From NCBI RefSeq assembly GCF_030864005.1, contig NZ_CP132976.1, forward strand, positions 2,976,001 through 3,040,000: a DNA stretch of 64,000 nt, written 5' to 3'. This stretch comes from Achromobacter seleniivolatilans (GTDB taxonomy: Bacteria; Pseudomonadota; Gammaproteobacteria; Burkholderiales; Burkholderiaceae_B). Both the position numbers and the translations under genes were made by a program. A model generated the notes under the pieces. That model searched no databases and was not told the DNA's origin. It saw only the letters and a list, made by a program, of their open reading frames with translations. Below are positions 1 through 64,000 of this stretch, piece after piece (positions within the stretch are counted from its first letter, which is position 1; the number at the start of each line of letters is the position of its first letter).

Positions 1-703
1 CAATGGTCTGGTCGACGTCGGCGTAGTTTTCTAGGTAGTAGCACGAGCGGACGCCCTCGATGTCATACAGCCGCGCCACGATGGCCTCGTTGATCGATGT
101 CGTCTGCAGGGCCAGAGTCTGGGCTCGACGCCGGCGCAGAAGCACGTCGTTTTCTTCTCGCCGGCCCGGAATTGCGGCAGCCGGGTTGGTGATGCTCTCC
201 CAGCCCAGCACACTGGAGGCCACAGTACTGAGGCCGCCAGGCGGTACGATAATCTCGCCATCCTGCAGTGCGCGAAGGTTTGCCGTACCCCCACCGCTGG
301 CATCCAGCACCACGGTGGTCACGATCTGGAACTGCTCGCCTTGTTGGGTCTCTGCGATGGATCCAGCCGGCACGTTCGTGCCAGGAACACCGCCAAGCAC
401 CGCGCCGACTATCAGGGACCGGACGCTGCTCCGGCGGCGGCCGCCGGTCAGCGCCATCAGAGAATCCAAAAACACGCCACCCGATAGCGCTGGGTTGATC
501 TGATTGGCCAGCTCGGCATTGTTGCGTGCGATCGCATCGCGTTCTTCCGTGATGCGGGTAATCAACTGCCCCTGGGGGGTTGCCGGGTCCGTCGGCATAT
601 CTTCGCCAAAGACCGCCCTGAACTCGGCCTCAACTTGCGCACGAGTGGCCGCCGTATCAGCGACGATGACGCCGCGATTCTCGAGGAAACTGTAATCAGC
701 CAT
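1..703 (-). CDS. Phage baseplate protein J-like, partial at left edge
   Basis: The frame is open from the ATG at 703 to the left edge of the window, about 234 codons, so the C-terminus is missing. It begins MADYSFLENRGVIVADTAA and holds a segment GTNVPAGSIAETQQGEQF, then PGRREENDVLLRRRR, which matches the P2 gpJ / Mu gp47 baseplate wedge family. In this family the protein joins gp25-like wedge proteins to build the contractile-tail baseplate. The start overlaps the end of the preceding wedge gene by 8 bases (ATGGCTGA), which suggests translational coupling. The assignment rests on sequence pattern and on the neighbouring spike and gp25-like genes. Confidence 0.85.
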   Translation of the reverse strand, partial: MADYSFLENRGVIVADTAATRAQVEAEFRAVFGEDMPTDPATPQGQLITRITEERDAIARNNAELANQINPALSGGVFLDSLMALTGGRRRSSVRSLIVGAVLGGVPGTNVPAGSIAETQQGEQFQIVTTVVLDASGGGTANLRALQDGEIIVPPGGLSTVASSVLGWESITNPAAAIPGRREENDVLLRRRRAQTLALQTTSINEAIVARLYDIEGVRSCYYLENYADVDQTI

Positions 704-1040
704 TGATCGTTACCGTGCCGTAGGTGGTTTGTAGCGTTGCCGTGTACTTCAGCGTCTCGCCTTCAGTCTGGGTGGTCAGGCTCACGATGCCCGTGACATC
801 CGGCGTATCAAGCAGCCGACGCCGCAGGGACGCTTCGAACTGCGCCAGGTTCGGCTGTTTGCTGAACGCCTCGCGCAGGAACGGGATGCCCTCGTCATAG
901 GCGTGGATCATTTCCGCACGCGCCGTGGCCGCGAAGTGCCTTGCCTCCTGCGCCACCGCATCGCGATCAGACACCATCGCAAGGTTGCCGTTAGGCAGCG
1001 TCACGAAGTCATTGTTTTCGTCGGTCTGAAACGAAATCAT
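696..1040 (-). CDS. Baseplate wedge protein, GpW/gp25-like
   Basis: This 114-residue protein has the usual size and layout of T4 gp25 / P2 gpW family wedge proteins: an N-terminal beta-rich part (FVTLPNGNLAMVSDRDAVAQ), a helix with repeated Ala, Arg and Glu, and a C-terminal beta hairpin ending YGTVTING. In contractile tails it attaches J to the sheath and tube initiation complex. It lies between the spike and J genes, the common order in Myoviridae-type tails. The end overlaps J by 8 bases and the start overlaps the spike gene by 4 bases. Confidence 0.8.
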   Translation of the reverse strand: MISFQTDENNDFVTLPNGNLAMVSDRDAVAQEARHFAATARAEMIHAYDEGIPFLREAFSKQPNLAQFEASLRRRLLDTPDVTGIVSLTTQTEGETLKYTATLQTTYGTVTING

Positions 1041-1723
1041 CCTGCGACCCCTCCTGAAGTGCTTGGCCCGTTCTGCACGTTCGTGTGACCGTGGCTCTTA
1101 TCGATGCGCACCCCGTCATGGTCCATGCCGTGGTCCGCCCGGATGGGCTGCTCGAAATGCGTCGGGCATTTCACCGTCATGGCTTCCGTCTCCACAACGA
1201 ACTCCCCGCCCTTCAAGACGATCTTGCCGTCGTGCAGGGCCAGGCAGGTGGTTCCGTCCATGGACTGCAGGACGAGTGCGTCCGCATTCTCGCCGTTGAT
1301 TGCCCAGTCTTTGATCGTGTCAGGAAAGAACATGGCATCAGAGAAGGAATGCAGCCGCTCCGTATTTGGCCAGTCCTCCCGCCCACCGCGCTGGAACATT
1401 AGAGACACGTCCCGGTCGTTCGCTTTAAGCCAGCCGAAATCACCCTGCTTGATCGGAAAGCGCATGAAGAAGCCGCCACCGCCAAACCGGAAAACCGGAA
1501 TGTTCGGAATGCTGCCGCGCGAGATCTTCTGGCCGTCCGTTGTGCCGACCATGATGAGTGGCTTGATAACCGCCCGGTTCGACGCGTCGTCGTAGGACAC
1601 AACCTGGGCCGGCAGCATGTCGTCCAGGTTCTCCCGGATGAATGAGCGGATCCAGGACTTCAGGACGCCTGAAAGGCTTCCTTCGTCCGCGCCATCGATA
1701 TTGGGGGCTAAAGTCGGCTGCAT
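1037..1723 (-). CDS. Phage spike protein, Gp138 N-terminal-type
   Basis: This 228-residue protein resembles baseplate central spike proteins with a Gp138-type OB-fold at the N-terminus (residues about 30 to 130, with LPAQVVSYDDASNRAVIKPL and a Gly-rich FRFGGGGFFMRFPIKQGD stretch). A short beta-helix-like C-terminal part follows. The tail end carries HFEQPIRADHGMDHDGVRIDKSHGH, a His/Asp-rich tip that may bind metal, as in other membrane-piercing spikes. It sits between the hub gene and the gp25-like gene, the expected place. The metal role is inference. Confidence 0.8.
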   Translation of the reverse strand: MQPTLAPNIDGADEGSLSGVLKSWIRSFIRENLDDMLPAQVVSYDDASNRAVIKPLIMVGTTDGQKISRGSIPNIPVFRFGGGGFFMRFPIKQGDFGWLKANDRDVSLMFQRGGREDWPNTERLHSFSDAMFFPDTIKDWAINGENADALVLQSMDGTTCLALHDGKIVLKGGEFVVETEAMTVKCPTHFEQPIRADHGMDHDGVRIDKSHGHTNVQNGPSTSGGVAG

Positions 1724-2532
1724 GTCGCTTGATAGAAAAATGGGTCGTCGTGGCTGGCCACGTCGAACTTCAGCTGGTCAATCTTGTAGTCGCCATTAAG
1801 CGACCGGTTGAACTTGCTTTCCAGGCGCAACGTGCCGCCCAGAACAGACTCGCCGTCGATCAGGTAGGTGACCTCCACGCCCTTTTCGGTCGCCTTGGGA
1901 ATGCCCACCATGCCGCTGTTCATGTTGAGGATCTTGACCCGGCCGCGCGCGGCCTTGTCGAAGTCCTGCACGATGAGACGTGTATCGTCCACGAATGCCC
2001 TCACACCACCAGCTTCAGCCAGGCGGTTGACCTGACCCAGCGCCCCGCCGGTGTAGGTGTAGTTCGCAATCAGTTTGTCCAGCGCCTGGAAATCCAGCGT
2101 GACGCCAATGTCCGTGGCGATACCCGAAGCGATCGCGGAGAGCTTAGAGGTCGCCTGCGCACTCTTGGACACCACCACACTGTTTGAAGCATTGCCGGTC
2201 TTGGACTTCAGGACGATATCCACGTCAGGCGGCCCGCTAGGTTCCGCGCTGATGATGTCGCCCGTGTAGACCTTGAAGAGACCTGTGGACACCCGGCCGA
2301 CCTCGACAATCAGCCGCTTCGGCGTCCGGTTTTTGTTAAACGGGCTCGTCTCCGTCAGCAGAAAGTCCCGCGTCTCCCGGCGTAGGTTCGAGATAGTGAC
2401 GCTGCATTCATTCTGAGTCGCGTTGGCATATTTCGTGCCGCTTGCCTTGATACGCATCCCACCTGCGGCGCTGTAGTAATTCATGCGGCCCGACACCTCG
2501 ATCCCCACCCTGATCGCGCGTAAATCAATCAT
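1708..2532 (-). CDS. Baseplate hub protein (gp44/late control D-like)
   Basis: This 274-residue protein begins MIDLRAIRVGIEVSGRMNYY and is rich in beta strands, with SLNGDYKIDQLKFDVASHDD near the C-terminus. That end is typical of the hub family that includes Mu gp44, P2 gpD and T4 gp27. The family forms the trimeric or hexameric ring that couples the tube to the spike. The gene lies directly upstream of the spike gene and overlaps it by 16 bases, and it starts inside the end of the plug-like gene by 8 bases. The assignment to this broad family is confident, but the closest relative was not determined. Confidence 0.75.
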   Translation of the reverse strand: MIDLRAIRVGIEVSGRMNYYSAAGGMRIKASGTKYANATQNECSVTISNLRRETRDFLLTETSPFNKNRTPKRLIVEVGRVSTGLFKVYTGDIISAEPSGPPDVDIVLKSKTGNASNSVVVSKSAQATSKLSAIASGIATDIGVTLDFQALDKLIANYTYTGGALGQVNRLAEAGGVRAFVDDTRLIVQDFDKAARGRVKILNMNSGMVGIPKATEKGVEVTYLIDGESVLGGTLRLESKFNRSLNGDYKIDQLKFDVASHDDPFFYQATCSRL

Positions 2533-2833
2533 TTATTCCGACCTCTTCCGGATCCAGATACACGAGGGACTGTGACCGTCCGAACTCTTCCCACCACGGC
2601 AATTCATAGTCGCGCGTGAGAATGGCGAAGTTGCCCGCATGGCTGAGATAGCGATACGGCAAAATTGGGTGCTCTGCAACGATTCGCTGCCCTCGCACCA
2701 GATCCTGACCGTCCCGCTTGACGTCTGCCAGCATCGTCCCGCGCGCGACCTTGATGGCCAACTCCCACAGAACCCCGTTGATCGTGAATGAAAATTCTTG
2801 ATTCGGTACTGGTAGAAGGCTTATGTCTCTCAC
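2525..2833 (-). CDS. Small baseplate plug-like protein (Pam3 gp18-like)
   Basis: This 102-residue protein starts MRDISLLPVPNQEFSFTING and contains ILPYRYLSHAGNFAILTRDY and LVYLDPEEV. Proteins of this length and pattern sit between the Dit-like and hub genes in DUF3383-type contractile phages, and one has been described as the baseplate plug gp18 of cyanophage Pam3. It would sit at the tube-hub junction. The gene overlaps both neighbours by a few bases, fitting one translated block. The exact structural role is inferred from gene order. Confidence 0.65.
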   Translation of the reverse strand: MRDISLLPVPNQEFSFTINGVLWELAIKVARGTMLADVKRDGQDLVRGQRIVAEHPILPYRYLSHAGNFAILTRDYELPWWEEFGRSQSLVYLDPEEVGIND

Positions 2834-3360
2834 TTGAATACTCCACTCAGGACGCTGCCACCTCTGCTGGATTCCTGCGTCGTCTGCTGGCCGCGCTTGA
2901 CAGTGCTGGACTGGCTTTTGTTCTCAACTTTCGCCGGCGGCAATTCGCCGAACTCAGGCTTGACCTCAACCCATTCCTGCATCCGAACCGGCAAGTTGAT
3001 TGCTGTGCCCAGCTCGGGCGTCTCGTCATGGGGAATATCCAGTATCAGCATGTTCTCGTACGACCGAACCTTGGTCTGTACGATCAACAACTTGTTTTGG
3101 TCGAACGCCTGGCGAATGTTTTCGAACTGGTTCCGCGTGTCATCGGACAGCAGAAAATCCACCTGGATTTCTGTCAGCTCGCGCACAACGTGGTCGGACC
3201 GTTCGGTGCCATCCTCGACAGCAAACTTGGTGGCACGCTTTGACTCTTTGACGGACACCCGCATCGGCTCGGCAGAGGTGAAGATCACCTGAGCGCTTTC
3301 AGCGTCGAGAATGGCCACCCGTTGCTGCGTGGACGTTGAATAGCTATCGGACAGCTGCAT
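2830..3360 (-). CDS. Dit-like phage tail protein
   Basis: This 176-residue protein resembles the Dit-like N-terminal domain family that follows the tape measure gene in many contractile phages. Visible signs are an N-terminal beta-rich part (RVAILDAESAQVIFTSAE), the motif LTEIQVDFLLSDDTRNQFENI, and KVRSYENMLILDIPHDETPE. The last 40 residues are Ser/Thr/Gln-rich and probably disordered. It would link the tail tube to the baseplate hub. It starts one base after the tape-measure stop region, and its stop overlaps the next gene. Confidence 0.7.
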   Translation of the reverse strand: MQLSDSYSTSTQQRVAILDAESAQVIFTSAEPMRVSVKESKRATKFAVEDGTERSDHVVRELTEIQVDFLLSDDTRNQFENIRQAFDQNKLLIVQTKVRSYENMLILDIPHDETPELGTAINLPVRMQEWVEVKPEFGELPPAKVENKSQSSTVKRGQQTTQESSRGGSVLSGVFK

Positions 3361-4976
3361 TACCGGTTCACTCCACTTGCAGAATCAGCCTGCAGATTCT
3401 TGAGTTCGCCCTTCAGTTCGCCACCGATGGATTGGCTGATGCCCTGGGCGTCGGTCGCCTGCGTCTGCACGGTCACTTGCCCGACCTGGACATTCGTTTC
3501 GGTGCGCGTGTTGCTGGCGTTGGAGATTGCGTTCGACGTAACCGAGTTCACTGGGTTTGCCGCAGCTTGGTTGAGCTGCTCCTGCGCCGCCTTCATGTTT
3601 TGGTCCGCTTTGGCCTCCGCGTCGGACACTCCCCTCGACACGGTCGTCGCGTTCACCTGAATATCGTCACCGCCGCCGAACCCAAGCCACTTCCCAATCT
3701 TCTTGATGACGGATGAAACGCTGTCGAACACGCTGCCCACATAGGCCCAGGCGTTCTTTACAACCTTGACGATCGCATCAAAGATGTTGCTGATGCTGGC
3801 GCCCATCGCTGCAAAGGCATCAATTGCTTTTTTCGGAAAGCCCTTGATAGCCTCCCAGGCCGTGCCAATGGCCTCAACAATCCACTTGAACGCAGCCTTA
3901 ACGGCCTCAGCCATTGCCTTGACCGTCTCGCCGACGATTGGATACTTCTCCGAGATCTGACCGATCAGCGAATCATTCCCGTCCAGGAAGTTCATCACAT
4001 CGTCGTAGAGCAGCGCGAACAGGGCGATCACCGCAACGATGGGCAACGCAACCGCCAGAAACGGCGCGATCAGCGCCCAAACGGCGACAGCAGCAGCCCA
4101 CACCGCCGGCGTAAACACCACCGCCAGTACGCCAGCCAGGCCGATGAAGAAGCCCTTCACGAACTGTTCATGGGCGCGCACCCATTTGATCACCGCGTCG
4201 AATTTCTCGATCACCCAGGTCAGAGCTGGCAAGAGCGTGTCAGAGATGCTGTCACGCACACTGCCTGATGTTTGCTTCAGACCCGCCATGGCTACGGTGT
4301 ACCGCTGGGCACGTTCGACAGAATCCTGAGTAACGACCCCTTGTTGCTTCTGCGCCCGCATCAGGCTGTCTAGCTCTTGCCTTCCCTTGAACAGCAGGTC
4401 GATAGTCTTCCGGTCAGTAATTCCAACCCCAGACAGCATGTCTTCAGCTTTCCGGCGGTCCTTGCCTTGGATGGCACCCGCTAGGTCGCCCATGAGCTGC
4501 ATGGTGCTCTTGATCTGCCCATCGGCCCCCTTGAGCGATACTTTCAGCGCGCCAAAGGCCTTCGCTTGGGAACTGTTGACGTCCTGCAAGGCGTCATAGG
4601 ACGACTTAGCCAGCCCCTCAAGGGAAGCTTGAGCGCCCTGGGCGTCACCGCCTAGAAGCTCAACAGACTTGCCCAGCGCGTCCACATCGCCCACGGCGAC
4701 ACCGGCGGATTCGCCCACCTGCCGCACCTGCTCGACGAACTGGGCACGCTCCACCGCGGCGCTCAACGCTTTGGAAGCCGCCACTGCCGCAAAGATCACA
4801 CCGCCGATGCGAGCGAAAGACCCCTTGATCTTGTCCTCCATCAGCTTGGCCCGGCCCTCCGCAGAGGTCAGACTTTTGCCAAACTCGTCCACCTTCTTTT
4901 CGGAGTTATCGACCGCCTTGTCCAACTGGGAATTGTCGGCATTGATGATGTAGGTCAGCGCGTCCAGCAATGCCAT
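3360..4976 (-). CDS. Tail tape measure protein
   Basis: This 538-residue protein has the tape-measure layout: an N-terminal helical region with heptad-like charged helices (residues about 15 to 60), a long helical middle, a hydrophobic membrane-like segment near residues 270 to 325 (GFFIGLAGVLAVVFTPA and LIAPFLAVALPIVAVIALFALLY), and a helical C-terminus with Asn/Ser/Thr-rich ends. Tape measure proteins set tail length and take part in DNA delivery. At 538 residues the predicted tail would be short for a contractile phage. It follows the frameshifting chaperone pair, the canonical position, with TGACATG between the genes. Confidence 0.85.
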   Translation of the reverse strand: MALLDALTYIINADNSQLDKAVDNSEKKVDEFGKSLTSAEGRAKLMEDKIKGSFARIGGVIFAAVAASKALSAAVERAQFVEQVRQVGESAGVAVGDVDALGKSVELLGGDAQGAQASLEGLAKSSYDALQDVNSSQAKAFGALKVSLKGADGQIKSTMQLMGDLAGAIQGKDRRKAEDMLSGVGITDRKTIDLLFKGRQELDSLMRAQKQQGVVTQDSVERAQRYTVAMAGLKQTSGSVRDSISDTLLPALTWVIEKFDAVIKWVRAHEQFVKGFFIGLAGVLAVVFTPAVWAAAVAVWALIAPFLAVALPIVAVIALFALLYDDVMNFLDGNDSLIGQISEKYPIVGETVKAMAEAVKAAFKWIVEAIGTAWEAIKGFPKKAIDAFAAMGASISNIFDAIVKVVKNAWAYVGSVFDSVSSVIKKIGKWLGFGGGDDIQVNATTVSRGVSDAEAKADQNMKAAQEQLNQAAANPVNSVTSNAISNASNTRTETNVQVGQVTVQTQATDAQGISQSIGGELKGELKNLQADSASGVNR

Positions 4977-4977
4977 G

Positions 4978-5522
4978 TCACTTCCTCTGTTGAGCTTCCG
5001 CCGCGCGGATTTCGTTGACCTTGTTGGTCGTGGCGATTTCCCAAAGGTCCATCGCCTCCTCTAGGTCTATTTCTGTTTTGAGCTCGGCGAGTCGGGCGAG
5101 GCCGGAACTGACAATTGATCCAATAAAGGGGTCAGCATTGGCGTAATCGATAGGAGCAACTTTTCCAGCAGGCAGTCGAGGAAACCGCGCTGCCCGCCGA
5201 GTCCGAAAAAACCGGTGTTCTCGTCGATCATCTCGACTTCCAGCTTCATCAACTGGATGCCGTCATCGACGTGGTTGTCGATCAGGGCTTGGGTTGTCAG
5301 CCGCTGCTCGCGGCCATCAAGGTCGACTGCCACAAAACACATGAGTTTCTTCATGACCTCTTCAGAGGTCCCGTAGTCGCCCAGCTTGGGAATGTTCGAC
5401 AGCGGGTACTTGGCGATTACCTCTCGCGCCACCGTGGCCGGCAGCCGGGAAATGGTGAATGCCTTCTCGACGCCGTCACGGTTCTTGACCATGATGACGC
5501 GGGGCTTGATCAGATCTGCCAT
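4978..5522 (-). CDS. Tail assembly chaperone, predicted -1 frameshift (GT-type) product
   Basis: Reading starts at the ATG at 5522 and is predicted to slip back one base at T TTT TTC (5211 to 5205). The -1 frame then has no stop until TGA at 4980 to 4978, two bases before the tape measure ATG. The added part includes KVAPIDYANADPFIGSIVSS, then AELKTEIDLEEAMDLWEIAT, and ends NEIRAAEAQQRK. It looks like real coding sequence, with a charged amphipathic helix as expected for the T domain that binds the tape measure. An independent ATG at 5062 (MDLWEI, 24 residues) is the alternative for the last part. The frameshift is inferred from the site and the family precedent. Confidence 0.7.
5067..5522 (-). 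CDS. Tail assembly chaperone, short (G-type) product
   Basis: This 151-residue protein begins MADLIKPRVIMVKNRDGVEK and holds FTISRLPATVAREVIAKYP, typical of tail assembly chaperones encoded just upstream of the tape measure gene. In lambda (G/GT) and P2 (E/E') such genes use a -1 frameshift to make a minor longer product. Here a T TTT TTC slippery heptamer lies in frame at 5211 to 5205 after codon 103, and the -1 frame then stays open to 4978 (see the separate feature). The ATG at 5522 follows the tube gene closely. Confidence 0.8.
   Translation of the reverse strand: MADLIKPRVIMVKNRDGVEKAFTISRLPATVAREVIAKYPLSNIPKLGDYGTSEEVMKKLMCFVAVDLDGREQRLTTQALIDNHVDDGIQLMKLEVEMIDENTGFFGLGGQRGFLDCLLEKLLLSITPMLTPLLDQLSVPASPDSPSSKQK
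5205..5211 (-). promoter_or_regulatory. Predicted -1 ribosomal frameshift site T TTT TTC
   Basis: On the minus strand the codons read GGT TTT TTC, so the heptamer T TTT TTC is in the correct register for tandem -1 slippage. It lies inside the tail chaperone gene, where contractile and siphoviral phages often frameshift. After slippage the frame is open for more than 70 codons. No stimulatory structure was verified. Confidence 0.7.
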
Positions 5523-5531
5523 GGTTTGCCC

Positions 5532-5981
5532 TTATGCGCGGGTGCGGGAAAGGTTCTGGAACGCGAACGTGTAGGACTTGGACTTGATGCGGCCGGCAGA
5601 TGCTGGCGAGTTGCCGGGCATGCCGTTGGTCATCTTGCCTTCGCTGAGTGTCAGGCTTGCACCGTCCGGATACGTCCCGACGATTGTGATTTCGTCGCGC
5701 GCGTGGCGCTTGTTCTTGGCGGCGCGGTTTGCTTCGAAAATGACGGCGAGATTGTTGTCTGCCTCGCTGCCAGGGATGACGTTCAAGGTGATGGTGATGG
5801 GCGTCGGCGCGCTGAAAGTCACCAGGTCACCATTGACAGTCATCGCTGGCGTCGCGATATCGATGGCCGGTAGGTCGAACGGATCCGCGTCGTCGGCGAA
5901 TTCGGTGATCGTGAAGCCGGACGGGAAGGACTCACTGGCCACGCAGCGCAGCGCAACCCCGATAGCGGAAATATCGTACAT
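5532..5981 (-). CDS. Tail tube protein (DUF3277-like)
   Basis: This 149-residue protein is beta-rich, starts MYDISAIGVALRCVASESFP and has the pattern ITITLNVIPGSEADNNLAVIFEA followed by an Arg/Lys-rich loop and a hydrophobic end. It lies directly downstream of the DUF3383 sheath gene, where the tube gene is expected in contractile phages. Proteins of this size and place form hexameric rings of the inner tube. Tube identity comes from position and general fold signs rather than from a diagnostic motif. Confidence 0.7.
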   Translation of the reverse strand: MYDISAIGVALRCVASESFPSGFTITEFADDADPFDLPAIDIATPAMTVNGDLVTFSAPTPITITLNVIPGSEADNNLAVIFEANRAAKNKRHARDEITIVGTYPDGASLTLSEGKMTNGMPGNSPASAGRIKSKSYTFAFQNLSRTRA

Positions 5982-6037
5982 ATCTGATCCTCAAAAGAAA
6001 GACGGCCCGCAGGCCGCCCAAAGTGTTAACTGTCCGG

Positions 6038-7546
6038 TCAGACCAGGTTGTGAGAGCCGTCCACCTTCCGGACCATGTCACCCTTGGAATAGACCAGCGT
6101 GTACTTGGCCGCGTACTCGGTCACACCAGACTCGCCAGTTGATTGCTCGATGCGCACGTCGTACCAGTAACCGTTGTCTTGCACGTCGTGCCAGGCCAGC
6201 GGGTCGTTGGTCAATTGCGTCACCGCGACCTTCTGCAGCTCGGTCAGGGTCTTGCCGATCAGGATGGTGCCGTTGTTCAGCGCTTTGTTGACCCCACCCT
6301 GGATGATTGCCATCACCATGCCGCGGCCGTCGTTGTTGGCCGGAATCTTGTTCGTCGTCAACAACAGGCTCATCAACTGCGCCGTCATGTACGCCTTGAG
6401 CCATTGCTCGTTGGCGTGTACTGACATGTCCAGCGGCGCCGTAACCCCGCCCATCAGGTAGCCCCGCTGGAAGAACGAGATCTTCTGGCCAGCGCTGGCC
6501 GTCAGGCCGTAGTAGTTGACCCGGCGCGCGTCGTAGAAGTCCGCCATCTGATCGTCGGTCACGTCGGACGTCAGGGTCACCCCGGACTGGCGGTACATGT
6601 AGTTGATCGTCGCGTTCGTACGGTCGTAGTCGGTAGCCGCCATGACTGCCATCGGCAGCGCTTCTTTGTACTCACCAGCCGCACTATTCAAGATCAGGCC
6701 GTTCGAAGCCGTGCCGATCATGGCGGCATTCCAGGTATCGGCGGTCACCGAATCAACCGACCAATACATCTGATACTTCACGTTCTCGCCCGACACGTAC
6801 TCCGCCAGGGGGAGCGCGTCTTCCAAGTCAATCGCCACACCGAAGGATGCTGACCCGAAGGAATCGGTGACGTTCTCGGCCGCGCGGAAAGCCTGAAGCG
6901 GCGTCATCGCGACGGAACCGGGCGAGCTGATCGCCTGAGCGCCCTGGAGCGCCAACATTGCACCAATGTCGTTTGCAGTCGTTGGGGATACGACAATAGC
7001 GCCGGGCCCGGACACTGCCGATTCCACCGTGAACGATCCAGCGATGGCATCGTACGTGACGGTAGCCGCGGTGCCAGATTGGGCGGTCGCAGCAGTGGCA
7101 ATCGCAGTCGTGACAAGCTGAGCCACGTTGGTCAAGCTCGTGGCGGCTGTCAGATCCACAGCGGTAAGCGCGTAGGCGAATTGGCCAACCTTGATGTTCA
7201 TCTCGCCAGCGGTGACGGCCTTGAAATCCGCGAGACTGGCCGAGATACGAAATCCGTAAACGCGGCCGGGGCGGGCGACGTCCGGATAGGCCGCAAACTG
7301 CAGCTCCGGGGCTTGGGATGCGGGTGCCGGGCTGATGTAGGAGAAGAGCTGGCGCGCGAACGCCGCCTCGGGCGAGTCCGAGCCGAAGTAGTCGTCGGCG
7401 CCGCCGGGGCGCACCGACACGATCTGGCCGACGGGCACGCGCGGATCAGTGGTGAAGCGTCGGCCAGTCAGCTGCTGCTGGGCGACAGCATTGGCGCCGA
7501 TCACCGCGCTGATGATTCGGACGTAGCGAGACATCTTGATGGACAT
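6038..7546 (-). CDS. Tail sheath protein, DUF3383 family
   Basis: This 502-residue protein begins MSIKMSRYVRIISAVIGANA and contains RRVNYYGLTASAGQKISFFQRGYL-like text and the C-terminal MSLLLTTNKIPANNDGRGMV segment, features of the DUF3383 family. That family takes the sheath role in Bcep781-like and Aaphi23-like contractile phages. The gene is the longest in the tail block and lies upstream of the tube gene, as usual. The start chosen is the ATG at 7546; the ATG four codons later is possible. It marks the phage as contractile-tailed. Confidence 0.85.
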   Translation of the reverse strand: MSIKMSRYVRIISAVIGANAVAQQQLTGRRFTTDPRVPVGQIVSVRPGGADDYFGSDSPEAAFARQLFSYISPAPASQAPELQFAAYPDVARPGRVYGFRISASLADFKAVTAGEMNIKVGQFAYALTAVDLTAATSLTNVAQLVTTAIATAATAQSGTAATVTYDAIAGSFTVESAVSGPGAIVVSPTTANDIGAMLALQGAQAISSPGSVAMTPLQAFRAAENVTDSFGSASFGVAIDLEDALPLAEYVSGENVKYQMYWSVDSVTADTWNAAMIGTASNGLILNSAAGEYKEALPMAVMAATDYDRTNATINYMYRQSGVTLTSDVTDDQMADFYDARRVNYYGLTASAGQKISFFQRGYLMGGVTAPLDMSVHANEQWLKAYMTAQLMSLLLTTNKIPANNDGRGMVMAIIQGGVNKALNNGTILIGKTLTELQKVAVTQLTNDPLAWHDVQDNGYWYDVRIEQSTGESGVTEYAAKYTLVYSKGDMVRKVDGSHNLV

Positions 7547-7555
7547 GTCTTTTCC

Positions 7556-8083
7556 TCAAATGCGATGGATGCCCGACACAACCTGCTCGATGTGCGCCGT
7601 GGCCTGGGTGATATTGCGTTGGTGGGTGAAGATGACCGTGAAATTCGGGTTGAAATCGAAGTTGTCGCGCTCGTTGACGAACGACGGGATCACGATCTCT
7701 GTCGCGCGCTGCACCCCAATTCCCTCGGCCGTCATGGCCTGCGCGAATCGCATCGACTGCAGGACACCACGGACTACGGACAGCACATCGGACGCCAACA
7801 ACTGATCCGGCGCCGCCAGATCGTCCTCGACGAACGCCTGAAATTGGTACATCGACTCATTGATCTGAGACTCCGTCGCGGTCAACGCGGCGCCGTCGTC
7901 CTGGTACTTGCGCGACTGCCAGCCACGCTTACCGCGATTTACCGGGAAGAAGTAAATCCCGTCATCGACGCGGCCTTGCTTGGTTGGCTGGAACGCCGCC
8001 AGGACGGGCAGGCGAATGCCCTGCTCTGCCAGCAGCATGAGCAACGCAGCCCGCACTGTCGCCTCAAGCTTCTTTTGCTTCAT
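7556..8083 (-). CDS. Putative tail terminator / LIC_12616-type protein
   Basis: The ATG at 8083 overlaps the previous stop as ATGA, giving a 175-residue protein that begins MKQKKLEATVRAALLMLLAE. The N-terminal helix and the later beta-rich region (NFDFNPNFTVIFTHQRN) fit small neck proteins that cap the tail end in phages with DUF3383 sheaths. An extended reading from 8119 adds Arg/Gly-rich residues out of the neighbouring gene and looks spurious. The role is inferred from its place between head-joining genes and the sheath gene. Confidence 0.6.
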   Translation of the reverse strand: MKQKKLEATVRAALLMLLAEQGIRLPVLAAFQPTKQGRVDDGIYFFPVNRGKRGWQSRKYQDDGAALTATESQINESMYQFQAFVEDDLAAPDQLLASDVLSVVRGVLQSMRFAQAMTAEGIGVQRATEIVIPSFVNERDNFDFNPNFTVIFTHQRNITQATAHIEQVVSGIHRI

Positions 8084-8448
8084 GCGGCCCCCACGTCCAC
8101 GCAGAGGATGCCGCGCCAACCGTCCCGCGTGTACCAGTCGGCGCCGCCCACCACGTCGTGCCGCCGGCCATCGTGGATGAGCTGGTCCGGTGCCGCGCCC
8201 CGTTGCACGCTGTCCACGGGGTTGGACGTGTACAGGTTGAAATAGCGCTTCGCCGTATCCAGACCCAAGTCGCGGATGGTCGATTCGCCCACCGGCTGCC
8301 AGGATCCCTGGATCGGCAGGGGCGGCTCATACTCGTTCACCCACTGGCCCCGCTCGTTCTCGATGCGACCCTTGAATTTCAGCCAAACCGGCGACTGTTG
8401 GGCGATCACACCAGCAGCCAAGGCAAATACATTGATACCTGGAATCAC
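8080..8448 (-). CDS. Putative head-tail joining (collar) protein
   Basis: This 122-residue protein begins MIPGINVFALAAGVIAQQSP and has WVNEYEPPLPIQGSWQPVGE and a C-terminal WYTRDGWRGILCVDVGAA. Proteins with this pattern lie in the neck block of DUF2184/DUF3383 phages and are often labelled collar or structural protein. It overlaps the previous gene by 4 bases and the next by 4 bases. No catalytic motif is visible. The structural role is inferred from order only. Confidence 0.55.
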   Translation of the reverse strand: MIPGINVFALAAGVIAQQSPVWLKFKGRIENERGQWVNEYEPPLPIQGSWQPVGESTIRDLGLDTAKRYFNLYTSNPVDSVQRGAAPDQLIHDGRRHDVVGGADWYTRDGWRGILCVDVGAA

Positions 8449-8921
8449 GTTTTATCCTCCACGACGTGGCTGACCGACTGGATCATCTGGCCAGTGTCGA
8501 CCAGGGGCTTCTTGGATACACCGGGCGTTTTCTTTCGGGCTTGCCGCGCTTCCAGCGTTGTCTTCTTCAGGCCCGGAGTAGTCACCCGGCTGATGGTCCG
8601 AGCGATGTCGCCGGCCGACCGTGCGCCAAGCGCCTCGAAGGCCTGGGTGATTTCCACGTTGCCATCGATGGCGCCACGGACCGCCCCGGCAATCTGCCGA
8701 CCCCATTCAGCCTTCTTCTGCTCGGCCGTCGGGCGCATGAACGGGCGGGCGGGGATGTTGCCCTGCGGATACCCATATTCTTGAATAGCAGCCACATAGG
8801 CGACGGGCGTCCCGTCGGGATACTTGGCCTCGGGAAAGAAGCCGACACGGATCTGCTTGCTGCCAACGTCATTCAACGTCGCCCGCAGCTTTTCCGTGCC
8901 ACCTTGGCGTACCACCTTCAT
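8445..8921 (-). CDS. HK97 gp10-like neck protein
   Basis: This 158-residue protein carries the signature of the gp10-like virion morphogenesis family: a central IPARPFMRPTAEQ motif (residues about 57 to 69) and a C-terminal KPLVDTGQMIQSVSHVV motif (about 137 to 153). These proteins act at the head-tail junction. An early segment DGTPVAYVAAIQEYGYPQ also fits. It starts at the ATG at 8921, overlapping the DUF4054 gene end by 4 bases, and it is read as one unit with the neck genes. Confidence 0.75.
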   Translation of the reverse strand: MKVVRQGGTEKLRATLNDVGSKQIRVGFFPEAKYPDGTPVAYVAAIQEYGYPQGNIPARPFMRPTAEQKKAEWGRQIAGAVRGAIDGNVEITQAFEALGARSAGDIARTISRVTTPGLKKTTLEARQARKKTPGVSKKPLVDTGQMIQSVSHVVEDKT

Positions 8922-9346
8922 CGGGACCTTCCCCCGCGGATGGACAAACCACCCACGTTGCGGAACGCGGCGCGCTCAGGCAGTCCGCCGACGTACAACC
9001 CACCGGCCGAGCAGCTCTTGGACAGCGCCTGGAACTGTTGGCCATAGGGCGTGAGATTCAGCCAGTGCGACCAGGAATCGGTCGCCGGCGGTGCCTGGAA
9101 GGACACGCTGACCTTGTCGATCGTTGCGGAAGCCAGCGCGCCAGGCGCGCCGCCATTGCCAGCAGCAGCATTCAGACGCAGCTGCAACAGATGCGCCGTG
9201 ATGAGCATCCACAGCTGCTCGTTGCACTGACAACCGCGCCCGCTGGTGTAGCACTGTCCCCACTCCGCTACGGCCAGCACCACGTCGTCCGTCACCGTGG
9301 CGAACATCGGGAATAGGATTCGGAACTTCGCCAGCGGAAAGTCCAT
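8918..9346 (-). CDS. Head-tail connector, DUF4054 family
   Basis: The ATG at 9346 follows the upstream stop directly (TGACATG) and gives 142 residues that begin MDFPLAKFRILFPMFATVTD. The Cys-containing YTSGRGCQCNEQLWMLITAH stretch and the C-terminal FQALSKSCSAGGLYVGGLP region match the DUF4054 family, found in the head-tail joining block of many phages. A longer reading from 9478 is rejected because its first 44 residues are Arg/Pro-rich and lie in another frame of the preceding gene. Confidence 0.7.
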   Translation of the reverse strand: MDFPLAKFRILFPMFATVTDDVVLAVAEWGQCYTSGRGCQCNEQLWMLITAHLLQLRLNAAAGNGGAPGALASATIDKVSVSFQAPPATDSWSHWLNLTPYGQQFQALSKSCSAGGLYVGGLPERAAFRNVGGLSIRGGRSR

Positions 9347-9347
9347 G

Positions 9348-9698
9348 TCAGGCCTCGGCGTCTTTGACCTTGGCGCCGCCCGCGTTACGCTTCTTGGCGG
9401 TGGCGGGCGTGTCCTGAGCGGACTTGTCGGCGCCTTCCAGGTTGCGTGCGGCGAACGCCTCCGCGTCCGACTTGTCATGGCTGGCCGCCACGAACCCGTT
9501 CTTGAAGTGCGCCTTGAACACGATGTTCTCCTGCAGTAGGTTGAACTCGTCTTCAGAGATCGCGGTGGCCATGCCTTTGGGCGTCACCAGCTGCTTGTTA
9601 GCCACGTTGGCCTTGCCAGCGATGAGGACCGATTGGCCATTCTTCAGCTGGTAGCGTTGGTCGTTGCTGAGCGTACTGTAGATATAGATGCGAAACAT
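9348..9698 (-). CDS. Unknown phage protein between capsid and neck genes
   Basis: The ATG at 9698 lies 9 bases after a TCCGGAG ribosome-binding site and gives a 116-residue protein that begins MFRIYIYSTLSNDQRYQ. The first 70 residues look folded (SVLIAGKANVANKQLV). The last 40 are Ala/Lys/Asp-rich and probably disordered, ending GGAKVKDAEA. I do not recognise a family. Its position after the major capsid gene suggests a head decoration or connector role, but nothing in the sequence proves this. Confidence 0.6.
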   Translation of the reverse strand: MFRIYIYSTLSNDQRYQLKNGQSVLIAGKANVANKQLVTPKGMATAISEDEFNLLQENIVFKAHFKNGFVAASHDKSDAEAFAARNLEGADKSAQDTPATAKKRNAGGAKVKDAEA

Positions 9699-9757
9699 TT
9701 CGACTCCGGAAATGAAAGAGGCCGGGTTTCCCCGGCCCTCTGTTCGAAGCGCGGCGG

Positions 9758-10840
9758 TCAGGACGCGCTGATGGTCTTGCGAGAGAACGCCCACGGGCGC
9801 AACACGAAGATGCCCGCCGTCGCGTTGATGGCGTCTTCGATGTAGCCCTTGATGCGGTTTTCGCTGCCCAGCACCTGGTAGCGCACCGGCACGGCCTGGA
9901 TCAGGCTTGCGGCCATGATGTCCGACTCGTCCTGCTCGGCCGCGTTCTCGACGAACAGGTAGGCCACGTCCAGGCCACCGTTGGCGTCCTTAAATTCGGC
10001 AGTCGTCACCACGCGAGTGTTCGGGAAGTTCTCGTTCAGCCATTGGCGGAACGTCATACCCGAGGCCGCAGGGCTGTACACGCTGAAAATCGAGCGGTAG
10101 CCGGTCGGCAGCACGAGCACCATCTTGGCCGTGTCCTTAAGCTCGCCGCCCATCTGGGTTTCGAGCTGGTTGTACATGCCCGTGTACTCAGAGACCAGTT
10201 GGTCGAAGTTCGCGGTCAGCCACGGCGTGGTGGCCGAAACGTAGGCCGGCAGGCTGGGATCGTTCAGCAGGCCGTACACGTTCGAATCGGGCTGGTTGAA
10301 GCCGTAGAAGCCGACCTGGTTGCGGCTGATGTCCAGCGACTCGGTGGCGGCGCGGCGCTTCTCGTCGGCGGCTTGATAGCCGATGGCGGCCTGGCGGGCG
10401 TCTTCCAGTTTGCCGACCTGAAAACCCTGCTCGAAGCGCACGATGCCGCGCGATTCGATCGACTGGCGGTAGTCGGCCAGCGGAATGTTGGTCGTGTCGC
10501 CGTACAGCTCGGCTTTCGCGACCGGTTCAGCCACCCGCAGGCTGATCATCTCGTCTTCCCAGCGGCCGACGGTCGTGATACCTGCGATTTCGTCGATGTT
10601 GCGCACCTGGGTGACCACGCGCAGTGTGCCGGGCAGCCAGGTTTGCAGCATGTGCGAGAGCATGGCGCCGTTGGTAACGGCTGGACCGGTCAGGGCCGAG
10701 TCCATGGAACGCAGGCCGACGCCCAGATTGTCCAGGTCTTCAAAGCCGATCTTGGCGTCCTTGCCGACCTTCACCGCACCACGCGAAACGGCCAGGCGGC
10801 CGCTCATGTGCATGTGCACCTTGGATTGAGTTTTTGCCAT
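9758..10840 (-). CDS. Major capsid protein, DUF2184 family
   Basis: This 360-residue protein has the DUF2184 major capsid pattern. Signs are an N-terminal region GFEDLDNLGVGLRSMDSALT, a middle with LRVVTQVRNIDEIAGITTVG and the C-terminal MAASLIQAVPVRYQVLGSEN followed by EDAINATAGIFVLRPWAF. DUF2184 proteins are HK97-fold shell subunits. It follows the cement and DUF2213 protease/scaffold genes, the expected order. The ATG at 10840 is preceded by an AAGGAAC sequence that can serve for ribosome binding. Confidence 0.85.
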   Translation of the reverse strand: MAKTQSKVHMHMSGRLAVSRGAVKVGKDAKIGFEDLDNLGVGLRSMDSALTGPAVTNGAMLSHMLQTWLPGTLRVVTQVRNIDEIAGITTVGRWEDEMISLRVAEPVAKAELYGDTTNIPLADYRQSIESRGIVRFEQGFQVGKLEDARQAAIGYQAADEKRRAATESLDISRNQVGFYGFNQPDSNVYGLLNDPSLPAYVSATTPWLTANFDQLVSEYTGMYNQLETQMGGELKDTAKMVLVLPTGYRSIFSVYSPAASGMTFRQWLNENFPNTRVVTTAEFKDANGGLDVAYLFVENAAEQDESDIMAASLIQAVPVRYQVLGSENRIKGYIEDAINATAGIFVLRPWAFSRKTISAS

Positions 10841-10858
10841 GATGTCTTGTTCCTTTAA

Positions 10859-11341
10859 TCAGGGCGTGACGGGCGCGGTCGGCAACTTCACCAGACCATT
10901 CAGGGCGATAACCGCGAGGCGCGGGGTCTCGGCGCTGGGTTCGTGGCGGGCAATGTGCGCGCCGGGGATGACGGTTCCGGTCTCACCCGACGAGATGATG
11001 CCGGTGGCCGGATCGAACGACAGAGGCAAGCCGATGTTGCCGTCGTTGCCCAGTTGAACGTTCACCTCACCCATCGTCAGGAACTCGCCAACCGTGCCGT
11101 TGCGAGCGTAGGTGACGTCGATCGCATAGGCCTTGGGGTTGATCAGGATGCCCGCGAAGGCGCCCGTGCCGCCCACTTCGACGGTATCGGTGCCGGCCTT
11201 GTAGGTGAAGGCGCGGCCGAAGACGTTTTCGGTCTCGTCGGCCGAGTCGATGATCGCCGACGCGGCGCGGGTGGGGCCGTCATGGCTGATGTTGCCGGGG
11301 ATGCCGGACAGCAGGTAGGTTCGTGCGGTGTTCGGAATCAT
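10859..11341 (-). CDS. Structural cement protein, Gp24-like
   Basis: This 160-residue protein is Gly-rich and beta-rich, begins MIPNTARTYLLSGIPGNISH, and has VFGRAFTYKAGTDTVEVGGTG and EFLTMGEVNVQLGNDGN. It matches the family of capsid cement proteins that bind the outside of DUF2184-type shells and stabilise them. It lies 18 bases upstream of the major capsid gene and overlaps the DUF2213 gene end by 4 bases. No enzymatic motif is seen. Confidence 0.7.
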   Translation of the reverse strand: MIPNTARTYLLSGIPGNISHDGPTRAASAIIDSADETENVFGRAFTYKAGTDTVEVGGTGAFAGILINPKAYAIDVTYARNGTVGEFLTMGEVNVQLGNDGNIGLPLSFDPATGIISSGETGTVIPGAHIARHEPSAETPRLAVIALNGLVKLPTAPVTP

Positions 11342-12594
11342 TGCTTCTGGCTCCAGAGCTTGGCGGCCGTATCTTCGGCGCGCACGGTTTTGGAATCGCT
11401 GACGATCTTGTCGGCGTCGGACTTTGCGGCTTGCAGGTAGCCCAGCAACACCGCGTGCTCCGCGCCGTCTTGCGCCTTCAGGCCCAGTTTTTCGACGGCA
11501 TAACGGGCCACATGGTCAGCGGACACCAGCAGCGCGCTGTCGAAGGCGCCAATGAACGGCGTCACGCGCTTGACCAGTGCATCGCGGTCGGCGATCTGTT
11601 TGATCACCGCGCTGGCGTCGTTCGCCTTGACCTGGGCTTGCAGACCCGTGATCAAGCCGGACACCTGCGAGTCGGCGACACGCTTGGCAATCTTGTTCTT
11701 GGCGGCGCCCAGTTTGGTCATAGCCGCGTCCAAGGCCTTCTTGCTGTCGGCAGTCGGGGCCGACTTCACTTCCTCAGCTGCGGCCTGCACTTCCTCGAGG
11801 GCAGCTTGCACCTCTTCGATCGCAGCTGTTGCCGATTCAACGGCGCTGGTGGCCTCTTCGGCGGCAGCTGCAGTCTGCTTCACAGCATCCTTTTCTGCCG
11901 GTGTCACCGCACCAGGGGCGGCGGCCGGGTCCGCATCTTTGACAGGTTCCTTGTTGGGGTCATTGTCCGAGCCAGCGGCGGCGGCTTTGTCCGCCAGCAC
12001 CTGCTCGATCAACGCCCGAATCTGTTCGAGAATTTCGGGGGTCAATTCCATTTTGATGAACTCCGCTGAGTCGTATGTGATGGTTAGGCAGTCCTGTACA
12101 GCCAAGTCCGGCCCCGTCCTGCCCTCTTTCACGGTTGCCAGATGATTGAACCGAAGGTCGCGCTGGATGGCGTGGTACTTCTTGCCATCGAACGCGCCTT
12201 CGGTAAATTCGTATCGACAGCGGTAGCTGGGCGACAGCTCCACCTTGCCGCGGTCGATCAGGTTCTTCATGAACTCCGAATAGACCTTGACGCTATTGCG
12301 CAGGTACGGATATTCGAAGCGCGCTGTCTCGCCCGTAGTGCCCTGCACTCCCTTCTTCTCGGCCGGGGTTCCGTCCTTGCCTAGGAACTCGTGTTCGTCG
12401 ATCCAAGGCACCAGGTTGGCAGAGGCGATCGTCTCGGGCTTCTCCAGCTCTTCCTGCGGCCGGTACACCTGGTAGATGCGATCAGGCTCGGGCGCGCCGA
12501 TCTCGCTACCGAGGTACGGGAACACACCCACCTTAGTGATCGGGTTGTCGCGCACCAGCAGGTAGCCGTTGACGTCAGTTTGTCGGTTGCTCAT
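11338..12594 (-). CDS. DUF2213 prohead protease/scaffold-like protein
   Basis: The ATG at 12594 gives 418 residues. The N-terminal 170 residues, with NGYLLVRDNPITKVGVFPY and VELSPSYRCRYEF, match DUF2213, a family found in the place of the capsid maturation protease. Residues about 180 to 300 are Ala/Glu-rich with long helices that look like a scaffold coiled coil. This suggests a protease-scaffold fusion, as in other phages with DUF2184 capsids. A longer reading from 12615 would use a TTG start without a better ribosome-binding site. Protease activity is inferred from the family. Confidence 0.75.
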   Translation of the reverse strand: MSNRQTDVNGYLLVRDNPITKVGVFPYLGSEIGAPEPDRIYQVYRPQEELEKPETIASANLVPWIDEHEFLGKDGTPAEKKGVQGTTGETARFEYPYLRNSVKVYSEFMKNLIDRGKVELSPSYRCRYEFTEGAFDGKKYHAIQRDLRFNHLATVKEGRTGPDLAVQDCLTITYDSAEFIKMELTPEILEQIRALIEQVLADKAAAAGSDNDPNKEPVKDADPAAAPGAVTPAEKDAVKQTAAAAEEATSAVESATAAIEEVQAALEEVQAAAEEVKSAPTADSKKALDAAMTKLGAAKNKIAKRVADSQVSGLITGLQAQVKANDASAVIKQIADRDALVKRVTPFIGAFDSALLVSADHVARYAVEKLGLKAQDGAEHAVLLGYLQAAKSDADKIVSDSKTVRAEDTAAKLWSQKQ

Positions 12595-13447
12595 CGAGGT
12601 ACTCGGTAAAGTCAATGACCGGCCGCATACGGCACCGGCAGTTGATCAACTCACCGGGAAATCCGCGCTGCCCTGTTCTCTTGTCGATGATGGGCGGCTC
12701 ATCCATGCTGAATGTCTGCCCGTCGTATTCAACGTGCAGTGACCGAGGCTCCGCCCCGCCGCCGCTGTGGATCCATTCGAACTTCTTCACGCCGGCGGAC
12801 TTCATCCGCTCTTCGTTCATCGCCGAGGTGATCTTGCGTGTCTGGTCGACCGCAATCAGCTTGGCCCTGTGCTTCGTGACCTTGTTCAGGCTCTTGATCT
12901 CTTCGAAGATCTGGCCAGCGCCCTGACCGCCCGACTGGATTGACCGCAGGACGATGCCCTGTATTCGCTCCTGAAACTGCGCCGGGATGCTTTTGATCAG
13001 CCCCACGTTCTCCGCAGTGCTGGCCAGAACCTTGTCGTACAACGAGGCCGGCATCGTGAACGTCTTGATGGTCAACCCGCCAGACATGTCCCGCAGCGAC
13101 GCACCCAGGTTCTGCTTGGAAAACTTGTCCACCTGGCCAATGGTCCGGTTGGCCAGCGGCCCGGCCTTCTCCGCAAAGGCCTTGCTCCACTTCTTCCCAA
13201 GATCTCCCAGGATGCGCCGCGCCTGAGTGGTCACGCTCTCGTCCTGAGCAACCTCGGGATTTGAGCTATACAGACCACGCAGCGCCCGGTCGTATTCGGC
13301 CAGCATGCCCTCGATCAACGACGACAGGCTGGACCGGTACCGCTCTTCAACGGCTACCGGGTACGCCAGCACCGAGCCCTTGAACTGGCTGGCCTGTTGC
13401 TGCTGCCCCCAAGCCTGGCGCCGCTTCGTTACCATTCTCTTGGCCAT
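12575..13447 (-). CDS. Mu gpF-like head morphogenesis protein
   Basis: This 290-residue protein ends with the MuF signature: TRKITSAMNEERMKSAGVK, then FEWIHSGGGAEPRSLHVEYD, then ELINCRCRMRPVIDF with the Cys-x-Cys pair. MuF-like proteins enter the capsid with the portal and help early head assembly. Its start overlaps the portal gene end by about 100 bases in a different frame, unusually long for this compact genome. A later start (Met5 at 13435) or a GTG further in would shorten the overlap. Confidence 0.8.
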   Translation of the reverse strand: MAKRMVTKRRQAWGQQQQASQFKGSVLAYPVAVEERYRSSLSSLIEGMLAEYDRALRGLYSSNPEVAQDESVTTQARRILGDLGKKWSKAFAEKAGPLANRTIGQVDKFSKQNLGASLRDMSGGLTIKTFTMPASLYDKVLASTAENVGLIKSIPAQFQERIQGIVLRSIQSGGQGAGQIFEEIKSLNKVTKHRAKLIAVDQTRKITSAMNEERMKSAGVKKFEWIHSGGGAEPRSLHVEYDGQTFSMDEPPIIDKRTGQRGFPGELINCRCRMRPVIDFTEYLDEQPTN

Positions 13448-14849
13448 CTACGAACTCGGCTTTTTCAATGTTGTGGTAATCGCTTTCGCGGTCTTCCCTC
13501 AGCCGGTTGCGGATATCTTCCGCATCAATGGCTCCCGTGTTGAACAGCACGCCGTCACGGTCGGCCTTGAGCTTGTCGATCTCCGCCCACTCCTTGGCGG
13601 TCGGGCTATCAACCGGAAGCCATTGGATCTGAACCTTGCTCGGCAGCGTGATGCTCTCGGACTTGGCGAGCAGCTGGTAGTGCCGCTTCAGGATCGGGGT
13701 CATGTCGTTCGACTGGATGCTTTCCAAATGCTCCCGATACACCGAACGCTCATACTCTCCAGCCGCATTGAATCCCTTTGGCTGGGTTTGAAGGATCTTG
13801 GTAGCAGGCACGCCGGCGACTGCCGCCGCCAACTGAAACTGGGTCATGATGACCGTGTCCACATCGCCAAGCGCCGTGTCGAACTGCTGAGTCGTCTCGT
13901 CTGCGCCTCCGACCTTTACGCCGTAGTTGTCCCGGTAAGCGACCCACTCGGCGAGGTTCTTCTCCAGTTCGTCGCGATTGCTGAGAGCCCCTTCTCCAAC
14001 GCCCAGCACCGTGAGGCGCTTGGTCATCAGCAACTGCGGGCCCTCGTTCGCGCTGCGCTCGGCCGCATACGCCCGCTCCATCATGCGCTGCGGGACGCTC
14101 ACACCCATGTAGCGATAATGGGGCTTCAGGTAGTCCGGCACCGGGTACGGCACGAAGATCCGCAGATGAGACTTGTGATAGACCCGGTCCTTGATCTTCC
14201 AGAACGTCGGCTCGTAGTAGCTCTGACTCGCAGGGTCGTTGAGGTTGTCCTCGGTCAAGACCGGAGTAACCCAGTTCGGGTCAATCTGCGACATACCTCG
14301 GTACGTGCCAGGCTGTACTCCATCCAAATTGAACGGAGCCTTGTAGTACTCCTCCGGGTTCGCTGCCTCGACATCGAACAACACAAGGCGGCCACCGTAC
14401 ACTCGTCCGAAGTTCACCAGCTCGCGCAGATGTCGCTCCACGCCAAACCGCTCGTCCTGTTCCTTCAATGTATCGGCAGTCTTTACGTCCCCACACATAA
14501 GAAGGAACCCGTTTCGAACGGCGTCCCGCGCCGGCATGCTGCACGCCTCGCCAATCAGCCAGTTCGTGGCCAGCATGGCGCACGCCTGATAGCCGATGAA
14601 CATGCTGCCGGCCGCGTAGAACCCCAGCTGGGCCTCGTTGACCTGCGTGAAGCTGGCCATCTTAGGCGTCGGACGCTCCCCGATGTATCCGTTGTCTGAT
14701 GCCACAGTGGGCGCACCGTGGGGCTGCTCGAACGCCGGGAACTCGAACGCCGGGCGCACCTTGTCTCCCAATGGGTGATGGGTCGAGAAAAGGCCGCGCC
14801 GCTGAACCTTGGGCTCCGGGCGCTTTTTGAACCAGTCAAAGAATTTCAT
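13347..14849 (-). CDS. Portal protein, DUF1073 family
   Basis: This 500-residue protein begins MKFFDWFKKRPEPKVQRRG and carries the DUF1073 portal pattern: GFYAAGSMFIGYQACAMLA near residue 75 and LLMCGDVKTADTLKEQDERF. Further on come RVYHKSHLRIFVPYPVPDYL and the Gln-rich PATKILQTQPKGFNAAGEYE. Portals form the dodecameric ring for DNA entry. It follows the large terminase gene by 3 bases overlap or less, the classic packaging order. The C-terminal 30 residues are Gly/Ala-rich and overlap the MuF gene. Confidence 0.85.
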   Translation of the reverse strand: MKFFDWFKKRPEPKVQRRGLFSTHHPLGDKVRPAFEFPAFEQPHGAPTVASDNGYIGERPTPKMASFTQVNEAQLGFYAAGSMFIGYQACAMLATNWLIGEACSMPARDAVRNGFLLMCGDVKTADTLKEQDERFGVERHLRELVNFGRVYGGRLVLFDVEAANPEEYYKAPFNLDGVQPGTYRGMSQIDPNWVTPVLTEDNLNDPASQSYYEPTFWKIKDRVYHKSHLRIFVPYPVPDYLKPHYRYMGVSVPQRMMERAYAAERSANEGPQLLMTKRLTVLGVGEGALSNRDELEKNLAEWVAYRDNYGVKVGGADETTQQFDTALGDVDTVIMTQFQLAAAVAGVPATKILQTQPKGFNAAGEYERSVYREHLESIQSNDMTPILKRHYQLLAKSESITLPSKVQIQWLPVDSPTAKEWAEIDKLKADRDGVLFNTGAIDAEDIRNRLREDRESDYHNIEKAEFVDGQENGNEAAPGLGAAATGQPVQGLGAGVPGSR

Positions 14850-16084
14850 CCGAAGAATCCGCGCTTGCGCTTGATCATGGGCTGCAACGCATACCGCGTC
14901 GCGTCCATGTAATGGTTGTTGGCGTCCACGATGTCTGTAAGCACATCGCCCGTCAGGCGGTCCACCTTGTAGCTGTACAGCCTAGCCTCACGCAGGGTCT
15001 GCACGCAGCGCGGGTGGATGACCAGTTCCTTGTAGGAGCGCAGGTGGGCAATGCCATCCTCAACGCTGCCCTTCCACTTCTCAACGCCTTGGAGGCGCGG
15101 GAGGTTGGCACGCTGGCCGTCCCTGCCCTTGCTCTTCACGTGGCTGATCGTCTCCGGCCTGGCCGAGTCCGCACGGGTCACGTGCTGCTCAATGCCTGGC
15201 AGGCGGGCGACCATGAACGCCGCGATGTCGTCGTTCTCGAGCCCGATCTTTCCGGCCTCGTGCTCGACCCACAGCCGGTGGTCATGCACCCAGAGCTTGA
15301 CGCCGGCGGTCGGGTCCTGGCTAAAGCCCCAGTCCAGACCGAAGTACGGGCCATCCCAACCAGCCGCCGGGTCGAACTCTGCAACCCTGTACTTGCCGGC
15401 CAGGATCTGCGCTTCGCTATTCTCGCGGTAGGCGCCGTCCCAAATCCAGGCATAGGTCTGGTCGTCCAGGCGCTCGCGGTCATTGCGGCGCTCCTGCTCC
15501 AGCACATCGGGGAACCAAGGGTTGTCCGTGTAGTTCAGCTCGACGATCTTGGAATTCGGCGGCGGATTTTTGACGAATCGCAGATCGGTCGGGCTGCCGT
15601 CCAGCTCCGGGTTCCAGGTCAGCCAGACTTCGGAATCGTTCTCCCGCACCGTCGGCAGCAGCTTCTGGTACGCGATCTCGCTGACGTTCTCCGCCTCGTC
15701 TATCCATGCAATCAGCACCCGCGCCTTGGACTTAATGCTGTCCAGGTTGTGCCGCAAGCCCGCGAAGGTGTACGAGACACGGCGGTTGCGCGTGCGGATG
15801 AACTTCTCGCCGATCTCGAAGTAGGCATCGAGCCAAGGCACTGAACGGATAGCCTGCTTGACCTCCTCCATAGAGGAGTCTTCCAGGCTGTTCATGTACT
15901 CCCGGCCGCACAGGACCACACCCGACACGTCGGCCTGGGCGAACATGTATGCCCGCACCGCCGTCATCAGCGCGAAGCTGCGAGTCTTTGCGCTACCGCG
16001 GCCGCCTCTTGCCCCCCTGTACCGCGCCGGCCCGGAGAACACCGGGATCAGCTTTGGGGGGAGTTCGATGTTAGCCGTCGTCAC
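14846..16084 (-). CDS. Terminase large subunit (PBSX-type), GTG start
   Basis: The protein has a Walker A-like GARGGRGSAKTR at about residues 24 to 35, a Walker B VLIAWIDEAE at about 123 to 132, and a nuclease domain with acidic residues in FGLDWGFSQDPTA (D251, D257). It is the ATPase-nuclease that packages DNA. I chose the GTG at 16084 inside the end of the small subunit gene (GTGACGACGGCTAA). The 48 residues upstream in the same frame are Arg/Ser/Pro-rich shadow sequence of the small subunit. Length is 412 residues. Confidence 0.85.
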   Translation of the reverse strand: MTTANIELPPKLIPVFSGPARYRGARGGRGSAKTRSFALMTAVRAYMFAQADVSGVVLCGREYMNSLEDSSMEEVKQAIRSVPWLDAYFEIGEKFIRTRNRRVSYTFAGLRHNLDSIKSKARVLIAWIDEAENVSEIAYQKLLPTVRENDSEVWLTWNPELDGSPTDLRFVKNPPPNSKIVELNYTDNPWFPDVLEQERRNDRERLDDQTYAWIWDGAYRENSEAQILAGKYRVAEFDPAAGWDGPYFGLDWGFSQDPTAGVKLWVHDHRLWVEHEAGKIGLENDDIAAFMVARLPGIEQHVTRADSARPETISHVKSKGRDGQRANLPRLQGVEKWKGSVEDGIAHLRSYKELVIHPRCVQTLREARLYSYKVDRLTGDVLTDIVDANNHYMDATRYALQPMIKRKRGFFG

Positions 16085-16523
16085 CTGGGGCAACCAATTG
16101 GATCGTCGTGGGCATGGTGGGGATCGGCCCACCGTTGGGGCCGCTGAGTTCGCGCTTGTTTGTGAACATGCCGCCGCTTTCCTTGGCGGCCTGTTCGAGT
16201 ACTGACGCCGCAGCCACGACGTTGCCACGCTGCATGTGCCGTTCGTAGATCTTGCTCAGAGCCCGAAGCCGGAACGACTGTTCAGCTATTGGGATCTTGG
16301 CCGCTTCCGCCCTGAATGCGTCACGTGTACTCTCGAACAGGTCCCGCCACTTCTTGGCCAAGCGGCTACCAGACACCTTCGTCGGATCGTATTGCGCGAC
16401 GTGCGTGCGTGGCACCTCGATGCCGAACTGCTCTCGCAGCAGCTCCGAAACCTCTGTCGGCGTGTCCCAGCAGGCCAGGGCTTGCACGATGACTTGCTTG
16501 TGCGCATCGTTCAACTTCGCCAT
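16071..16523 (-). CDS. Terminase small subunit, DUF2280 family
   Basis: The ATG at 16523 gives a 150-residue protein with the DUF2280 pattern: MAKLNDAHKQVIVQALACWD, TPTEVSELLREQFGIEVPRT and RLRALSKIYERHMQRGN. The N-terminal helix-turn-helix-like part would bind the packaging site, and the rest oligomerises. It overlaps the start of the large subunit by 14 bases. A GTG two codons upstream is possible, but the ATG is preferred. Confidence 0.8.
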   Translation of the reverse strand: MAKLNDAHKQVIVQALACWDTPTEVSELLREQFGIEVPRTHVAQYDPTKVSGSRLAKKWRDLFESTRDAFRAEAAKIPIAEQSFRLRALSKIYERHMQRGNVVAAASVLEQAAKESGGMFTNKRELSGPNGGPIPTMPTTIQLVAPGDDG

Positions 16524-16542
16524 ACCCACATCCCAAAGTCTG

Positions 16543-17193
16543 TTATGCCGCCTTCAGGCAGCAACCGCAGGCCCGCGCAATGCTTAATCTCGGTACCACA
16601 GGCGTGTTGCCAGCAGCCGCCACTAGGCGTCGGACATCCTCCGAAGGACCGTATCGCGCCACTACGCCGATGAATTCTTCCACGTCGTGCCCCACAATTC
16701 GCAGCTTCGGCCGGCCTAGCTTGTCGAACGCTGGGGCGCCATACGGATCCAGCGCTTGACCGATGTGGTACAGCTCATGCTCCACCAGCGCGCAGAATTC
16801 CGCATCGCTGCAGGACGCGCAGTAGTCGGCCGCCAGCGTGATCAGAAATGCGGGGACTCGCCCGAACCATTCCACCATCTGCTGTTCCTGGCGCGCCTTC
16901 TGCCAGCCGCCGGCTCGGAACATGACCTGCTCGGCTTGGCCAAGGATTTGACGGCCCCCCTTAGAGAATCCGGACGATGCCCAAAGGAACGCCAGATCCG
17001 CGTCAGCTAAGTGCGCGTGGTCCGGGTTGTGGATTGGCCCGCCTTCGTCCGCCACGATCGCGCCGAGCGCCCAGCTGAGAAGCTCGGGCGCCGGACATAG
17101 CTGCGGGGCGTCGGACTGGCACACACGCTCCAGCCATTCGGCCGGCGGCCGCGGCCGTCCTTCGCCCTCGGCACGTCCCCGCAACCTGGCCAT
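16543..17193 (-). CDS. Phage metallopeptidase-like protein (HExxH)
   Basis: The ATG at 17193 lies two bases after the formyltransferase-like stop (GTGTGAACATG) and gives 216 residues. The zinc-peptidase motif HELYH is at residues 139 to 143, and a second His/Asp/Glu group GHDVEEF is at about 169 to 174. This matches the putative phage metallopeptidase family often found near terminase genes. The protein is Cys-rich around DYCASCSDAEFC. The substrate is unknown; capsid processing, a host target or a non-peptidase zinc role are all possible. Confidence 0.7.
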   Translation of the reverse strand: MARLRGRAEGEGRPRPPAEWLERVCQSDAPQLCPAPELLSWALGAIVADEGGPIHNPDHAHLADADLAFLWASSGFSKGGRQILGQAEQVMFRAGGWQKARQEQQMVEWFGRVPAFLITLAADYCASCSDAEFCALVEHELYHIGQALDPYGAPAFDKLGRPKLRIVGHDVEEFIGVVARYGPSEDVRRLVAAAGNTPVVPRLSIARACGCCLKAA

Positions 17194-17195
17194 GT

Positions 17196-17816
17196 TCACA
17201 CCTTCAAGTTTGCCAATTTGGCAGCACTGAATGCCGGCTCCCATGTGGCCAGACCCTCGTCCTGCGCCTGCCCTGCCATCTGCCCACCGCCCTCGAGTTG
17301 GCCCAGCACCAGCGAGAACAAGCGCAGCCCCATTGGACCCAGGTCACGGCGCCATACGTCTGCGGCCGTGTCGTTCGGGCGGATATGGCACCACGCCTGC
17401 GCCAGTATTGGCCCAGTGTCGGCGCCGTCATCCATCCGATAAAGCGTTCCGCCCGTCACGGACTCCTTCATGTGCACTGCCCACCGGACGGCGTCACGAC
17501 CACGATGCCGCGGCAACAGGGATGGGTGATACCCGAGCGCCCCGTGCCGTGCCCGCGCCCGCGCGCCCGCCTCAATGAAGCAATGAGCATGCGCCGCCAG
17601 CAGCACGTCACAACCCTCCGGAACATCCGCCGCGCCCAGGCGGCCGCGCGTCGCGCACGCCGGCACACCGAGTTGCTGCGCAGCCGCATAGAGCCGGTCG
17701 TAATCAATGCCTTCGGCCGGCGGCGCGGCCACGGCTACCACTTGGTGGCCTTCGGCCAGGCACTGGCGCAGTAACGCCGCGCCCAGCCACTTCTGGCCGA
17801 TGATCATGATGCGCAT
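17196..17816 (-). CDS. Formyltransferase-like protein with altered active site
   Basis: The ATG at 17816 overlaps the upstream ATPase-GNAT gene by 13 bases and gives 206 residues. It has the Rossmann start MRIMIIGQKWLGAALLRQC and the formyltransferase core GYHPSLLPRHRGRDAVRWAV, then TGGTLYRMDDGADTGPILAQ with the conserved Asp. The conserved Asn of the Asn-x-His-x-Ser-Leu-Leu-Pro motif is Gly here, so it may not use the usual N10-formyl-tetrahydrofolate chemistry. Its place in a com-led cassette suggests work on nucleotide or DNA modification, which is inference. The extended reading from 18122 overlaps the previous gene and is rejected. Confidence 0.75.
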   Translation of the reverse strand: MRIMIIGQKWLGAALLRQCLAEGHQVVAVAAPPAEGIDYDRLYAAAQQLGVPACATRGRLGAADVPEGCDVLLAAHAHCFIEAGARARARHGALGYHPSLLPRHRGRDAVRWAVHMKESVTGGTLYRMDDGADTGPILAQAWCHIRPNDTAADVWRRDLGPMGLRLFSLVLGQLEGGGQMAGQAQDEGLATWEPAFSAAKLANLKV

Positions 17817-18904
17817 GTCGGCTCCCCCATGTACCGGAAGCCCTGCACGGCGCGGAAGTGCCCGCCGTAACTGGTCAGCACTCCCCCGGCGGTAGGCTTT
17901 CGCAGTTTCCCGCTTGGCGCGCCGTAGAGTGGCGCCGAGACCTGCGTCCACCGCTTGTCGCGGCGCAGCGCGGCGGCCAGGCCGGGGTGGCTGGTATGGA
18001 ACAGGGTCCGAAGTGACAGGCCATATCGGTTGTTGCCGGCCAGCCAAGCAGCGCACACGGCGTTCAGGAATCGCATGCCCACGCCGGCGCCTTGCCATTC
18101 CGGCATAACGACCAGACGGCATGCACGCGCCTCGATCAGGCCCGGCCTGGTGCTGACCGCCATGTGGGCCACCGGCTCTCCGTTGATCCAGCCCACATAG
18201 TTCGTGGCGGCGATCATCTTAGGCATCTTCAGATAGTGATGCGGTTCAAAATGCGGCCACCAGCGCCAATCGGTTTGCTCGATGTCCAGGTCCAAGCGCG
18301 GCCGGCGTCGAACCGACCCCCGATCAAACTGGCCCGTGGCGCTGTCGAACACCCAATCCGGTTGCAGCCAGTCCAGCACATCGTAATGGCAGGACAGCAG
18401 CACAACCTGGCCACCGGTGCGTCGCCACGCCTTGGCGAACGCACCGGCGCCGACCCTGGCAATCTGTCTGTCTACGACGGAACTGAATTCGTCCACGACG
18501 GCGACCGGCGGAGCCTCGACAACCAGGCGCGCCAGGTTCGCGCGGAACTGCTCGCCGTTGGACAGCACGCCATACGGCCGCAGCCAGGACGGAACACTGC
18601 CCAGGCCCACCGCCGACAATGCGGCAGTCACGTCGTCGAATGCGCCGGCTGGCGCGATCGCGTCGATGATGGGGCGGTCCGATGGCCAGGCCGGGGCGTA
18701 GAGTGGCGCGATCGCACGTCCGATGCTGGTCTTGCCGGAGCCGGACGGGCCAACGATCACCCCTACCCGCCATTGGCCGTCGTCGATGGGCAGATCGGCC
18801 TCCAGGTCGAACGCGGCGCCGCTATCGACGTTGAACAGCGATTTCACCCTAGCCGCGCGGTAACTTTCGGCGTCGGCGCAGCGGTGCTGAATGGACACTT
18901 TCAT
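17804..18904 (-). CDS. ABC-type ATPase fused to GNAT acetyltransferase, Mom-cassette candidate
   Basis: This 366-residue protein joins two domains. Residues about 25 to 190 form an ABC-type ATPase: Walker A GPSGSGKTS at 52 to 60, signature LSNGEQ at 114 to 119, Walker B VAVVDEF at 134 to 140 and a switch His at 173. Residues about 230 to 350 look like a GNAT domain with the acetyl-CoA loop VVMPEWQGAGVGMRF at about 265 to 279. No membrane segment is present, so it is not a transporter. Mu Mom is also a GNAT-fold enzyme that acts on DNA adenine, and a Com-like gene lies just upstream. A DNA-modifying role is therefore likely but inferred. Confidence 0.75.
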   Translation of the reverse strand: MKVSIQHRCADAESYRAARVKSLFNVDSGAAFDLEADLPIDDGQWRVGVIVGPSGSGKTSIGRAIAPLYAPAWPSDRPIIDAIAPAGAFDDVTAALSAVGLGSVPSWLRPYGVLSNGEQFRANLARLVVEAPPVAVVDEFSSVVDRQIARVGAGAFAKAWRRTGGQVVLLSCHYDVLDWLQPDWVFDSATGQFDRGSVRRRPRLDLDIEQTDWRWWPHFEPHHYLKMPKMIAATNYVGWINGEPVAHMAVSTRPGLIEARACRLVVMPEWQGAGVGMRFLNAVCAAWLAGNNRYGLSLRTLFHTSHPGLAAALRRDKRWTQVSAPLYGAPSGKLRKPTAGGVLTSYGGHFRAVQGFRYMGEPTCAS

Positions 18905-19077
18905 ACGGCTACCACCTTCAGGCGGTAGCCCTTCGCGCGCAGGTCGTCGAAGACGCGCTGCTGGTGACCTTCGTCATCGCACAGCACGATCACGCCGTAG
19001 CGCGGCTTGTACTTGAAACCGTTGACGCCGGGCTGCTTACGCGCCGGCGCGGCGGTGTTATGGCCGTTGGCCTCCAT
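18901..19077 (-). CDS. Conserved small protein of the com cassette
   Basis: This 58-residue protein starts at the ATG at 19077, inside the last 20 bases of the com-like gene, and ends in an ATGA overlap with the ATPase-GNAT gene. It has a charged N-terminus (MEANGHNTAAPARKQPGVNG) and then a compact segment KPRYGVIVLCDDEGHQQRVF with LRAKGYRLKVVAV. I recognise this as a conserved small partner next to Com-like genes but know no function. The tight coupling to both neighbours supports expression, and it may be regulated by Com through this overlap. Confidence 0.65.
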   Translation of the reverse strand: MEANGHNTAAPARKQPGVNGFKYKPRYGVIVLCDDEGHQQRVFDDLRAKGYRLKVVAV

Positions 19078-19261
19078 GCCTGCTTACCTCTGGGCTGGAT
19101 GCTCGGCGGCATGCTTGATTGTGGCTCTGGGCGCTCGGGGCGCTCTCGGCCATCGAAAACGCGTTCACGGTCTTGCACCGCGAACATTTGATGTTGAGCC
19201 GGACATATCCGGTCGTTTCCGCGAGCTTGCGCCCGCAGTTGGTACAACGTAGTTCTTCCAT
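19058..19261 (-). CDS. com: Com-like zinc protein (Mu Com family), leads a modification cassette
   Basis: The first 30 residues begin MEELRCTNCGRKLAETTGYV and carry two Cys-x2-Cys pairs at C6/C9 and C26/C29. This is the same layout as phage Mu Com, a small zinc protein that binds mom mRNA and allows its translation. The protein is 67 residues against about 62 in Mu, and the tail is Ser/Arg-rich. The gene is first of a block followed by a small protein, the ATPase-GNAT fusion and a formyltransferase-like gene, all overlapping. Translational control of the downstream genes is the likely role, by analogy. Confidence 0.8.
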   Translation of the reverse strand: MEELRCTNCGRKLAETTGYVRLNIKCSRCKTVNAFSMAESAPSAQSHNQACRRASSPEVSRHGGQRP

Positions 19262-19436
19262 GAGTGACGTTACCGATGTGTTACCGTAGCCCCCGCCTGT
19301 ACAGGTGGGACGGCCTTGGGTCGCTCACGGCTTATTCCGTGGGTCGGCTGTCGGTCGCGCAGTTACCGCTGCGCGGCCGTCGCCGTCTTCTTTGCTTGCC
19401 AGATGTCAACAGATTGCATTGATCAAGGAGAGGCGC
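19262..19436. other. Intergenic region between late block and DUF6173 gene
   Basis: This 175-base gap separates the leftward com cassette from the rightward DUF6173 gene and should hold the divergent starts for both. It contains repeated GTTACCG words at 19269, 19281 and 19362 and a hairpin GCGCAG-TTACCG-CTGCGC around 19357 to 19374. No strong sigma-70 promoter is clear. The hairpin and repeats may be a late-gene control site, which is speculation. Confidence 0.4.
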
Positions 19437-19796
19437 TTGAACAAGGATTTGGGTTTACGAGACGCTATCGCTAATTTGACTCAGGGCTACTCGCCATCTG
19501 AGAATGCGCCGAAATCTATACCTGAGTACGCCTTCGCGGCGATACGTCGGCAAGTTGAGCAGTACGAGAAAGAGCTGGAAAACGTACCCGGTTCATACTC
19601 TATTTGCCTCACTTCGGGCGGCTATGACATGGTCGTGGAATCGATCCGCTTGGACGGGCAGTTCATCATCTTCAGCGGGCGCGACGAAAGCGACGGACCT
19701 CGTCGAGTAATCCAGCACTACACACAGGTATCCATGGTTCTATCTAAGGCCCCGCCCACAAGCGCGAAGAAGCCGATCGGATTTCATGCGGAATGA
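19437..19796 (+). CDS. DUF6173-like protein, TTG start, moron-like gene
   Basis: I chose the TTG at 19437 because AAGGAGAGG sits six bases before it, while the ATG at 19305 has no such site and adds an Arg/Pro-rich shadow. The protein is 119 residues. It has an amphipathic helix (EYAFAAIRRQVEQYEKELEN) and a beta-rich end with LTSGGYDMVVESIRLDGQ and GRDESDGPRRVIQHYTQ, the DUF6173 pattern. It reads rightward among leftward genes, is visibly less GC-rich than they are, and has its own terminator. This looks like a moron, an independently expressed accessory gene. Function unknown. Confidence 0.7.
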   Translation: MNKDLGLRDAIANLTQGYSPSENAPKSIPEYAFAAIRRQVEQYEKELENVPGSYSICLTSGGYDMVVESIRLDGQFIIFSGRDESDGPRRVIQHYTQVSMVLSKAPPTSAKKPIGFHAE

Positions 19797-19805
19797 TACA
19801 AAGCA

Positions 19806-19834
19806 AAACGCCCCGGTTTTTGGCCGGGGCGTTT
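19806..19834. terminator. Bidirectional rho-independent terminator
   Basis: An 11-base inverted repeat AAACGCCCCGG / CCGGGGCGTTT with a seven-base loop ends in T runs on both strands. It lies between the converging DUF6173 gene (plus strand) and the helix-turn-helix gene (minus strand) and would stop transcription from both. Confidence 0.85.
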
Positions 19835-19836
19835 CT

Positions 19837-20466
19837 TTAGCGCGTACTTGCTACGAGTCTGGGCGAATTCTGCTCATCTTGTCCCACATTGTCAAGCGCC
19901 GTTGGCGTCGCACCTGCCTCCAGGTCCACCACGATGTCGGCGTCCCGCATTCGCACATCCAGGCGGTTCAAAGCGGCGCGACGGGCGCCTTCCACCAGCA
20001 CGCGATAGGCTGACGACAGCCGGCCGATATTCGACTTCGGCACGTCGAATTTGTCCGATAGCTCTCTGATCCTCGGCCTGCCCCGCAGAATGTTGGTCAC
20101 CAACAGGTCTACCAGCTCGCGTTCGCGGCTGTCATCGGCCGCATCCGGGTTCAACCATTCCGAGACTTGGCGCGCGCTGACCGCACCCTCCTCGCCTGTG
20201 CCGTACTGTGCCTGCAAGATGTGAAAGCCCATACCATCGCCCAGCGTCCGTTCCAGCACCTTGACCGTGAATACCGCCTGCGCATGCCAGTCGTGCGGTG
20301 ACAGGCCCGACAACACCTTGCGGTCATAGGTCGCGTCAAAGCGGTCGCGCAGCGCCTCACACACCAACTGTGTAGGATTCTTCGGCTCGATCGGGTAGGC
20401 CAGCATCAGGTAGGCCACGGCGATCGCGTGCTCGGGGCATGAGAACGTTCCGGCTTCACGGCGCAT
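19837..20466 (-). CDS. Helix-turn-helix phage protein, possible late-gene regulator
   Basis: This 209-residue protein ends the leftward early operon. Residues about 120 to 160 form a helix-turn-helix-like segment (RGRPRIRELSDKFDVPKSNI, then GRLSSAYRVLVEGAR). The N-terminal part resembles helical phage proteins of unknown function (CPEHAIAVAYLMLAYPIEP). Its place, last before the late block, is where Q-type antiterminators or late activators lie in lambdoid phages. I therefore propose a late regulator role, but no diagnostic motif proves it. Confidence 0.55.
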   Translation of the reverse strand: MRREAGTFSCPEHAIAVAYLMLAYPIEPKNPTQLVCEALRDRFDATYDRKVLSGLSPHDWHAQAVFTVKVLERTLGDGMGFHILQAQYGTGEEGAVSARQVSEWLNPDAADDSRERELVDLLVTNILRGRPRIRELSDKFDVPKSNIGRLSSAYRVLVEGARRAALNRLDVRMRDADIVVDLEAGATPTALDNVGQDEQNSPRLVASTR

Positions 20467-20944
20467 TTTTCTTCACTCCCTGGGCGGGTTCCATGTCCAG
20501 CACGGTCAGCACCACGTCTACGCGCGGCACCAGGCCGTAGACCTTGCTCTTGCTAGCCTGGACCACCTGGGCGTCATCGCGGTATGCGACGCCGTTGCAG
20601 CCGTCCTTGATGGCCTTCTCGACGTTGTCGCCGTCAGGCTTCACGGTTGGCGCGATCTCGCCGGCGGCGGCGCGGCGCTGCCGCACGCCGGACCAGGATT
20701 GCGGGATCGGCATGACAATGTCCAGGTCCATCCGTATAGGCCCGGTATAGGCTTCGCGCCCTGCCATGGCCTGGGCCGCGACCAGTTTGACCAGACTTTC
20801 ATAGGCCACTGTCGCCTCTGGGGTGTAGTGGCGCGTAAAAACGCGGGCGGCCCCTGTCTTGGCGTCACGGCCTATACGTGAGCTGGATTTCGCGCGGCCT
20901 TTCCCTTGCGGCACACCGGGTACGGTGAAAACGATTTGCATCAT
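20456..20944 (-). CDS. RusA-type Holliday junction resolvase
   Basis: This 162-residue protein begins MMQIVFTVPGVPQGKGRAK and carries the RusA core: KPDGDNVEKAIKDGCNG and then YRDDAQVVQASKSK, with the Asp residues that bind magnesium. RusA cleaves four-way DNA junctions during phage recombination. A GAGGGAG site precedes the tandem ATGATG start, and the upstream stop overlaps it. The first 46 residues of a longer frame are shadow sequence. Confidence 0.85.
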   Translation of the reverse strand: MMQIVFTVPGVPQGKGRAKSSSRIGRDAKTGAARVFTRHYTPEATVAYESLVKLVAAQAMAGREAYTGPIRMDLDIVMPIPQSWSGVRQRRAAAGEIAPTVKPDGDNVEKAIKDGCNGVAYRDDAQVVQASKSKVYGLVPRVDVVLTVLDMEPAQGVKKNAP

Positions 20945-21165
20945 GCTCCCTCGCTGCGCGCGTCGCGCAGCCATTCGATACGCGCGGCCGTCTTGGCCGC
21001 AGGCGCTGGTTGGTGGTCCCGGCATTGACGCGGGTATTGCGGGCTGACGAAGGTGCCAGGGCGGTCTTTCATGGCGGCGCACCTGGCCAGCCCAAGCTGG
21101 GCATATTTCGGATCTTCACGCAGGGTGAACAGAGCGCAGCTCACGCACTCGACAGCAGTCGTCAT
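20941..21165 (-). CDS. Small Cys-rich phage protein
   Basis: The ATG at 21165 overlaps the YdaU-like stop as ATGA and yields 74 residues. It begins MTTAVECVSCALFTLREDPK and has four Cys: C7 and C10 as a Cys-x2-Cys pair, and two more in LARCAAM and PRQCRDH. A small zinc-binding fold is likely. The gene lies between the replication and RusA genes, overlapping both. No function is known to me. Confidence 0.65.
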   Translation of the reverse strand: MTTAVECVSCALFTLREDPKYAQLGLARCAAMKDRPGTFVSPQYPRQCRDHQPAPAAKTAARIEWLRDARSEGA

Positions 21166-22346
21166 ATGTGGACCCCAAGGTCTGCGCGGGCGCGGGCTTT
21201 GTCGCCTTCGCTCAGGTGGGCGGCGGTAATCACCCTGGCCTTGAACGACGGGAACGGTTCGCCCTGGTCCTGCACGATGCCCAGCTCGGCGCCCTTCGAT
21301 TCCAGCCCTGACGCCGTGGTCAGCCATGCCAGCGGATCGGACTTCGACACAGCAGGCTTCTTGCCGTTTAGGGCACTCTCACCCTGCGGCGGGTTCAGCA
21401 CTTTGGCGACGAAGATGTCCAGGAAGCCCGGTGCGATTGGGCCGGCATCGCCTGTGGTTTCGCGATCCAACACCGCCAGGTCGTAGGCTTCGGCCAATTG
21501 CAGGTCGGTGACGCCGGCATTGATCCACGCTGCGATTCGTGGGTCATTGCTCAGCGTACTGCGGGGTTGCTTGCCTCGCGCCTGCTCCTTGCGGCGCAGC
21601 CAGACAGCAACCGCCATGGCCAGTTCTTCGGCCGTCTTCTCGCCGTCCAGCGGCGGCGGCGCAGGGTCGTCGCCATGCGCAAACACATGCGCGAGAGACG
21701 CCGCCGCTGTTTCTTCTTTTTTATATATCCCTGTCCCTGTCCCTGTCTTAGCCGTGACACCCCCGTGACTTTCCGTGTGACTTCCTGCTGTTGTCACAGT
21801 GACACCCTTGTGCCCCGCTGTGACGGTTAGGGCGATCCCACGTGACGCCGCTACCTCACGCAGGTGTGACGTCGTCGTACCCTTCGCGGGCAGAATCAGC
21901 CCGATTTCGCGCAGCGCCGCAAACAACAGTTTTCGGTCCTCCCGCTCTTCGCGCTTGCGGTCGTTGTCGCCTTCCTTGGCGGCCTGGTGCTCCTCTCGTT
22001 TCGCCATTGCTTTGATCGCCTCGGCGGCGATGACCGCATGGTAGAGGCGCCCGTCTGCGCATTTCACGAAGCCACGCAGGGCCATGTCCTTCACCTTGCG
22101 CCAGGCGGGCAACTCCTTGCCGGCCAGGTGGGCCAGAATCCGGTCATCGTCGGGCAACGACGCGGCCGGCTCCTGGTTCCAGCTCTTGCACCACAGCCGC
22201 AGGGCCGTCTTGAACTCCTCCCCGGTCGAGAGGGCCATCATGTCGCTGTCGAGCAGGCGTTCGGTGTGTAGCGGCATGAAAGGCAGCCCGCGCAGGTTGC
22301 AATCCGGAGGGGTCAGGGGGGCCGGTAGCTGTTCGAAATCCGTCAT
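21162..22346 (-). CDS. YdaU-like replication protein (DUF1376)
   Basis: The ATG at 22346 yields 394 residues. The N-terminal 100 residues (FMPLHTERLLDSDMMALSTG, KTALRLWCKSWNQEPAASLP, DDDRILAHLAG) match the DUF1376/YdaU domain of Rac-like prophages, thought to act as a replication initiator. The middle is charged and helical, and the C-terminus is variable (LNPPQGESALNGKKPAV). It follows YdaT-like and HNH genes, close to the order ydaT-ydaU of Rac. No DnaC/helicase-loader gene is visible next to it, so it may recruit the host helicase itself. Confidence 0.75.
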   Translation of the reverse strand: MTDFEQLPAPLTPPDCNLRGLPFMPLHTERLLDSDMMALSTGEEFKTALRLWCKSWNQEPAASLPDDDRILAHLAGKELPAWRKVKDMALRGFVKCADGRLYHAVIAAEAIKAMAKREEHQAAKEGDNDRKREEREDRKLLFAALREIGLILPAKGTTTSHLREVAASRGIALTVTAGHKGVTVTTAGSHTESHGGVTAKTGTGTGIYKKEETAAASLAHVFAHGDDPAPPPLDGEKTAEELAMAVAVWLRRKEQARGKQPRSTLSNDPRIAAWINAGVTDLQLAEAYDLAVLDRETTGDAGPIAPGFLDIFVAKVLNPPQGESALNGKKPAVSKSDPLAWLTTASGLESKGAELGIVQDQGEPFPSFKARVITAAHLSEGDKARARADLGVHI

Positions 22347-22441
22347 GCGGCCTCCCCGCCGCGCACGGCCAGCGCCGTGGCAATAGGTCGCACGCTGACG
22401 GGCACGGACAACAGCTGAAAGGTCCATTTTTGAAAATCCAT
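22343..22441 (-). CDS. Possible 32-residue small protein before YdaU-like gene
   Basis: A short frame from the ATG at 22441 (MDFQKWTFQLLSVPVSVRPI) ends in an ATGA overlap with the YdaU-like start. The coupling suggests translation, but no clear ribosome-binding site precedes it and no family is recognised. It could be a leader peptide for the next gene. It is listed with low confidence. Confidence 0.35.
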   Translation of the reverse strand: MDFQKWTFQLLSVPVSVRPIATALAVRGGEAA

Positions 22442-22445
22442 GGCC

Positions 22446-22730
22446 CTACCCCCCCAGCCTATGACGTGTCACTCCGCACGACACTTCCTTCGTGCCAGTA
22501 GCTGTCGCGGTGGTTTCAGCCGGCGCCTGCCCGGCGGCCAACAGGAATCGAGGTGAGCCGGTCTGACCCGTTTGGCGCATAAAGTCCACTTCGACTTTCG
22601 CGGAATTGATGATTGTCTGAGCGACGTCAGACACCGCCTTGGCCCTATCGATATCCATCGGCTTTTCGGGGTCGCGTAACGCCGCCAAAGTCGCAAAAAG
22701 ATGGTCACGCAGCGCGTCGATGTTGGCCAT
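22446..22730 (-). CDS. Unknown small phage protein of the replication operon
   Basis: This 94-residue protein starts MANIDALRDHLFATLAALRD and continues KPMDIDRAKAVSDVAQTIIN and SAKVEVDFMRQTG. The same pattern appears in many YdaU-containing prophages as an unnamed small helical protein. The start lies within the end of the HNH gene. The C-terminal third is Ala/Thr-rich and probably flexible. No function is known to me. Confidence 0.65.
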   Translation of the reverse strand: MANIDALRDHLFATLAALRDPEKPMDIDRAKAVSDVAQTIINSAKVEVDFMRQTGQTGSPRFLLAAGQAPAETTATATGTKEVSCGVTRHRLGG

Positions 22731-23349
22731 TGATCTTCCTTTTGAGCGCGCCCTGCAGCTGGATCACTTCGACCAGCTCGGCGGGCAGGTTGTGTACGGA
22801 ATTGCGCAGCATCATTTCGCGTTTGGTGCGCAGCTCCAGGTTGTCTAGGGAAACGTTCGCTTTGTTGCCGTCCTTGAACGCCAGGGCGTGCGTCTTGGGG
22901 ATCGGACCGTGGACGCGTTCCCATTCGTAGCGATGGACGTAGACCCAGGTCTTGGGCTCGGCGATCTTGCGTTTGATGTAGCCGTCGGCGTCTGGCACTT
23001 CGGTGCCCACCGGCACATGGTTGTGCGGCAGCATGCCCGCCTTAAATCGAGTTTCGTGGCCACCTGTTGCGACGCCCTTCTTCCCCTTGTTCCAGGGGGA
23101 ATGCCCCTTCGGAAACTGAAAAGCCGCGCCGACGCGATCACCGCGCCGAAGCCGGCAAGCTGCTTCGCTGGCCAGGTATGCGACGGATTTGGCCAACCCG
23201 AGTTTCCGCGCCTGCTGGTAGACCTGAGTCAGGGGCCTGCCCAACGCCACGCTTATCACCGCCGTGGGCACGTCCGGGTAGAACTTGCGCAGCACGGCCC
23301 GCTCGATATCGGTCCATGCCCGCCGGATCTGACCTGGTGCCCCTTTCAT
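22705..23349 (-). CDS. HNH endonuclease-like protein
   Basis: This 214-residue protein ends in an HNH-type region: a Trp/Tyr/Arg stretch TWVYVHRYEWERVHGPIPKT, then HALAFKDGNKANVSLDNLEL. This fits the HNH_3 group (the final His/Asn metal site is in the DGNKANVSLDNL part). The N-terminus looks like a helix-turn-helix (LRKFYPDVPTAVISVALGRP) for DNA binding. Such genes in prophages are homing-type or nicking enzymes. It overlaps both neighbours by short stretches, so it belongs to the operon. Confidence 0.7.
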   Translation of the reverse strand: MKGAPGQIRRAWTDIERAVLRKFYPDVPTAVISVALGRPLTQVYQQARKLGLAKSVAYLASEAACRLRRGDRVGAAFQFPKGHSPWNKGKKGVATGGHETRFKAGMLPHNHVPVGTEVPDADGYIKRKIAEPKTWVYVHRYEWERVHGPIPKTHALAFKDGNKANVSLDNLELRTKREMMLRNSVHNLPAELVEVIQLQGALKRKINGQHRRAA

Positions 23350-23945
23350 GACGGGTCCGCCTCTTTGGCAGGGATCTGCACGCCCGCGGCGGCCATCTGC
23401 CGCTCTACCGTCGCGCGGGCCTGGCGCAGCGCGACAATGGATTCCGACGTTTCACGATGGGCCTGAATCAGTTCTCCCTTGGTCGCCTTGCCGTCTAGCA
23501 AAGCCGCAAGTGCTGCACTGGCCTCAGCCTGCTCTCGTAGGACGTTGCCTAATTGCCCAACGGACAATGTTTCGGCGCCGTCCGTCGCCAGCGTCCGGAC
23601 AGCCAAATTCAGCGAACGTAAAAGGTCGTCAACGCAATGCCGGCGCCTATCATGCGGCATCGCCGCGAGCACAGACGGCAAGAAATTTGCAGGCAGTAGA
23701 TTGTTCTCCTTGCTCTCATCGTCTAACCAGCGCGATACCCGATCCGCATTGACCTTCATGCGGGAAAAAGTGTCACCTGTGGGCGGCTCAAACCGGATGC
23801 CCGTGACGGCGGGGCCATTCAGGCTTTCATGTGCCTTGACGATGCTGTCAACCAGGGTTTCCCGTGACCAATCCAGCGACTTGCGCCAGGCGGAAACGTG
23901 ATCGCGGACAACTGCGATCAAAGTCTTGTGCGATTCATGTCGCAT
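23346..23945 (-). CDS. YdaT-like regulatory protein
   Basis: This 199-residue protein has a segment DRVSRWLDDESKENNLLPAN followed by FLPSVLAAMPHDRRRHCVDD. It resembles Rac YdaT and related toxin/regulator proteins that sit downstream of the Cro-like gene. The C-terminal third is a long charged helix. YdaT-type proteins act as CII-like regulators and are toxic when overproduced. The position, between the Cro-like gene and the YdaU-like gene, supports the call. Details of function are inference. Confidence 0.65.
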   Translation of the reverse strand: MRHESHKTLIAVVRDHVSAWRKSLDWSRETLVDSIVKAHESLNGPAVTGIRFEPPTGDTFSRMKVNADRVSRWLDDESKENNLLPANFLPSVLAAMPHDRRRHCVDDLLRSLNLAVRTLATDGAETLSVGQLGNVLREQAEASAALAALLDGKATKGELIQAHRETSESIVALRQARATVERQMAAAGVQIPAKEADPS

Positions 23946-24004
23946 GCGTCGGGTACTCCTGGCAGTTACATTCCCGCCACACAGTCGGAAAACGGGGTGG
24001 CGGG

Positions 24005-24193
24005 ATGGATATAAATGGGAAAAGTCGCGCTGCGCAGGCCACGATTGGCCTGCTTAAGCTGGCAAAGCAAATTGCGGATAACGTCGTCGGGGATGCGGAC
24101 CAAGAGACGGTGCGGGCCGTTTTCGATCGGTTGTGCATGGAAAGCGACATGAGGCCGGAGCCGACCGCTTCGGCAACGATCACGCATCACTGA
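24005..24193 (+). CDS. Possible small protein opposite the early operon
   Basis: A 62-residue frame starts at the ATG at 24005 (MDINGKSRAAQATIGLLKLA) and has a balanced, helical composition (KQIADNVVGDADQETVRAVF). It reads rightward while its neighbours read leftward. The upstream GGGGTGGCGGG could weakly bind ribosomes, but no promoter is evident. The opposite strand gives only a poor frame here. It may be a real accessory gene or the only plausible content of this 300-base gap. Confidence 0.45.
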   Translation: MDINGKSRAAQATIGLLKLAKQIADNVVGDADQETVRAVFDRLCMESDMRPEPTASATITHH

Positions 24194-24245
24194 AAGCCCA
24201 CGCTCATCGCGCGGCGCCCGACAGTTAGGGGTTAGATCGAGGCCG

Positions 24246-24536
24246 CTATGCATGGCCAGGATCGGATGCGCCTAGGCGCGGGGCCAGGGCCGCAGCACCG
24301 GTGCCTGGCGGCGGCGCCGCATGGTCGGTAGGCACGAATCGCTCCGGATAAATGATCTGCGTCTCGCTGACGTCGCCGTCAAACACCAGGGACAACTTCT
24401 CGGCCAGATCCTTAGATGGCACCTGCAGGCCGCGCTCGATGCGGCTCAGATTGCCGGGGTCAATGCCGACAGAATTTGCGACCTGCTGAATGGTCAATCC
24501 GCGCTTCTCGCGCGCTAGGCGCAAAGGAGTGGTCAT
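24246..24536 (-). CDS. Cro-like helix-turn-helix repressor
   Basis: The ATG at 24536 gives 96 residues. Residues about 5 to 60 form a classic XRE helix-turn-helix: RLAREKRGLTIQQVANSVGI then DPGNLSRIERGLQVPSKDL. It diverges from the CI-like repressor, with the operator cluster between them, so it has the place of lambda Cro or Rac YdaS. The C-terminus is Pro/Ala/Gly-rich and probably disordered. It likely represses the CI gene and tunes the early operon. Confidence 0.75.
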   Translation of the reverse strand: MTTPLRLAREKRGLTIQQVANSVGIDPGNLSRIERGLQVPSKDLAEKLSLVFDGDVSETQIIYPERFVPTDHAAPPPGTGAAALAPRLGASDPGHA

Positions 24537-24553
24537 CGTTCGAGTCCATAAAT

Positions 24554-24618
24554 TATGCGTGTGACGCATATTAGTTGGTTCATTGAATATGCGCAATACG
24601 CTTTGCGCTACACGCAGA
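24554..24618. promoter_or_regulatory. Left operator cluster (three 17-bp operators)
   Basis: Three 17-base partly palindromic sites fit TATGCGYnnnACGCATA. Site 1 at 24554 to 24570 is a perfect inverted repeat TATGCGT-GTG-ACGCATA. Site 2 is at 24588 to 24604 (TATGCGC-AAT-ACGCTTT) and site 3 at 24602 to 24618 (TTTGCGC-TAC-ACGCAGA). Sites 1 and 2 overlap the -10 and -35 of the leftward promoter. Sites of the same pattern also flank the right operon. These are the likely binding sites for the CI-like and Cro-like proteins. Confidence 0.85.
24568..24596 (-). promoter_or_regulatory. Leftward early promoter (PR-like)
   Basis: On the minus strand TTGCGC (24596 to 24591) and TAATAT (24573 to 24568) are separated by exactly 17 bases. 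This is a good sigma-70 promoter in front of the Cro-like gene, and it is overlapped by operators 1 and 2, so repressor binding would block it. Confidence 0.75.
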
Positions 24619-24638
24619 CTGAATAAGACAATTCGGGG

Positions 24639-25298
24639 ATGAACTTGGGCGAAAACATCCGCCAGCGGCGCAAAGCGTTGGGCTGGACAATCTTGGAACT
24701 AGCCAATCGCATCGGTAGCGATGTTGGCAACTTGTCGCGCCTGGAGCGCGGCAAGCAAGGATTCAGTGATGAGATCCTGGCCAAGATCGCGGACGCCCTT
24801 GGCTGCTCGGTCGGAGAGCTTTTCACAGGCGCACCCGCCGAATCGAACATTCAAGTGGCTGCTATTGGCAGCAGAAGGATTCCACTGCTTAGCTATGTGC
24901 AGGCCGGCGCACTGTCAGAATCGGTTGTCCCGTACCCCTCCCCCTCTCCCGACGATTGGCTGCTCACCGACCTTGACCTTTCGCGCAATGCTTTTGCACT
25001 ACGTATTAAGGGGCTGTCTATGTATAGCCCGATGAATGAAGAGTCATTCAACGAAGGGGATATTGTGGTGATCGACCCGGCCGTCGAGCCGCTGCCGGGG
25101 GATTTCGTCGTAGCCAAAAATGGGGACCACGAAGCCACATTCAAAAAGTATCGGCCCCGTGGTGTTACCGAAAGGGGCGAAATGGTCTTTGAGCTTGTCC
25201 CGTTAAACCCCGACTATCCCTCTGTGCGTTCCGACGTGTCCGCGGTGCAAATCATCGGCACCATGGTCGAACACCGCCGCTACCGAAAACGCCGCTGA
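24639..25298 (+). CDS. CI/LexA-type phage repressor
   Basis: This 219-residue protein has an N-terminal XRE helix-turn-helix (residues about 5 to 60, with TILELANRIGSDVGNLSRLE). The C-terminal S24 peptidase domain has a predicted Ala-Gly cleavage site at residues 89 to 90 (SYVQAGALS), the catalytic Ser at 127 (KGLSMYSPM) and a Lys at 169 (ATFKKY). It is the lysogeny repressor, expected to self-cleave after RecA activation. The ATG follows GGGG directly and lies very close to the probable promoter, so its mRNA may have a short leader or none, as for lambda cI from PRM. Two operator clusters flank the gene. Confidence 0.85.
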   Translation: MNLGENIRQRRKALGWTILELANRIGSDVGNLSRLERGKQGFSDEILAKIADALGCSVGELFTGAPAESNIQVAAIGSRRIPLLSYVQAGALSESVVPYPSPSPDDWLLTDLDLSRNAFALRIKGLSMYSPMNEESFNEGDIVVIDPAVEPLPGDFVVAKNGDHEATFKKYRPRGVTERGEMVFELVPLNPDYPSVRSDVSAVQIIGTMVEHRRYRKRR

Positions 25299-25351
25299 CG
25301 CCCTAAATGCCCTAAGGCCACAACTTCGGCCTCTTCTCCGCCCAGCACACC

Positions 25352-25376
25352 GCCGCCAATCAAGGCGGCTTTTTTT
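25352..25376 (+). terminator. Rho-independent terminator after the repressor gene
   Basis: GCCGCC-AATCAA-GGCGGC followed by seven T residues makes a compact strong terminator 53 bases after the repressor stop. It isolates repressor transcription from the right early operon. Confidence 0.85.
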
Positions 25377-25390
25377 CGTCCCACAGCAAA

Positions 25391-25453
25391 AATGCGCTTG
25401 ACGCATATTTAAATTTGCGTATCATGCACTTCCATATATGCGTATCACGCAAA
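25391..25453. promoter_or_regulatory. Right operator cluster (three 17-bp operators)
   Basis: Three sites match the left cluster: 25391 to 25407 (AATGCGC-TTG-ACGCATA), 25414 to 25430 (TTTGCGT-ATC-ATGCACT) and 25437 to 25453 (TATGCGT-ATC-ACGCAAA). The first two overlap the -35 and -10 of the rightward promoter, and the third lies just upstream of the first ribosome-binding site. This mirrors lambda OL. Confidence 0.85.
25398..25425 (+). promoter_or_regulatory. Rightward early promoter (PL-like)
   Basis: TTGACG (25398 to 25403) and TATCAT (25420 to 25425) are 16 bases apart, a near-consensus sigma-70 promoter. It reads into the small-gene and recombination operon and is covered by the first two right operators. 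Confidence 0.75.
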
Positions 25454-25466
25454 TTTGGAGGATGGG

Positions 25467-25832
25467 ATGGAAACACCAGTTGTCGCATTACCGGACGATC
25501 CGACGCGCGCCGCTGACCACGGATGTTTTCCCGCCGAAGCGGTCATTTCGTTTCCGGACCTGGATGACGAAGCCATCGTCGGCATGCTGTGCGACCTATT
25601 CGCCGGTCGGGCGCCGCTCGCATTCGGCGAAACGATCGAATGGTGGTTGGAGACGTGCGCCGATCTACCCGTTAAAGAAGCCGCAGGCGCACTTCTGCCG
25701 GCGCTGAGCAAGTGGACGTTTGACCATCGCGCAGGTGTCCCCGGCGTGAATGCGCTGCGCGCTGCGCTGGTGGCGCGCGCCCGGTTCCTGATCGCCAAGG
25801 CAGCCGTCGAAACCGGCGAGATTCGCCTGTGA
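25467..25832 (+). CDS. Unknown first protein of the right early operon
   Basis: The ATG at 25467 follows GGAGG by five bases and gives 121 residues beginning METPVVALPDDPTRAADHGC. The sequence is acidic at the start and helical later (FGETIEWWLETCADLPVKEA, RAALVARARFLIAKAAVETG). I know no family. As the first gene behind the PL-like promoter it may act very early, for example against a host function. A TTG four codons upstream is possible but the ATG is better placed. Confidence 0.65.
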   Translation: METPVVALPDDPTRAADHGCFPAEAVISFPDLDDEAIVGMLCDLFAGRAPLAFGETIEWWLETCADLPVKEAAGALLPALSKWTFDHRAGVPGVNALRAALVARARFLIAKAAVETGEIRL

Positions 25833-25936
25833 TCGCCGCCCTCTACCTGATCCCCATTGCGTACGCCATGGCCCGCGCCATCGACGCGTTCGCAGCCTAT
25901 CGCCGTCGCACCGACCCATGGAGGGCACAAGCATGA
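25829..25936 (+). CDS. Small membrane protein, 35 residues, GTG start
   Basis: A GTG at 25829 overlaps the previous stop (GTGA), and the frame ends in an ATGA overlap with the next gene. The product has a hydrophobic N-terminal segment (IAALYLIPIAYAMARAIDAF) and a basic end, so a single membrane helix is likely. Coupling on both sides suggests real translation. It is too short for family assignment. Confidence 0.5.
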   Translation: MIAALYLIPIAYAMARAIDAFAAYRRRTDPWRAQA

Positions 25937-26436
25937 TCGTTACCGTCCTCGGCGTGGACCCGCGCAGCCGGAGCAAGACCAAGCTGCAAGCGCCCGCCCC
26001 TCTCCCCCATGTCTCGCGCCGCGCCCTAGCGCGCGTGCGTGATCGCATCGAGCCGCCGAAGGCCTGCCATTGCTGCGGCGGCCCGGTGAAGCTGACCAAC
26101 AACAGCGAAATCTACAACGGGCACTCCTTCGGAGACTGGCCCTTCGTGTATCGCTGCACGCAATGCCAAGCCTACGTGGGACTGCACCCGGACACGGACC
26201 TGCCGCTGGGCATCATGGCCGATCGCGCGACCGTCGCGGCGCGCAAGGAGGCAAAGGCCGACTTTCAACGGCTGACCGCCGCACGCTTCGGCTATGACCG
26301 CAGCGCCGCCTACGCCTGGTTGGCGCAGGCGCTGGGCATCGCCAAATCGATCTGCCACTTCGCCATGTTCGCCGAAGCCCAGGCCCGCCGCGCCGGCGAA
26401 GTCTGCCGCCTGGAACTTGGGAGCCGCCGCGTATGA
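25933..26436 (+). CDS. DUF3268-type zinc-finger phage protein
   Basis: This 167-residue protein has two Cys pairs that can bind zinc, CHCC near residue 45 and CTQC near residue 75. Between them lies PVKLTNNSEIYNGHSFGDWP and after them YVGLHPDTDLPLG. This fits the DUF3268 family of prophage proteins. The C-terminal part is helical (RSAAYAWLAQALGIAKSICH). The start at the ATGA overlap is preferred to the ATG 15 bases upstream. Function unknown, possibly nucleic acid binding. Confidence 0.7.
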   Translation: MIVTVLGVDPRSRSKTKLQAPAPLPHVSRRALARVRDRIEPPKACHCCGGPVKLTNNSEIYNGHSFGDWPFVYRCTQCQAYVGLHPDTDLPLGIMADRATVAARKEAKADFQRLTAARFGYDRSAAYAWLAQALGIAKSICHFAMFAEAQARRAGEVCRLELGSRRV

Positions 26437-26645
26437 CCGCCACCACCCTCTGGGTCCTGCTGGCCTTCCTGCCCGCCGCCCACGACCGCCCGCCGGTCAT
26501 GGTTATCGAGCGCTTCGCCACCCAGGCCGAATGTCTCGACGTCCTGGCGGTGTTCCCGTTCGGCACCCGCATCGACTTCACCTGCATGCCCAGCCGGCAA
26601 ATCCGCGCCGGCGCCGCGCCCACCCTGGAGAACCAACCGCTATGA
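26433..26645 (+). CDS. Small exported or membrane-anchored protein
   Basis: This 70-residue protein starts with a hydrophobic stretch TTLWVLLAFLPAAHDRP that may be a signal peptide or anchor. The rest (VMVIERFATQAECLDVLAVF) contains two Cys that could pair in the periplasm. It overlaps both neighbours by ATGA. No family is recognised. Confidence 0.55.
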   Translation: MTATTLWVLLAFLPAAHDRPPVMVIERFATQAECLDVLAVFPFGTRIDFTCMPSRQIRAGAAPTLENQPL

Positions 26646-26998
26646 ACGCCCCAGCCCTCCTTCCCACAAACGAGCTGGTCCTGTACGACGCGCTGGATCA
26701 CATCATGCGCACCGCGCGCGCCAGCTCGACTCAGACCCGTCGGCTTCGTTGGATAGCCAGCCGCGCGCATGTCGCGCTGCAGGGCCTCCCCTACGTCGCA
26801 TCGGAGCATGACCAGCCCAAGATGGTCAGCGAAGCCGTGCTGCAGGCGAAGAACCACCAACTGCGCCTAGCCAACGCCCGGCTGCGAAATGCGCTGGCCC
26901 AGGTCGCTGGCGGCGCTACCGGCTATTCGGACCGCGACACCGAGTTGGCGCAGATTGCCCAGGCTGCTCTCGATGCCGAGCAGGAGGCCCGCGCATGA
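26642..26998 (+). CDS. Unknown helical phage protein
   Basis: From the ATG at 26642 this gives 118 residues beginning MNAPALLPTNELVLYDALDH. It is mostly helical, with a coiled-coil-like part LQAKNHQLRLANARLRNALA. The extended frame from 26294 is shadow sequence of the two preceding genes. It overlaps its neighbours by 4 bases each. No function is known to me. Confidence 0.6.
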   Translation: MNAPALLPTNELVLYDALDHIMRTARASSTQTRRLRWIASRAHVALQGLPYVASEHDQPKMVSEAVLQAKNHQLRLANARLRNALAQVAGGATGYSDRDTELAQIAQAALDAEQEARA

Positions 26999-27279
26999 AG
27001 CACGTTCGCAAGCTGATCCGCGCCGACGGCGCCGAGACCGAGTTGCACGGCCCGCATGCCATCCAGGACGTCCGCCAGATGATCGGTGCCGATGCTCTGA
27101 GTACCGTCCGCCTCGCCGACCGCACCCACGTAATGCTGGTCGACGACGACAGCATCCAGAAAGGCCTGCCCGTCAATCCAGCAGCGACGCGCCTTTACCA
27201 GGCTGCCCGTGGAATTCCCCATCAGATCCGCGGCGACGTGGTGATCGTGCCCGACTCCGACTACGCGAGGGAAGCATGA
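26995..27279 (+). CDS. DUF3846-like phage protein
   Basis: This 94-residue protein has a start MKHVRKLIRADGAETELHG, then VRLADRTHVMLVDDDSIQKG, LPVNPAATRLYQAAR and GDVVIVPDSDY. These fit the DUF3846 family of small proteins seen in phages and plasmids. The ending part suggests a beta fold that closes with the VIVPD motif. Function unknown. It couples by ATGA at both ends. Confidence 0.65.
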   Translation: MKHVRKLIRADGAETELHGPHAIQDVRQMIGADALSTVRLADRTHVMLVDDDSIQKGLPVNPAATRLYQAARGIPHQIRGDVVIVPDSDYAREA

Positions 27280-27497
27280 GCGCCCGCCGCTGGCTCATCG
27301 TCTGGCGCCGAGCGTGCCGTAACGGCCTCGATCTAGACGTCGTCGCCTACGCCGCAGGAATCGTCGGCGGAACTGTGTACCTCGCATTCATCACCGGCGT
27401 GCTGGGTCCGACCTTAGACACTGCCCGGCCGCACCACCAGGCGGCCGCCGCTCCCCATTCCGCGAACGCCGCCTCCGCGACGCACGCCCCTAACTAA
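27276..27497 (+). CDS. Small single-pass membrane protein
   Basis: From the ATG at 27276 it encodes 73 residues: a basic start (MSARRWLIVWRRACRNGLDL), a hydrophobic segment VVAYAAGIVGGTVYLAFITG and an Ala/His-rich end. One membrane helix is likely. It overlaps the DUF3846-like gene by ATGA and ends 16 bases before the exonuclease gene. No family is recognised. Confidence 0.55.
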   Translation: MSARRWLIVWRRACRNGLDLDVVAYAAGIVGGTVYLAFITGVLGPTLDTARPHHQAAAAPHSANAASATHAPN

Positions 27498-27513
27498 TCA
27501 CGGAGTCACCACC

Positions 27514-28314
27514 ATGCAACGAATCATCCCAATCCGTGCGTCCAGCCTGACCGAGTTATTCGACTGCCCCGCCCGCTGGGAGGCTAAGAACCTTCTGGGC
27601 ATGCGCATGCCGTCGTCTGGCGCCGCACGCCTGGGCACGGCCATCCATGCCGGCACGGCCGCTTTCGACCAGGCCAAGCTCGACGGCAACCCCATCACCC
27701 CAGACGATGCCGCTGGCGAATTCGTGAAGTCCCTGTACGGCACCGACGAGGAGGTCGATTGGGACGACGCAAGCCCCAAGGATGCCGAGCGCATCGGCTT
27801 GGCGCTGCATACGCGTTACTGCGCGCAGATCGCGCCGCATCAGGACTACGTCGCGGTGGAGCTGACGTGCGATCGCATGGAGATCACTGACCTCGGCATC
27901 GCGCTTACGGGCACTACCGACCGCGTGCGGCGCACCACCAGCGGCGAGTTCGGCATCGCCGACCTCAAGAGCGGCGCGCGCGCTGTAGGCTCAGACGGGG
28001 CGGTCACCACTGCCGGGCACGGCCCTCAGATGGGCGTCTACGAGATCCTTGCCCAGCAGGCAATCGGAAAACCCATCACCGCTCCCGCGCAAATTATTGG
28101 CTTGCAGACCGGCAAAACTGCCACCGCGCAGCGCATCGGTACAGGCGAGATCTCCGGTGCCCGCGACGCGCTCGTCGGCGATGAAAGCAGCCCCGGTTTG
28201 CTCCAGCATGCCTCCCGTCTGGTGCATGGCGGCAGCTTCTACGGCAACCCCAAATCCGTTCTCTGCTCGGGCAAGTACTGCCCGCGTCATTCCACCTGCA
28301 AGTTCAAAGGCTAA
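27514..28314 (+). CDS. RecB-type PD-(D/E)xK exonuclease with Fe-S cluster
   Basis: This 266-residue protein has the RecB-family nuclease layout: His at 45 (GTAIHAG), Asp at 136 (GTTDRVRR), the ADLKS motif with Asp150 and Lys152, and Gln172-xxx-Tyr176. Cys18 and C-terminal Cys251, Cys256 and Cys262 form the AddB-type set for a 4Fe-4S cluster. It would resect double-strand ends to make single strands for the annealing protein encoded next. It equals lambda Exo or RecE in function. The call is well supported by motifs. Confidence 0.8.
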   Translation: MQRIIPIRASSLTELFDCPARWEAKNLLGMRMPSSGAARLGTAIHAGTAAFDQAKLDGNPITPDDAAGEFVKSLYGTDEEVDWDDASPKDAERIGLALHTRYCAQIAPHQDYVAVELTCDRMEITDLGIALTGTTDRVRRTTSGEFGIADLKSGARAVGSDGAVTTAGHGPQMGVYEILAQQAIGKPITAPAQIIGLQTGKTATAQRIGTGEISGARDALVGDESSPGLLQHASRLVHGGSFYGNPKSVLCSGKYCPRHSTCKFKG

Positions 28315-28317
28315 ACC

Positions 28318-29517
28318 ATGACTCAGACCGCAACCATTCAGAACCTGCGTGCCGCACCGGAAGCGCAAATGCCCATCGTGGCACCGGGCTTCGGCAGTCT
28401 TCAGGGCTTCGAACTCATGCAGCGCGCCGCGCGCCTGCTCTCCAGCAGCACCCTGGTGCCCGTGGCCTACCGTCAGACGATCGAGAAGCTGGACCGCTTC
28501 GGCAACGTCAAGGAAAGCCGCGAGAACCCGAACGCGTTGGCCAACTCTGTTGTCGCGTTGAACATGGCCCAGCGCATGGGCGCCGACCCGCTGATGGTCA
28601 TGCAAAACCTGTACATCGTTGAGGGACGCCCTTCCTGGTCGTCACAGTGGATCATCGCCGCAATCAATGGTTGCGGCCGCTTCTCGCCGCTGCGCTTCCG
28701 CATCGAGAACCGCGGCAAGCGCGTTGTGGAATATCGCTCGACGTTCTGGGAAAACAATCAGCGTCAGACCAAAGTCGACCAGGTCGATATTGAAGACAAG
28801 GTGTGTGTCGCTTGGGCAATCGAAAAGGAGACTGGGGAGATCATCGAATCGCCCGCTGTCTCCATCGAAATGGCCGTTAAGGAAGGCTGGTACACCAAGA
28901 ACGGCAGCAAGTGGCAGACCATGGACGAAGTCATGCTGCGCTATCGCACTGCAAGCTTCTTCGGAAAGCTATACGCGCCAGAGCTACTGATGGGCCTGCA
29001 ATCCGTCGAAGAAGCCCAGGACATTATCGAAGCCTCCACCGGTTCGGACGGCACGATCAGCGTCAACGTGGACGAGCTGCGCGGTAGCGCGGCACAAACC
29101 CACCGCCCAGCCACGGCTGCGCCGGCAGACGTGACCGACGTGGAAGCGCGCGACCCGGCCACTCAATCCGCCCCCTCCCCCGCGAAGGAGCAAGCCAAGG
29201 CCGATACCCCGGTGCAGAACGTGGCATCTTCCGCGCCTGCCACCAAGGAAGATCATGCCGACGCCCAGCAGGCCGAACTGCCGGCCGCCGACGACGATGC
29301 AGGCTTAGATCCAGCCAAGGTTGAGCACCAAATCCAAAGCGCCAAGTCCATTGATGTCTTGGACCTGGCCAGCGACTCGATCGAGGGCGTCACCGATCTG
29401 GGCGAGCAGGCGCGATTGCATCAGCTGTACCAAGCTCGTCGCCTGTCCCTGACGGCCGAGCAGCAGCAGGCCCGCCCGGCTGGCACGACCCGCCGCCGCA
29501 TGGCTGCGCCGGAGTAA
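28318..29517 (+). CDS. Putative RecT-like single-strand annealing protein
   Basis: This 399-residue protein begins after TAAACC and has NPNALANSVVALNMAQRMGA and NLYIVEGRPSWSSQWIIAAI, then VMLRYRTASFFGKLYAPELL at about residue 215. The pattern is typical of a RecT-type annealing protein group in Burkholderiales phages. The C-terminal 120 residues are Ala/Pro/Asp-rich and probably flexible, as in SSB-binding tails. It lies 4 bases after the exonuclease gene, which supports the annealing role. The RecT relationship is judged by pattern and neighbours. Confidence 0.65.
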   Translation: MTQTATIQNLRAAPEAQMPIVAPGFGSLQGFELMQRAARLLSSSTLVPVAYRQTIEKLDRFGNVKESRENPNALANSVVALNMAQRMGADPLMVMQNLYIVEGRPSWSSQWIIAAINGCGRFSPLRFRIENRGKRVVEYRSTFWENNQRQTKVDQVDIEDKVCVAWAIEKETGEIIESPAVSIEMAVKEGWYTKNGSKWQTMDEVMLRYRTASFFGKLYAPELLMGLQSVEEAQDIIEASTGSDGTISVNVDELRGSAAQTHRPATAAPADVTDVEARDPATQSAPSPAKEQAKADTPVQNVASSAPATKEDHADAQQAELPAADDDAGLDPAKVEHQIQSAKSIDVLDLASDSIEGVTDLGEQARLHQLYQARRLSLTAEQQQARPAGTTRRRMAAPE

Positions 29518-29529
29518 GGGAAAGCCACC

Positions 29530-30681
29530 ATGTTCAAGAACGCCAAGATTTACCGGCTCACGTCAATCAAGCCCTTTTGGAGTCTCGACGCCCTGAATGA
29601 CGCATTGTTGCGGCACGTCTACACGCCGGCGGGCCAGCTGCAGCGCGAATCGATCGGCTGGGTGCCGCCGCGCGAGGGCGCGGACCTGGCACATGCTGTC
29701 AGCGGCAAGATACTCCTCACATTGCGCGTCGAGTCGAAGCTTTTGCCCTCCAAGGCCATCAATCAAGCTGCGGCCGCCCGCGCGCTCGATGTGGAACAGC
29801 AGCAAGGCTACAAGCCGGGTAAGAAGCAAATGAAGGAGATCCGGGAGCGGATCATCGAAGAAAAGCTGCCTACGGCCTTGACGCAGTACGACGACATCCG
29901 GCTGTGGATTGACCCCGTCGGGCGCTGGCTAATCATTGACACCAGTACGCCTGCGAAGGCAGACACTGTCATCGGCCTCCTGGCCAAGAGCATCGATCCG
30001 TTCCCGATCGAAAACTTGTATGTGGTTCAGTCGCCAACGTCCGCCATGACGGGCTGGCTGGCCAGCGACGAGGCGCCGTCCAATTTCAGTATTGACCAAG
30101 ACGCCGAGCTGCGCGCCTCCGGTGCAAGCGCAGCAGTCGTGCGCTATGTCCACCACTCGATTGATGCCGACGAAGTTCGTCGGCATATCCAGGACGGCAA
30201 ACAGTGCACGCGCCTAGCCATGACGTGGTCTGACCGCATCTCGTTCGAGCTGACCGAGGATCTCGACGTCCGAAAAATCCGGCCGCTGGATTTGCTGAAA
30301 GAAAACCACAGTGCCAAAGAAACTGCGGCCGAAATCTTCGACGGCGAATTTCTCCTCATGGCCACCGAAATCACCAGGCTGCTGGCGGAGCTGGTCTATG
30401 CACTAGGTGGCGAGAAACAGTTCGAACGGTCCGAGCCTGCTACTGCCGAGTCTGCGTCGGGCCAATTGGCACTCGAAGCTGAGGACGATCACGACGACAC
30501 CGACCCGCTGTACACGAACGCCATCAAGATCGTGCGCCAGTACGGGCGTCCCTCTATATCCCTCGTTCAGCGCCACCTGCGCATCGGCTACAACCGCGCC
30601 GCCCGCCTCCTGGAGGCGATGGAAACGGCGGGTCTGGTGTCGGCCATGCAATCCAACGGCAGCCGCGAGCTGCACGCATAA
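29530..30681 (+). CDS. rdgC: RdgC fused to FtsK-gamma winged helix
   Basis: Residues 1 to about 300 match Rdg[41 protein letters not shown] and [20 protein letters not shown]. RdgC forms a DNA ring that limits RecA. Residues 322 to 383 add a winged helix of the FtsK-gamma type ([46 protein letters not shown]). E. coli RdgC has 303 residues and lacks this part. In FtsK the gamma domain reads KOPS sites, so this protein may be directed to KOPS-like DNA. The fusion is visible directly; its targeting is inference. Confidence 0.85.
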
Positions 30682-30690
30682 GGAGCAACC

Positions 30691-32472
30691 ATGCGAATCA
30701 ACCGCATCACCATCGACAACTTCCAAGGCGCACGCGCCATAAATCTGGATTTGCGCACGCCGGTAGCCCTGATCGCCGGATCCAATGCTGCCGGTAAGTC
30801 CAGCATCGCTGAGGCCGTGCGCCTCGCATTTCTCGGTTCGCCGGAGCGTGTCGGCCTAAAGAAGGAGTTCGGCGCTCTGATCACTGACGGCGCCAAGGTC
30901 GGGGCCGTCGCACTGGAACTGGACGAAGGCACCGTCGGCATCAGCTTGCCCAAGGGCACGCAGTCAGGCGAAGACTTGGTGCCGCAGTCCCCTGCCCTTC
31001 CTTTCGTCTTGGCGCCCGAGCGCTTCGCGGCCTCCGACGCCAAAGAGCGGACCAAGCTGCTGTTCACGTTGACGGGCGCGAAGATCAAGCCGGACGACAT
31101 CGAACGACGCTTGGTAGAACGCGGCTGCAGCGCCGCGCTGGTGACGCAGATCAAGCCCATCCTGCGCAGCGGCTTCGCCGCCGGCGCTGAACACGCCAAG
31201 CTGGAGGGCACCCAGGCCAAAGGCGCCTGGAAGGCAGCGACGGGCGAGCAATGGGGAAGCCAGAAGGCCGAAGGATGGGCCGCGGAGATTCCGCCATTCG
31301 ACCAAGCCGCGCTGGTAGGTGAACGCGCAACACTGGCCGGCGTCGACGCCAAGCTGGAACAGAACACCAAGGCACTCGGTGCGCTCGAGCAAAAGTCCAG
31401 CGCCTATGCAGCGGCCCGCGATCAGATCGCGGCTCGTCAGGCGCAGGCTGCGAAGCTGCCAGCGCTACGCCAAAAGCTGGAATTCGACCAAGCCGAATGC
31501 ACCAATCTGACGGCCAAGGTCGAAGTCCTAGAGGGCAAGGCTGGATCTGGAGCGCGCGAAGGCCTGATCCATGAGCTGGCCGATTGGCTGTACACCGCGC
31601 TGAATTTTATCGAGGCAGAAGGCGGCGGCTTCGAAGCGTATGACGTCGCCCATGCAACCTTGGGTAAGTATGTCGCGCAGTATGGCCCCATTGACGGCAA
31701 GGGAGATCCGGAGGCCGCAGCCGCCCTGCCGAAGGCGATCGAAGCCCGGGACCTAATGGCGCGTAGCGTCGAGAACGATCGCCGCGACATCGCCGCGGCT
31801 GAGGCGGCCGAAGCACAGTTGCAGGATGCGTCCGCGCCGGAGGCGGTCCAGCCCTCCGACGTGGAGGCCGCACGGGCCAAGGTGACTGCGCTGCGCGCAG
31901 AACGCAAGGCAATCGACGAACGCGTACAGGCGCTGCTGAATGCCAAGCAGGTCGCCGTCAGCGCTGCCGAGCGGACCCAGAACGCTACGCGCTATCACGG
32001 TGAGGTGCTGGCCTGGCTAGCAATCGGCGACGCGCTGTCGCCCGACGGGATCCCTGGAGAGATTCTGTCCGAAGCCCTGCAGCCGTTCAACGACAAGCTG
32101 GCCGCACTTGCAGACATCGCCGGCTGGCGCGTTCCCTCGATCGGCGCCGACATGTCCATCACTTGGGGTGGTCGGCCCTACCGCCTCCTGTCGGAGTCCG
32201 AGCGCTGGCGCGTAGACGCGCTCGTAGGCGCCGCCCTGGCTGAAATGTCCGGCCTGCGCTGCCTGATCCTGGATCGCTTCGACTGCTTGGACATGGACGG
32301 GCGCGCCGACGCCCTGGAACTGGTCAACGCGCTGGCTATCTACGAGCGCATCGACACCATCCTGCTGCTGGGCACGCTCAAAACCGCACCGCCCGCACCC
32401 TCACAAGCATTCACCACCTTCTGGATTGAAAACGGTACGACCGAGCAGCCCAAGCTCAAGGAAGCAGCATGA
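30691..32472 (+). CDS. SbcC/RecF-like ATPase
   Basis: This 593-residue protein has an ABC/SMC-type head split by a coiled coil. The N-terminal Walker A is GSNAAGKSS at about residues 30 to 38 after MRINRITIDNFQGARAI. A helical middle (about 200 to 480) contains Ala/Glu/Lys-rich heptads. The C-terminal signature LLSESERWR and Walker B RCLILDRFDCLD follow. RecF/SbcC proteins manage DNA ends or gaps. No SbcD-type nuclease gene is adjacent. It probably supports phage recombination or replication with the RecT and RdgC genes upstream. Confidence 0.75.
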   Translation: MRINRITIDNFQGARAINLDLRTPVALIAGSNAAGKSSIAEAVRLAFLGSPERVGLKKEFGALITDGAKVGAVALELDEGTVGISLPKGTQSGEDLVPQSPALPFVLAPERFAASDAKERTKLLFTLTGAKIKPDDIERRLVERGCSAALVTQIKPILRSGFAAGAEHAKLEGTQAKGAWKAATGEQWGSQKAEGWAAEIPPFDQAALVGERATLAGVDAKLEQNTKALGALEQKSSAYAAARDQIAARQAQAAKLPALRQKLEFDQAECTNLTAKVEVLEGKAGSGAREGLIHELADWLYTALNFIEAEGGGFEAYDVAHATLGKYVAQYGPIDGKGDPEAAAALPKAIEARDLMARSVENDRRDIAAAEAAEAQLQDASAPEAVQPSDVEAARAKVTALRAERKAIDERVQALLNAKQVAVSAAERTQNATRYHGEVLAWLAIGDALSPDGIPGEILSEALQPFNDKLAALADIAGWRVPSIGADMSITWGGRPYRLLSESERWRVDALVGAALAEMSGLRCLILDRFDCLDMDGRADALELVNALAIYERIDTILLLGTLKTAPPAPSQAFTTFWIENGTTEQPKLKEAA

Positions 32473-32834
32473 CCGCCTTGCGCCACCACTCCCTCGAAAT
32501 GCAGATCGCCCGCCGGCACGCGGCTGAACTGCTGCGCAAGGTCGGCACACCTGTAAAAGCATCCGCCACGATTGTGCAAATGGCCGCCTTAATTGCCGAG
32601 CGCACGGGCTGGCCGGCACCGGCTGCGGACCCGGCAGACCTGCTGGCGTTCCTCGTCCGATTCTTGGACCTGGCGCGGGCGGGCGTCGCCCCGCCCCCTT
32701 ACAGGCCTGTCATGCGGCGGCCGATGCGTTACGACCTCGCCATGCGCGAAACCCTGGCCCGCGCTGCAGCGGCACAACCGCACTTGACCACCGCTACCAG
32801 CAACGTCGTCACCTGGAGGGAAATGGCAACATGA
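32469..32834 (+). CDS. Unknown phage protein
   Basis: This 121-residue protein overlaps the ATPase gene by ATGA. It begins MTALRHHSLEMQIARRHAAE and is Ala/Arg-rich and helical, with a Pro-rich stretch APPPYRPVMRRPMRYD. No motif is recognised. It is one unit with the next gene, whose start overlaps its stop by ATGA. Confidence 0.55.
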   Translation: MTALRHHSLEMQIARRHAAELLRKVGTPVKASATIVQMAALIAERTGWPAPAADPADLLAFLVRFLDLARAGVAPPPYRPVMRRPMRYDLAMRETLARAAAAQPHLTTATSNVVTWREMAT

Positions 32835-33166
32835 ACCGATTCACGCAACAGCCCCGCGTTGAGACGCGCGCCACAATCGAACTGTCCGAAGTCGAAATGC
32901 GCGCGTTAAAAGCGCTGGTGGACTACGGCCCGGACGCTTTCCTGCGCAACTTCTACAAGGTCATGGGCGAATGCTATTTGCGCCCTCACGAAGCGGGCAT
33001 TCGGACGCTGTTTGCCACGGTTGAGCGAGAAATACCAATCGTGTTGCGACGCGCCGACGCAGCCCGGAAAGCCTTCGCCCTACAAGACCCGATAATCCAC
33101 TCACGCAAAGAACACGACGAACTCATCGCGCGATTGGCCGCAAAGGATGCCACCGACCATGCGTAA
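32831..33166 (+). CDS. Unknown phage protein
   Basis: This 111-residue protein starts MNRFTQQPRVETRATIELSE and has VEMRALKALVDYGPDAFLRN and EAGIRTLFATVEREIPIVLR. It looks like a folded helical protein, but I do not recognise a family. It is placed late in the right operon between the ATPase and the ASCH-like gene, with short overlaps on both sides. Confidence 0.55.
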   Translation: MNRFTQQPRVETRATIELSEVEMRALKALVDYGPDAFLRNFYKVMGECYLRPHEAGIRTLFATVEREIPIVLRRADAARKAFALQDPIIHSRKEHDELIARLAAKDATDHA

Positions 33167-33413
33167 GCCGATAAGCGTGTCTCTGCCTTTCATCGCATCA
33201 GATGGAAGAGTCGGCGCGGTGCATCTGCGCCGCGACGATCAGTGCGGTCGCAAGGCCCACCTTTCGATATCAGCGGGGCATGCCGCCTCCGGTAGTTCGG
33301 CCAATGCGCCGTTGACTGTCGATGCTATGCGCCAGCTCGTGGACGGCATGATGGATTGCATCCAAGCCCTGGAGCGCAATGGGCGTGTTTTTAGCGAGGA
33401 TTCCCATGACTGA
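33159..33413 (+). CDS. Unknown small phage protein
   Basis: The ATG at 33159 (MRKPISVSLPFIASDGRVGA) gives 84 residues. AAAGGA lies about 11 bases upstream, while the ATG at 33147 has no room for a site, so 33159 is preferred. The C-terminal half has APLTVDAMRQLVDGMMDCIQ. No family is recognised. Confidence 0.5.
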   Translation: MRKPISVSLPFIASDGRVGAVHLRRDDQCGRKAHLSISAGHAASGSSANAPLTVDAMRQLVDGMMDCIQALERNGRVFSEDSHD

Positions 33414-34137
33414 AGCGCAGGAGCGCCCAATCCTGTTCAATGGGGCGATGGTACGCGCGCTGGTGGCTGGCACGAAGACGCAGACGCGGCGGGTCGTAAA
33501 GCTGCCCCACAATAACCCGCTCGGGCAATGGGAGCCGACCACCATTGGCGGCCCTGGAGTGCGCTTCTCTAACGGCACGCACGCCCCAGCCCAGGCAGCG
33601 ATATGGCACACCCGTACCGGCGACGCATTGCTCTGCCCATACGGCCAGCCCGGCGACCGCCTGTGGGTGCGGGAGGCGTTCCGCTTCGCCGCAAGTCTGG
33701 ACCCCCTCTCACCGAACAGCGTGGGCGAAAAGGCACTGGACGCCGGCTACAGCAAGCCGTGGGCACCCACGCAGTTTGAGGCTGACGGCAGCCGCGCCGG
33801 CGCCTGGTGCGGTTTCGACACACCGCCCGCGGCCACCATCCCCGGCAAGCTGCGTCCGGGCATCCACATGCCTCGCTGGGCCTGCCGGCTGGTGCTAGAA
33901 CTCACCGGCATTCGAATAGAGCGGCTGCAGGCCATCAGCGAAGCAGACGCATTGGCTGAGGGTGTGACGATACAAGACCGGCACACACGCCAGCATGTGG
34001 CCAACGATATTGCGCATCCGGCAGGCCGCGCGTTCCGCGATATGTGGTGCGATATCAATGGAGTCAGCGCTTGGTCGTCGAACCCGTGGGTTTGGGTCGT
34101 GGATTTCCGCCGACTTGTGGACGGGAAAGAACTATGA
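33406..34137 (+). CDS. ASCH/PUA-like phage protein
   Basis: From the ATG at 33406 this gives 243 residues. It has RPILFNGAMVRALVAGTKTQ and TRRVVK at the start, then YGQPGDRLWVREAFRF, and then GIHMPRWACRLVLELTGIRI. This is the pattern of a phage ASCH-like family, a beta barrel that in some members binds RNA or acts on nucleotides. The last part has WSSNPWVWVVDFRRL. It overlaps the previous gene end and couples to the DUF4224 gene by ATGA. Role in the phage unknown. Confidence 0.65.
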   Translation: MTEAQERPILFNGAMVRALVAGTKTQTRRVVKLPHNNPLGQWEPTTIGGPGVRFSNGTHAPAQAAIWHTRTGDALLCPYGQPGDRLWVREAFRFAASLDPLSPNSVGEKALDAGYSKPWAPTQFEADGSRAGAWCGFDTPPAATIPGKLRPGIHMPRWACRLVLELTGIRIERLQAISEADALAEGVTIQDRHTRQHVANDIAHPAGRAFRDMWCDINGVSAWSSNPWVWVVDFRRLVDGKEL

Positions 34138-34421
34138 AGCCTTACCTGACAGATGACGAAATAAACGAAATCTGCAAGCCTCTCACACAGGCGCACGCGC
34201 AAATCCGATACCTGCGCGGCCTGGGCGTACCAGTCAGCCGCAAACCGGGTGGACGCCCACTCGTCGGCCGCACAGCGTTTGACCGCGTCATGGCAGCCGC
34301 ACCACCTGCCGTTGCCAACGACGACTCACTGCCGGGAAGCGGCCCGCAGCCCGACCACGCAGCACTGCAGCAACACTTCAACAAGCAACGGAATCATGGG
34401 ACGCAAACGCAAATCCGCTGA
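34134..34421 (+). CDS. DUF4224 protein, possible excisionase/directionality factor
   Basis: From the ATG at 34134 this gives 95 residues. The first 50 residues (YLTDDEINEICKPLTQAHAQ, RYLRGLGVPVSRKPGGRPL) match DUF4224, a short DNA-binding type domain found just upstream of phage integrases. The rest is Pro/Asp/Ser-rich and flexible. It overlaps the integrase start by 26 bases, so the two may be co-translated. A directionality factor role is inferred from place. Confidence 0.7.
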   Translation: MKPYLTDDEINEICKPLTQAHAQIRYLRGLGVPVSRKPGGRPLVGRTAFDRVMAAAPPAVANDDSLPGSGPQPDHAALQQHFNKQRNHGTQTQIR

Positions 34422-35478
34422 CCAGGGCCTGCCACAGCGCGTTTACATGAAGCACGGCGCGTTCTATTACGTCCACCCAGGCAGTGGAAAATGGGAACGG
34501 ATAGGAACCGACCTCGCCGAAGCCAAGCGCCGCGGCAACTTGTACAACGATCCCGCGGGTGAATATGGCTCCGTGGCCTACTGGCTCGGCATGTTCGTCG
34601 CGGACTGCCAAAAGCGTATCGGCCTACCCAAGTCACGCCGGGGCATTGCCCAGCGCACGTTCGACGATTACAAGGGTGCAACCGCGCCGCTGACCGCGTT
34701 CTTTGGCAAGATGCTGCCTCACCAGGTGCAGGGTTATCACGTGGCACAGTACCTCGACGCAGGTGCCCAGGCCGCCCGCGCCGTACGCGCGAACCGCGAA
34801 AAGGCGTGTCTCTCGGCGGCTTTCTCCTGGATGATGCGCAGGCCAGAGACAGGCGTCAGTGCCAATCCCTGCTTTGGCATCGCCCGGAATCCTGAACAAA
34901 AGCGCGATCGATACGTTGACCATGACGAATACGCACTGATCTACCGAGCGGCGCCGAAGCCTGAACGCATTCTCATGGACCTAATCTATCGAACGCTACA
35001 GCGCCCGGAGGACATCATCACCTGGACGACTGCCAACTTGATAAGCAAGCGCGAGGCAGATGGAACACTGCAGCGGGTCATCCGCAACCGTCAGGCCAAA
35101 ACAGGACAGGTTGTGGATATCCGAGTTAGCTCAGAGATCGAGGCCATTCTGGCCATGGCCACACCAGGGGATGCCGTCCTGGGTCCCGGCCTACATCTGG
35201 TTCGGAGCCGCAGCGGTGAGCCCTACACATACGATGGCATCTCGGCCATGCTGCGCCGCCGCGTCTACCGCGCCGTGAAGGGTGGCCAGCTGTCAGAGCC
35301 GTTCGGCTTCTATGATTTGAAGGGAAAAGGCGCCACAGACATGTGGCTGAACAACGTACCGTTGACGCAGATCCAAGTCCTATGCGGCCATGAGTCGGTG
35401 CGCACCACGGAGATCTACGTCAAAGCGCGTTGGCGCGGCACGATCAGTCCCAACAAAACGGCGCTTTTGGCTGTCTAA
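34396..35478 (+). CDS. int: Tyrosine-recombinase integrase
   Basis: From the ATG at 34396 this gives 360 residues (MGRKRKSADQGLPQRVYMKH). Catalytic residues are visible: Arg203 in LQRPEDI, Lys235 in QAKTGQ, His332 in CGHESV and the nucleophile Tyr341 in TTEIYVK. In box II the usual His-x-x-Arg is Tyr306-x-x-Lys309 (FYDLKGKGATDM), a variant that appears to be a feature of this subfamily. It inserts the phage into a tRNA-Met 3' end that begins about 120 bases downstream. The frame upstream from 34249 is shadow of DUF4224. Confidence 0.85.
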   Translation: MGRKRKSADQGLPQRVYMKHGAFYYVHPGSGKWERIGTDLAEAKRRGNLYNDPAGEYGSVAYWLGMFVADCQKRIGLPKSRRGIAQRTFDDYKGATAPLTAFFGKMLPHQVQGYHVAQYLDAGAQAARAVRANREKACLSAAFSWMMRRPETGVSANPCFGIARNPEQKRDRYVDHDEYALIYRAAPKPERILMDLIYRTLQRPEDIITWTTANLISKREADGTLQRVIRNRQAKTGQVVDIRVSSEIEAILAMATPGDAVLGPGLHLVRSRSGEPYTYDGISAMLRRRVYRAVKGGQLSEPFGFYDLKGKGATDMWLNNVPLTQIQVLCGHESVRTTEIYVKARWRGTISPNKTALLAV

Positions 35479-35568
35479 AACGGAGCGGCGAAGCTAGGAA
35501 ACAAGCAGCTCTTGAGCCTAGTCAGACCGTTCAAATATTAGACGGTTTTAGTTCCTATCTCTATATTT

Positions 35569-35645
35569 GGCGCGGCCCTCCGGGTCATCCAGCTACCGGA
35601 ATCATAATCCGCAGGTCCCCTGTTCGAATCAGGGATGCGCCACCA
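35569..35645 (+). other. attR: tRNA-Met(CAU) 3' half with phage-derived 5' part
   Basis: From 35597 to 35645 the sequence is the 3' part of a tRNA-Met: the anticodon arm with CAT, variable region, TTCGAAT T-loop, ATGCGCC acceptor strand and ACCA. The 32 bases before it start GGCGC, which can pair with GCGCC, and bring the length to 77. But no D-arm forms and position 27 does not pair, so this is not a working tRNA. The common explanation is that the prophage split the gene here and the intact copy is at attL, outside the window. The tRNA half is certain; the att role is inferred from the adjacent integrase. Confidence 0.8.
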
Positions 35646-35654
35646 AGAATTTAG

Positions 35655-35682
35655 AAAGGCCCTCACTTGTTGAGGGCCTTTT
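35655..35682 (+). terminator. Terminator after the tRNA-Met remnant
   Basis: AAAGGCCCTCA-CTTGT-TGAGGGCCTTTT is an 11-bp stem followed by T residues. It is the original transcription stop of the host tRNA gene and marks the first host sequence to the right of the prophage. Confidence 0.8.
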
Positions 35683-35723
35683 GCATTGCGGGGTTGAAAT
35701 CAAACCTACCCCTTAATCCAACC

Positions 35724-36635
35724 CTACACCTTATACACCGCATCCCGGCGGCGACCGCCCCAGGTCGCGGCAAGGCTCGCCACGAATGCGCCGATCAGCA
35801 TAGAAGCAAAGCCCCACAGCGCGAATGCAGCGGCGGCTTTTCGCGCCTTATCGGCTGCTTCTTTCGCCTTTTGCTTTGCGGTCTCGGCGGTTTGCTTGGC
35901 GGTTTGAATCGCCTGCTCGACACGACGCTGCGCCACGGCAGGTTCCACGCCAGTCTGCGCCGCCACGACCTTCGTGACGTAGTCACGATCCGCTGGCGTC
36001 ATCTCGCCTTGCGCCAGGCTCATCGCCACGATGCGGCCAACTTCGGTTCTGGCCGCATTGCGATCGCCGCTCGCATCGGGCTTGTCCGAACGCAGCAGGG
36101 TATCGGTGAAGTAGTCAGTGGCCTTATCCATTCCACCGCCGCTTGCCCCAGCCGCGGCGGTTGCCGTCACGGCAGCGCCAGCCCCGGCGGCGACAGACGC
36201 GCCTGCCTTCGCCGCGCCAGAGGCCAACGTGGCAAGCGCCGAACCCAGCAATGCAGCACTGATGACTGCGCTTACCGCCCACACCAAAAAGCCATGTGCG
36301 GTGTCGCGGAAATAGACCTCGTCAGAATGCACGTCTACCCATTTGGTCCGCAGTCGTCCTGCGACATAACCGCCGACCCCATAGGCCACAATTTGCGTGA
36401 ACAGCATCCATGCAATGACGGCGATACCGACCGCGGGGGCCGACATGCCTTCGTCAGCCCAAGGCGATACCGATAAGAAGCCCAGCCCTGTGCCGCCGGC
36501 AAACAAGGCCAATGACAGCGCGGCGGCAATAACAGCCCCCGCGAACACGGCCGCCCACGATACCGCCGACACTGCGGATTCGCGCGGAGGCACGCCCGCA
36601 GCGTAGGGCTGGCTCAATGAAGATGCGTTTTCCAT
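35724..36635 (-). CDS. Multi-pass membrane protein with helical amphipathic region
   Basis: This 303-residue protein has hydrophobic segments near residues 25 to 60, 65 to 95, 110 to 155 and a final one near 275 to 295, so four or more membrane spans are likely. Between 200 and 270 it has a long charged segment (RRVEQAIQTAKQTAETAKQK) typical of an amphipathic helix. I do not recognise a characterised family. It is the first complete host gene after the prophage, read leftward. Confidence 0.65.
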   Translation of the reverse strand: MENASSLSQPYAAGVPPRESAVSAVSWAAVFAGAVIAAALSLALFAGGTGLGFLSVSPWADEGMSAPAVGIAVIAWMLFTQIVAYGVGGYVAGRLRTKWVDVHSDEVYFRDTAHGFLVWAVSAVISAALLGSALATLASGAAKAGASVAAGAGAAVTATAAAGASGGGMDKATDYFTDTLLRSDKPDASGDRNAARTEVGRIVAMSLAQGEMTPADRDYVTKVVAAQTGVEPAVAQRRVEQAIQTAKQTAETAKQKAKEAADKARKAAAAFALWGFASMLIGAFVASLAATWGGRRRDAVYKV

Positions 36636-36712
36636 GGTGATTCCTTATTCATTGTTCTATCGCTCCGGCAAAGAAGGTTCAACGGAGCCATCTAAGTGGG
36701 AAACGACGGGCG

Positions 36713-36787
36713 TCAATGCCAGAAAAGCGCCAGCAGGATGATGATGGGGATAGGTACGCCAATCAGCCAAAGCAAGATGGAACGCAT
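36713..36787 (-). CDS. 24-residue hydrophobic small protein
   Basis: The frame starts at an ATG with AAGGAG seven bases upstream and encodes MRSILLWLIGVPIPIIILLA followed by LFWH. It is a very short membrane protein with a strong ribosome-binding site, and the sequence resembles conserved small hydrophobic proteins in Proteobacteria. Such proteins are often envelope-stress related, but no function is known here. Confidence 0.65.
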   Translation of the reverse strand: MRSILLWLIGVPIPIIILLALFWH

Positions 36788-36832
36788 AAGAGACTCCTTT
36801 TGATTTCGATGTGCCGCGCGTACGGCGGGCAC

Positions 36833-37024
36833 TCAGGCCAGATCTATTGCGCCCGGCATGCGGGGGTCCGGCACGGGAGGCGTCGGGTCATGCGAAGGCG
36901 GGTCGTCAGGACGTTGATTGGAATCCGGCAGCGGATCATCCGGAGGCAGATTGCCGGGCAACGCAGGATCATCCGGCGGCAAGTCATCGGGCAAGCCGGG
37001 TTCGCGATGCGGGAACTGGGACAT
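36833..37024 (-). CDS. Pro/Asp-rich small protein
   Basis: The ATG at 37024 follows AGGAGAG and gives 63 residues beginning MSQFPHREPGLPDDLPPDDP. It repeats Pro-Asp-Asp-Pro words and has almost no hydrophobic core, so it is probably disordered. The longer frame from 37108 has no better start. Function unknown. Confidence 0.55.
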   Translation of the reverse strand: MSQFPHREPGLPDDLPPDDPALPGNLPPDDPLPDSNQRPDDPPSHDPTPPVPDPRMPGAIDLA

Positions 37025-37114
37025 GGTGAACTCTCCTCTAGCAGCGCAAAGCGCGCCGCCACCCTCCTCAGCAAATCGCGTGCCCGGGATTACTCCTTCG
37101 CGCATCAAACAAAA

Positions 37115-37136
37115 AAAGCCCTCTACTGAGGGCTTT
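37115..37136. terminator. Terminator between small genes
   Basis: AAAGCCCTC / GAGGGCTTT hairpin with A and T runs on its two sides. It lies between two leftward genes and would end the transcript from the 37411 gene. Confidence 0.75.
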
Positions 37137-37159
37137 TCATCAATCTGCGACGATGCGGA

Positions 37160-37411
37160 TCAGACCTTGATCTTCATGTCCTTCGGCAAATCCTGACCAT
37201 TTCCACCATTGCGACCCAAAAATTCCACTACGGCGGCTTTACCCGCAACAGAGGCTTCATCCTGACTGGGATAGCGCTTCTCTGAATAATTGGTGCTATG
37301 CACATTGCCGGTTTCCGGATCAAGCAACGTGATGATCCAGGCGAACTCGCCGGGCATCAACTGCCGGACCTGAAGCGTGGCACGCGTGCCGGGGCGCAAT
37401 CTGTGCGGCAT
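37160..37411 (-). CDS. Unknown small host protein
   Basis: This 83-residue protein (MPHRLRPGTRATLQVRQLMP) has a beta-like part EFAWIITLLDPETGNVHSTN and ends KDMKIKV. It has no export signal and no recognised family. It is followed by a clear terminator. Confidence 0.5.
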   Translation of the reverse strand: MPHRLRPGTRATLQVRQLMPGEFAWIITLLDPETGNVHSTNYSEKRYPSQDEASVAGKAAVVEFLGRNGGNGQDLPKDMKIKV

Positions 37412-37671
37412 TTTGCAGCCTTTTTAACAATTCGATTCCGCCATCGTAGCGCAAAGCGCCTGCGCGCAAAGAACACATCGAACGTAGTTTGAAATGCTGC
37501 ACGCGCACACGATTTCATGCTGCGCACCCCGCAGCGAAAACGCCACACCCATTCTTGCCTGCCAGGAAAACCCTAGGGCCCAGGTTGCAAAAGCAGGCGC
37601 ACAATCAGCACAAACATCTAGACCGCATCAGCGGCGCCGCATCCCTTTAATCAGGCGAGGACGGAGACAAC

Positions 37672-37863
37672 ATGACTTACTTAGCAGTCGGTATTAGCTG
37701 TTTGATGGTTGTGGGTATCGTCGCGTTAGTGATTCAAACGGTTCAAGGCGCAGGGCCCGAGCCTTGGCTGAAGATCTCGGCGGCGATTGTCAGTTCCACC
37801 TTTGCTTCGCTCTTGCTGATTCCGCTGGGGTATGCGGTCGCGCAAACCATGCTGATCGATTGA
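37672..37863 (+). CDS. Small two-span membrane protein
   Basis: This 63-residue protein starts MTYLAVGISCLMVVGIVALV, and a second hydrophobic stretch is AAIVSSTFASLLLIPLGYAV. A GGAG site lies nine bases upstream. Two membrane helices are likely. No family or role is known to me. Confidence 0.6.
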   Translation: MTYLAVGISCLMVVGIVALVIQTVQGAGPEPWLKISAAIVSSTFASLLLIPLGYAVAQTMLID

Positions 37864-37891
37864 AGATCAAGCACGGTGAATCGGCCCTGGG

Positions 37892-38800
37892 TCATGCGCC
37901 TCGGGCCGATTTTCCGCGTGTCGCCGCCCAGCACAATAGCGAACCGGCTGTGACCATGGCCACTCCCTGCCAGAACGTTGCAGTCAGGCGGGTGGACAAC
38001 CACACGGCGGCAAAAAAGGTAGAAAGGACCGGCGTGAAGTATGACGCCGTGGCTAGCAAGGTCAGATTCCCTTTTAGTATCCCCACGTTCCACAGCGCAT
38101 AACCTGCCGCCATCGCGCCGCCGGTCACGCATAGTTCGATCGTGGAGGGAGCCGAAAACTGAAGCGCCGGTTCTGCGCTCAGGAAATATTTGACCCACAA
38201 TGCCGCCGCCGTCAGCATGAAAAATAACGCAACACCATTTTTACCGTCGGCAAATCGTTTGGTCACATTGCAATAAACGGCCCAGATAATGGCGCCACTG
38301 AAGGCCAATCCATAACTGAGGGGGTTGCTCGATACATTGGCGACAGTCCGTTCCCAAGAAAGCGCGCCGGACCCGCCTACGACCCAGACTATGCCGCAAA
38401 TGGATAGCAACACCCCTGGCACGACCCAGGCGCTGGCCCGCTGCCCATTGATCACCATGGCCAGCACCACCGTGAAACACGGCCAAAGATAATTGACGAT
38501 ACCCAATTCGATGGCCTGCCCGCGATCAATGGCAAATCCCAAGGACAGCGACAGGCAGATCTCGTAAGCAACGAACAGCAGGCTGCCGACAATGAGATAC
38601 GAGCGGGGAAAGCTCCGTAGCTTCGGGAACCCCAGCAAACCCACAAGGAATATCGAACCAACGGTGTAGATAAGCGCGGCGCCGCCGATAGCGCCAAAGC
38701 TTTCGCTAACGCCGCGGATCAAGCCGACGACCGTGCCCCACAGCAAGATCGCCAGCAACCCCAGCAGAGTGGCCGCGTTGCGGCCGGGGGAGAATTGCAT
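37892..38800 (-). CDS. yddG: YddG-like DMT-superfamily exporter
   Basis: The ATG at 38800 gives 302 residues with about ten hydrophobic helices, the DMT layout. LLAILLWGTVVGLIRGVSES at the N-terminus, SLSLGFAIDRGQAIELGIVN and YLWPCFTVVLAMVINGQR resemble YddG, the exporter of aromatic and other amino acids. The substrate here is inferred only from family. The longer frame from 38941 is not credible because its first 47 residues are Cys/Arg-rich. Confidence 0.75.
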   Translation of the reverse strand: MQFSPGRNAATLLGLLAILLWGTVVGLIRGVSESFGAIGGAALIYTVGSIFLVGLLGFPKLRSFPRSYLIVGSLLFVAYEICLSLSLGFAIDRGQAIELGIVNYLWPCFTVVLAMVINGQRASAWVVPGVLLSICGIVWVVGGSGALSWERTVANVSSNPLSYGLAFSGAIIWAVYCNVTKRFADGKNGVALFFMLTAAALWVKYFLSAEPALQFSAPSTIELCVTGGAMAAGYALWNVGILKGNLTLLATASYFTPVLSTFFAAVWLSTRLTATFWQGVAMVTAGSLLCWAATRGKSARGA

Positions 38801-38977
38801 CACCGTTTCCGATTGCCAATTATTTACGCTGCCTTGCCCCAAAAGCGAGATGCAGCGCCAAGCCGGGCAGTGTAGCGAAAACGCCAGGCAGCCGTAGTAC
38901 CCCGCCGGCATGCGGACCCTCATGCCAACAAAGCGACGCACCCACTGACAGAGCTGAGAAGAGGGAGAAGAAGCCGC

Positions 38978-39232
38978 ATGGCCATTTCCATACGTAGACT
39001 AAGCGACGTACTTGCCAGTACAGAGTCCGGCAGGCTGTATCGAATCGAGGTTTTCCAGCGGGCAGATGATCCGGGCCCAACCGGCCCGCCCCCCTCAACC
39101 GGAACACGCTACATATTCAGAACGTCGGAAGGACAAGGCGTAGTTGCTTTGGGAGACAAGCGCTATCGCCTGAAATCAGGCGAAGTACTGACGGCGCTGC
39201 CTCCACCGCCACCACCTCGCAACGAAGCCTGA
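38978..39232 (+). CDS. Unknown small host protein
   Basis: This 84-residue protein begins MAISIRRLSDVLASTESGRL and has a Gly/Pro linker DPGPTGPPPSTGTRYIFRTS and a Pro-run at the end (ALPPPPPPRNEA). The middle GDKRYRLKSGEVLTAL suggests a small beta fold. AGAGGGAG lies upstream. No family is recognised. Confidence 0.55.
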   Translation: MAISIRRLSDVLASTESGRLYRIEVFQRADDPGPTGPPPSTGTRYIFRTSEGQGVVALGDKRYRLKSGEVLTALPPPPPPRNEA

Positions 39233-39255
39233 CAGCCACGTGCTGGCGGCGCACG

Positions 39256-40830
39256 TCACTGATCTGACTCTACCCGCCGCTTGCCGTGCCCCTTGGCCTT
39301 GTATAGCGCCACATCCGCGCGTTCCAGCAGTTGCAGCATCGTGATCCCCGATTGGGGATAAATGGCGATCCCCACGCTTGCCGAGACCGCAACGCGAATA
39401 TTCGGATACGGCAAGGACAGGCTCTCTACCAGCGCCTCTGCCACCTGCTGGGCGTCGTCCAGCCCTACGCCCATCAGCAACACCGCAAACTCGTCGCCTC
39501 CGAGCCGGGCGGCAACGTCCGAGACCCTGATAGCGCGGGCCATGCGGTCTGCGGCTTCTTTCAGCACGGTGTCGCCCGCTGCATGGCCGTGCATATCATT
39601 GACGGCTTTGAACCCGTCCAGGTCAATTGCCAAAATGGCGAAAGGCTCGCCACTGCGTTGCGCCACCGCCAGTTCACGCAGGATCAGCTCACCGAACAGC
39701 ACCCGGTTGCACAGCCCGGTCAGGGGATCGTAGTGAGCCAGGTGCTGCGCATGCGCCAGCATGCGGGAGGCCTGCAACAGCGCCGTACCCACTTCCTCGG
39801 CTTCTTTCACACGGGTCCCGGGCAGTTCGACGGTACGGCCCTCACCCAGCGCCAGTGCAGGCCCAACCAGGCCCTGCACCGCCGACGTCAGACGATTCGC
39901 CAGCCGTAACGCCAACCAAAGCCCCAGCCCGAAAGCGAACAGCGTCCCCAGCGCCAGCCAGGCAATGGACCGGTAAAGATCCGTCGTCAGCATAGTCATT
40001 GGCGCCCCCGCCGCGACGGTCCAGCCCGTCAATGCCGACCGGCTGAACGCGGTATAGACCGGCGTACCCTCTTTGGTTGTGGTTTCCAGCGATCCTTCGC
40101 TTTCCTTGTGAACCGCCTGGGCAAGCGCAGGCACGGCTTTCTGGCCAACAAACTTTGTGGTGTCCCGTGTCCGCGCAACAATCGTCCCGGAACCATCCAG
40201 CACGGCGGCCACCCACCCATCGGGCAAGGCGCGGCGGCTCAGTACGCTGCCTATACGCTCTGGCGACAGCGCCACGTTCAAGCTGTAGACGACCTCGTCG
40301 CTGCGCACCACGGGCACACCCAGCGCAAGCGTGGGATTGCGGCTGACCGAACCGGTGAACAAGCCGGTGAGCACGGGCGTGCGCGTTTGGAATACACGGC
40401 TTAATTCTTGGGACGCATTGCTAATGGGCAATGCCGTGCCAAAGGGCACCAGCGTATTGATAACCTGCCGCCCTTCTTTGTCAGTCAGAACGTAGCTGTC
40501 CACGATCTGAAATCGGACGGACTCGCGCGCGCGCTGGTGGAAGGCGGCCAGATCGCCACCGATCAGATCGGGCGACGACGCAAGCATCTGCAAGCCCGCC
40601 TCGACACCAGTCAGTTCGCGATCGAGTATGGAAGTCAGATTGCGGGCCAGGAAAATCGTGTCCCGGAATATCCGCTCTTTTTGGATGATGTAGCTTTCGT
40701 ACACCGCCACCGACGCCACGACCAGCGCCGGGGCAATACAGGTGAATACCAAAGCCAACAATCCGGCCCGCATGGAATAGCGATGCTGCGGGCGTGTCCG
40801 CACGCCAGCCAGACTTTCCCCATCAGCCAT
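39256..40830 (-). CDS. Membrane diguanylate cyclase with dCache sensor
   Basis: The ATG at 40830 has CAGGGGGAA upstream and gives 524 residues. A membrane helix (SMRAGLLALVFTCIAPALVV) is followed by a periplasmic dCache-like sensor of about 230 residues, a second helix (IAWLALGTLFAFGLGLWLAL), a HAMP-like stretch and a C-terminal GGDEF domain. The active-site motif ARLGGDEFAVLL is intact, so it should make cyclic di-GMP. An RxxD inhibitory site is not obvious. It stands alone between unrelated genes, so the signal sensed is unknown. Confidence 0.85.
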   Translation of the reverse strand: MADGESLAGVRTRPQHRYSMRAGLLALVFTCIAPALVVASVAVYESYIIQKERIFRDTIFLARNLTSILDRELTGVEAGLQMLASSPDLIGGDLAAFHQRARESVRFQIVDSYVLTDKEGRQVINTLVPFGTALPISNASQELSRVFQTRTPVLTGLFTGSVSRNPTLALGVPVVRSDEVVYSLNVALSPERIGSVLSRRALPDGWVAAVLDGSGTIVARTRDTTKFVGQKAVPALAQAVHKESEGSLETTTKEGTPVYTAFSRSALTGWTVAAGAPMTMLTTDLYRSIAWLALGTLFAFGLGLWLALRLANRLTSAVQGLVGPALALGEGRTVELPGTRVKEAEEVGTALLQASRMLAHAQHLAHYDPLTGLCNRVLFGELILRELAVAQRSGEPFAILAIDLDGFKAVNDMHGHAAGDTVLKEAADRMARAIRVSDVAARLGGDEFAVLLMGVGLDDAQQVAEALVESLSLPYPNIRVAVSASVGIAIYPQSGITMLQLLERADVALYKAKGHGKRRVESDQ

Positions 40831-41095
40831 AGCGTATTCCCCCTGGACCCATGCGCCTCCCAACACGTCCTTTTCTGGTCAATAGCCAGAAAATGGATGA
40901 GATTCAGAATTTATTGCAGAACGCAGCAAACGCACAATCGCTGCGCACCGAATACTACCTTGCGCAGCTGTTCCGTATGGCACCGGTATCGCGTCCCCAA
41001 TTTACCGCGGATTAATACGCCACGCATTATTTCTCTGACATATAGATACGCTTGGCAACCAGTCTAGGCAATCACTGATTGCTACTATCGCCGCC

Positions 41096-42946
41096 ATGAA
41101 TAATCCGTCCCCAAAACCGCTCGCCGCCGCTCCTTTAAGCGCGTCCGATAAAACCGTCTTGGTATACGGAGCCATCGCCGCCGTGCTGGGCCTGACATTG
41201 TTTGAGCTGGTGAGGCGCCGGCTATGGCCGTGGGGCCATCCGTTCGCCCTGAATTTCTCCATTCAGTGGCTGCTGATGGCGCCGATGGCCGGCGCACTGC
41301 TGGCCGGCATGCAAAGCGGCAAACGCTGGCTGGCCGCCTTCGCGGTGTATGCCCTGGTCTTGCCTGCCATCACGGCGCTGGGGCTACACGCAGTCCTTAG
41401 CGTGATTCCTGAGGACAGGGGCGCCTTTCTCTATTCCAGCCAACGGGCGCTGGCGCTATTGCTGTCCGGCGCCGCGGGTTTCATTCTGCTGCCGTTGATC
41501 CAGGCCTTGGATGCCCGGCAAGCCCAATGGAACTACCCGGCGGTGTTTCGTGCTGCATGGCGCAACACCGTCCACCTGACGCTGGCCGCTTGCCTGGCGC
41601 TGGCCGTGTGCCTGCTGCTGACTGCGGCGGGCGCAATGTTCAACATGATAGGCATCAGGATCGTGCAGGATGTCTTCGCTACGGGTTACTTCCGCTTCGC
41701 CGTCTGGCCCATGATTTTTGCCACCTGCCTTGTTGGAGTTCGCCGCCGCCCGCAGTTGACAGAGACACTGCAACGCTCCTGGCTCACGCTCAACGCCTGG
41801 CTGCTGCCGTTGGTGACGCTGGTCGGTTTGGCCTTCACGCTGGCGCTGGCGGCCCAAATGGCGCTGGGCCTGCATGCCGTCCAGCTCTCGGCCGGTGCGC
41901 TTATCGCGTTTTCGCTGGTGTGGATCAAGCTGATTAACGCCGCTTGGCAGGACAGCCCTGATGCCGCCCCCTTCGGCCCTGTGCTGCGACGCTTGCTGCG
42001 GCTGGGCATGGTGTGCCTGCTGCCGCTGTCCGCAGTGGCTCTTTACGGCGCAGTGGTACGCGTTGAACAGTATGGCTGGACGGTGTTGCGGGCTTGGGGC
42101 GTAGCCAGCAGCATTGTGCTTCTGCTATACGGCGCGGGTTATGCCTGGGCAGCCTTGCGCCCCAAACGCTATTACTCCCTGCTTGCCGTCACCAATCTGT
42201 TCACGGCCGGCGTCACGCTGGCACTACTGGTGGCAATCAATACGCCGATTGCAAGCCCATTGCGCCTGACGGCGGAAAGCCAACTACAACGCGTGATCGA
42301 CGGGCGGCAGAAACCCGAAAAATTCCCCTACTACGACATGAGGAAAGAGTTTGGCCAGTGGGGCCGCGAGGCGTTGCAGCAACTGGCCGCAGGCGCGGCC
42401 GATGCGCAAGACCGCCGCATTGCCCTTGCCGCCGCGCAAGCGCTCAAGGGTGACTATTTCCGCTGGGATGAACCGCTACAAGATCCTGCGCAACCCGCGC
42501 CGGATATCCCGCCGCTCCTCACCTACCCGCAGGGTCACGAGTTGCCAACGTCGTGGTGGGACTTTCTGAAAGCCACCTCCTCGCTTCAGCTCAGAAACTG
42601 CTCGACCCCGATCAAACCCGAGAAACCCGGCGATACGCCGACTTACCGGTGCCAACTGATCTTCGCGGACTTGACGGGCGACGGCCAGGAAGAGCTTGTA
42701 CTGTATGTCGCACCAACGGCCGATGACCCGCAGCGTCTGGAAGACCTTTACGTCTACGAGAAAACCGCAGACGGCTCCTGGCGCTATAAGGGCAGGCTTC
42801 AGGAACAGAGTTTTGAACAGGACATGAAGGATATGACCGGCGTCCGGGATATTCCGCAAGCGCTCAAGCAAGGCTTGGTTCGCACCGTGCCCCGCAAGGA
42901 CCGCGACCTGATGATTGGCGACCAATTGCTGCGCATGGGCAGATAA
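41096..42946 (+). CDS. DUF4153 multi-pass membrane protein
   Basis: This 616-residue protein has a membrane half of about ten hydrophobic helices (residues 25 to 390) with FNMIGIRIVQDVFATGYFRF, the DUF4153 pattern. The C-terminal 200 residues are soluble and include CSTPIKPEKPGDTPTYRCQL and ADLTGDGQEELVLYVAPTAD, which resembles an FG-GAP-like calcium segment. The role is unknown. It reads divergently from the diguanylate cyclase, with 230 bases between. Confidence 0.7.
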   Translation: MNNPSPKPLAAAPLSASDKTVLVYGAIAAVLGLTLFELVRRRLWPWGHPFALNFSIQWLLMAPMAGALLAGMQSGKRWLAAFAVYALVLPAITALGLHAVLSVIPEDRGAFLYSSQRALALLLSGAAGFILLPLIQALDARQAQWNYPAVFRAAWRNTVHLTLAACLALAVCLLLTAAGAMFNMIGIRIVQDVFATGYFRFAVWPMIFATCLVGVRRRPQLTETLQRSWLTLNAWLLPLVTLVGLAFTLALAAQMALGLHAVQLSAGALIAFSLVWIKLINAAWQDSPDAAPFGPVLRRLLRLGMVCLLPLSAVALYGAVVRVEQYGWTVLRAWGVASSIVLLLYGAGYAWAALRPKRYYSLLAVTNLFTAGVTLALLVAINTPIASPLRLTAESQLQRVIDGRQKPEKFPYYDMRKEFGQWGREALQQLAAGAADAQDRRIALAAAQALKGDYFRWDEPLQDPAQPAPDIPPLLTYPQGHELPTSWWDFLKATSSLQLRNCSTPIKPEKPGDTPTYRCQLIFADLTGDGQEELVLYVAPTADDPQRLEDLYVYEKTADGSWRYKGRLQEQSFEQDMKDMTGVRDIPQALKQGLVRTVPRKDRDLMIGDQLLRMGR

Positions 42947-42989
42947 ATGCGGGCGGGCACGGATTTCAGATGCCGTGCCCGCCTTGGCG

Positions 42990-43211
42990 CTACTGTTCTT
43001 CCAGATCCGGCGTGCCGGTGAACTGACTCTTGAGCAAGGTCAGCGCACCTTTCTCCGCCAACGCCTGGTTGGGGAACACGTGCTTGGTATCTTCAAGAAT
43101 CGGAAATCCGAAAACGCGGACCCGGGTGTGAAACCCCTCTGGGGTCTCGGCGAACTCGATGTCGAAGTTACGCTCTTCGATCCAGCCTGATCGATGCAGT
43201 TTCCATTCCAT
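42990..43211 (-). CDS. Unknown small protein
   Basis: I favour the ATG at 43211 (MEWKLHRSGWIEERNFDIEF) giving 73 residues; an earlier ATG at 43244 would add a Ser/Thr-rich head. The protein has a beta-like TPEGFHTRVRVFGFPILEDT and an acidic end. No family is recognised. Confidence 0.5.
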   Translation of the reverse strand: MEWKLHRSGWIEERNFDIEFAETPEGFHTRVRVFGFPILEDTKHVFPNQALAEKGALTLLKSQFTGTPDLEEQ

Positions 43212-43340
43212 ATACAACGCGCTCCTAGTCGGCGAAGTTGACACGAAAGGCCGGCCCGCATGGACCGGCGCTGCTACACACCATACACCCGTCTGGCCGT
43301 GCGCGGATGACCGATAGTCATACCGCGCAGGCCTGACGGC

Positions 43341-44432
43341 TTACTTGCCCGAGGGCAGGTTTTCGTCCGACGAGGCCAGCAATTCATCGGACTCGGGTGA
43401 AAACAGATCCCAGCAAGCCATGAACAACGCAGCGATCAGCGGACCGATCACGAAGCCATTCAAACCAAACAGGGCCATGCCGCCCAACGTGGAAATCAGC
43501 ACCACGTAATCGGGCATCTTCGTGTCCTTGCCCACCAGAATCGGGCGCAAGACATTGTCGACCATACCGATGACCAGCACGCCAAATGCAATCAGCACTG
43601 CGCCCTTGATCGTGGCGCCCGTCAACAAGAAGTAGATGGCCACCGGCGCCCAGATCAGCCCGGCGCCCACCGCGGGCAATAGCGACAAAAAGCCCATGAT
43701 GACGCCCCATAGCAGCGCGCCCTGGATCGACAGAATCGAAAAGATAATGCCGCCCAATGCGCCCTGCGCTGCGGCCACCGCAATATTGCCTTTGACGGTT
43801 GCGCGCACGACGGTGGTGAACTTGCGGAACAAGTGCTGCTTGTGCGCTTCGCTCAGCGGCATCGCGCGTTTTAGGCGCGCCGACAACTGAGGCCCATCGC
43901 GCAACAGGAAAAACAGCAGGTACAGCATGATGCCGAAGCTGATGACGAACTGGAACGTGTCCTGCCCGATGCTCAAGGCTTGCGTCGCCAGGAACTGGCT
44001 GGCTTGCATCGCGCCTGCACTGAGTTTTTCTTGCAAGCTGGGAATGTCGGCCAGATCAAGGCGTGCCAACAGGTCATGCACGGATGGCGGCAACGCCTCC
44101 ATGGCCTGCTGAAAATAAGCGCCGAAATTCAATTGCCCTGACTTGATGCTTTGATACAGGTTCGCGCCCTCGCGCACCAGCGATCCGCTGATGAGCACCA
44201 AAGGCAGAATGACCAGCACCAGCACCAGCATCAAGGTAATCAACGCGGCCAAATTGCGGCGCCCGCCGATGCGCACCACCAACCGGCGCTGCAAGGGAGC
44301 AAAGAGGATGGCAAGAATGGCGCCCCAGAAAACAGCGCCGTAAAAAGGCCACAACAACCAGCCAAACGCGATGGTGACGAACACCAGCAGGAGCAGAAAG
44401 GTTCTGTAGTGCAAGCCGGATGATTGACTCAT
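43341..44432 (-). CDS. AI-2E/PerM family transporter
   Basis: The ATG at 44432 gives 363 residues with about eight membrane spans. The family pattern is visible in FLLLLVFVTIAFGWLLWPFY, the LLPAVGAGLIWAPVAIYFLL segment and VLRPILVGKDTKMPDYVVLI followed by STLGGMALFGLNGFVIGPLI. Members export autoinducer-2 or act as Na+/H+ antiporters; which applies here is not visible. The longer frame from 44528 adds a Cys/Arg-rich head and is rejected. Confidence 0.8.
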   Translation of the reverse strand: MSQSSGLHYRTFLLLLVFVTIAFGWLLWPFYGAVFWGAILAILFAPLQRRLVVRIGGRRNLAALITLMLVLVLVILPLVLISGSLVREGANLYQSIKSGQLNFGAYFQQAMEALPPSVHDLLARLDLADIPSLQEKLSAGAMQASQFLATQALSIGQDTFQFVISFGIMLYLLFFLLRDGPQLSARLKRAMPLSEAHKQHLFRKFTTVVRATVKGNIAVAAAQGALGGIIFSILSIQGALLWGVIMGFLSLLPAVGAGLIWAPVAIYFLLTGATIKGAVLIAFGVLVIGMVDNVLRPILVGKDTKMPDYVVLISTLGGMALFGLNGFVIGPLIAALFMACWDLFSPESDELLASSDENLPSGK

Positions 44433-44496
44433 ATTCCGTTCCAGGCACGGCAAACGCCGCGAGACCCGCATTGTACAAAGGCGTCGTTTGGCGCGT

Positions 44497-45201
44497 TCAA
44501 GACCCGCGGCCCGCGGCAAGCAGAACAATGCTGCGGGCTTCGGCCAAGCTCTCTGCCTGCGCGTTCAGACCTTGCAAGCGCAGGTTCAACTCCTGCTGCA
44601 AAGTCAGCGTGGCCACGCGTGCCTGGCCATCGTCAAGCTGAATGTCCGCAGCATGCGCCGCCACGTAATCCGCAATGCCGATTGCATCTCTTGCCACCGT
44701 ATCCATTTTGGACGCCGCCTCCATCAATTCAGCGGCAGGCGCAGTCACGGCGTCGTCATAGACGCCGCCATAGACCGGCACCAGATCGGGGGGCAATTCC
44801 ATCGCGGCACGCGCCTGATCCGCCTTGGCCCGCGCTTTCTGAAGCGCCGCCGCGCTGTCCGCCAGCGTCTTGCGGGCGGTTTCAAATCCTGATTTGCGCT
44901 CGACAATGTCGCCCACGGACCGGATCGTCTCTACCATCAACACCTCGCGCAGCGGCATGGCGGCGCGCGCCATCGCCTGCTGAAACTCAGTCATGACTTC
45001 GTACGCGTTGGTGTAGTCGCCAATTGCCTCTTTTTCGGACTTGCTCAACTCAGCCAGCGGCAACAGTGCCTCGCTATTGATCCGGGATTGCAGCAACTGG
45101 ATAAATGCGATCCGCTCTTGCGGTTCTTTATTGACGCAGGCCGTGACGACCAGCATGGAGGCCATCGCCAGACCCGTCAGGCAGGCTCGCCACATTGACA
45201 T
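44497..45201 (-). CDS. DUF3053 lipoprotein
   Basis: The ATG at 45201 (MSMWRACLTGLAMASMLVVT then AC) gives 234 residues. A lipobox VTAC places the lipid-modified Cys at 22. The rest is a long helical domain, with SRINSEALLPLAELSKSEKE, matching the DUF3053 family of E. coli YiaF. It is expected in the periplasm on the inner or outer membrane. A much longer frame from 45687 is spurious because the added 162 residues look like reverse-complement shadow. Confidence 0.75.
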   Translation of the reverse strand: MSMWRACLTGLAMASMLVVTACVNKEPQERIAFIQLLQSRINSEALLPLAELSKSEKEAIGDYTNAYEVMTEFQQAMARAAMPLREVLMVETIRSVGDIVERKSGFETARKTLADSAAALQKARAKADQARAAMELPPDLVPVYGGVYDDAVTAPAAELMEAASKMDTVARDAIGIADYVAAHAADIQLDDGQARVATLTLQQELNLRLQGLNAQAESLAEARSIVLLAAGRGS

Positions 45202-45435
45202 GCCTATGCTCCTTGCGTGCGGGTTGTAAAAAGGGCGCGGCGCCACCTGCGAGCGGCCCGCCAGTGCGCAGATTATCCCGAAGCCGTCACCCGCGCCCGC
45301 CGCCAGGCGGATTTTGTTGCGATCGAATCGAGTTGACACAGGGCACGGCCCAGCCGTGCCTCCCTGGCGCCCCGATCCCCTAAAATAGCGGTTTCGGCCA
45401 TATGGCCGCCTGCAACAAGAGTTTGGCTTCAGCCC

Positions 45436-45795
45436 ATGAATCAACACACCACTTCCGACACCTGGGGTTTTCTCCAGCCCGATTGCCACGGCGCGGCCGC
45501 ATTGCTGTTTTTCATGAACGATCTGGCCAGGGTGGTGAATCAATATCTGGGGCAGGGACAATTGTCGGAAGAATCGCTCGCCGACGCACAAAAGGCAGTC
45601 GACGCCCTGCTCAACCGCTACGTCCAGATCCAGGCAGCGCCAGAGGCGTTCGACGGCGAGCGCATTGAGCTTGCGCTGGAAACGCAACGCCAGCCCGACG
45701 GTTCAATGGGCGCTCAGGTCGCCTTGCAGATGTCGCCCCGCCTTGAAACACTGATCATTGAGGCCCAGCGCCAAGCTAGCGCTGCCCCGCACTAA
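45436..45795 (+). CDS. Unknown soluble host protein
   Basis: This 119-residue protein begins MNQHTTSDTWGFLQPDCHGA. It is acidic and helical, with LARVVNQYLGQGQLSEESLA and an end EAQRQASAAPH. No family is recognised. It is divergent from the DUF3053 lipoprotein gene. Confidence 0.55.
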   Translation: MNQHTTSDTWGFLQPDCHGAAALLFFMNDLARVVNQYLGQGQLSEESLADAQKAVDALLNRYVQIQAAPEAFDGERIELALETQRQPDGSMGAQVALQMSPRLETLIIEAQRQASAAPH

Positions 45796-46505
45796 GGTTT
45801 CAAGGGCCGCTCTGCCCGCCCAAACGGCCCGCCCTCAAAAAACACTTGCAAACCGGCTCAACTAGCGATATCATCCCTAGTTGAGCTTTCTGCGTGCGCC
45901 ATTATTATTTAAACATTCCGGCGCAATGCACTGACCACTCTCCAGGGCTTTGGACACCATGCTACGGCATGCAACCCTGCTGGCCGCATAACAACAGCCA
46001 GCCTCCAAGCCACTCGGCCCCGAGCTGATTTGCGAAGACTTACAACACCAAAAACGCAAATTCCGGAACCGGCCTGGACAAATCAGTAAACCCCGCAGTC
46101 ATCCGATACACCTTCGCCCAACCGCCAGTCCGGTTCGGCAAGAAGCAACCAAACTTGCTGTGGCGTCGCGCCTTTGCGGCAACACGCCCAGCACCCGCAA
46201 GAGCCAACCCACTCTGCGCGGACCCCTCAGGCCAAAAGAGCGCATGCTCTGAACATGCACGCCACCTGGCCTGAATCGATGCCATCTCGGACTGACCGAT
46301 GACATCACCCCGTTACCCGCGATCGCAAAAACATGAGAATGCGCAAAGGAACGGCAACACTTATGCGTTAGTGTCATGACTGCCCGTCCAAATCAACCCG
46401 GCTGGACAGGCAAGCGGCAAGGATGCGCGGAATATAAAAGCCGCGCCCTGCGCGACATGACTGAATGCAGTCTTCTAATAACTAGAAATTAAGAGAACAC
46501 ACACC
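45796..46505. other. Gene-poor 710-base stretch
   Basis: No convincing gene is seen. A perfect 10-bp inverted repeat GCTCAACTAG / CTAGTTGAGC with an 11-base loop lies at 45856 to 45886 and may be a terminator. A Cys-rich minus-strand frame of 60 codons (45877 to 46059, TTG start) has QISSGPSGLEAGCCYAASRV and is only a candidate. Near the right end ACACT / AGTGT halves (46358 to 46374) lie upstream of the next gene and could be a control site. Confidence 0.5.
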
Positions 46506-46787
46506 ATGAATACTCGTTTTACTACTTCGGACCTGATCCGACGCCCGGCTCATACGACGCTGGACAACACGCCGATCCACATCGGCGACATCGTTTACCT
46601 GCAACCGGCCAATGGCCCCGCAATTCGTGCAACGGTCATCTTCAACGCGCCTATCAACGGCACGACGACCTACACGACCGAAGTCGTGCCTTGCGGCTCG
46701 GCTACGCAAAAGGCCCCCGGCCAGCGTATCCGCTTCCGTCACGAGCACGTCCATCGCATCGAATCGGTGCGAAGCACCACGCACTGA
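46506..46787 (+). CDS. Unknown small host protein
   Basis: This 93-residue protein begins MNTRFTTSDLIRRPAHTTLD and has a beta-rich middle IGDIVYLQPANGPAIRATVI with an Arg/His-rich end. It has no export signal. A strong terminator follows directly. No family is recognised. Confidence 0.55.
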   Translation: MNTRFTTSDLIRRPAHTTLDNTPIHIGDIVYLQPANGPAIRATVIFNAPINGTTTYTTEVVPCGSATQKAPGQRIRFRHEHVHRIESVRSTTH

Positions 46788-46796
46788 GCTAGCTCA

Positions 46797-46825
46797 AACT
46801 CGCCGCGCTTCATGCGCGGCGAGTT
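46797..46825 (+). terminator. Rho-independent terminator
   Basis: AACTCGCCGCGC-TTCAT-GCGCGGCGAGTT is a 12-bp stem that starts 10 bases after the stop of the small gene. The T tract after it is short (CATTT). Confidence 0.75.
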
Positions 46826-46874
46826 CATTTATGCGTGATAAAGTCGGTCGCAACCTAGTCAGGGCGACATCATC

Positions 46875-47567
46875 ATGCAGAACAACCGGCTTGCAGTCCG
46901 TATCTGGGATCTTCCCACCCGTTTATTCCATTGGGCGCTAGTCGTCTGTATTGTCGGCGCCTTCGTCAGCGTAAAGCTGGGCGGTCTGTATATGGACTGG
47001 CACGTGCGCTTCGGCTGTACGGCGCTGGGACTGATCATTTTCCGCTTGCTGTGGGGCATCGTCGGTCCGCACTATGCGCGTTTCGCGCAGTTTGTGCGTG
47101 GCCCCGCCGCCGTGGCCCGATACCTTAAAGGCGCCGCTCCGGCCGCCGGCCACAATCCACTAGGCGCACTGTCCGTCATGGCCCTGCTGCTGGTGATCGG
47201 CTTTCAGGCCGCAAGCGGCCTCTTCACTACCGATGACATCATGACGCAAGGGCCGCTGTTCGGGCTCGTCAGTGAATCGACCTCCAGCACCCTGACCTCT
47301 TGGCACAAGCTGAATGAATGGGTCATCATCGGCCTTATCGCGCTGCACCTGCTGGCCGTAGCCTGGTATACGCTGGTGCGCCGCAAGCGCTTGGTGCGCG
47401 CCATCATCACCGGCAATGTCGACGCAAAAGACCTGCCCGCTGGCACTCCGCCCGCACAAGACGGCTTTGTCATCTGGTTGCGCGCCTTGCTGCTGGGCGC
47501 CTGCGTCACCGGCCTGGTGTTGTGGATACGGACACTGGAAGTTGCGGCGGACATGTCATTTTCCTGA
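46875..47567 (+). CDS. Cytochrome b561-type membrane protein
   Basis: This 230-residue protein has four membrane spans and the b561 pattern: VRIWDLPTRLFHWALVVCIV, then MDWHVRFGCTALGLIIFRLL, and SWHKLNEWVIIGLIALHLLA. The His residues at about 19, 43, 143 and 157 can bind two haems. It would pass electrons in the inner membrane. A cytochrome c' gene lies convergent on the other strand after a shared terminator, a pairing seen often in this group. Confidence 0.8.
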   Translation: MQNNRLAVRIWDLPTRLFHWALVVCIVGAFVSVKLGGLYMDWHVRFGCTALGLIIFRLLWGIVGPHYARFAQFVRGPAAVARYLKGAAPAAGHNPLGALSVMALLLVIGFQAASGLFTTDDIMTQGPLFGLVSESTSSTLTSWHKLNEWVIIGLIALHLLAVAWYTLVRRKRLVRAIITGNVDAKDLPAGTPPAQDGFVIWLRALLLGACVTGLVLWIRTLEVAADMSFS

Positions 47568-47585
47568 CGTTGTCACCGCTAAAAG

Positions 47586-47622
47586 AAAGGCCCCTCGAAA
47601 ACCGATCGAGGGGCCTTTTTTT
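47586..47622. terminator. Terminator shared by cytochrome b561 and cytochrome c' genes
   Basis: AAAGGCCCCTCG-AAAACCGAT-CGAGGGGCCTTTTTTT is a 12-bp stem with a T run. It lies between two convergent genes and should stop at least the plus-strand transcript. Confidence 0.85.
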
Positions 47623-47655
47623 GACCATCAAGGCCGCCCGGAGGCGGCCTGCGTC

Positions 47656-48114
47656 TTACTTCTTCTTGCGATAGGAATCGTGGCAAGCTTTGCAGCTTGC
47701 GCCCACGTCACCAAAAGCGGCGCGCAGCTTGTCCAGATCGCCGGCATCGGCCGCCGCAGACAGCTTCACGACGTTATCCTGAAATGCCTGCTGCTTTTGC
47801 TTGAAGCCAGCCGCATCGCTCCAGACCTCGGGGCGGGCATCGCCGCCCTCCGTGCCCGGACCGAAGCCTGCCCACGGCAGCGCCGCCAAGGTCTTCAGTA
47901 CTTCGACGTTGGCCTTGATCTGCGCGGCGTCATAAGGCGCCTGTCCCTTGACCACCGGCGCCATGCGGCCGAAGTGCGAACCGATCAACGTCAACGCCGA
48001 CTGGCGATACTTGACGGCGTCTTCCGGCTTGGCGAACTGCGCCGAGGCGGTAGTCGCCAACAGCGGCCCCACCGTCATACAGGCCAACGCGACAAGCGTG
48101 GACAACTTCTTCAT
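47656..48114 (-). CDS. Cytochrome c' (periplasmic)
   Basis: The ATG at 48114 gives 152 residues with a signal peptide (MKKLSTLVALACMTVGPLLA, cleavage likely after TASA). A four-helix bundle follows and the haem site CKACH is near the C-terminus, as in the cytochrome c' family. A Leu or similar residue usually blocks the distal haem face, giving NO binding. The longer frame from 48156 adds a poor head. Likely role: NO or redox protection in the periplasm. Confidence 0.85.
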   Translation of the reverse strand: MKKLSTLVALACMTVGPLLATTASAQFAKPEDAVKYRQSALTLIGSHFGRMAPVVKGQAPYDAAQIKANVEVLKTLAALPWAGFGPGTEGGDARPEVWSDAAGFKQKQQAFQDNVVKLSAAADAGDLDKLRAAFGDVGASCKACHDSYRKKK

Positions 48115-48174
48115 TGCAATCTCCCGTAAGGTCAACGTGAATGCCGCGCGCATCACGCGCGCGGCAAGTGGCGA

Positions 48175-49569
<1,395 letters not shown>

Positions 49570-49712
49570 CTACGGATGGGAAAACCCGACGATTTTATCA
49601 TCCGGGGCAATGCAACATTGTGGCAAACTAACGAAGAATCCGGCCAGCGGACAATACGACCGTCATGCGGCCTGCTATACTTCGGCCGCTTTCCGACTCC
49701 GCTTGTGACTCC

Positions 49713-50324
49713 ATGAAATTGATCGGCTCGCTTACCAGTCCTTACGTACGCAAAGTGCGCATCGTTATGGCCGAGAAAAAGCTGGATTACCGGCTTGAAC
49801 TCGAAAACGTCTGGTCCGCCGACACGCAGATCCAAACGTACAATCCGCTGGGCAAGGTGCCCTGCCTGGTCATGGAAGATGCCGGCGCCTTGTTTGATTC
49901 GCGCGTCATCGTCGAATACCTGGACACCTTGTCTCCCGTTGCCCGCCTGATTCCTCAGCCGGGACGCGATCGTGCGGCCGTGAAATGCTGGGAAGCCATT
50001 GCTGATGGCCTTCTGGACGCCTGCGTCGCCATCGTCAAGGAAAACCAGCGGCCCGAAGCGCAGCGCAGCCCTGAATGGATCGAGCGTCAATACAGCAAGA
50101 TCCACGCAAGCCTGGATGCCATGAACAAAAGCCTGGGTGACAACGCCCACTGCATGGGCATCAACTACAGCCTGGCGGATATCGCCGTCGGCTGCGCGCT
50201 TGGCTACCTGGACCTGCGCTTTGCCTCGCTGGACTGGCGCGCCAACCAGCTGAACCTGGCCCGCTTGTACGACAAGCTGTCCCTGCGGCAATCGTTCATC
50301 GATACCGCGCCCAAGACCGCCTGA
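49713..50324 (+). CDS. Glutathione S-transferase family protein
   Basis: The ATG at 49713 gives 203 residues. The N-terminal thioredoxin fold starts MKLIGSLTSPYVRKVRIVMA, with the SPYVRKV catalytic region and GKVPCLVMEDAGALFDSRVI. The helical C-terminal domain has INYSLADIAVGCALGYLDLR. It has the size and pattern of a bacterial stringent-starvation/GST type. Substrate unknown. The next genes read on the opposite strand. Confidence 0.85.
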   Translation: MKLIGSLTSPYVRKVRIVMAEKKLDYRLELENVWSADTQIQTYNPLGKVPCLVMEDAGALFDSRVIVEYLDTLSPVARLIPQPGRDRAAVKCWEAIADGLLDACVAIVKENQRPEAQRSPEWIERQYSKIHASLDAMNKSLGDNAHCMGINYSLADIAVGCALGYLDLRFASLDWRANQLNLARLYDKLSLRQSFIDTAPKTA

Positions 50325-50405
50325 CAGTTCTGAACGAGCGCCGGGTTCACCCTGGCGCTCGGCGCAAGCCGCGTCCTGCGGCCTGCCCCCTTCCCTGCTC
50401 TGCCA

Positions 50406-51224
50406 TCAAGCCGTAAAGGTCTGCCAGGCCTTGAACAGCATGTACGCGGCCAACGCGAACAGCAGACACGCAAACACCCGCTTCAAGGTCTGCACCGGCA
50501 GGCGATGCGCCATGCGCGCGCCCAAGGGCGCCGTCAACACGCTAGTGCAGACCAGCGCCAGCAACGCCGGCCAGTAGATGAATCCCAACATGCCTGGCCG
50601 CGATGCGCCTTCATTCAGGCCCGACACCACGTAACCCACACTGTTGGCCAGCGCGATGGGAAAGCCCAACGCCGCCGAAGTCGACACCGCATTGTGCAGC
50701 GCCACGTTGCACCAGACCATGAAGGGCACGGACAAGAAGCCGCCACCCGCGCCAACCAGACCCGACAGAAAACCAATCCCAGCCCCCGCTGCGCTCGTGC
50801 CGGCAATACCGGGCATCTGGCGCGACGGCTTGGGTTTCTTGTTTTGCAGCATGCTCCAGCCGGAATAGCCTACGAACAGCGCAAAAAAGAGCGACAACCA
50901 CAAAGTGCTGAGCGCCGCGAACACCGCGCCGCCCGCAATCAGGCCGCCAATGATGATGCCGGGCGCCATCGCCCACACAATGCCCCACTTGATCGTGCCT
51001 CGCTGCTGGTGCGCCCTGACGCTGGAGATCGACGTGAACAGGATCGATGTCATCGACGTAGCGATAGCGGCGTGTACCACCAGATCAGACGGCATGCCCT
51101 TCCAGGCAAATAGCATTGTCAGAAAAGGCACCAGCAGCATCCCGCCCCCAATGCCAAGCAATCCCGCCGCGAAACCCACCACCCCGCCCAACACCAGCAG
51201 GCAAATCACCATCGTTACATCCAC
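50406..51224 (-). CDS. TSUP (TauE/SafE) membrane permease, GTG start
   Basis: I chose the GTG at 51224 because GAGGAG sits six bases upstream (GAGGAGACAGTT). An ATG at 51263 without a clear site is the alternative. The product has 272 residues and eight or nine spans, and the family motifs GLLGIGGGMLLVPFL and GLVGAGGGFLSVPFM are both visible. TSUP permeases move organosulfur compounds or sulfite/sulfoacetate; the substrate is not visible. A GC-rich hairpin (51268 to 51298) lies between it and mnmA. Confidence 0.8.
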   Translation of the reverse strand: MDVTMVICLLVLGGVVGFAAGLLGIGGGMLLVPFLTMLFAWKGMPSDLVVHAAIATSMTSILFTSISSVRAHQQRGTIKWGIVWAMAPGIIIGGLIAGGAVFAALSTLWLSLFFALFVGYSGWSMLQNKKPKPSRQMPGIAGTSAAGAGIGFLSGLVGAGGGFLSVPFMVWCNVALHNAVSTSAALGFPIALANSVGYVVSGLNEGASRPGMLGFIYWPALLALVCTSVLTAPLGARMAHRLPVQTLKRVFACLLFALAAYMLFKAWQTFTA

Positions 51225-51361
51225 AACTGTCTCCTCTTGTTGAATTCTTTTTTTGTTTGCCATGAGCAAGGCCCCGCGGGCTGCGCACCGGGGGCCTTGA
51301 AGTATGGGGCCGTTACGGGCCAGGTATTGAGCTTGGGACAGAAATTGCGTCCCAGCGCCGG

Positions 51362-52480
51362 CTATACGATGATGCCGCCGCCCAAGCAAACATCGCCATC
51401 GTAAAGCACGGCGGATTGGCCCGGCGTGACCGCCCATTGCGGCTCTGTGAAATCCAGTGCGAAGGTACTGCCCTGCGCATTGTCCAGACGGCAGGCCGCA
51501 TCCGCCTGACGGTAGCGCGTCTTGGCGCCGTAAGTGCCCGCCACCGGAGGATGACCAGCAACCCAGCTGGCATCTTGCGCCTTCAACTGGTCCGACAGCA
51601 GCCAGGGATGATCATGCCCCTGCACCACATACAGAATGTTGCGCTCCAGATCTTTGCGCGCCACATACCAGGCTTCAGCCGTACCGTCTTCACGCTGGCG
51701 ACCTTTGACGCCGCCCACACCCAGGCCCTTGCGCTGGCCCAGGGTGTAGAAAGAGAGCCCCTCGTGACGGCCAACCTTCTGCCCTTCCGGCGTCATGATC
51801 GGGCCGGGTTCTGTGGGCAGGTAGCGGTTCAGGAATTCACGGAACGGCCGTTCGCCAATAAAGCAGATGCCGGTGGAATCCTTTTTGGCGGCGTTATGCA
51901 GACCGATTTCGTGCGCAATGCGCCGCACTTCCGTCTTGTGGATTTCGCCCAAGGGGAACAAGGTGCGCGACAGTTGCGCCTGATTCAAGCGATGCAGAAA
52001 GTAGCTTTGGTCCTTGGACCCGTCCAGCGCCTTCAGCAACTGAAACTGGCTGCCGCCACCCTCGGCCGGCACCTCGCGCACGCGTGCGTAATGCCCGGTA
52101 GCGATATGTTCGGCGCCCAGCGCCATCGCGTGGTCCAGAAACGCCTTGAACTTGATCTCGGCATTGCACAGCACATCGGGATTGGGTGTACGGCCGGCGG
52201 AGTACTCACGCAGGAACTCCGCAAACACGCGATCCTTGTATTCGGCAGCGAAATTGACGAATTCAAACTCGACGCCCACCAGATCGGCGACGCTCGCGGC
52301 GTCCAGCAAATCCTGGCGGGTGGAACAGTATTCGGAATCGTCGTCGTCTTCCCAGTTCTTCATGAACAGGCCGACGACCTCGTAGCCTTGCTGCTTAAGC
52401 AACCATGCGGTGACCGAAGAATCGACCCCGCCGGACATGCCCACGACAACGCGGCCTTTCTTGGTGGATATTTGACTCAT
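51362..52480 (-). CDS. mnmA: tRNA-specific 2-thiouridylase MnmA
   Basis: This 372-residue protein has the PP-loop [16 protein letters not shown] at the N-terminus, the first catalytic Cys in [10 protein letters not shown], and the second in [15 protein letters not shown]. MnmA thiolates U34 of tRNA for Lys, Glu and Gln with ATP. The length is normal. The next gene downstream is the TSUP permease, which could supply sulfur compounds, but that link is only a guess. Confidence 0.92.
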
Positions 52481-52487
52481 GATGGGA

Positions 52488-53414
52488 CTATTTTAGTTCG
52501 GACAAGGCGTCTTCCCGCGGCTGCGGTTCCGCCGCACGCGACACTTCCATCAGCCACGTCCGAAATGCCTGCAAAGTGGGCAGATTGGCCTTTTGCTCGG
52601 GATAGCACAGGTAGTACCCCATGCGCGCCCGGATGGGCAGCTGGATTGCGACCGACAGTTTACCGTCGCGCAGCTCGTCTTCGATCAGGCAGCGCGGAAT
52701 CAGCGCCACGCCGAAACCCGCCGCGGCGGCCTGGGACAACAGCGCGTACTGATCAAAGCGCGCGCCTTCCAGGCTGCGCCGGGTGTCACAGCCGGCTTGC
52801 TCGAACCAATCGCGCCACCCCTCCAGCGCAGACGTGTGGTGCAGCAGCGGATAGGCCAGCAGCGCCTCGGGCGACGCACAGCCGCCCGGGATCAGACGCG
52901 GACTGCATACAGGCACGATTTCACGGCCCACGATGTAATCCGAGCCGCTGCCCGGCCACAGGCCTTCGCCAAAGCGCACGGCGGCATCAAGCTCCGGGGT
53001 TGAAAAGTCATACCCCTGGCGATGCGGCAGGAACTCCACGTGGATATCGGGCCGCAGACGCATAAAGGCCGTCAGGCGCGGAATCAGCCAGCGCGCGCCA
53101 AAGGTCGGCATACAGGTCAGGTTGAGCGTTCCGCCCTGCCCCTGGTGCGCAATCAGCTCGACGGTGGCGGCTTCGATCTGGCCCAGGCCGGCTTGAATCT
53201 TGGTCAGATAACTGCGGCCAGCCTCGGTCAACACCAGCCCTTGCCTGATCCGCAGGAATAGTTCGACGCCAACGAACTCTTCCAGATGTTTCACCTGTTT
53301 ACTGACCGCCCCCTGCGTCACACACAATTCCTGGGCGGCGCGCGTGAAACTGCTGTGCCGCGCGGCGACTTCAAACGCCTGCAAATCCGTTAAAGAGGGA
53401 CAGAAACGACGCAT
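52488..53414 (-). CDS. LysR-type regulator (GcvA-like)
   Basis: This 308-residue protein has the LysR helix-turn-helix ([36 protein letters not shown]) and an effector domain with [20 protein letters not shown], close to the GcvA branch. It reads divergently from the Bug receptor gene with about 300 bases between them, so it may control that gene. Its ATG at 53414 is used. The stop is 8 bases before the mnmA start region. Confidence 0.8.
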
Positions 53415-53710
53415 TTACATTGCTCCCACGGTCTCCGTAGGCTCCTTGCCCTTGAGAACGGGCGAATTTCTTGGGGGTGCTGGGCGGAAAAAACATCCGC
53501 GCCCCTCTTGGGCATTTGCGCCGAGAGCGCAAATTGTTTCAAACCGCGCGACAAAAAAACCGCAAAGATTGGGCCGCCGCGAAAAGAGGTATGAAAAAAA
53601 GTCATAGCTTACGGAGAAACTTTCGTTTGCGCAAACCGGCCTCCCAGGAAAGAATCGTTGCGTTTGCGTCTGCCTTTGCGCATCCGCTTTCCAATTAATT
53701 AGGGGAATTC
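53415..53710. other. Intergenic region between LysR and Bug genes
   Basis: This 296-base gap contains A-rich tracts near 53550 to 53620 and the likely divergent promoters. No repeated LysR box was identified by eye. AGGGGA lies just upstream of the Bug ATG. Confidence 0.4.
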
Positions 53711-54700
53711 ATGCAACGCCGTAATGTAGTCCTGGGCCTCTGTGTCGCTGCCGCGACCTTGGCCATGCCGCTGACCTCGGGTATCGCACACGCAGAAGAC
53801 GCGTACCCGAGCAAGCCCATCCGCCTGATCGTCCCCTTCCCGCCCGGAGGCACCACCGACATCGTCGGCCGCCTGTTCGCTGACAAGCTGAGCAAGGAAT
53901 TGGGCCAGACCGTCGTGGTGGAAAACCGCGGCGGCGCCGGCGGCTCCATCGGCAGCGCCTTTGTGGCCAGCAGCGCGCCGGACGGCTACGTCCTGGGCAT
54001 CGCCACAGTCAGCACGCACGGCATCAACCCGGCTATCTACCCGAACCTGCCGTTCGATGGCGAGAAGGACTTCACGCCCATCTCGAACCTGGCTGCCGTG
54101 CCGAACATCATGACGATCAACCCGAAGGTTCAGGCCAAGAACATGGCCGAGTTCATCAAGCTGGCCAAAAGCCAGCCGGGCAAGCTGACGTACGCGTCGG
54201 CTGGCAACGGTTCGGTCTCGCACATGATGGGCGAACTGTTCAAGATGGCCTCCGGCACCGATCTGATGCACGTGCCTTACCGTGGCGTGGGCCCGGCATT
54301 GAATGATGCGCTGGCTGGCCAAGTCGATGTCATGTATGACAACCTGCCGTCCACGTTGCCGCACGTTCAGTCCGGCCGCCTGATCGCCATGGCCGTTGCC
54401 TCGCCCAAGCGCGTAGCAGCCTTGCCCGACGTGCCGACGTTCGCCGAAGCCGGCCTGCCGGCCGTGAACGACGCGTCGTGGTTTGGCCTGGTTGCCCCGG
54501 CCAAACTGCCGGAGCCCATCCTGGCCAAGCTGAATGCAGCCGTTCAGAAGGTCAGCGCCGAAGCCGACGTCAAGGCACGCCTGGAAGGCCTGGGCGCTGA
54601 GCCCGCCGCCAACAGCTCGGCTGATTTTGGCAAGCAGATCTCGGCAGAAATCGCCAAGAACAAGCGCATCGCCAAAGAAGCCAACGTGAAGATCGACTAA
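53711..54700 (+). CDS. Bug/TctC-type solute receptor
   Basis: This 329-residue protein has a signal peptide (MQRRNVVLGLCVAAATLAMP, cleavage near HAEDAYP) and the Bug family pattern KPIRLIVPFPPGGTTDIVGR, with VENRGGAGGSIGSAFVA and DLMHVPYRGVGPALNDALAG. These periplasmic receptors bind carboxylates for tripartite tricarboxylate transporters. No TctA/TctB gene is adjacent. A hairpin follows. The neighbouring LysR gene may regulate it. Confidence 0.88.
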   Translation: MQRRNVVLGLCVAAATLAMPLTSGIAHAEDAYPSKPIRLIVPFPPGGTTDIVGRLFADKLSKELGQTVVVENRGGAGGSIGSAFVASSAPDGYVLGIATVSTHGINPAIYPNLPFDGEKDFTPISNLAAVPNIMTINPKVQAKNMAEFIKLAKSQPGKLTYASAGNGSVSHMMGELFKMASGTDLMHVPYRGVGPALNDALAGQVDVMYDNLPSTLPHVQSGRLIAMAVASPKRVAALPDVPTFAEAGLPAVNDASWFGLVAPAKLPEPILAKLNAAVQKVSAEADVKARLEGLGAEPAANSSADFGKQISAEIAKNKRIAKEANVKID

Positions 54701-54709
54701 GCGATCTTC

Positions 54710-54740
54710 GGCCCTCGCGCCCCGACGGAGCGCGAGGGCC
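54710..54740 (+). terminator. Hairpin after the Bug gene
   Basis: GGCCCTCGCGC / GCGCGAGGGCC forms an 11-bp stem 10 bases after the stop codon. There is no clear T run after it, so it may attenuate rather than stop transcription into hutG. Confidence 0.55.
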
Positions 54741-54767
54741 TCCGATTCACGAACGCAACACCTCTAT

Positions 54768-55643
54768 ATGCGAATTACCCAACCCCTGTCTTACCGGCTC
54801 GACCTTCCGCAGCAATATCCGGATTCGGAATCCTCGGCCCCGCTAGTGCTGGACTCTCCGCACAGCGGCACCGCCTACCCTCCTGATTTCGCAGCCGCGG
54901 TGGACTTTGGCGCACTGCGCACTGCCGAGGACACCTGGGTTGATGATCTGTGGGGCGACGCCATGGAAATGGGCGTGCCGATGATCGCTGCCGGATTTCC
55001 GCGCGCCTACATCGACGCCAACCGCGCGCCCGACGAAATCGACGAACTGCTGCTGGACGAAAAGTGGCCCGACCCCATCAATGCGTCGCCCAAGGTCCGG
55101 CTGGGCAAGGGCCTGATCTGGCGCATGCTGGACGACGGCACGCCGCTGTACAACCGCAAGCTGACGATTGAAGAAGTCCGCCACCGCATCAACGCGTGCT
55201 GGAAGCCCTACCACGCAGCGCTCGGCCAAGTGCTGGACACCGCCCACAAGAAGTTCGGCAAGGTCTGGCATATCAACTGCCATTCCATGCCCAGCGTTGC
55301 AGGCGCTTTCGCGACCGATCGCCCCGGCCTGGTGCACCCTGACTTCGTGCTCGGCGACCGCGACGGCAGCACCAGCGATCCGGCCTTCCGGGAATTCATT
55401 GCGGCCTGGCTGCGCGAGCGCGGCTACAACGTCACGGTGAACGATCCCTACAAGGGTGTCGAACTGGTGCGCGCTTTCGGCCGCCCCGAAGAGGGCCGCC
55501 ACAGCTTGCAGATTGAGATCAACCGCAATCTCTATATGGATGAAGTGACACTGCGTCCTACCGAAAACTATGGCCGCTTAAAGGCCGATCTGCGCGAGCT
55601 CACCGCCGCGCTGATCAAGTGGACTCGCGCGCAAACGGCCTGA
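54768..55643 (+). CDS. hutG: N-formylglutamate amidohydrolase
   Basis: This 291-residue protein matches the FGase family: VLDSPHSGTAYPPDF near residue 27 and DANRAPDEIDELLLD near 85. Further motifs are GKVWHINCHSMPS near 165 and LQIEINRNLYMDE near 248. It hydrolyses N-formylglutamate to formate and glutamate in histidine breakdown. No other hut genes are visible, so this may be an isolated copy working with the Bug receptor upstream. It has the usual length. Confidence 0.85.
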   Translation: MRITQPLSYRLDLPQQYPDSESSAPLVLDSPHSGTAYPPDFAAAVDFGALRTAEDTWVDDLWGDAMEMGVPMIAAGFPRAYIDANRAPDEIDELLLDEKWPDPINASPKVRLGKGLIWRMLDDGTPLYNRKLTIEEVRHRINACWKPYHAALGQVLDTAHKKFGKVWHINCHSMPSVAGAFATDRPGLVHPDFVLGDRDGSTSDPAFREFIAAWLRERGYNVTVNDPYKGVELVRAFGRPEEGRHSLQIEINRNLYMDEVTLRPTENYGRLKADLRELTAALIKWTRAQTA

Positions 55644-55718
55644 CGCCGGACGTTTGCGCGCCGGTACCGGCCAGCAGCGCAGTAAGACTGGCCGGAGCAA
55701 GCGGGTTGAAAAACCCAG

Positions 55719-55749
55719 ACCCCATGGTTCACGCCGTGGGGTTTTTTTT
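55719..55749 (+). terminator. Terminator after hutG
   Basis: ACCCCATGG-TTCACG-CCGTGGGGT followed by a run of T residues is a typical rho-independent terminator ahead of the pnt operon. Confidence 0.85.
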
Positions 55750-55812
55750 GCCTAGGGGCTTTTTTTCCCTTATTCCGTTATAACTACGGCGAACCTTCTA
55801 GGAGAGGCGTCG

Positions 55813-56931
55813 ATGCACATCGGGATAGCACGTGAAACCCGAGACGGGGAAACCCGTGTCGCAGCAACACCAGAGACCGTCAAGAAGTATGTAGCCGGCA
55901 AACACACCGTTGTCGTGGAACGCGGCGCAGGCAGCGCCGCACACTACCCTGACGACGCCTACGAGGGCGCGGGCGCAACGCTCGGCACCGCCCAGGATGC
56001 CTTGGGCGCCGAACTGGTCTTGAAAGTTCGCGCGCCTGCAGCTTCTGAACTAACCCTCATGAAACGAGGCGCCGTTGTGATCGGCATGCTCGATCCATTC
56101 GATGCCGAGGGGCTTGAGCAGATGGCGGGTGCAGGACTGGTCGGATTCGCACTTGAAGCCGCACCGCGCATCACGCGGGCGCAAAGCCTGGACGTTTTGT
56201 CATCTCAGGCCAATCTGGCCGGCTACAAAGCCGTCTTGTTGGCCGCGCATCATTACGGCCGTCTGATCCCCATGATGATGACGGCCGCTGGCACCTTGAA
56301 AGCCGCGCGCGCCGTTGTCCTGGGCACGGGCGTTGCGGGCCTGCAAGCCATTGCCACCGCCAAACGGCTGGGCGCGGTGGTCGAAGCTTCCGATGTGCGT
56401 CCAGCCGCTCGCGAACAAGTGGAATCCCTGGGCGCCAAGTTTATCGACGTGCCGTTTGAAACCGACGAAGAACGTGAGATCGCGCAAGGTACGGGCGGTT
56501 ACGCACGCGCCATGCCGCCTTCGTGGATGGCGCGGCAAGCGGCACTGGTGTCCGAACGCTGCAAGCAGGCCGACATCGTTATTTCCACCGCGCTGATTCC
56601 TGGCCGGCCCGCCCCCACGCTCGTTTCCGCTGAAACCGTCGCCGCCATGAAACCCGGCTCGGTGCTCGTCGACCTGGCGGTCGAACGCGGCGGCAACTGC
56701 CCCCTGTCCGAAAAAGGACAAATCGTGGAAAAGCACGGCGTGACGATCATCGGGTTGACCAATCTGCCCGGTCTGGTCGCCACCGATGCGTCGGCGCTTT
56801 ATGCACGGAACATCCTGGATTTCCTGAAGCTCATCATCAATGCGGACGGCGCACTGGCCATCAAGCGCGACGATGAAATCGTGGCGGCCTGCCTGGTGTG
56901 CGAAGGCGGCAATGTGTTGCGGAGAACCTGA
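55813..56931 (+). CDS. pntAA: NAD(P) transhydrogenase alpha-1 subunit (PntAA)
   Basis: This 372-residue soluble subunit has [17 protein letters not shown] at the N-terminus, [20 protein letters not shown] at about residue 125 and the NAD-binding [20 protein letters not shown] at about 170. Together they define the NAD(H)-binding domain I. The membrane part is encoded separately downstream (PntAB), the split form common in Alphaproteobacteria and Alcaligenaceae. The operon moves hydride between NADH and NADP using the proton gradient. Confidence 0.9.
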
Positions 56932-56933
56932 AC

Positions 56934-57251
56934 ATGGAAGCGATCAACCCCACCCTGATGAATCTCATCATCTTCGTGCTGGCCATCTATGTCGGCTACC
57001 ACGTCGTGTGGAACGTCACCCCTGCGCTGCACACGCCATTGATGGCGGTGACCAACGCGATCTCGGCCATCATCATCGTGGGCGCCATGCTGGCGGCCGC
57101 GCTGACCGAAGGCGGATTGGCTCGCGGCATGGGTGTTTTCGCCGTGGCGCTGGCCGCTGTCAATGTGTTCGGCGGTTTTCTCGTGACCCGGCGCATGCTT
57201 GAAATGTTCAGGAAAAAGGACAAGAAGCCGGCCAAGGAGGAAGCAAAATGA
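56934..57251 (+). CDS. pntAB: NAD(P) transhydrogenase alpha-2 membrane subunit (PntAB)
   Basis: From the ATG at 56934 it has 105 residues: a short start, three or four hydrophobic helices ([60 protein letters not shown]) and a basic tail ([12 protein letters not shown]). It is the first half of the proton-translocating domain. The gene lies 2 bases after pntAA and overlaps pntB by 4 bases. Confidence 0.88.
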
Positions 57252-58687
57252 TCTCGCTGAATCTGGTCACTCTGCTTTATCTGATCGCCTCGGTCTGCTT
57301 CATTCAGGCGCTGAAAGGGCTGTCGCACCCTACCACCTCACGGCTGGGCAATGCCTTCGGCATGGCCGGCATGGCAATCGCAGTACTCACGACAGCGGCG
57401 CTCATCATCGGTCTGGCGCGTAGCGGCACGGCCACGATCGGCTTGGGCTGGGTCTTGCTGGGCCTGCTGGTTGGGGGTTCAGTCGGCACGCTGATGGCAC
57501 GCCGCGTCGAAATGACGAAAATGCCGGAATTGGTTGCCTTTATGCACAGCATGATCGGCCTGGCGGCGGTTGCTATCGCCGTGGCCGTGGTGGCCGAACC
57601 TCACGCCTTCGGCATTGTGCCGGCCGGCATGCTGATTCCCACTGGCAACCGCTTTGAGCTGTTCATCGGCACCTTCGTGGGCGCCATCACGTTCTCGGGT
57701 TCGGTCATCGCGTTCGGGAAATTGTCCGGCAAATACAAGTTCCGCTTGTTCCAGGGCGCCCCCGTGGTGTTTCCCGGACAGCACATGCTGAACCTGGCGT
57801 TGGCGCTGGTCATGCTGGGCTGCGGCCTGTGGTTCATGCTGACGCAGGACTGGACGCCCTTCATCATCATGACGCTGGTCGCGTTTGTGCTGGGCGTGCT
57901 GATCATCATCCCGATTGGCGGCGCGGACATGCCGGTGGTGGTGTCCATGCTGAACAGCTATTCGGGCTGGGCGGCGGCGGGCATCGGCTTCTCGCTCAAT
58001 AACCCGATGCTGATCATCGCCGGATCACTGGTCGGATCGTCGGGCGCGATCCTGTCCTACATCATGTGCAAGGCGATGAACCGGTCGTTCTTCAACGTGA
58101 TACTGGGCGGTTTCGGCGGCCAGTCGGGCGGAGGCGCCGCAGCAGGCGACGGGCAGCAACGCAGCGTCAAATCCGGCAGCGCCGACGATGCCGCGTTCCT
58201 GATGACCAACGCCGAAAGCGTGACGATCGTCCCGGGGTATGGTCTGGCGGTGGCGCGTGCGCAGCACGCGTTGAAAGAGCTGGCCACAAAACTCACGGAA
58301 CGTGGCGTGACGGTCAAGTACGCCATACACCCGGTGGCAGGCCGTATGCCCGGCCATATGAACGTGCTGTTGGCCGAGGCCGAAGTGCCATACGACCAGG
58401 TCTTTGAAATGGACGACATCAACAGCGAGTTCGCGCAAACCGATGTGGTGCTGGTGCTGGGCGCGAACGACGTCGTTAACCCAGCCGCCAAGAACGACCC
58501 GACATCGCCCATTGCCGGCATGCCCATTCTGGAAGCCTATAAAGCGCGCACGGTGATCGTGAACAAGCGCTCGATGGCCTCTGGTTATGCCGGGTTGGAC
58601 AACGAACTCTTCTACATGGATCGCACGATGATGGTTTTCGGCGATGCGAAGAAGGTCATTGAAGACATGGTGAAAGCGGTGGAGTGA
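57248..58687 (+). CDS. pntB: NAD(P) transhydrogenase beta subunit (PntB)
   Basis: This 479-residue protein has about nine membrane helices (residues 1 to 270) and a C-terminal NADP-binding domain with [20 protein letters not shown] and [20 protein letters not shown]. It completes the transhydrogenase. ATGA overlap with pntAB indicates coupling. The stop lies 136 bases before the converging glcF gene. Confidence 0.9.
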
Positions 58688-58822
58688 TTGCGGGGCGGAT
58701 GAGCCACCCGCAATCAGGCCTGGGTGTACGTGCGAAAAGACTATCGCGCTACACCCAGCCTTCATTTACTGCGCTGATTTCGTATCGCAGGATCGGCGTT
58801 GCCGCAGCGGCCTGACCAAGAC

Positions 58823-60055
58823 TTACGCCGCTGCTTTGCGCAGTTGTTCGTCCACAACTTCGACCCAATGCCTGACCGGCGTGTCAGTGCCGCTTTGCAG
58901 ATGGCCAATGCAGCCGATATTGGCCGACAGGATCACATCTGGTCCACCCGCCGCGATGGCGTCCAGCTTGCGGTCGCGCAATTCCAGCGCAATTTCCGGA
59001 TTCAAAACCGAATAGGCGCCCGCCGATCCGCAGCACAAGTGTTTATCTGCGAAGGGCTGCAAGGCAAACCCCAAGTCCGCCAGCAGTTGCTCAGACAAAG
59101 GCCGTAGTCCTTGCCAGTGCTGCAAAGTGCAGGGCGGATGGAATGCAGCGCGCGTGCCTTGAGGCAATCGCGCCCGCAGTGCTTGCGCGTGCGGCGCCAC
59201 AATCTCGGCCACATCCTTTACCAGCGCCACGATGTCCGCCGCCTTTTGCGCGTAGGCAGGGTCGTGCTTCAGGTGATGCGCATAGTCTTTCACCATCGCG
59301 CCGCAACCTGATGCGTTCATGACGATAGCTTCGACGCCCCCGCCCTGCAGCAGCGGCCACCACGCATCGACATTGGCGCGCATTTGCGCCAATGCCGCAT
59401 CCTGCGCATCCAGATGGAAACTGACCGCTCCGCAACATCCAGCGCCGGGCGCGAGACGGGCGCCAATGCCTACGGCATCCAGCACACGGATCGTAGCGGC
59501 ATCAATGGTGGGCATCATGGCCGGCTGCACGCAGCCGGTAAGCATCAGTACTTGCCTCGCGTGGCCTGTCACCACCGGCAGCGGGCCCGCATCGCGGCGC
59601 TCTGGAACCTTGCGCTTTAACGCATCGGGCAAAAGACCCCGCACCGCCTGGCCCAATCGCATCGCCGGCGCAAACATCGGCGACAGCATGGCCCGGCGCA
59701 GCAGATTGCGTTTGGTCTTGTCCGCCCATTTGCGTGGCACGCGCTCGTCAACAATCTTGCGGCCGATATCAATCAGATGACCGTACTCGACCCCCGACGG
59801 GCAGGTGGTTTCGCAATTACGGCAGGTCAGGCAGCGGTCCAGATGCAACTGCGTGGATTGCGTGGGCTCGGCACCTTCCAATACCTGCTTGATCAGATAG
59901 ATGCGGCCGCGCGGACTATCCAATTCGTCGCCCAAGACCTGATACGTCGGACAGGTGGCCGTGCAGAAACCGCAATGCACGCAACGCCGCAGGATGGCGT
60001 CGGCCTCCTTGCCCAGATCAGTGTCGCGTGCCCAGGATGCCAGGTTGGTTTGCAT
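58823..60055 (-). CDS. glcF: Glycolate oxidase iron-sulfur subunit
   Basis: This 410-residue protein carries two ferredoxin-type clusters, CVHCGFCTATCPTYQ and CLTCRNCETTCPSGVEYG, and two CCG motifs, GAGCCGAVSFH and HLCCGSAGAYS, as in GlcF. The protein takes electrons from GlcD and GlcE to the quinone pool. It is third in a glcDEF operon. Length is normal. Confidence 0.9.
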   Translation of the reverse strand: MQTNLASWARDTDLGKEADAILRRCVHCGFCTATCPTYQVLGDELDSPRGRIYLIKQVLEGAEPTQSTQLHLDRCLTCRNCETTCPSGVEYGHLIDIGRKIVDERVPRKWADKTKRNLLRRAMLSPMFAPAMRLGQAVRGLLPDALKRKVPERRDAGPLPVVTGHARQVLMLTGCVQPAMMPTIDAATIRVLDAVGIGARLAPGAGCCGAVSFHLDAQDAALAQMRANVDAWWPLLQGGGVEAIVMNASGCGAMVKDYAHHLKHDPAYAQKAADIVALVKDVAEIVAPHAQALRARLPQGTRAAFHPPCTLQHWQGLRPLSEQLLADLGFALQPFADKHLCCGSAGAYSVLNPEIALELRDRKLDAIAAGGPDVILSANIGCIGHLQSGTDTPVRHWVEVVDEQLRKAAA

Positions 60056-60061
60056 GATGCG

Positions 60062-61168
60062 TTATAGGTCCAGGACCAGGCGGCCGGGGTTGAACAAGCC
60101 AGCCGGATCGAGCTCTTGCTTGAGCCGGCGCGTAATCGAAGCGATGCCTGGGGCCAGCGGATGGAAAACGCCATCGGCCGGCGGTTTGATGCCAGCGGGC
60201 CGGAACAAGGTGGCATGCCCGCCCAGCCGGGCCGCAGCCTCGCGCAGCACGGCCGCGTCATATGGCCCGGACAGCCAGCGTTGCCCGCCGCCCCACTCCA
60301 TCAGGCTTGGGCCCAGACCAAGCGCGGCGGCGGTCGGCGGCACCGCGACTCGCCACAAAGGCCGGTCCGGCGCAAAGAATTCGTGCGTATGCTCACGCAG
60401 CGATGTCCACCATTGTTCAGCGGCATCCGGCGTCATGGGATCTCCGCCGATGACCTGACGCGCGCTGGCAATGGCTGGCGGCGCGCCTGACAGGCGCACA
60501 TGCACGACGCCCTCGCCATGTTCATCGGCGCCTGTCCAGCTGCTGGCGGAGATCGGCAGGGGTTTGCCGCGCCACAGTGAAAAACTGCTCAACGCCTGGG
60601 CCTGCGTCGCGGGCATCAACAGCGTCAATTCTTCCATCGGCCGAGGCACCACCTTCATCGACACGTCCAGAATGGCGCCGAAGATACCGTGCGAACCCGC
60701 CAGCAGACGCGACACGTCATAGCCCGCTACGTTTTTCATCACCTCGCCGCCAAACGACAGGAAGCGCCCATCCGAGTCCAACAGGCGCACGCCCAGGACA
60801 AAATCCCTCAAGGCCCCCGCGCTCATGCGGCGAGGCCCTGACAGGCCAGCCGCCACACAGCCGCCCACGGTAGCGGACGGCCCGAAGTGCGGCGGTTCAA
60901 AAGCCAGCATCTGCCCGTTCTCGGCCAGCGCAGCTTCCAACTCAGCCAGTGGGGTTCCCGCGCGCACGGTCACGACCAACTCCGAAGGGTGGTAGCTGAC
61001 TATGCCGCGATACGGCGTCATATCCAGCTGGCAGTGGCCGTCTTGCGGCCTTACCGGACGGTAATTGCCGTAAAACGCCTTGCTGCCGCCACCCATCACA
61101 AACAAAGGCTTGTGACCGGCACGGGCTGTCATGACCTGGTCGCACAATTCCGACAGGACGAAATCCAT
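60062..61168 (-). CDS. glcE: Glycolate oxidase FAD-binding subunit GlcE
   Basis: This 368-residue protein has an FAD-binding type domain: MGGGSKAFYGN near residue 25, ELVVTVRAGTPLAELEAALA near 65 and FEPPHFGPSATVGGCVAAGL near 95. This matches GlcE, the partner of GlcD. It lies 6 bases upstream of glcF. Residues 130 to 180 (GGEVMKNVAGYDVSRLLAGS) match the usual conserved block. Confidence 0.88.
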   Translation of the reverse strand: MDFVLSELCDQVMTARAGHKPLFVMGGGSKAFYGNYRPVRPQDGHCQLDMTPYRGIVSYHPSELVVTVRAGTPLAELEAALAENGQMLAFEPPHFGPSATVGGCVAAGLSGPRRMSAGALRDFVLGVRLLDSDGRFLSFGGEVMKNVAGYDVSRLLAGSHGIFGAILDVSMKVVPRPMEELTLLMPATQAQALSSFSLWRGKPLPISASSWTGADEHGEGVVHVRLSGAPPAIASARQVIGGDPMTPDAAEQWWTSLREHTHEFFAPDRPLWRVAVPPTAAALGLGPSLMEWGGGQRWLSGPYDAAVLREAAARLGGHATLFRPAGIKPPADGVFHPLAPGIASITRRLKQELDPAGLFNPGRLVLDL

Positions 61169-61180
61169 AAGGGATATGTC

Positions 61181-62680
61181 CTAGAAACGAGCAAGATCTG
61201 GAAAGCGCAGTTCGCCCGCGTGGACATGCATCTTGCCGTATTCGGCGCAGCGGGCCAGTGTGGGAATCACTTTTTCAGGGTTCAGCAGACATGGCGGGTC
61301 GAAGGCCCGCTTGACCGCCAGGAACGCGTCGAGTTCTTCACGAGAGAATTGCACGCACATTTGATTTATTTTCTCCATGCCCACCCCGTGCTCTCCAGTC
61401 ACGGTTCCTCCTACTTGCACGCACAGCTCAAGAATCGCCGCGCCGAATTTTTCAGCGCGCTCAACCTCGTCTGGCTTATTCGAATCGAACAGAATCAGCG
61501 GATGCAAATTGCCGTCACCCGCATGGAACACGTTGGCGCAACGCAGGCCGAATTCGTCTTCCATCTGTTCAATGGCGCCCAATACCCGCGCCAAATGGCG
61601 GCGCGGAATCGTGCCGTCCATGCAGTAGTAATCGGGCGACACACGGCCGGCCGCCGGAAATGCGTTCTTGCGTCCTGCCCAGAATTTCAAACGCTCGGCT
61701 TCAGACGTGGAGACCTGGCAGCGCGTGGCGCCGGCATCGCGGAATACCGCTTCCATTCGTGCGATCTCATGCGCCACTTCTTCGGGTGTGCCGTCTGATT
61801 CGCACAGCAGAATGGCTTGGGCATCCATGTCGTAGCCAGCACGCACAAAGGGTTCCACCATATGCGTGGCGCGCCGGTCCATCATTTCAAGACCCGCCGG
61901 TATCATGCCTGCCGCAATCACTTGCGTGACGGCGTTGCCTGCGGCTTCGACGCTGGAAAAACTGGCCATCACCACCTGCGCGCACGCTGGTTTGGGAATG
62001 AGCTTGACCGTCACTTCCGTCACCACGCCCAGCATGCCTTCGGAGCCAATGAATATGGACAGCAAGTCCAGGCCCGGCGCATCAGGCGCCTCGGAACCCA
62101 ATTCCACGATATCGCCGTCGATCGTGACGACACGCACGCGCAACACGTTGTGCACCGTGAGTCCGTATTTCAGACAATGCACGCCGCCGGAATTCTCGGC
62201 GACGTTGCCGCCGATAGAGCAAGCGATTTGGCTGGAAGGATCGGGCGCGTAATACAGGCCATAAGGCGAGGCCGCTTCGGAGATAGCCAAGTTGCGCACA
62301 CCGGGCTGAACGATGGCCGTGGCGCTGGCCAAGTCGATATGCTTGATGCGGTTGAACTTGGACAAGCCCAGCAATACGCCTTGGCTGTGCGGCATCGCGC
62401 CGCCCGACAATCCTGTGCCCGCGCCGCGCGCAACGATCGGGGCATTCAGCCGCTTGCAGACGCGCATGATCGCCTGCACCTGCTCTTCGGTTTCAGGCAA
62501 GGCCACGACCGCAGGCAGCGCGCGGTATAGCGACAAGCCGTCGCATTCGTAGGGACGGGTGTCTTCCTCGCGGAATAACACGCAGTGCGCGGGCAACGCG
62601 GCCAACAACGCCTCGGTGAGCTGCTGCAATGAATAAGGCGCCTGCACTTGTGCCAGGCCGGTTTCGACCAGTGAATTCAT
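61181..62680 (-). CDS. glcD: Glycolate oxidase catalytic subunit GlcD
   Basis: This 499-residue FAD protein has the PCMH domain (RLNAPIVARGAGTGLSGGAM, CSIGGNVAENSGGVHCLKYG) and a C-terminal part with NVFHAGDGNLHPLILFD and GTVTGEHGVGMEKINQM, diagnostic of GlcD. It oxidises glycolate to glyoxylate. It is first in glcDEF, 12 bases before glcE. It is preceded by a 136-base gap and an IclR gene in the same direction. Confidence 0.9.
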   Translation of the reverse strand: MNSLVETGLAQVQAPYSLQQLTEALLAALPAHCVLFREEDTRPYECDGLSLYRALPAVVALPETEEQVQAIMRVCKRLNAPIVARGAGTGLSGGAMPHSQGVLLGLSKFNRIKHIDLASATAIVQPGVRNLAISEAASPYGLYYAPDPSSQIACSIGGNVAENSGGVHCLKYGLTVHNVLRVRVVTIDGDIVELGSEAPDAPGLDLLSIFIGSEGMLGVVTEVTVKLIPKPACAQVVMASFSSVEAAGNAVTQVIAAGMIPAGLEMMDRRATHMVEPFVRAGYDMDAQAILLCESDGTPEEVAHEIARMEAVFRDAGATRCQVSTSEAERLKFWAGRKNAFPAAGRVSPDYYCMDGTIPRRHLARVLGAIEQMEDEFGLRCANVFHAGDGNLHPLILFDSNKPDEVERAEKFGAAILELCVQVGGTVTGEHGVGMEKINQMCVQFSREELDAFLAVKRAFDPPCLLNPEKVIPTLARCAEYGKMHVHAGELRFPDLARF

Positions 62681-62816
62681 GAGCGCAACAATAGCGCGAC
62701 CAGTCCCTTAAAACAGGCCGGGATTTACCCGCATCCACGGGTTTTGCGGGCTACGCAGTCGTAACTACCGGTAATTGCACACCAGCTTTGTCGTCGAAAA
62801 GCCGCAGTGCACGCGC
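62681..62816 (-). promoter_or_regulatory. Upstream region of glcDEF
   Basis: This 136-base gap between the IclR gene and glcD should contain the operon promoter and regulator site. No clear palindrome or strong -10/-35 pair was recognised by eye. Confidence 0.4.
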
Positions 62817-63656
62817 TTAATTTGAAAAATCGACCAACGCCAATTGCCGCGAAATGGCCGCGCAGGTATCGATCAGCGGCTTGATATAGCTATCCGTATG
62901 ATTCGGGCTCATACGAAAGGCTGGAATGCTCAGACTCACGCAGGCGACTGGCCTGCTCTGCTTGTCTGTAATGGCGCAACCGAAGCAAAAAATATCTTTC
63001 TCGTTCTCTTCGCGATCTTCGGCGTAGCCTTGACGCCGGATCTGCTCCAGTTCGCTTCTCAGCGCCTTGGGCGTGCGCAACGTCCTGTCGGTAAACACCT
63101 TGAAGTCCAACTGCGCGATCAGCGCCTCGCACGCGTCCGGGTCCAGCCGCGCAAGATACGCTTTGCCGACTGAACTGGAATACATCGTGACGCGGCTGCC
63201 CAGGCGCGAATTCATGCGCACGGCCTTGGGACTTTCCAGTTTGTCGATATAGGTCATTTCCGACCGGTCCGGCACGGCAAGGTGCACGGTTTCCTGAGTC
63301 AGTGTTTTCAGGTCGAACAGATGATCTTTGCAAAGTTGGCGGATGTCAGAGCTTTCAAGCGCGCGGCTGGCCAGGCTGATCAGCCGCGGCCCCAGCCCGA
63401 ACGTTTGCGTGTGGCGCTTTTGAACGATCATCTGCTCGGCCACCAGCGCTTCGACAATGCGATAAATGGTCGGACGCGGATACCCCAGCCTGGCGCTCAA
63501 TTCATGCACCGTCCAGGCGGTGTCGCCGCCCAGTGCAATCGTGTCAAGCACGCGCATGAACTTGGAGAACGATGCGGTGCCGGCAACTGGTTTTACGACC
63601 GGCGCCGGGCTTGACTCAGAAGTGGCGCGGGGGGCTTGCACGCGGGTGGCTTTCAT
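62817..63656 (-). CDS. IclR-family regulator, likely controls glcDEF
   Basis: The ATG at 63656 gives 279 residues. An IclR helix-turn-helix (WTVHELSARLGYPRPTIYRI, VEALVAEQMIVQKRHTQTFG) is followed by the effector domain with GLGPRLISLASRAL, SSSVGKAYLARLDP and CVSLSIPAF. The gene lies immediately upstream of glcD in the same direction. In E. coli the glc operon is controlled by a GntR-type GlcC, so an IclR gene here suggests a different control in this group. The regulatory link is inferred from position. Confidence 0.8.
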   Translation of the reverse strand: MKATRVQAPRATSESSPAPVVKPVAGTASFSKFMRVLDTIALGGDTAWTVHELSARLGYPRPTIYRIVEALVAEQMIVQKRHTQTFGLGPRLISLASRALESSDIRQLCKDHLFDLKTLTQETVHLAVPDRSEMTYIDKLESPKAVRMNSRLGSRVTMYSSSVGKAYLARLDPDACEALIAQLDFKVFTDRTLRTPKALRSELEQIRRQGYAEDREENEKDIFCFGCAITDKQSRPVACVSLSIPAFRMSPNHTDSYIKPLIDTCAAISRQLALVDFSN

Positions 63657-63700
63657 TGACGATATCCGTGACGATGCGCGCAGGCGGGCCTGAGCGCGGG

Positions 63701-64000
63701 TCAGGTTACCATGTAGCCGCCATCCACTGGCATCACCACGCCCGTCATGAAAGCTGCGGCGGGCGAACACAAAAACACCACTGCTTGCGCCACATCGGCC
63801 GGGGTGCCCCATCGCTTGAGCGGCGTGCGCTCCATGATGCGAGCGGCGCGCACCGGATCATCCTGCAAGGCTTGCGTGAGCGGTGTCGCGATCCAGCCTG
63901 GCGCCACGGCATTGACCCGGATGCCCGCTTCGGCATACGCGATGGCAAGCGACTTGGTCAGTTGCGCAACCCCTCCTTTGCTGGCGCTATAAGCCGGCAC
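63701..64000 (-). CDS. SDR-family oxidoreductase, partial at right edge
   Basis: The frame is open at the right edge; only the last 100 codons are visible. It has the SDR active-site motif YSASK ([20 protein letters not shown]), then [20 protein letters not shown], and an end [12 protein letters not shown]. The enzyme is a classical short-chain dehydrogenase, with the NAD(P)-binding N-terminus outside the window. It lies 44 bases before the IclR gene and could belong to the same unit. Substrate unknown. Confidence 0.85.

Follow-up and report, generated by a model that had tools for sequence, protein, structure and literature searches.

A Com-led cassette with an ABC-ATPase/GNAT fusion and a formyltransferase-fold gene in an Achromobacter prophage: a probable phage DNA-modification system

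Organization of the cassette

The window, a stretch of 64,000 nucleotides of Achromobacter seleniivolatilans (contig NZ_CP132976.1, positions 2,976,001 to 3,040,000), contains four minus-strand genes which overlap one another between positions 17196 and 19261 (Table 1). These are com, a gene for a 58 amino acid protein, a gene for an ABC-ATPase/GNAT fusion, and a gene, here termed FT, for a protein with the formyltransferase fold. An earlier note, made from the letters of this DNA alone, had described four overlapping leftward genes including a Com-like product, a GNAT domain joined to an ATPase and a formyltransferase-like protein; the layout was confirmed, and all three assignments were borne out by Pfam matches. 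The CxxC pairs of Com proved invariant in 23 aligned sequences.

Table 1. Genes and RNA elements of the cassette (positions in the window)
Feature	Position	Strand	Evidence
com, zinc-ribbon RNA-binding translational regulator, 67 aa	19058..19261	-	PF10122 (30.2 bits, above cut-off), phrog_6417, phrog_13819
Com-type RNA hairpin copy 1, within com	19125..19149	-	model R1, 26.1 bits; motif; covariation across loci
Com-type RNA hairpin copy 2, within com, just 5' of the 58-aa start region	19093..19118	-	model R1, 24.2 bits
58-aa protein, homologue of the C-terminal tail of the ParB-like partners of ABC-GNAT	18901..19077	-	phrog_28816; BLAST/HMM
ABC-ATPase (residues ~1-200) and GNAT (residues ~207-321) fusion	17804..18904	-	PF00005, PF00583, phrog_11143; structure model
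FT, formyltransferase-fold protein, His97/Ser99/Asp133, with Gly95 at the place of the amine-formyltransferase Asn	17196..17816	-	PF00551, phrog_9240

The cassette sits within a prophage, beside terminase-type genes and away from any Mu-like end. Downstream of it lie genes for a phage metallopeptidase and a DUF2280 protein, and a terminase-like ORF, the last assigned by our own reading. The public label of the ORF at 16543-17202 is doubtful, being phage metallopeptidase in Pfam (PF18894) and transposase in PHROGs (phrog_513). An Rfam scan of window positions 15000-22000 gave a single sub-threshold match (E 0.52), lying outside the cassette.

Relatives of the cassette

The same gene set, which it had been proposed to seek next to Com in other prophages, was found in 43 of 80 viral loci by BLAST, the 80 being the best of 403 fusion matches in viral contigs and many of them being cut by contig ends; ten of the 43 have the metallopeptidase as well. 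The remaining loci carry the 58-aa gene, fusion and FT (14), com, 58-aa gene and fusion (13), 58-aa gene and fusion (9), or fusion and metallopeptidase (1). A separate FT query of the viral contigs confirmed four loci, all on contigs known from the fusion search. In the host genus the fusion was present in one of 37 genomes, that of the window itself; such hits as occurred in other genomes were weak and incomplete (E 6e-5 to 1e-3; candidates scored in part).

In 61 of the 80 viral loci the contig ends within 6 kb downstream, as bounded in IMG/VR. The end lies within 3 nt of the last cassette gene in 30 of the 61 and within 1 kb in 48, a placement that we liken to that of mom, which in Mu is close to the right end and stops 115 bases short of the end of the record. 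The other 19 loci, including the nearest relatives of the window, are uncut downstream of the cassette. Among 42 of the 80 cassette-bearing virus records that were searched, some of them fragments, 19 had the Mu-transposase C domain and nine DDE_2 (above cut-off in four); Mom was found in none.

Two viral loci differ in content. L098 bears two distinct ABC-GNAT fusions close together on one contig (5001-6080 and 7035-8258), and in L050 (4633-6174) com, the 58-aa gene and the fusion are followed, in the place of FT, by a 513-aa ORF that has no Pfam match and is ParB-like by eye.

An RNA hairpin at the 3' end of com

The 3' end of com contains two copies of a hairpin, GA-NN-GCC-N2-3-GA-GC-N'N'-C, which covaries across related loci and whose recurring core was first visible in an alignment of cassette leaders. 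The core, NN-GCC-N2/3-GA-GC-NN, occurs 116 times in 75 unique cassette leaders, a set which includes the 25 loci where the motif was first noticed. In 82 of the 116 cores each of the two flanking pairs is of the Watson-Crick type, against a mean of 20.1 and a maximum of 36 in 1000 shuffles of the partners. The hairpin is present in 54 leaders, with at least two copies in 28, while 21 are without a perfect one; the rate is 5.21 per kb in leaders compared with 0.033 per kb elsewhere in the same loci. Among 71 distinct hairpins the two variable pairs each take four pair types, with 69 cells changed on both sides and a covariation score of 0.604 (0.143 when shuffled); these hairpins were chosen for pairing, which alone yields 100% paired, and of the five measures of covariation two, the number of pairs changed on both sides and that of additional pair types, were no better than shuffles.

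In a later set of 80 named-genome loci, which are relatives of the first locus set, the hairpin was found in 31 of 52 loci with Com and in one of 28 without it (p=2.7e-7), leaving 21 Com-bearing loci without a perfect copy. A viral Com set, taken as the best-scoring 80 of at least 514 matches rather than drawn at random, had the hairpin at 59 of 80 loci; with slightly different bounds it was present in 65 of 79 distinct regions, at 5.43 per kb versus 0.051 elsewhere.

The hairpin was compared with the RNA target of Mu Com, for which a SELEX consensus GAGNNCC(N)2-3GAGNNCC, a C-G closed loop motif CC(N)2-3GAG and a native 19-mer, GAAUGCCUGCGAGCAUCCC, are reported (PMC6483171). The core of window copy 2 is the core of this native target. 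Model R1, built without Mu, was used in one search of 57 sources with E up to 1. Of 12 mom loci, which are near-copies of one another and mostly 85-100% identical to Mu mom, it matched 10 at the com/mom junction (E 0.025-0.09). It also matched both copies in the window and 7 of 17 cassette loci kept out of training; among 27 loci that are Com-less or of the ParB type there was one match. Judged by its sequence and pairing, the cassette hairpin is the same element as the Mu Com SELEX motif and native target (PMC6483171), and the cassette is very probably under Com control, in line with the comparison with Mu drawn in the earlier note.

Since the window hairpins are located within com, they might be a by-product of a conserved Com coding sequence. 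We regard this as highly improbable, given that the pairs occur in ten combinations in which both partners have changed in a compensating way, all in a tail of Com where there is little protein conservation, and the agreement with an independently selected motif (PMC6483171).

Matches of R1 at window positions 6933-6958 (E 0.11) and in locus L127 (E 0.032) were taken as chance. A stem that would block translation at the downstream start codon, of the kind known from Mu, was sought in the window at the 58-aa start region, whose folding was no better than that of shuffled sequences (z 0.97 and 1.24; Mu itself 0.21). Two other minus-strand start regions fold somewhat better than shuffles, those of ABC-GNAT (18871-18960, z -1.16) and, the most, of FT (17770-17860, z -2.38).

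Genes led by Com

At E 1e-4 Com was detected in three of 369 genomes of the class, namely the window and two others, in both of which com carries the hairpin and leads a D12 adenine methylase gene. Behind Com in the best 80 of at least 514 viral loci were found 29 D12 methylases, five cassettes, one Mom and 45 other genes. Pfam matches for 44 of these 45 included C5 methylases (26), N6/N4 methylases (6), DUF6242 (8), colicin M (1) and a GDSL lipase (1). Provided that the 26 C5 and six N6/N4 matches do not overlap, a DNA methylase, Mom or the cassette follows up to 67 of these 80 Com genes, a result in favour of DNA modification controlled by Com; the cassette itself contributes five of the 67, so that methylases and Mom account for 62 of the 80. 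DNA modification, which had been put forward as a candidate role of the cassette, is thus favoured by the company that Com keeps, and also by the lack of Mom in the 42 cassette-bearing virus records.

Com with its hairpin (L268, L269, L271-L350) has the look of a switch used widely by phages for DNA modification, serving D12, C5 and N6/N4 methylases, Mom and ABC-GNAT. The hairpin offers a short RNA signature by which phage genes for DNA modification of differing chemistry, all governed by the one regulator, can be recognized. The other 13 viral Com genes have no recognized DNA-modifying gene next to them (eight DUF6242, the single colicin M and GDSL-lipase genes, others, and one unscanned), and the reach of Com control may extend beyond DNA modification to the DUF6242, colicin M and GDSL lipase genes. 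The products with these three matches belong to one alignment, A7 (members e.g. L325, L333, L345, L337).

The ABC-ATPase/GNAT fusion and its family

A fold search with the structure model of the fusion listed ABC ATPases alone, so that the structural check proposed in the earlier note supports the ABC part; the GNAT part is assigned by Pfam. Mom was considered as an identity for the fusion and rejected: no match to PF25680 was obtained up to E 1, whereas Mu Mom scores 253 bits, and the fusion would therefore be an analogue of mom and not mom itself. The cassette resembles the com-mom operon of Mu in the zinc ribbon of Com, the overlapping downstream gene, the same kind of RNA hairpin inside com, a GNAT-fold effector, and the position of many viral copies at contig ends. 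It differs in that the effector is an ABC-ATPase/GNAT fusion without PF25680, accompanied by the 58-aa tail protein and the formyltransferase-fold gene.

The cassette had also been called the best candidate for an undescribed system, and this needs qualification, since the literature already contains a family of ABC-ATPase and GNAT proteins for which modification of DNA bases was predicted (Iyer et al. 2013, cited in PMC7824862). DNA-base acyl transfer by ABC-GNAT is thus a published prediction, and the window fusion belongs to the same family at large. One named member, QAX98348.1, is annotated under our match H25 (37% identity), a distant relative of the window fusion, and another, pT24, is our match H35 (PMC7824862). 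In the passages of PMC7824862 consulted neither Com nor FT is named with QAX98348.1, though Iyer 2013 and Krishnan 2020 may do so. A literature search covering titles and the starts of abstracts, with these two papers outside its reach, found no formyltransferase together with ABC-GNAT or Com among the matches listed, and nothing for COG2401. What is added here is the FT clade, the origin of the 58-aa protein as a detached ParB-like tail, and the likeness of FT to a formyl domain whose acceptor is a thiol, that of 10-formyl-THF dehydrogenase. An acyltransferase family of predicted activity is thereby tied to a well-studied RNA switch, and a candidate acyl donor is named.

The 58-aa protein

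Apart from free-standing copies, the matches of the 58-aa protein are the C-termini of proteins encoded directly upstream of ABC-GNAT, several of which are annotated as ParB-like. Such C-termini were matched by BLAST in L002, L077 and L084 and by HMM (E 1.2e-7 to 0.48) in L004, L088, L087, L090 and L091, with more among L097-L127. In 15 of the 28 Com-less named-genome loci the tail forms part of a longer ORF (160 aa or more); ParB_N (Pfam, E <0.01) was found in seven of ten such ORFs scanned, over the cut-off in four. By these matches the 58-aa protein corresponds to the tail of a ParB-like partner that has become detached: the same tail occurs on ParB-like proteins and as a separate protein, in the latter case mostly encoded behind Com. 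The ParB-like pairs thus share the fusion and the tail peptide with the cassette; they differ in having no Com. FT accompanies the pairs in Gordonia phages, in L126 and in 13 of the 15 named-genome loci, while the Jace-type group is without it.

The fusion might instead acylate a host protein or tRNA for takeover of the cell. Phage GNATs that act on host proteins exist (phiKMV Rac; PMC7824862), and a DNA product is so far only predicted. The shared tail of the ParB-like partners, the location of the cassette near terminase genes in several phages or at contig ends, and the association of Com genes with DNA methylases all argue against such a target, which we consider quite unlikely. DNA is in good probability the target of the cassette.

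FT and its link to the fusion

The nearest solved relatives of FT are the hydrolase domains of 10-formyl-THF dehydrogenase (FDH; single-sequence 3e-25), and with a profile FDH scored 2.2e-38, the best Met-tRNA formyltransferase reaching 7.6e-27. Across an alignment of 41 FT proteins His97, Ser99 and Asp133 are invariant, and the nearly invariant Gly95 stands at the place of the Asn of amine formyltransferases. FT therefore lacks the catalytic Asn-x-His of the 10-formyl-THF amine formyltransferases but keeps Asp133 and His97, and has a site of the FDH type, i.e. a His/Ser/Asp triad without Asn (His106/Ser108/Asp142 in FDH; PMC4388273). The Asn is crucial in FMT, ArnA and GART, and changing Ile104 of FDH to Asn leaves less than 10% of the hydrolase activity (PMC4388273). 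FDH hands its formyl group to the thiol of 4'-phosphopantetheine, and formyl-CoA has been proposed, without direct proof, for the N-domain of HypX (PMC8748788, PMC6802093); HypX was not among the FT matches listed in solved-structure searches. With its FDH-like site lacking Asn and by analogy with FDH and HypX chemistry, FT would have a thiol as its acceptor. The N-terminal domain of ALDH1L1/FDH is its nearest solved relative and has the same kind of site; FT differs from the FDH and HypX domains in being free-standing, of about 200 aa and located beside an acyltransferase, and its formyl-transfer activity is putative.

The absence of the Asn also bears on a two-step scheme, in which GNAT would add an amine-bearing group (e.g. 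glycyl, as proposed for Mom) and FT would then formylate that amine on the DNA. The gene order and the recurrent absence of FT suit an optional later step, and glycyl-CoA has been suggested for Mom (PMC7824862). The residue crucial to the amine formyltransferases (PMC4388273) is, however, replaced by the nearly invariant Gly95, and the site is better suited to thiol chemistry of the FDH type; we hold the two-step scheme to be unlikely.

FT lies within 600 nt of the fusion in 67 of the 80 named-genome loci; in the other 13 it was undetected throughout the fetched stretch. A quick tree was made of 120 distinct fusions gathered by similarity to two queries, with long branches and unsure placement. 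All 59 FT-positive rows fall within one clade of 81 (SH-aLRT 100, branch 3.47), outside of which lies the QAX98348.1 member (L089). Room for FT but no FT was seen in 36 rows outside this clade and five inside, 20 of the 120 rows being without room to tell, and the presence and absence of FT on the tree corresponds to about 10 changes. Between 38 rows of the clade (two of them FT-less) and 15 others the identity is 0.41 in ABC, 0.30 in GNAT and 0.10 in the C-terminus, versus 0.69, 0.73 and 0.60 within the clade and 0.47, 0.46 and 0.27 among the others. Since the 13 loci and the five rows of the clade keep the fusion with no FT detected, either FT is dispensable or the FT-less copies are decaying.

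These data allow a scheme in which GNAT draws on an ordinary acyl-CoA to modify DNA, FT having another purpose such as folate turnover or 10-formyl-THF hydrolysis. The 36 rows outside the clade would indeed need a donor made without FT, and FT is missing from some loci inside it. Against this stand the confinement of FT to one clade whose GNAT part has diverged, and the purifying selection under which FT is found; an ordinary donor is on these grounds improbable. As to a formyl donor, the chances that FT supplies the product with a formyl group appear about even, and formyl-CoA is a tentative candidate for the donor used by GNAT.

Proposed working

The cassette is probably a Com-controlled phage DNA-modification system, similar to com-mom in design and with different enzymes. 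Com would be made first and would bind the hairpins at the 3' end of its own gene, a control element recognized by comparison, thereby opening the overlapping genes behind com to translation, as happens in Mu. The ABC-GNAT protein, probably a dimer that is driven by ATP and steered by the 58-aa tail protein, would then engage phage DNA, and its GNAT domain would move an acyl group onto a base, as predicted in print for the family. FT most likely would load formyl onto a thiol such as that of CoA, so that the added group might be formyl or formyl-derived. In its most specific and rather doubtful form, FT would convert 10-formyl-THF to formyl-CoA or another formyl thioester with which the ATP-driven ABC-GNAT N-formylates a DNA base, giving a folate-fed mark under the Com-hairpin switch.

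By comparison with Mu, DNA so marked would resist restriction; an unusual, perhaps formyl-derived group would probably hide phage DNA from bacterial restriction enzymes. Formylated 7-deazaguanine can occur in phage DNA. The group that ABC-GNAT would add to DNA is open to direct study, since the fusion and FT adjoin in isolated phages, Gordonia phage NHagos and Pseudomonas phage Komp_PAO1_1.
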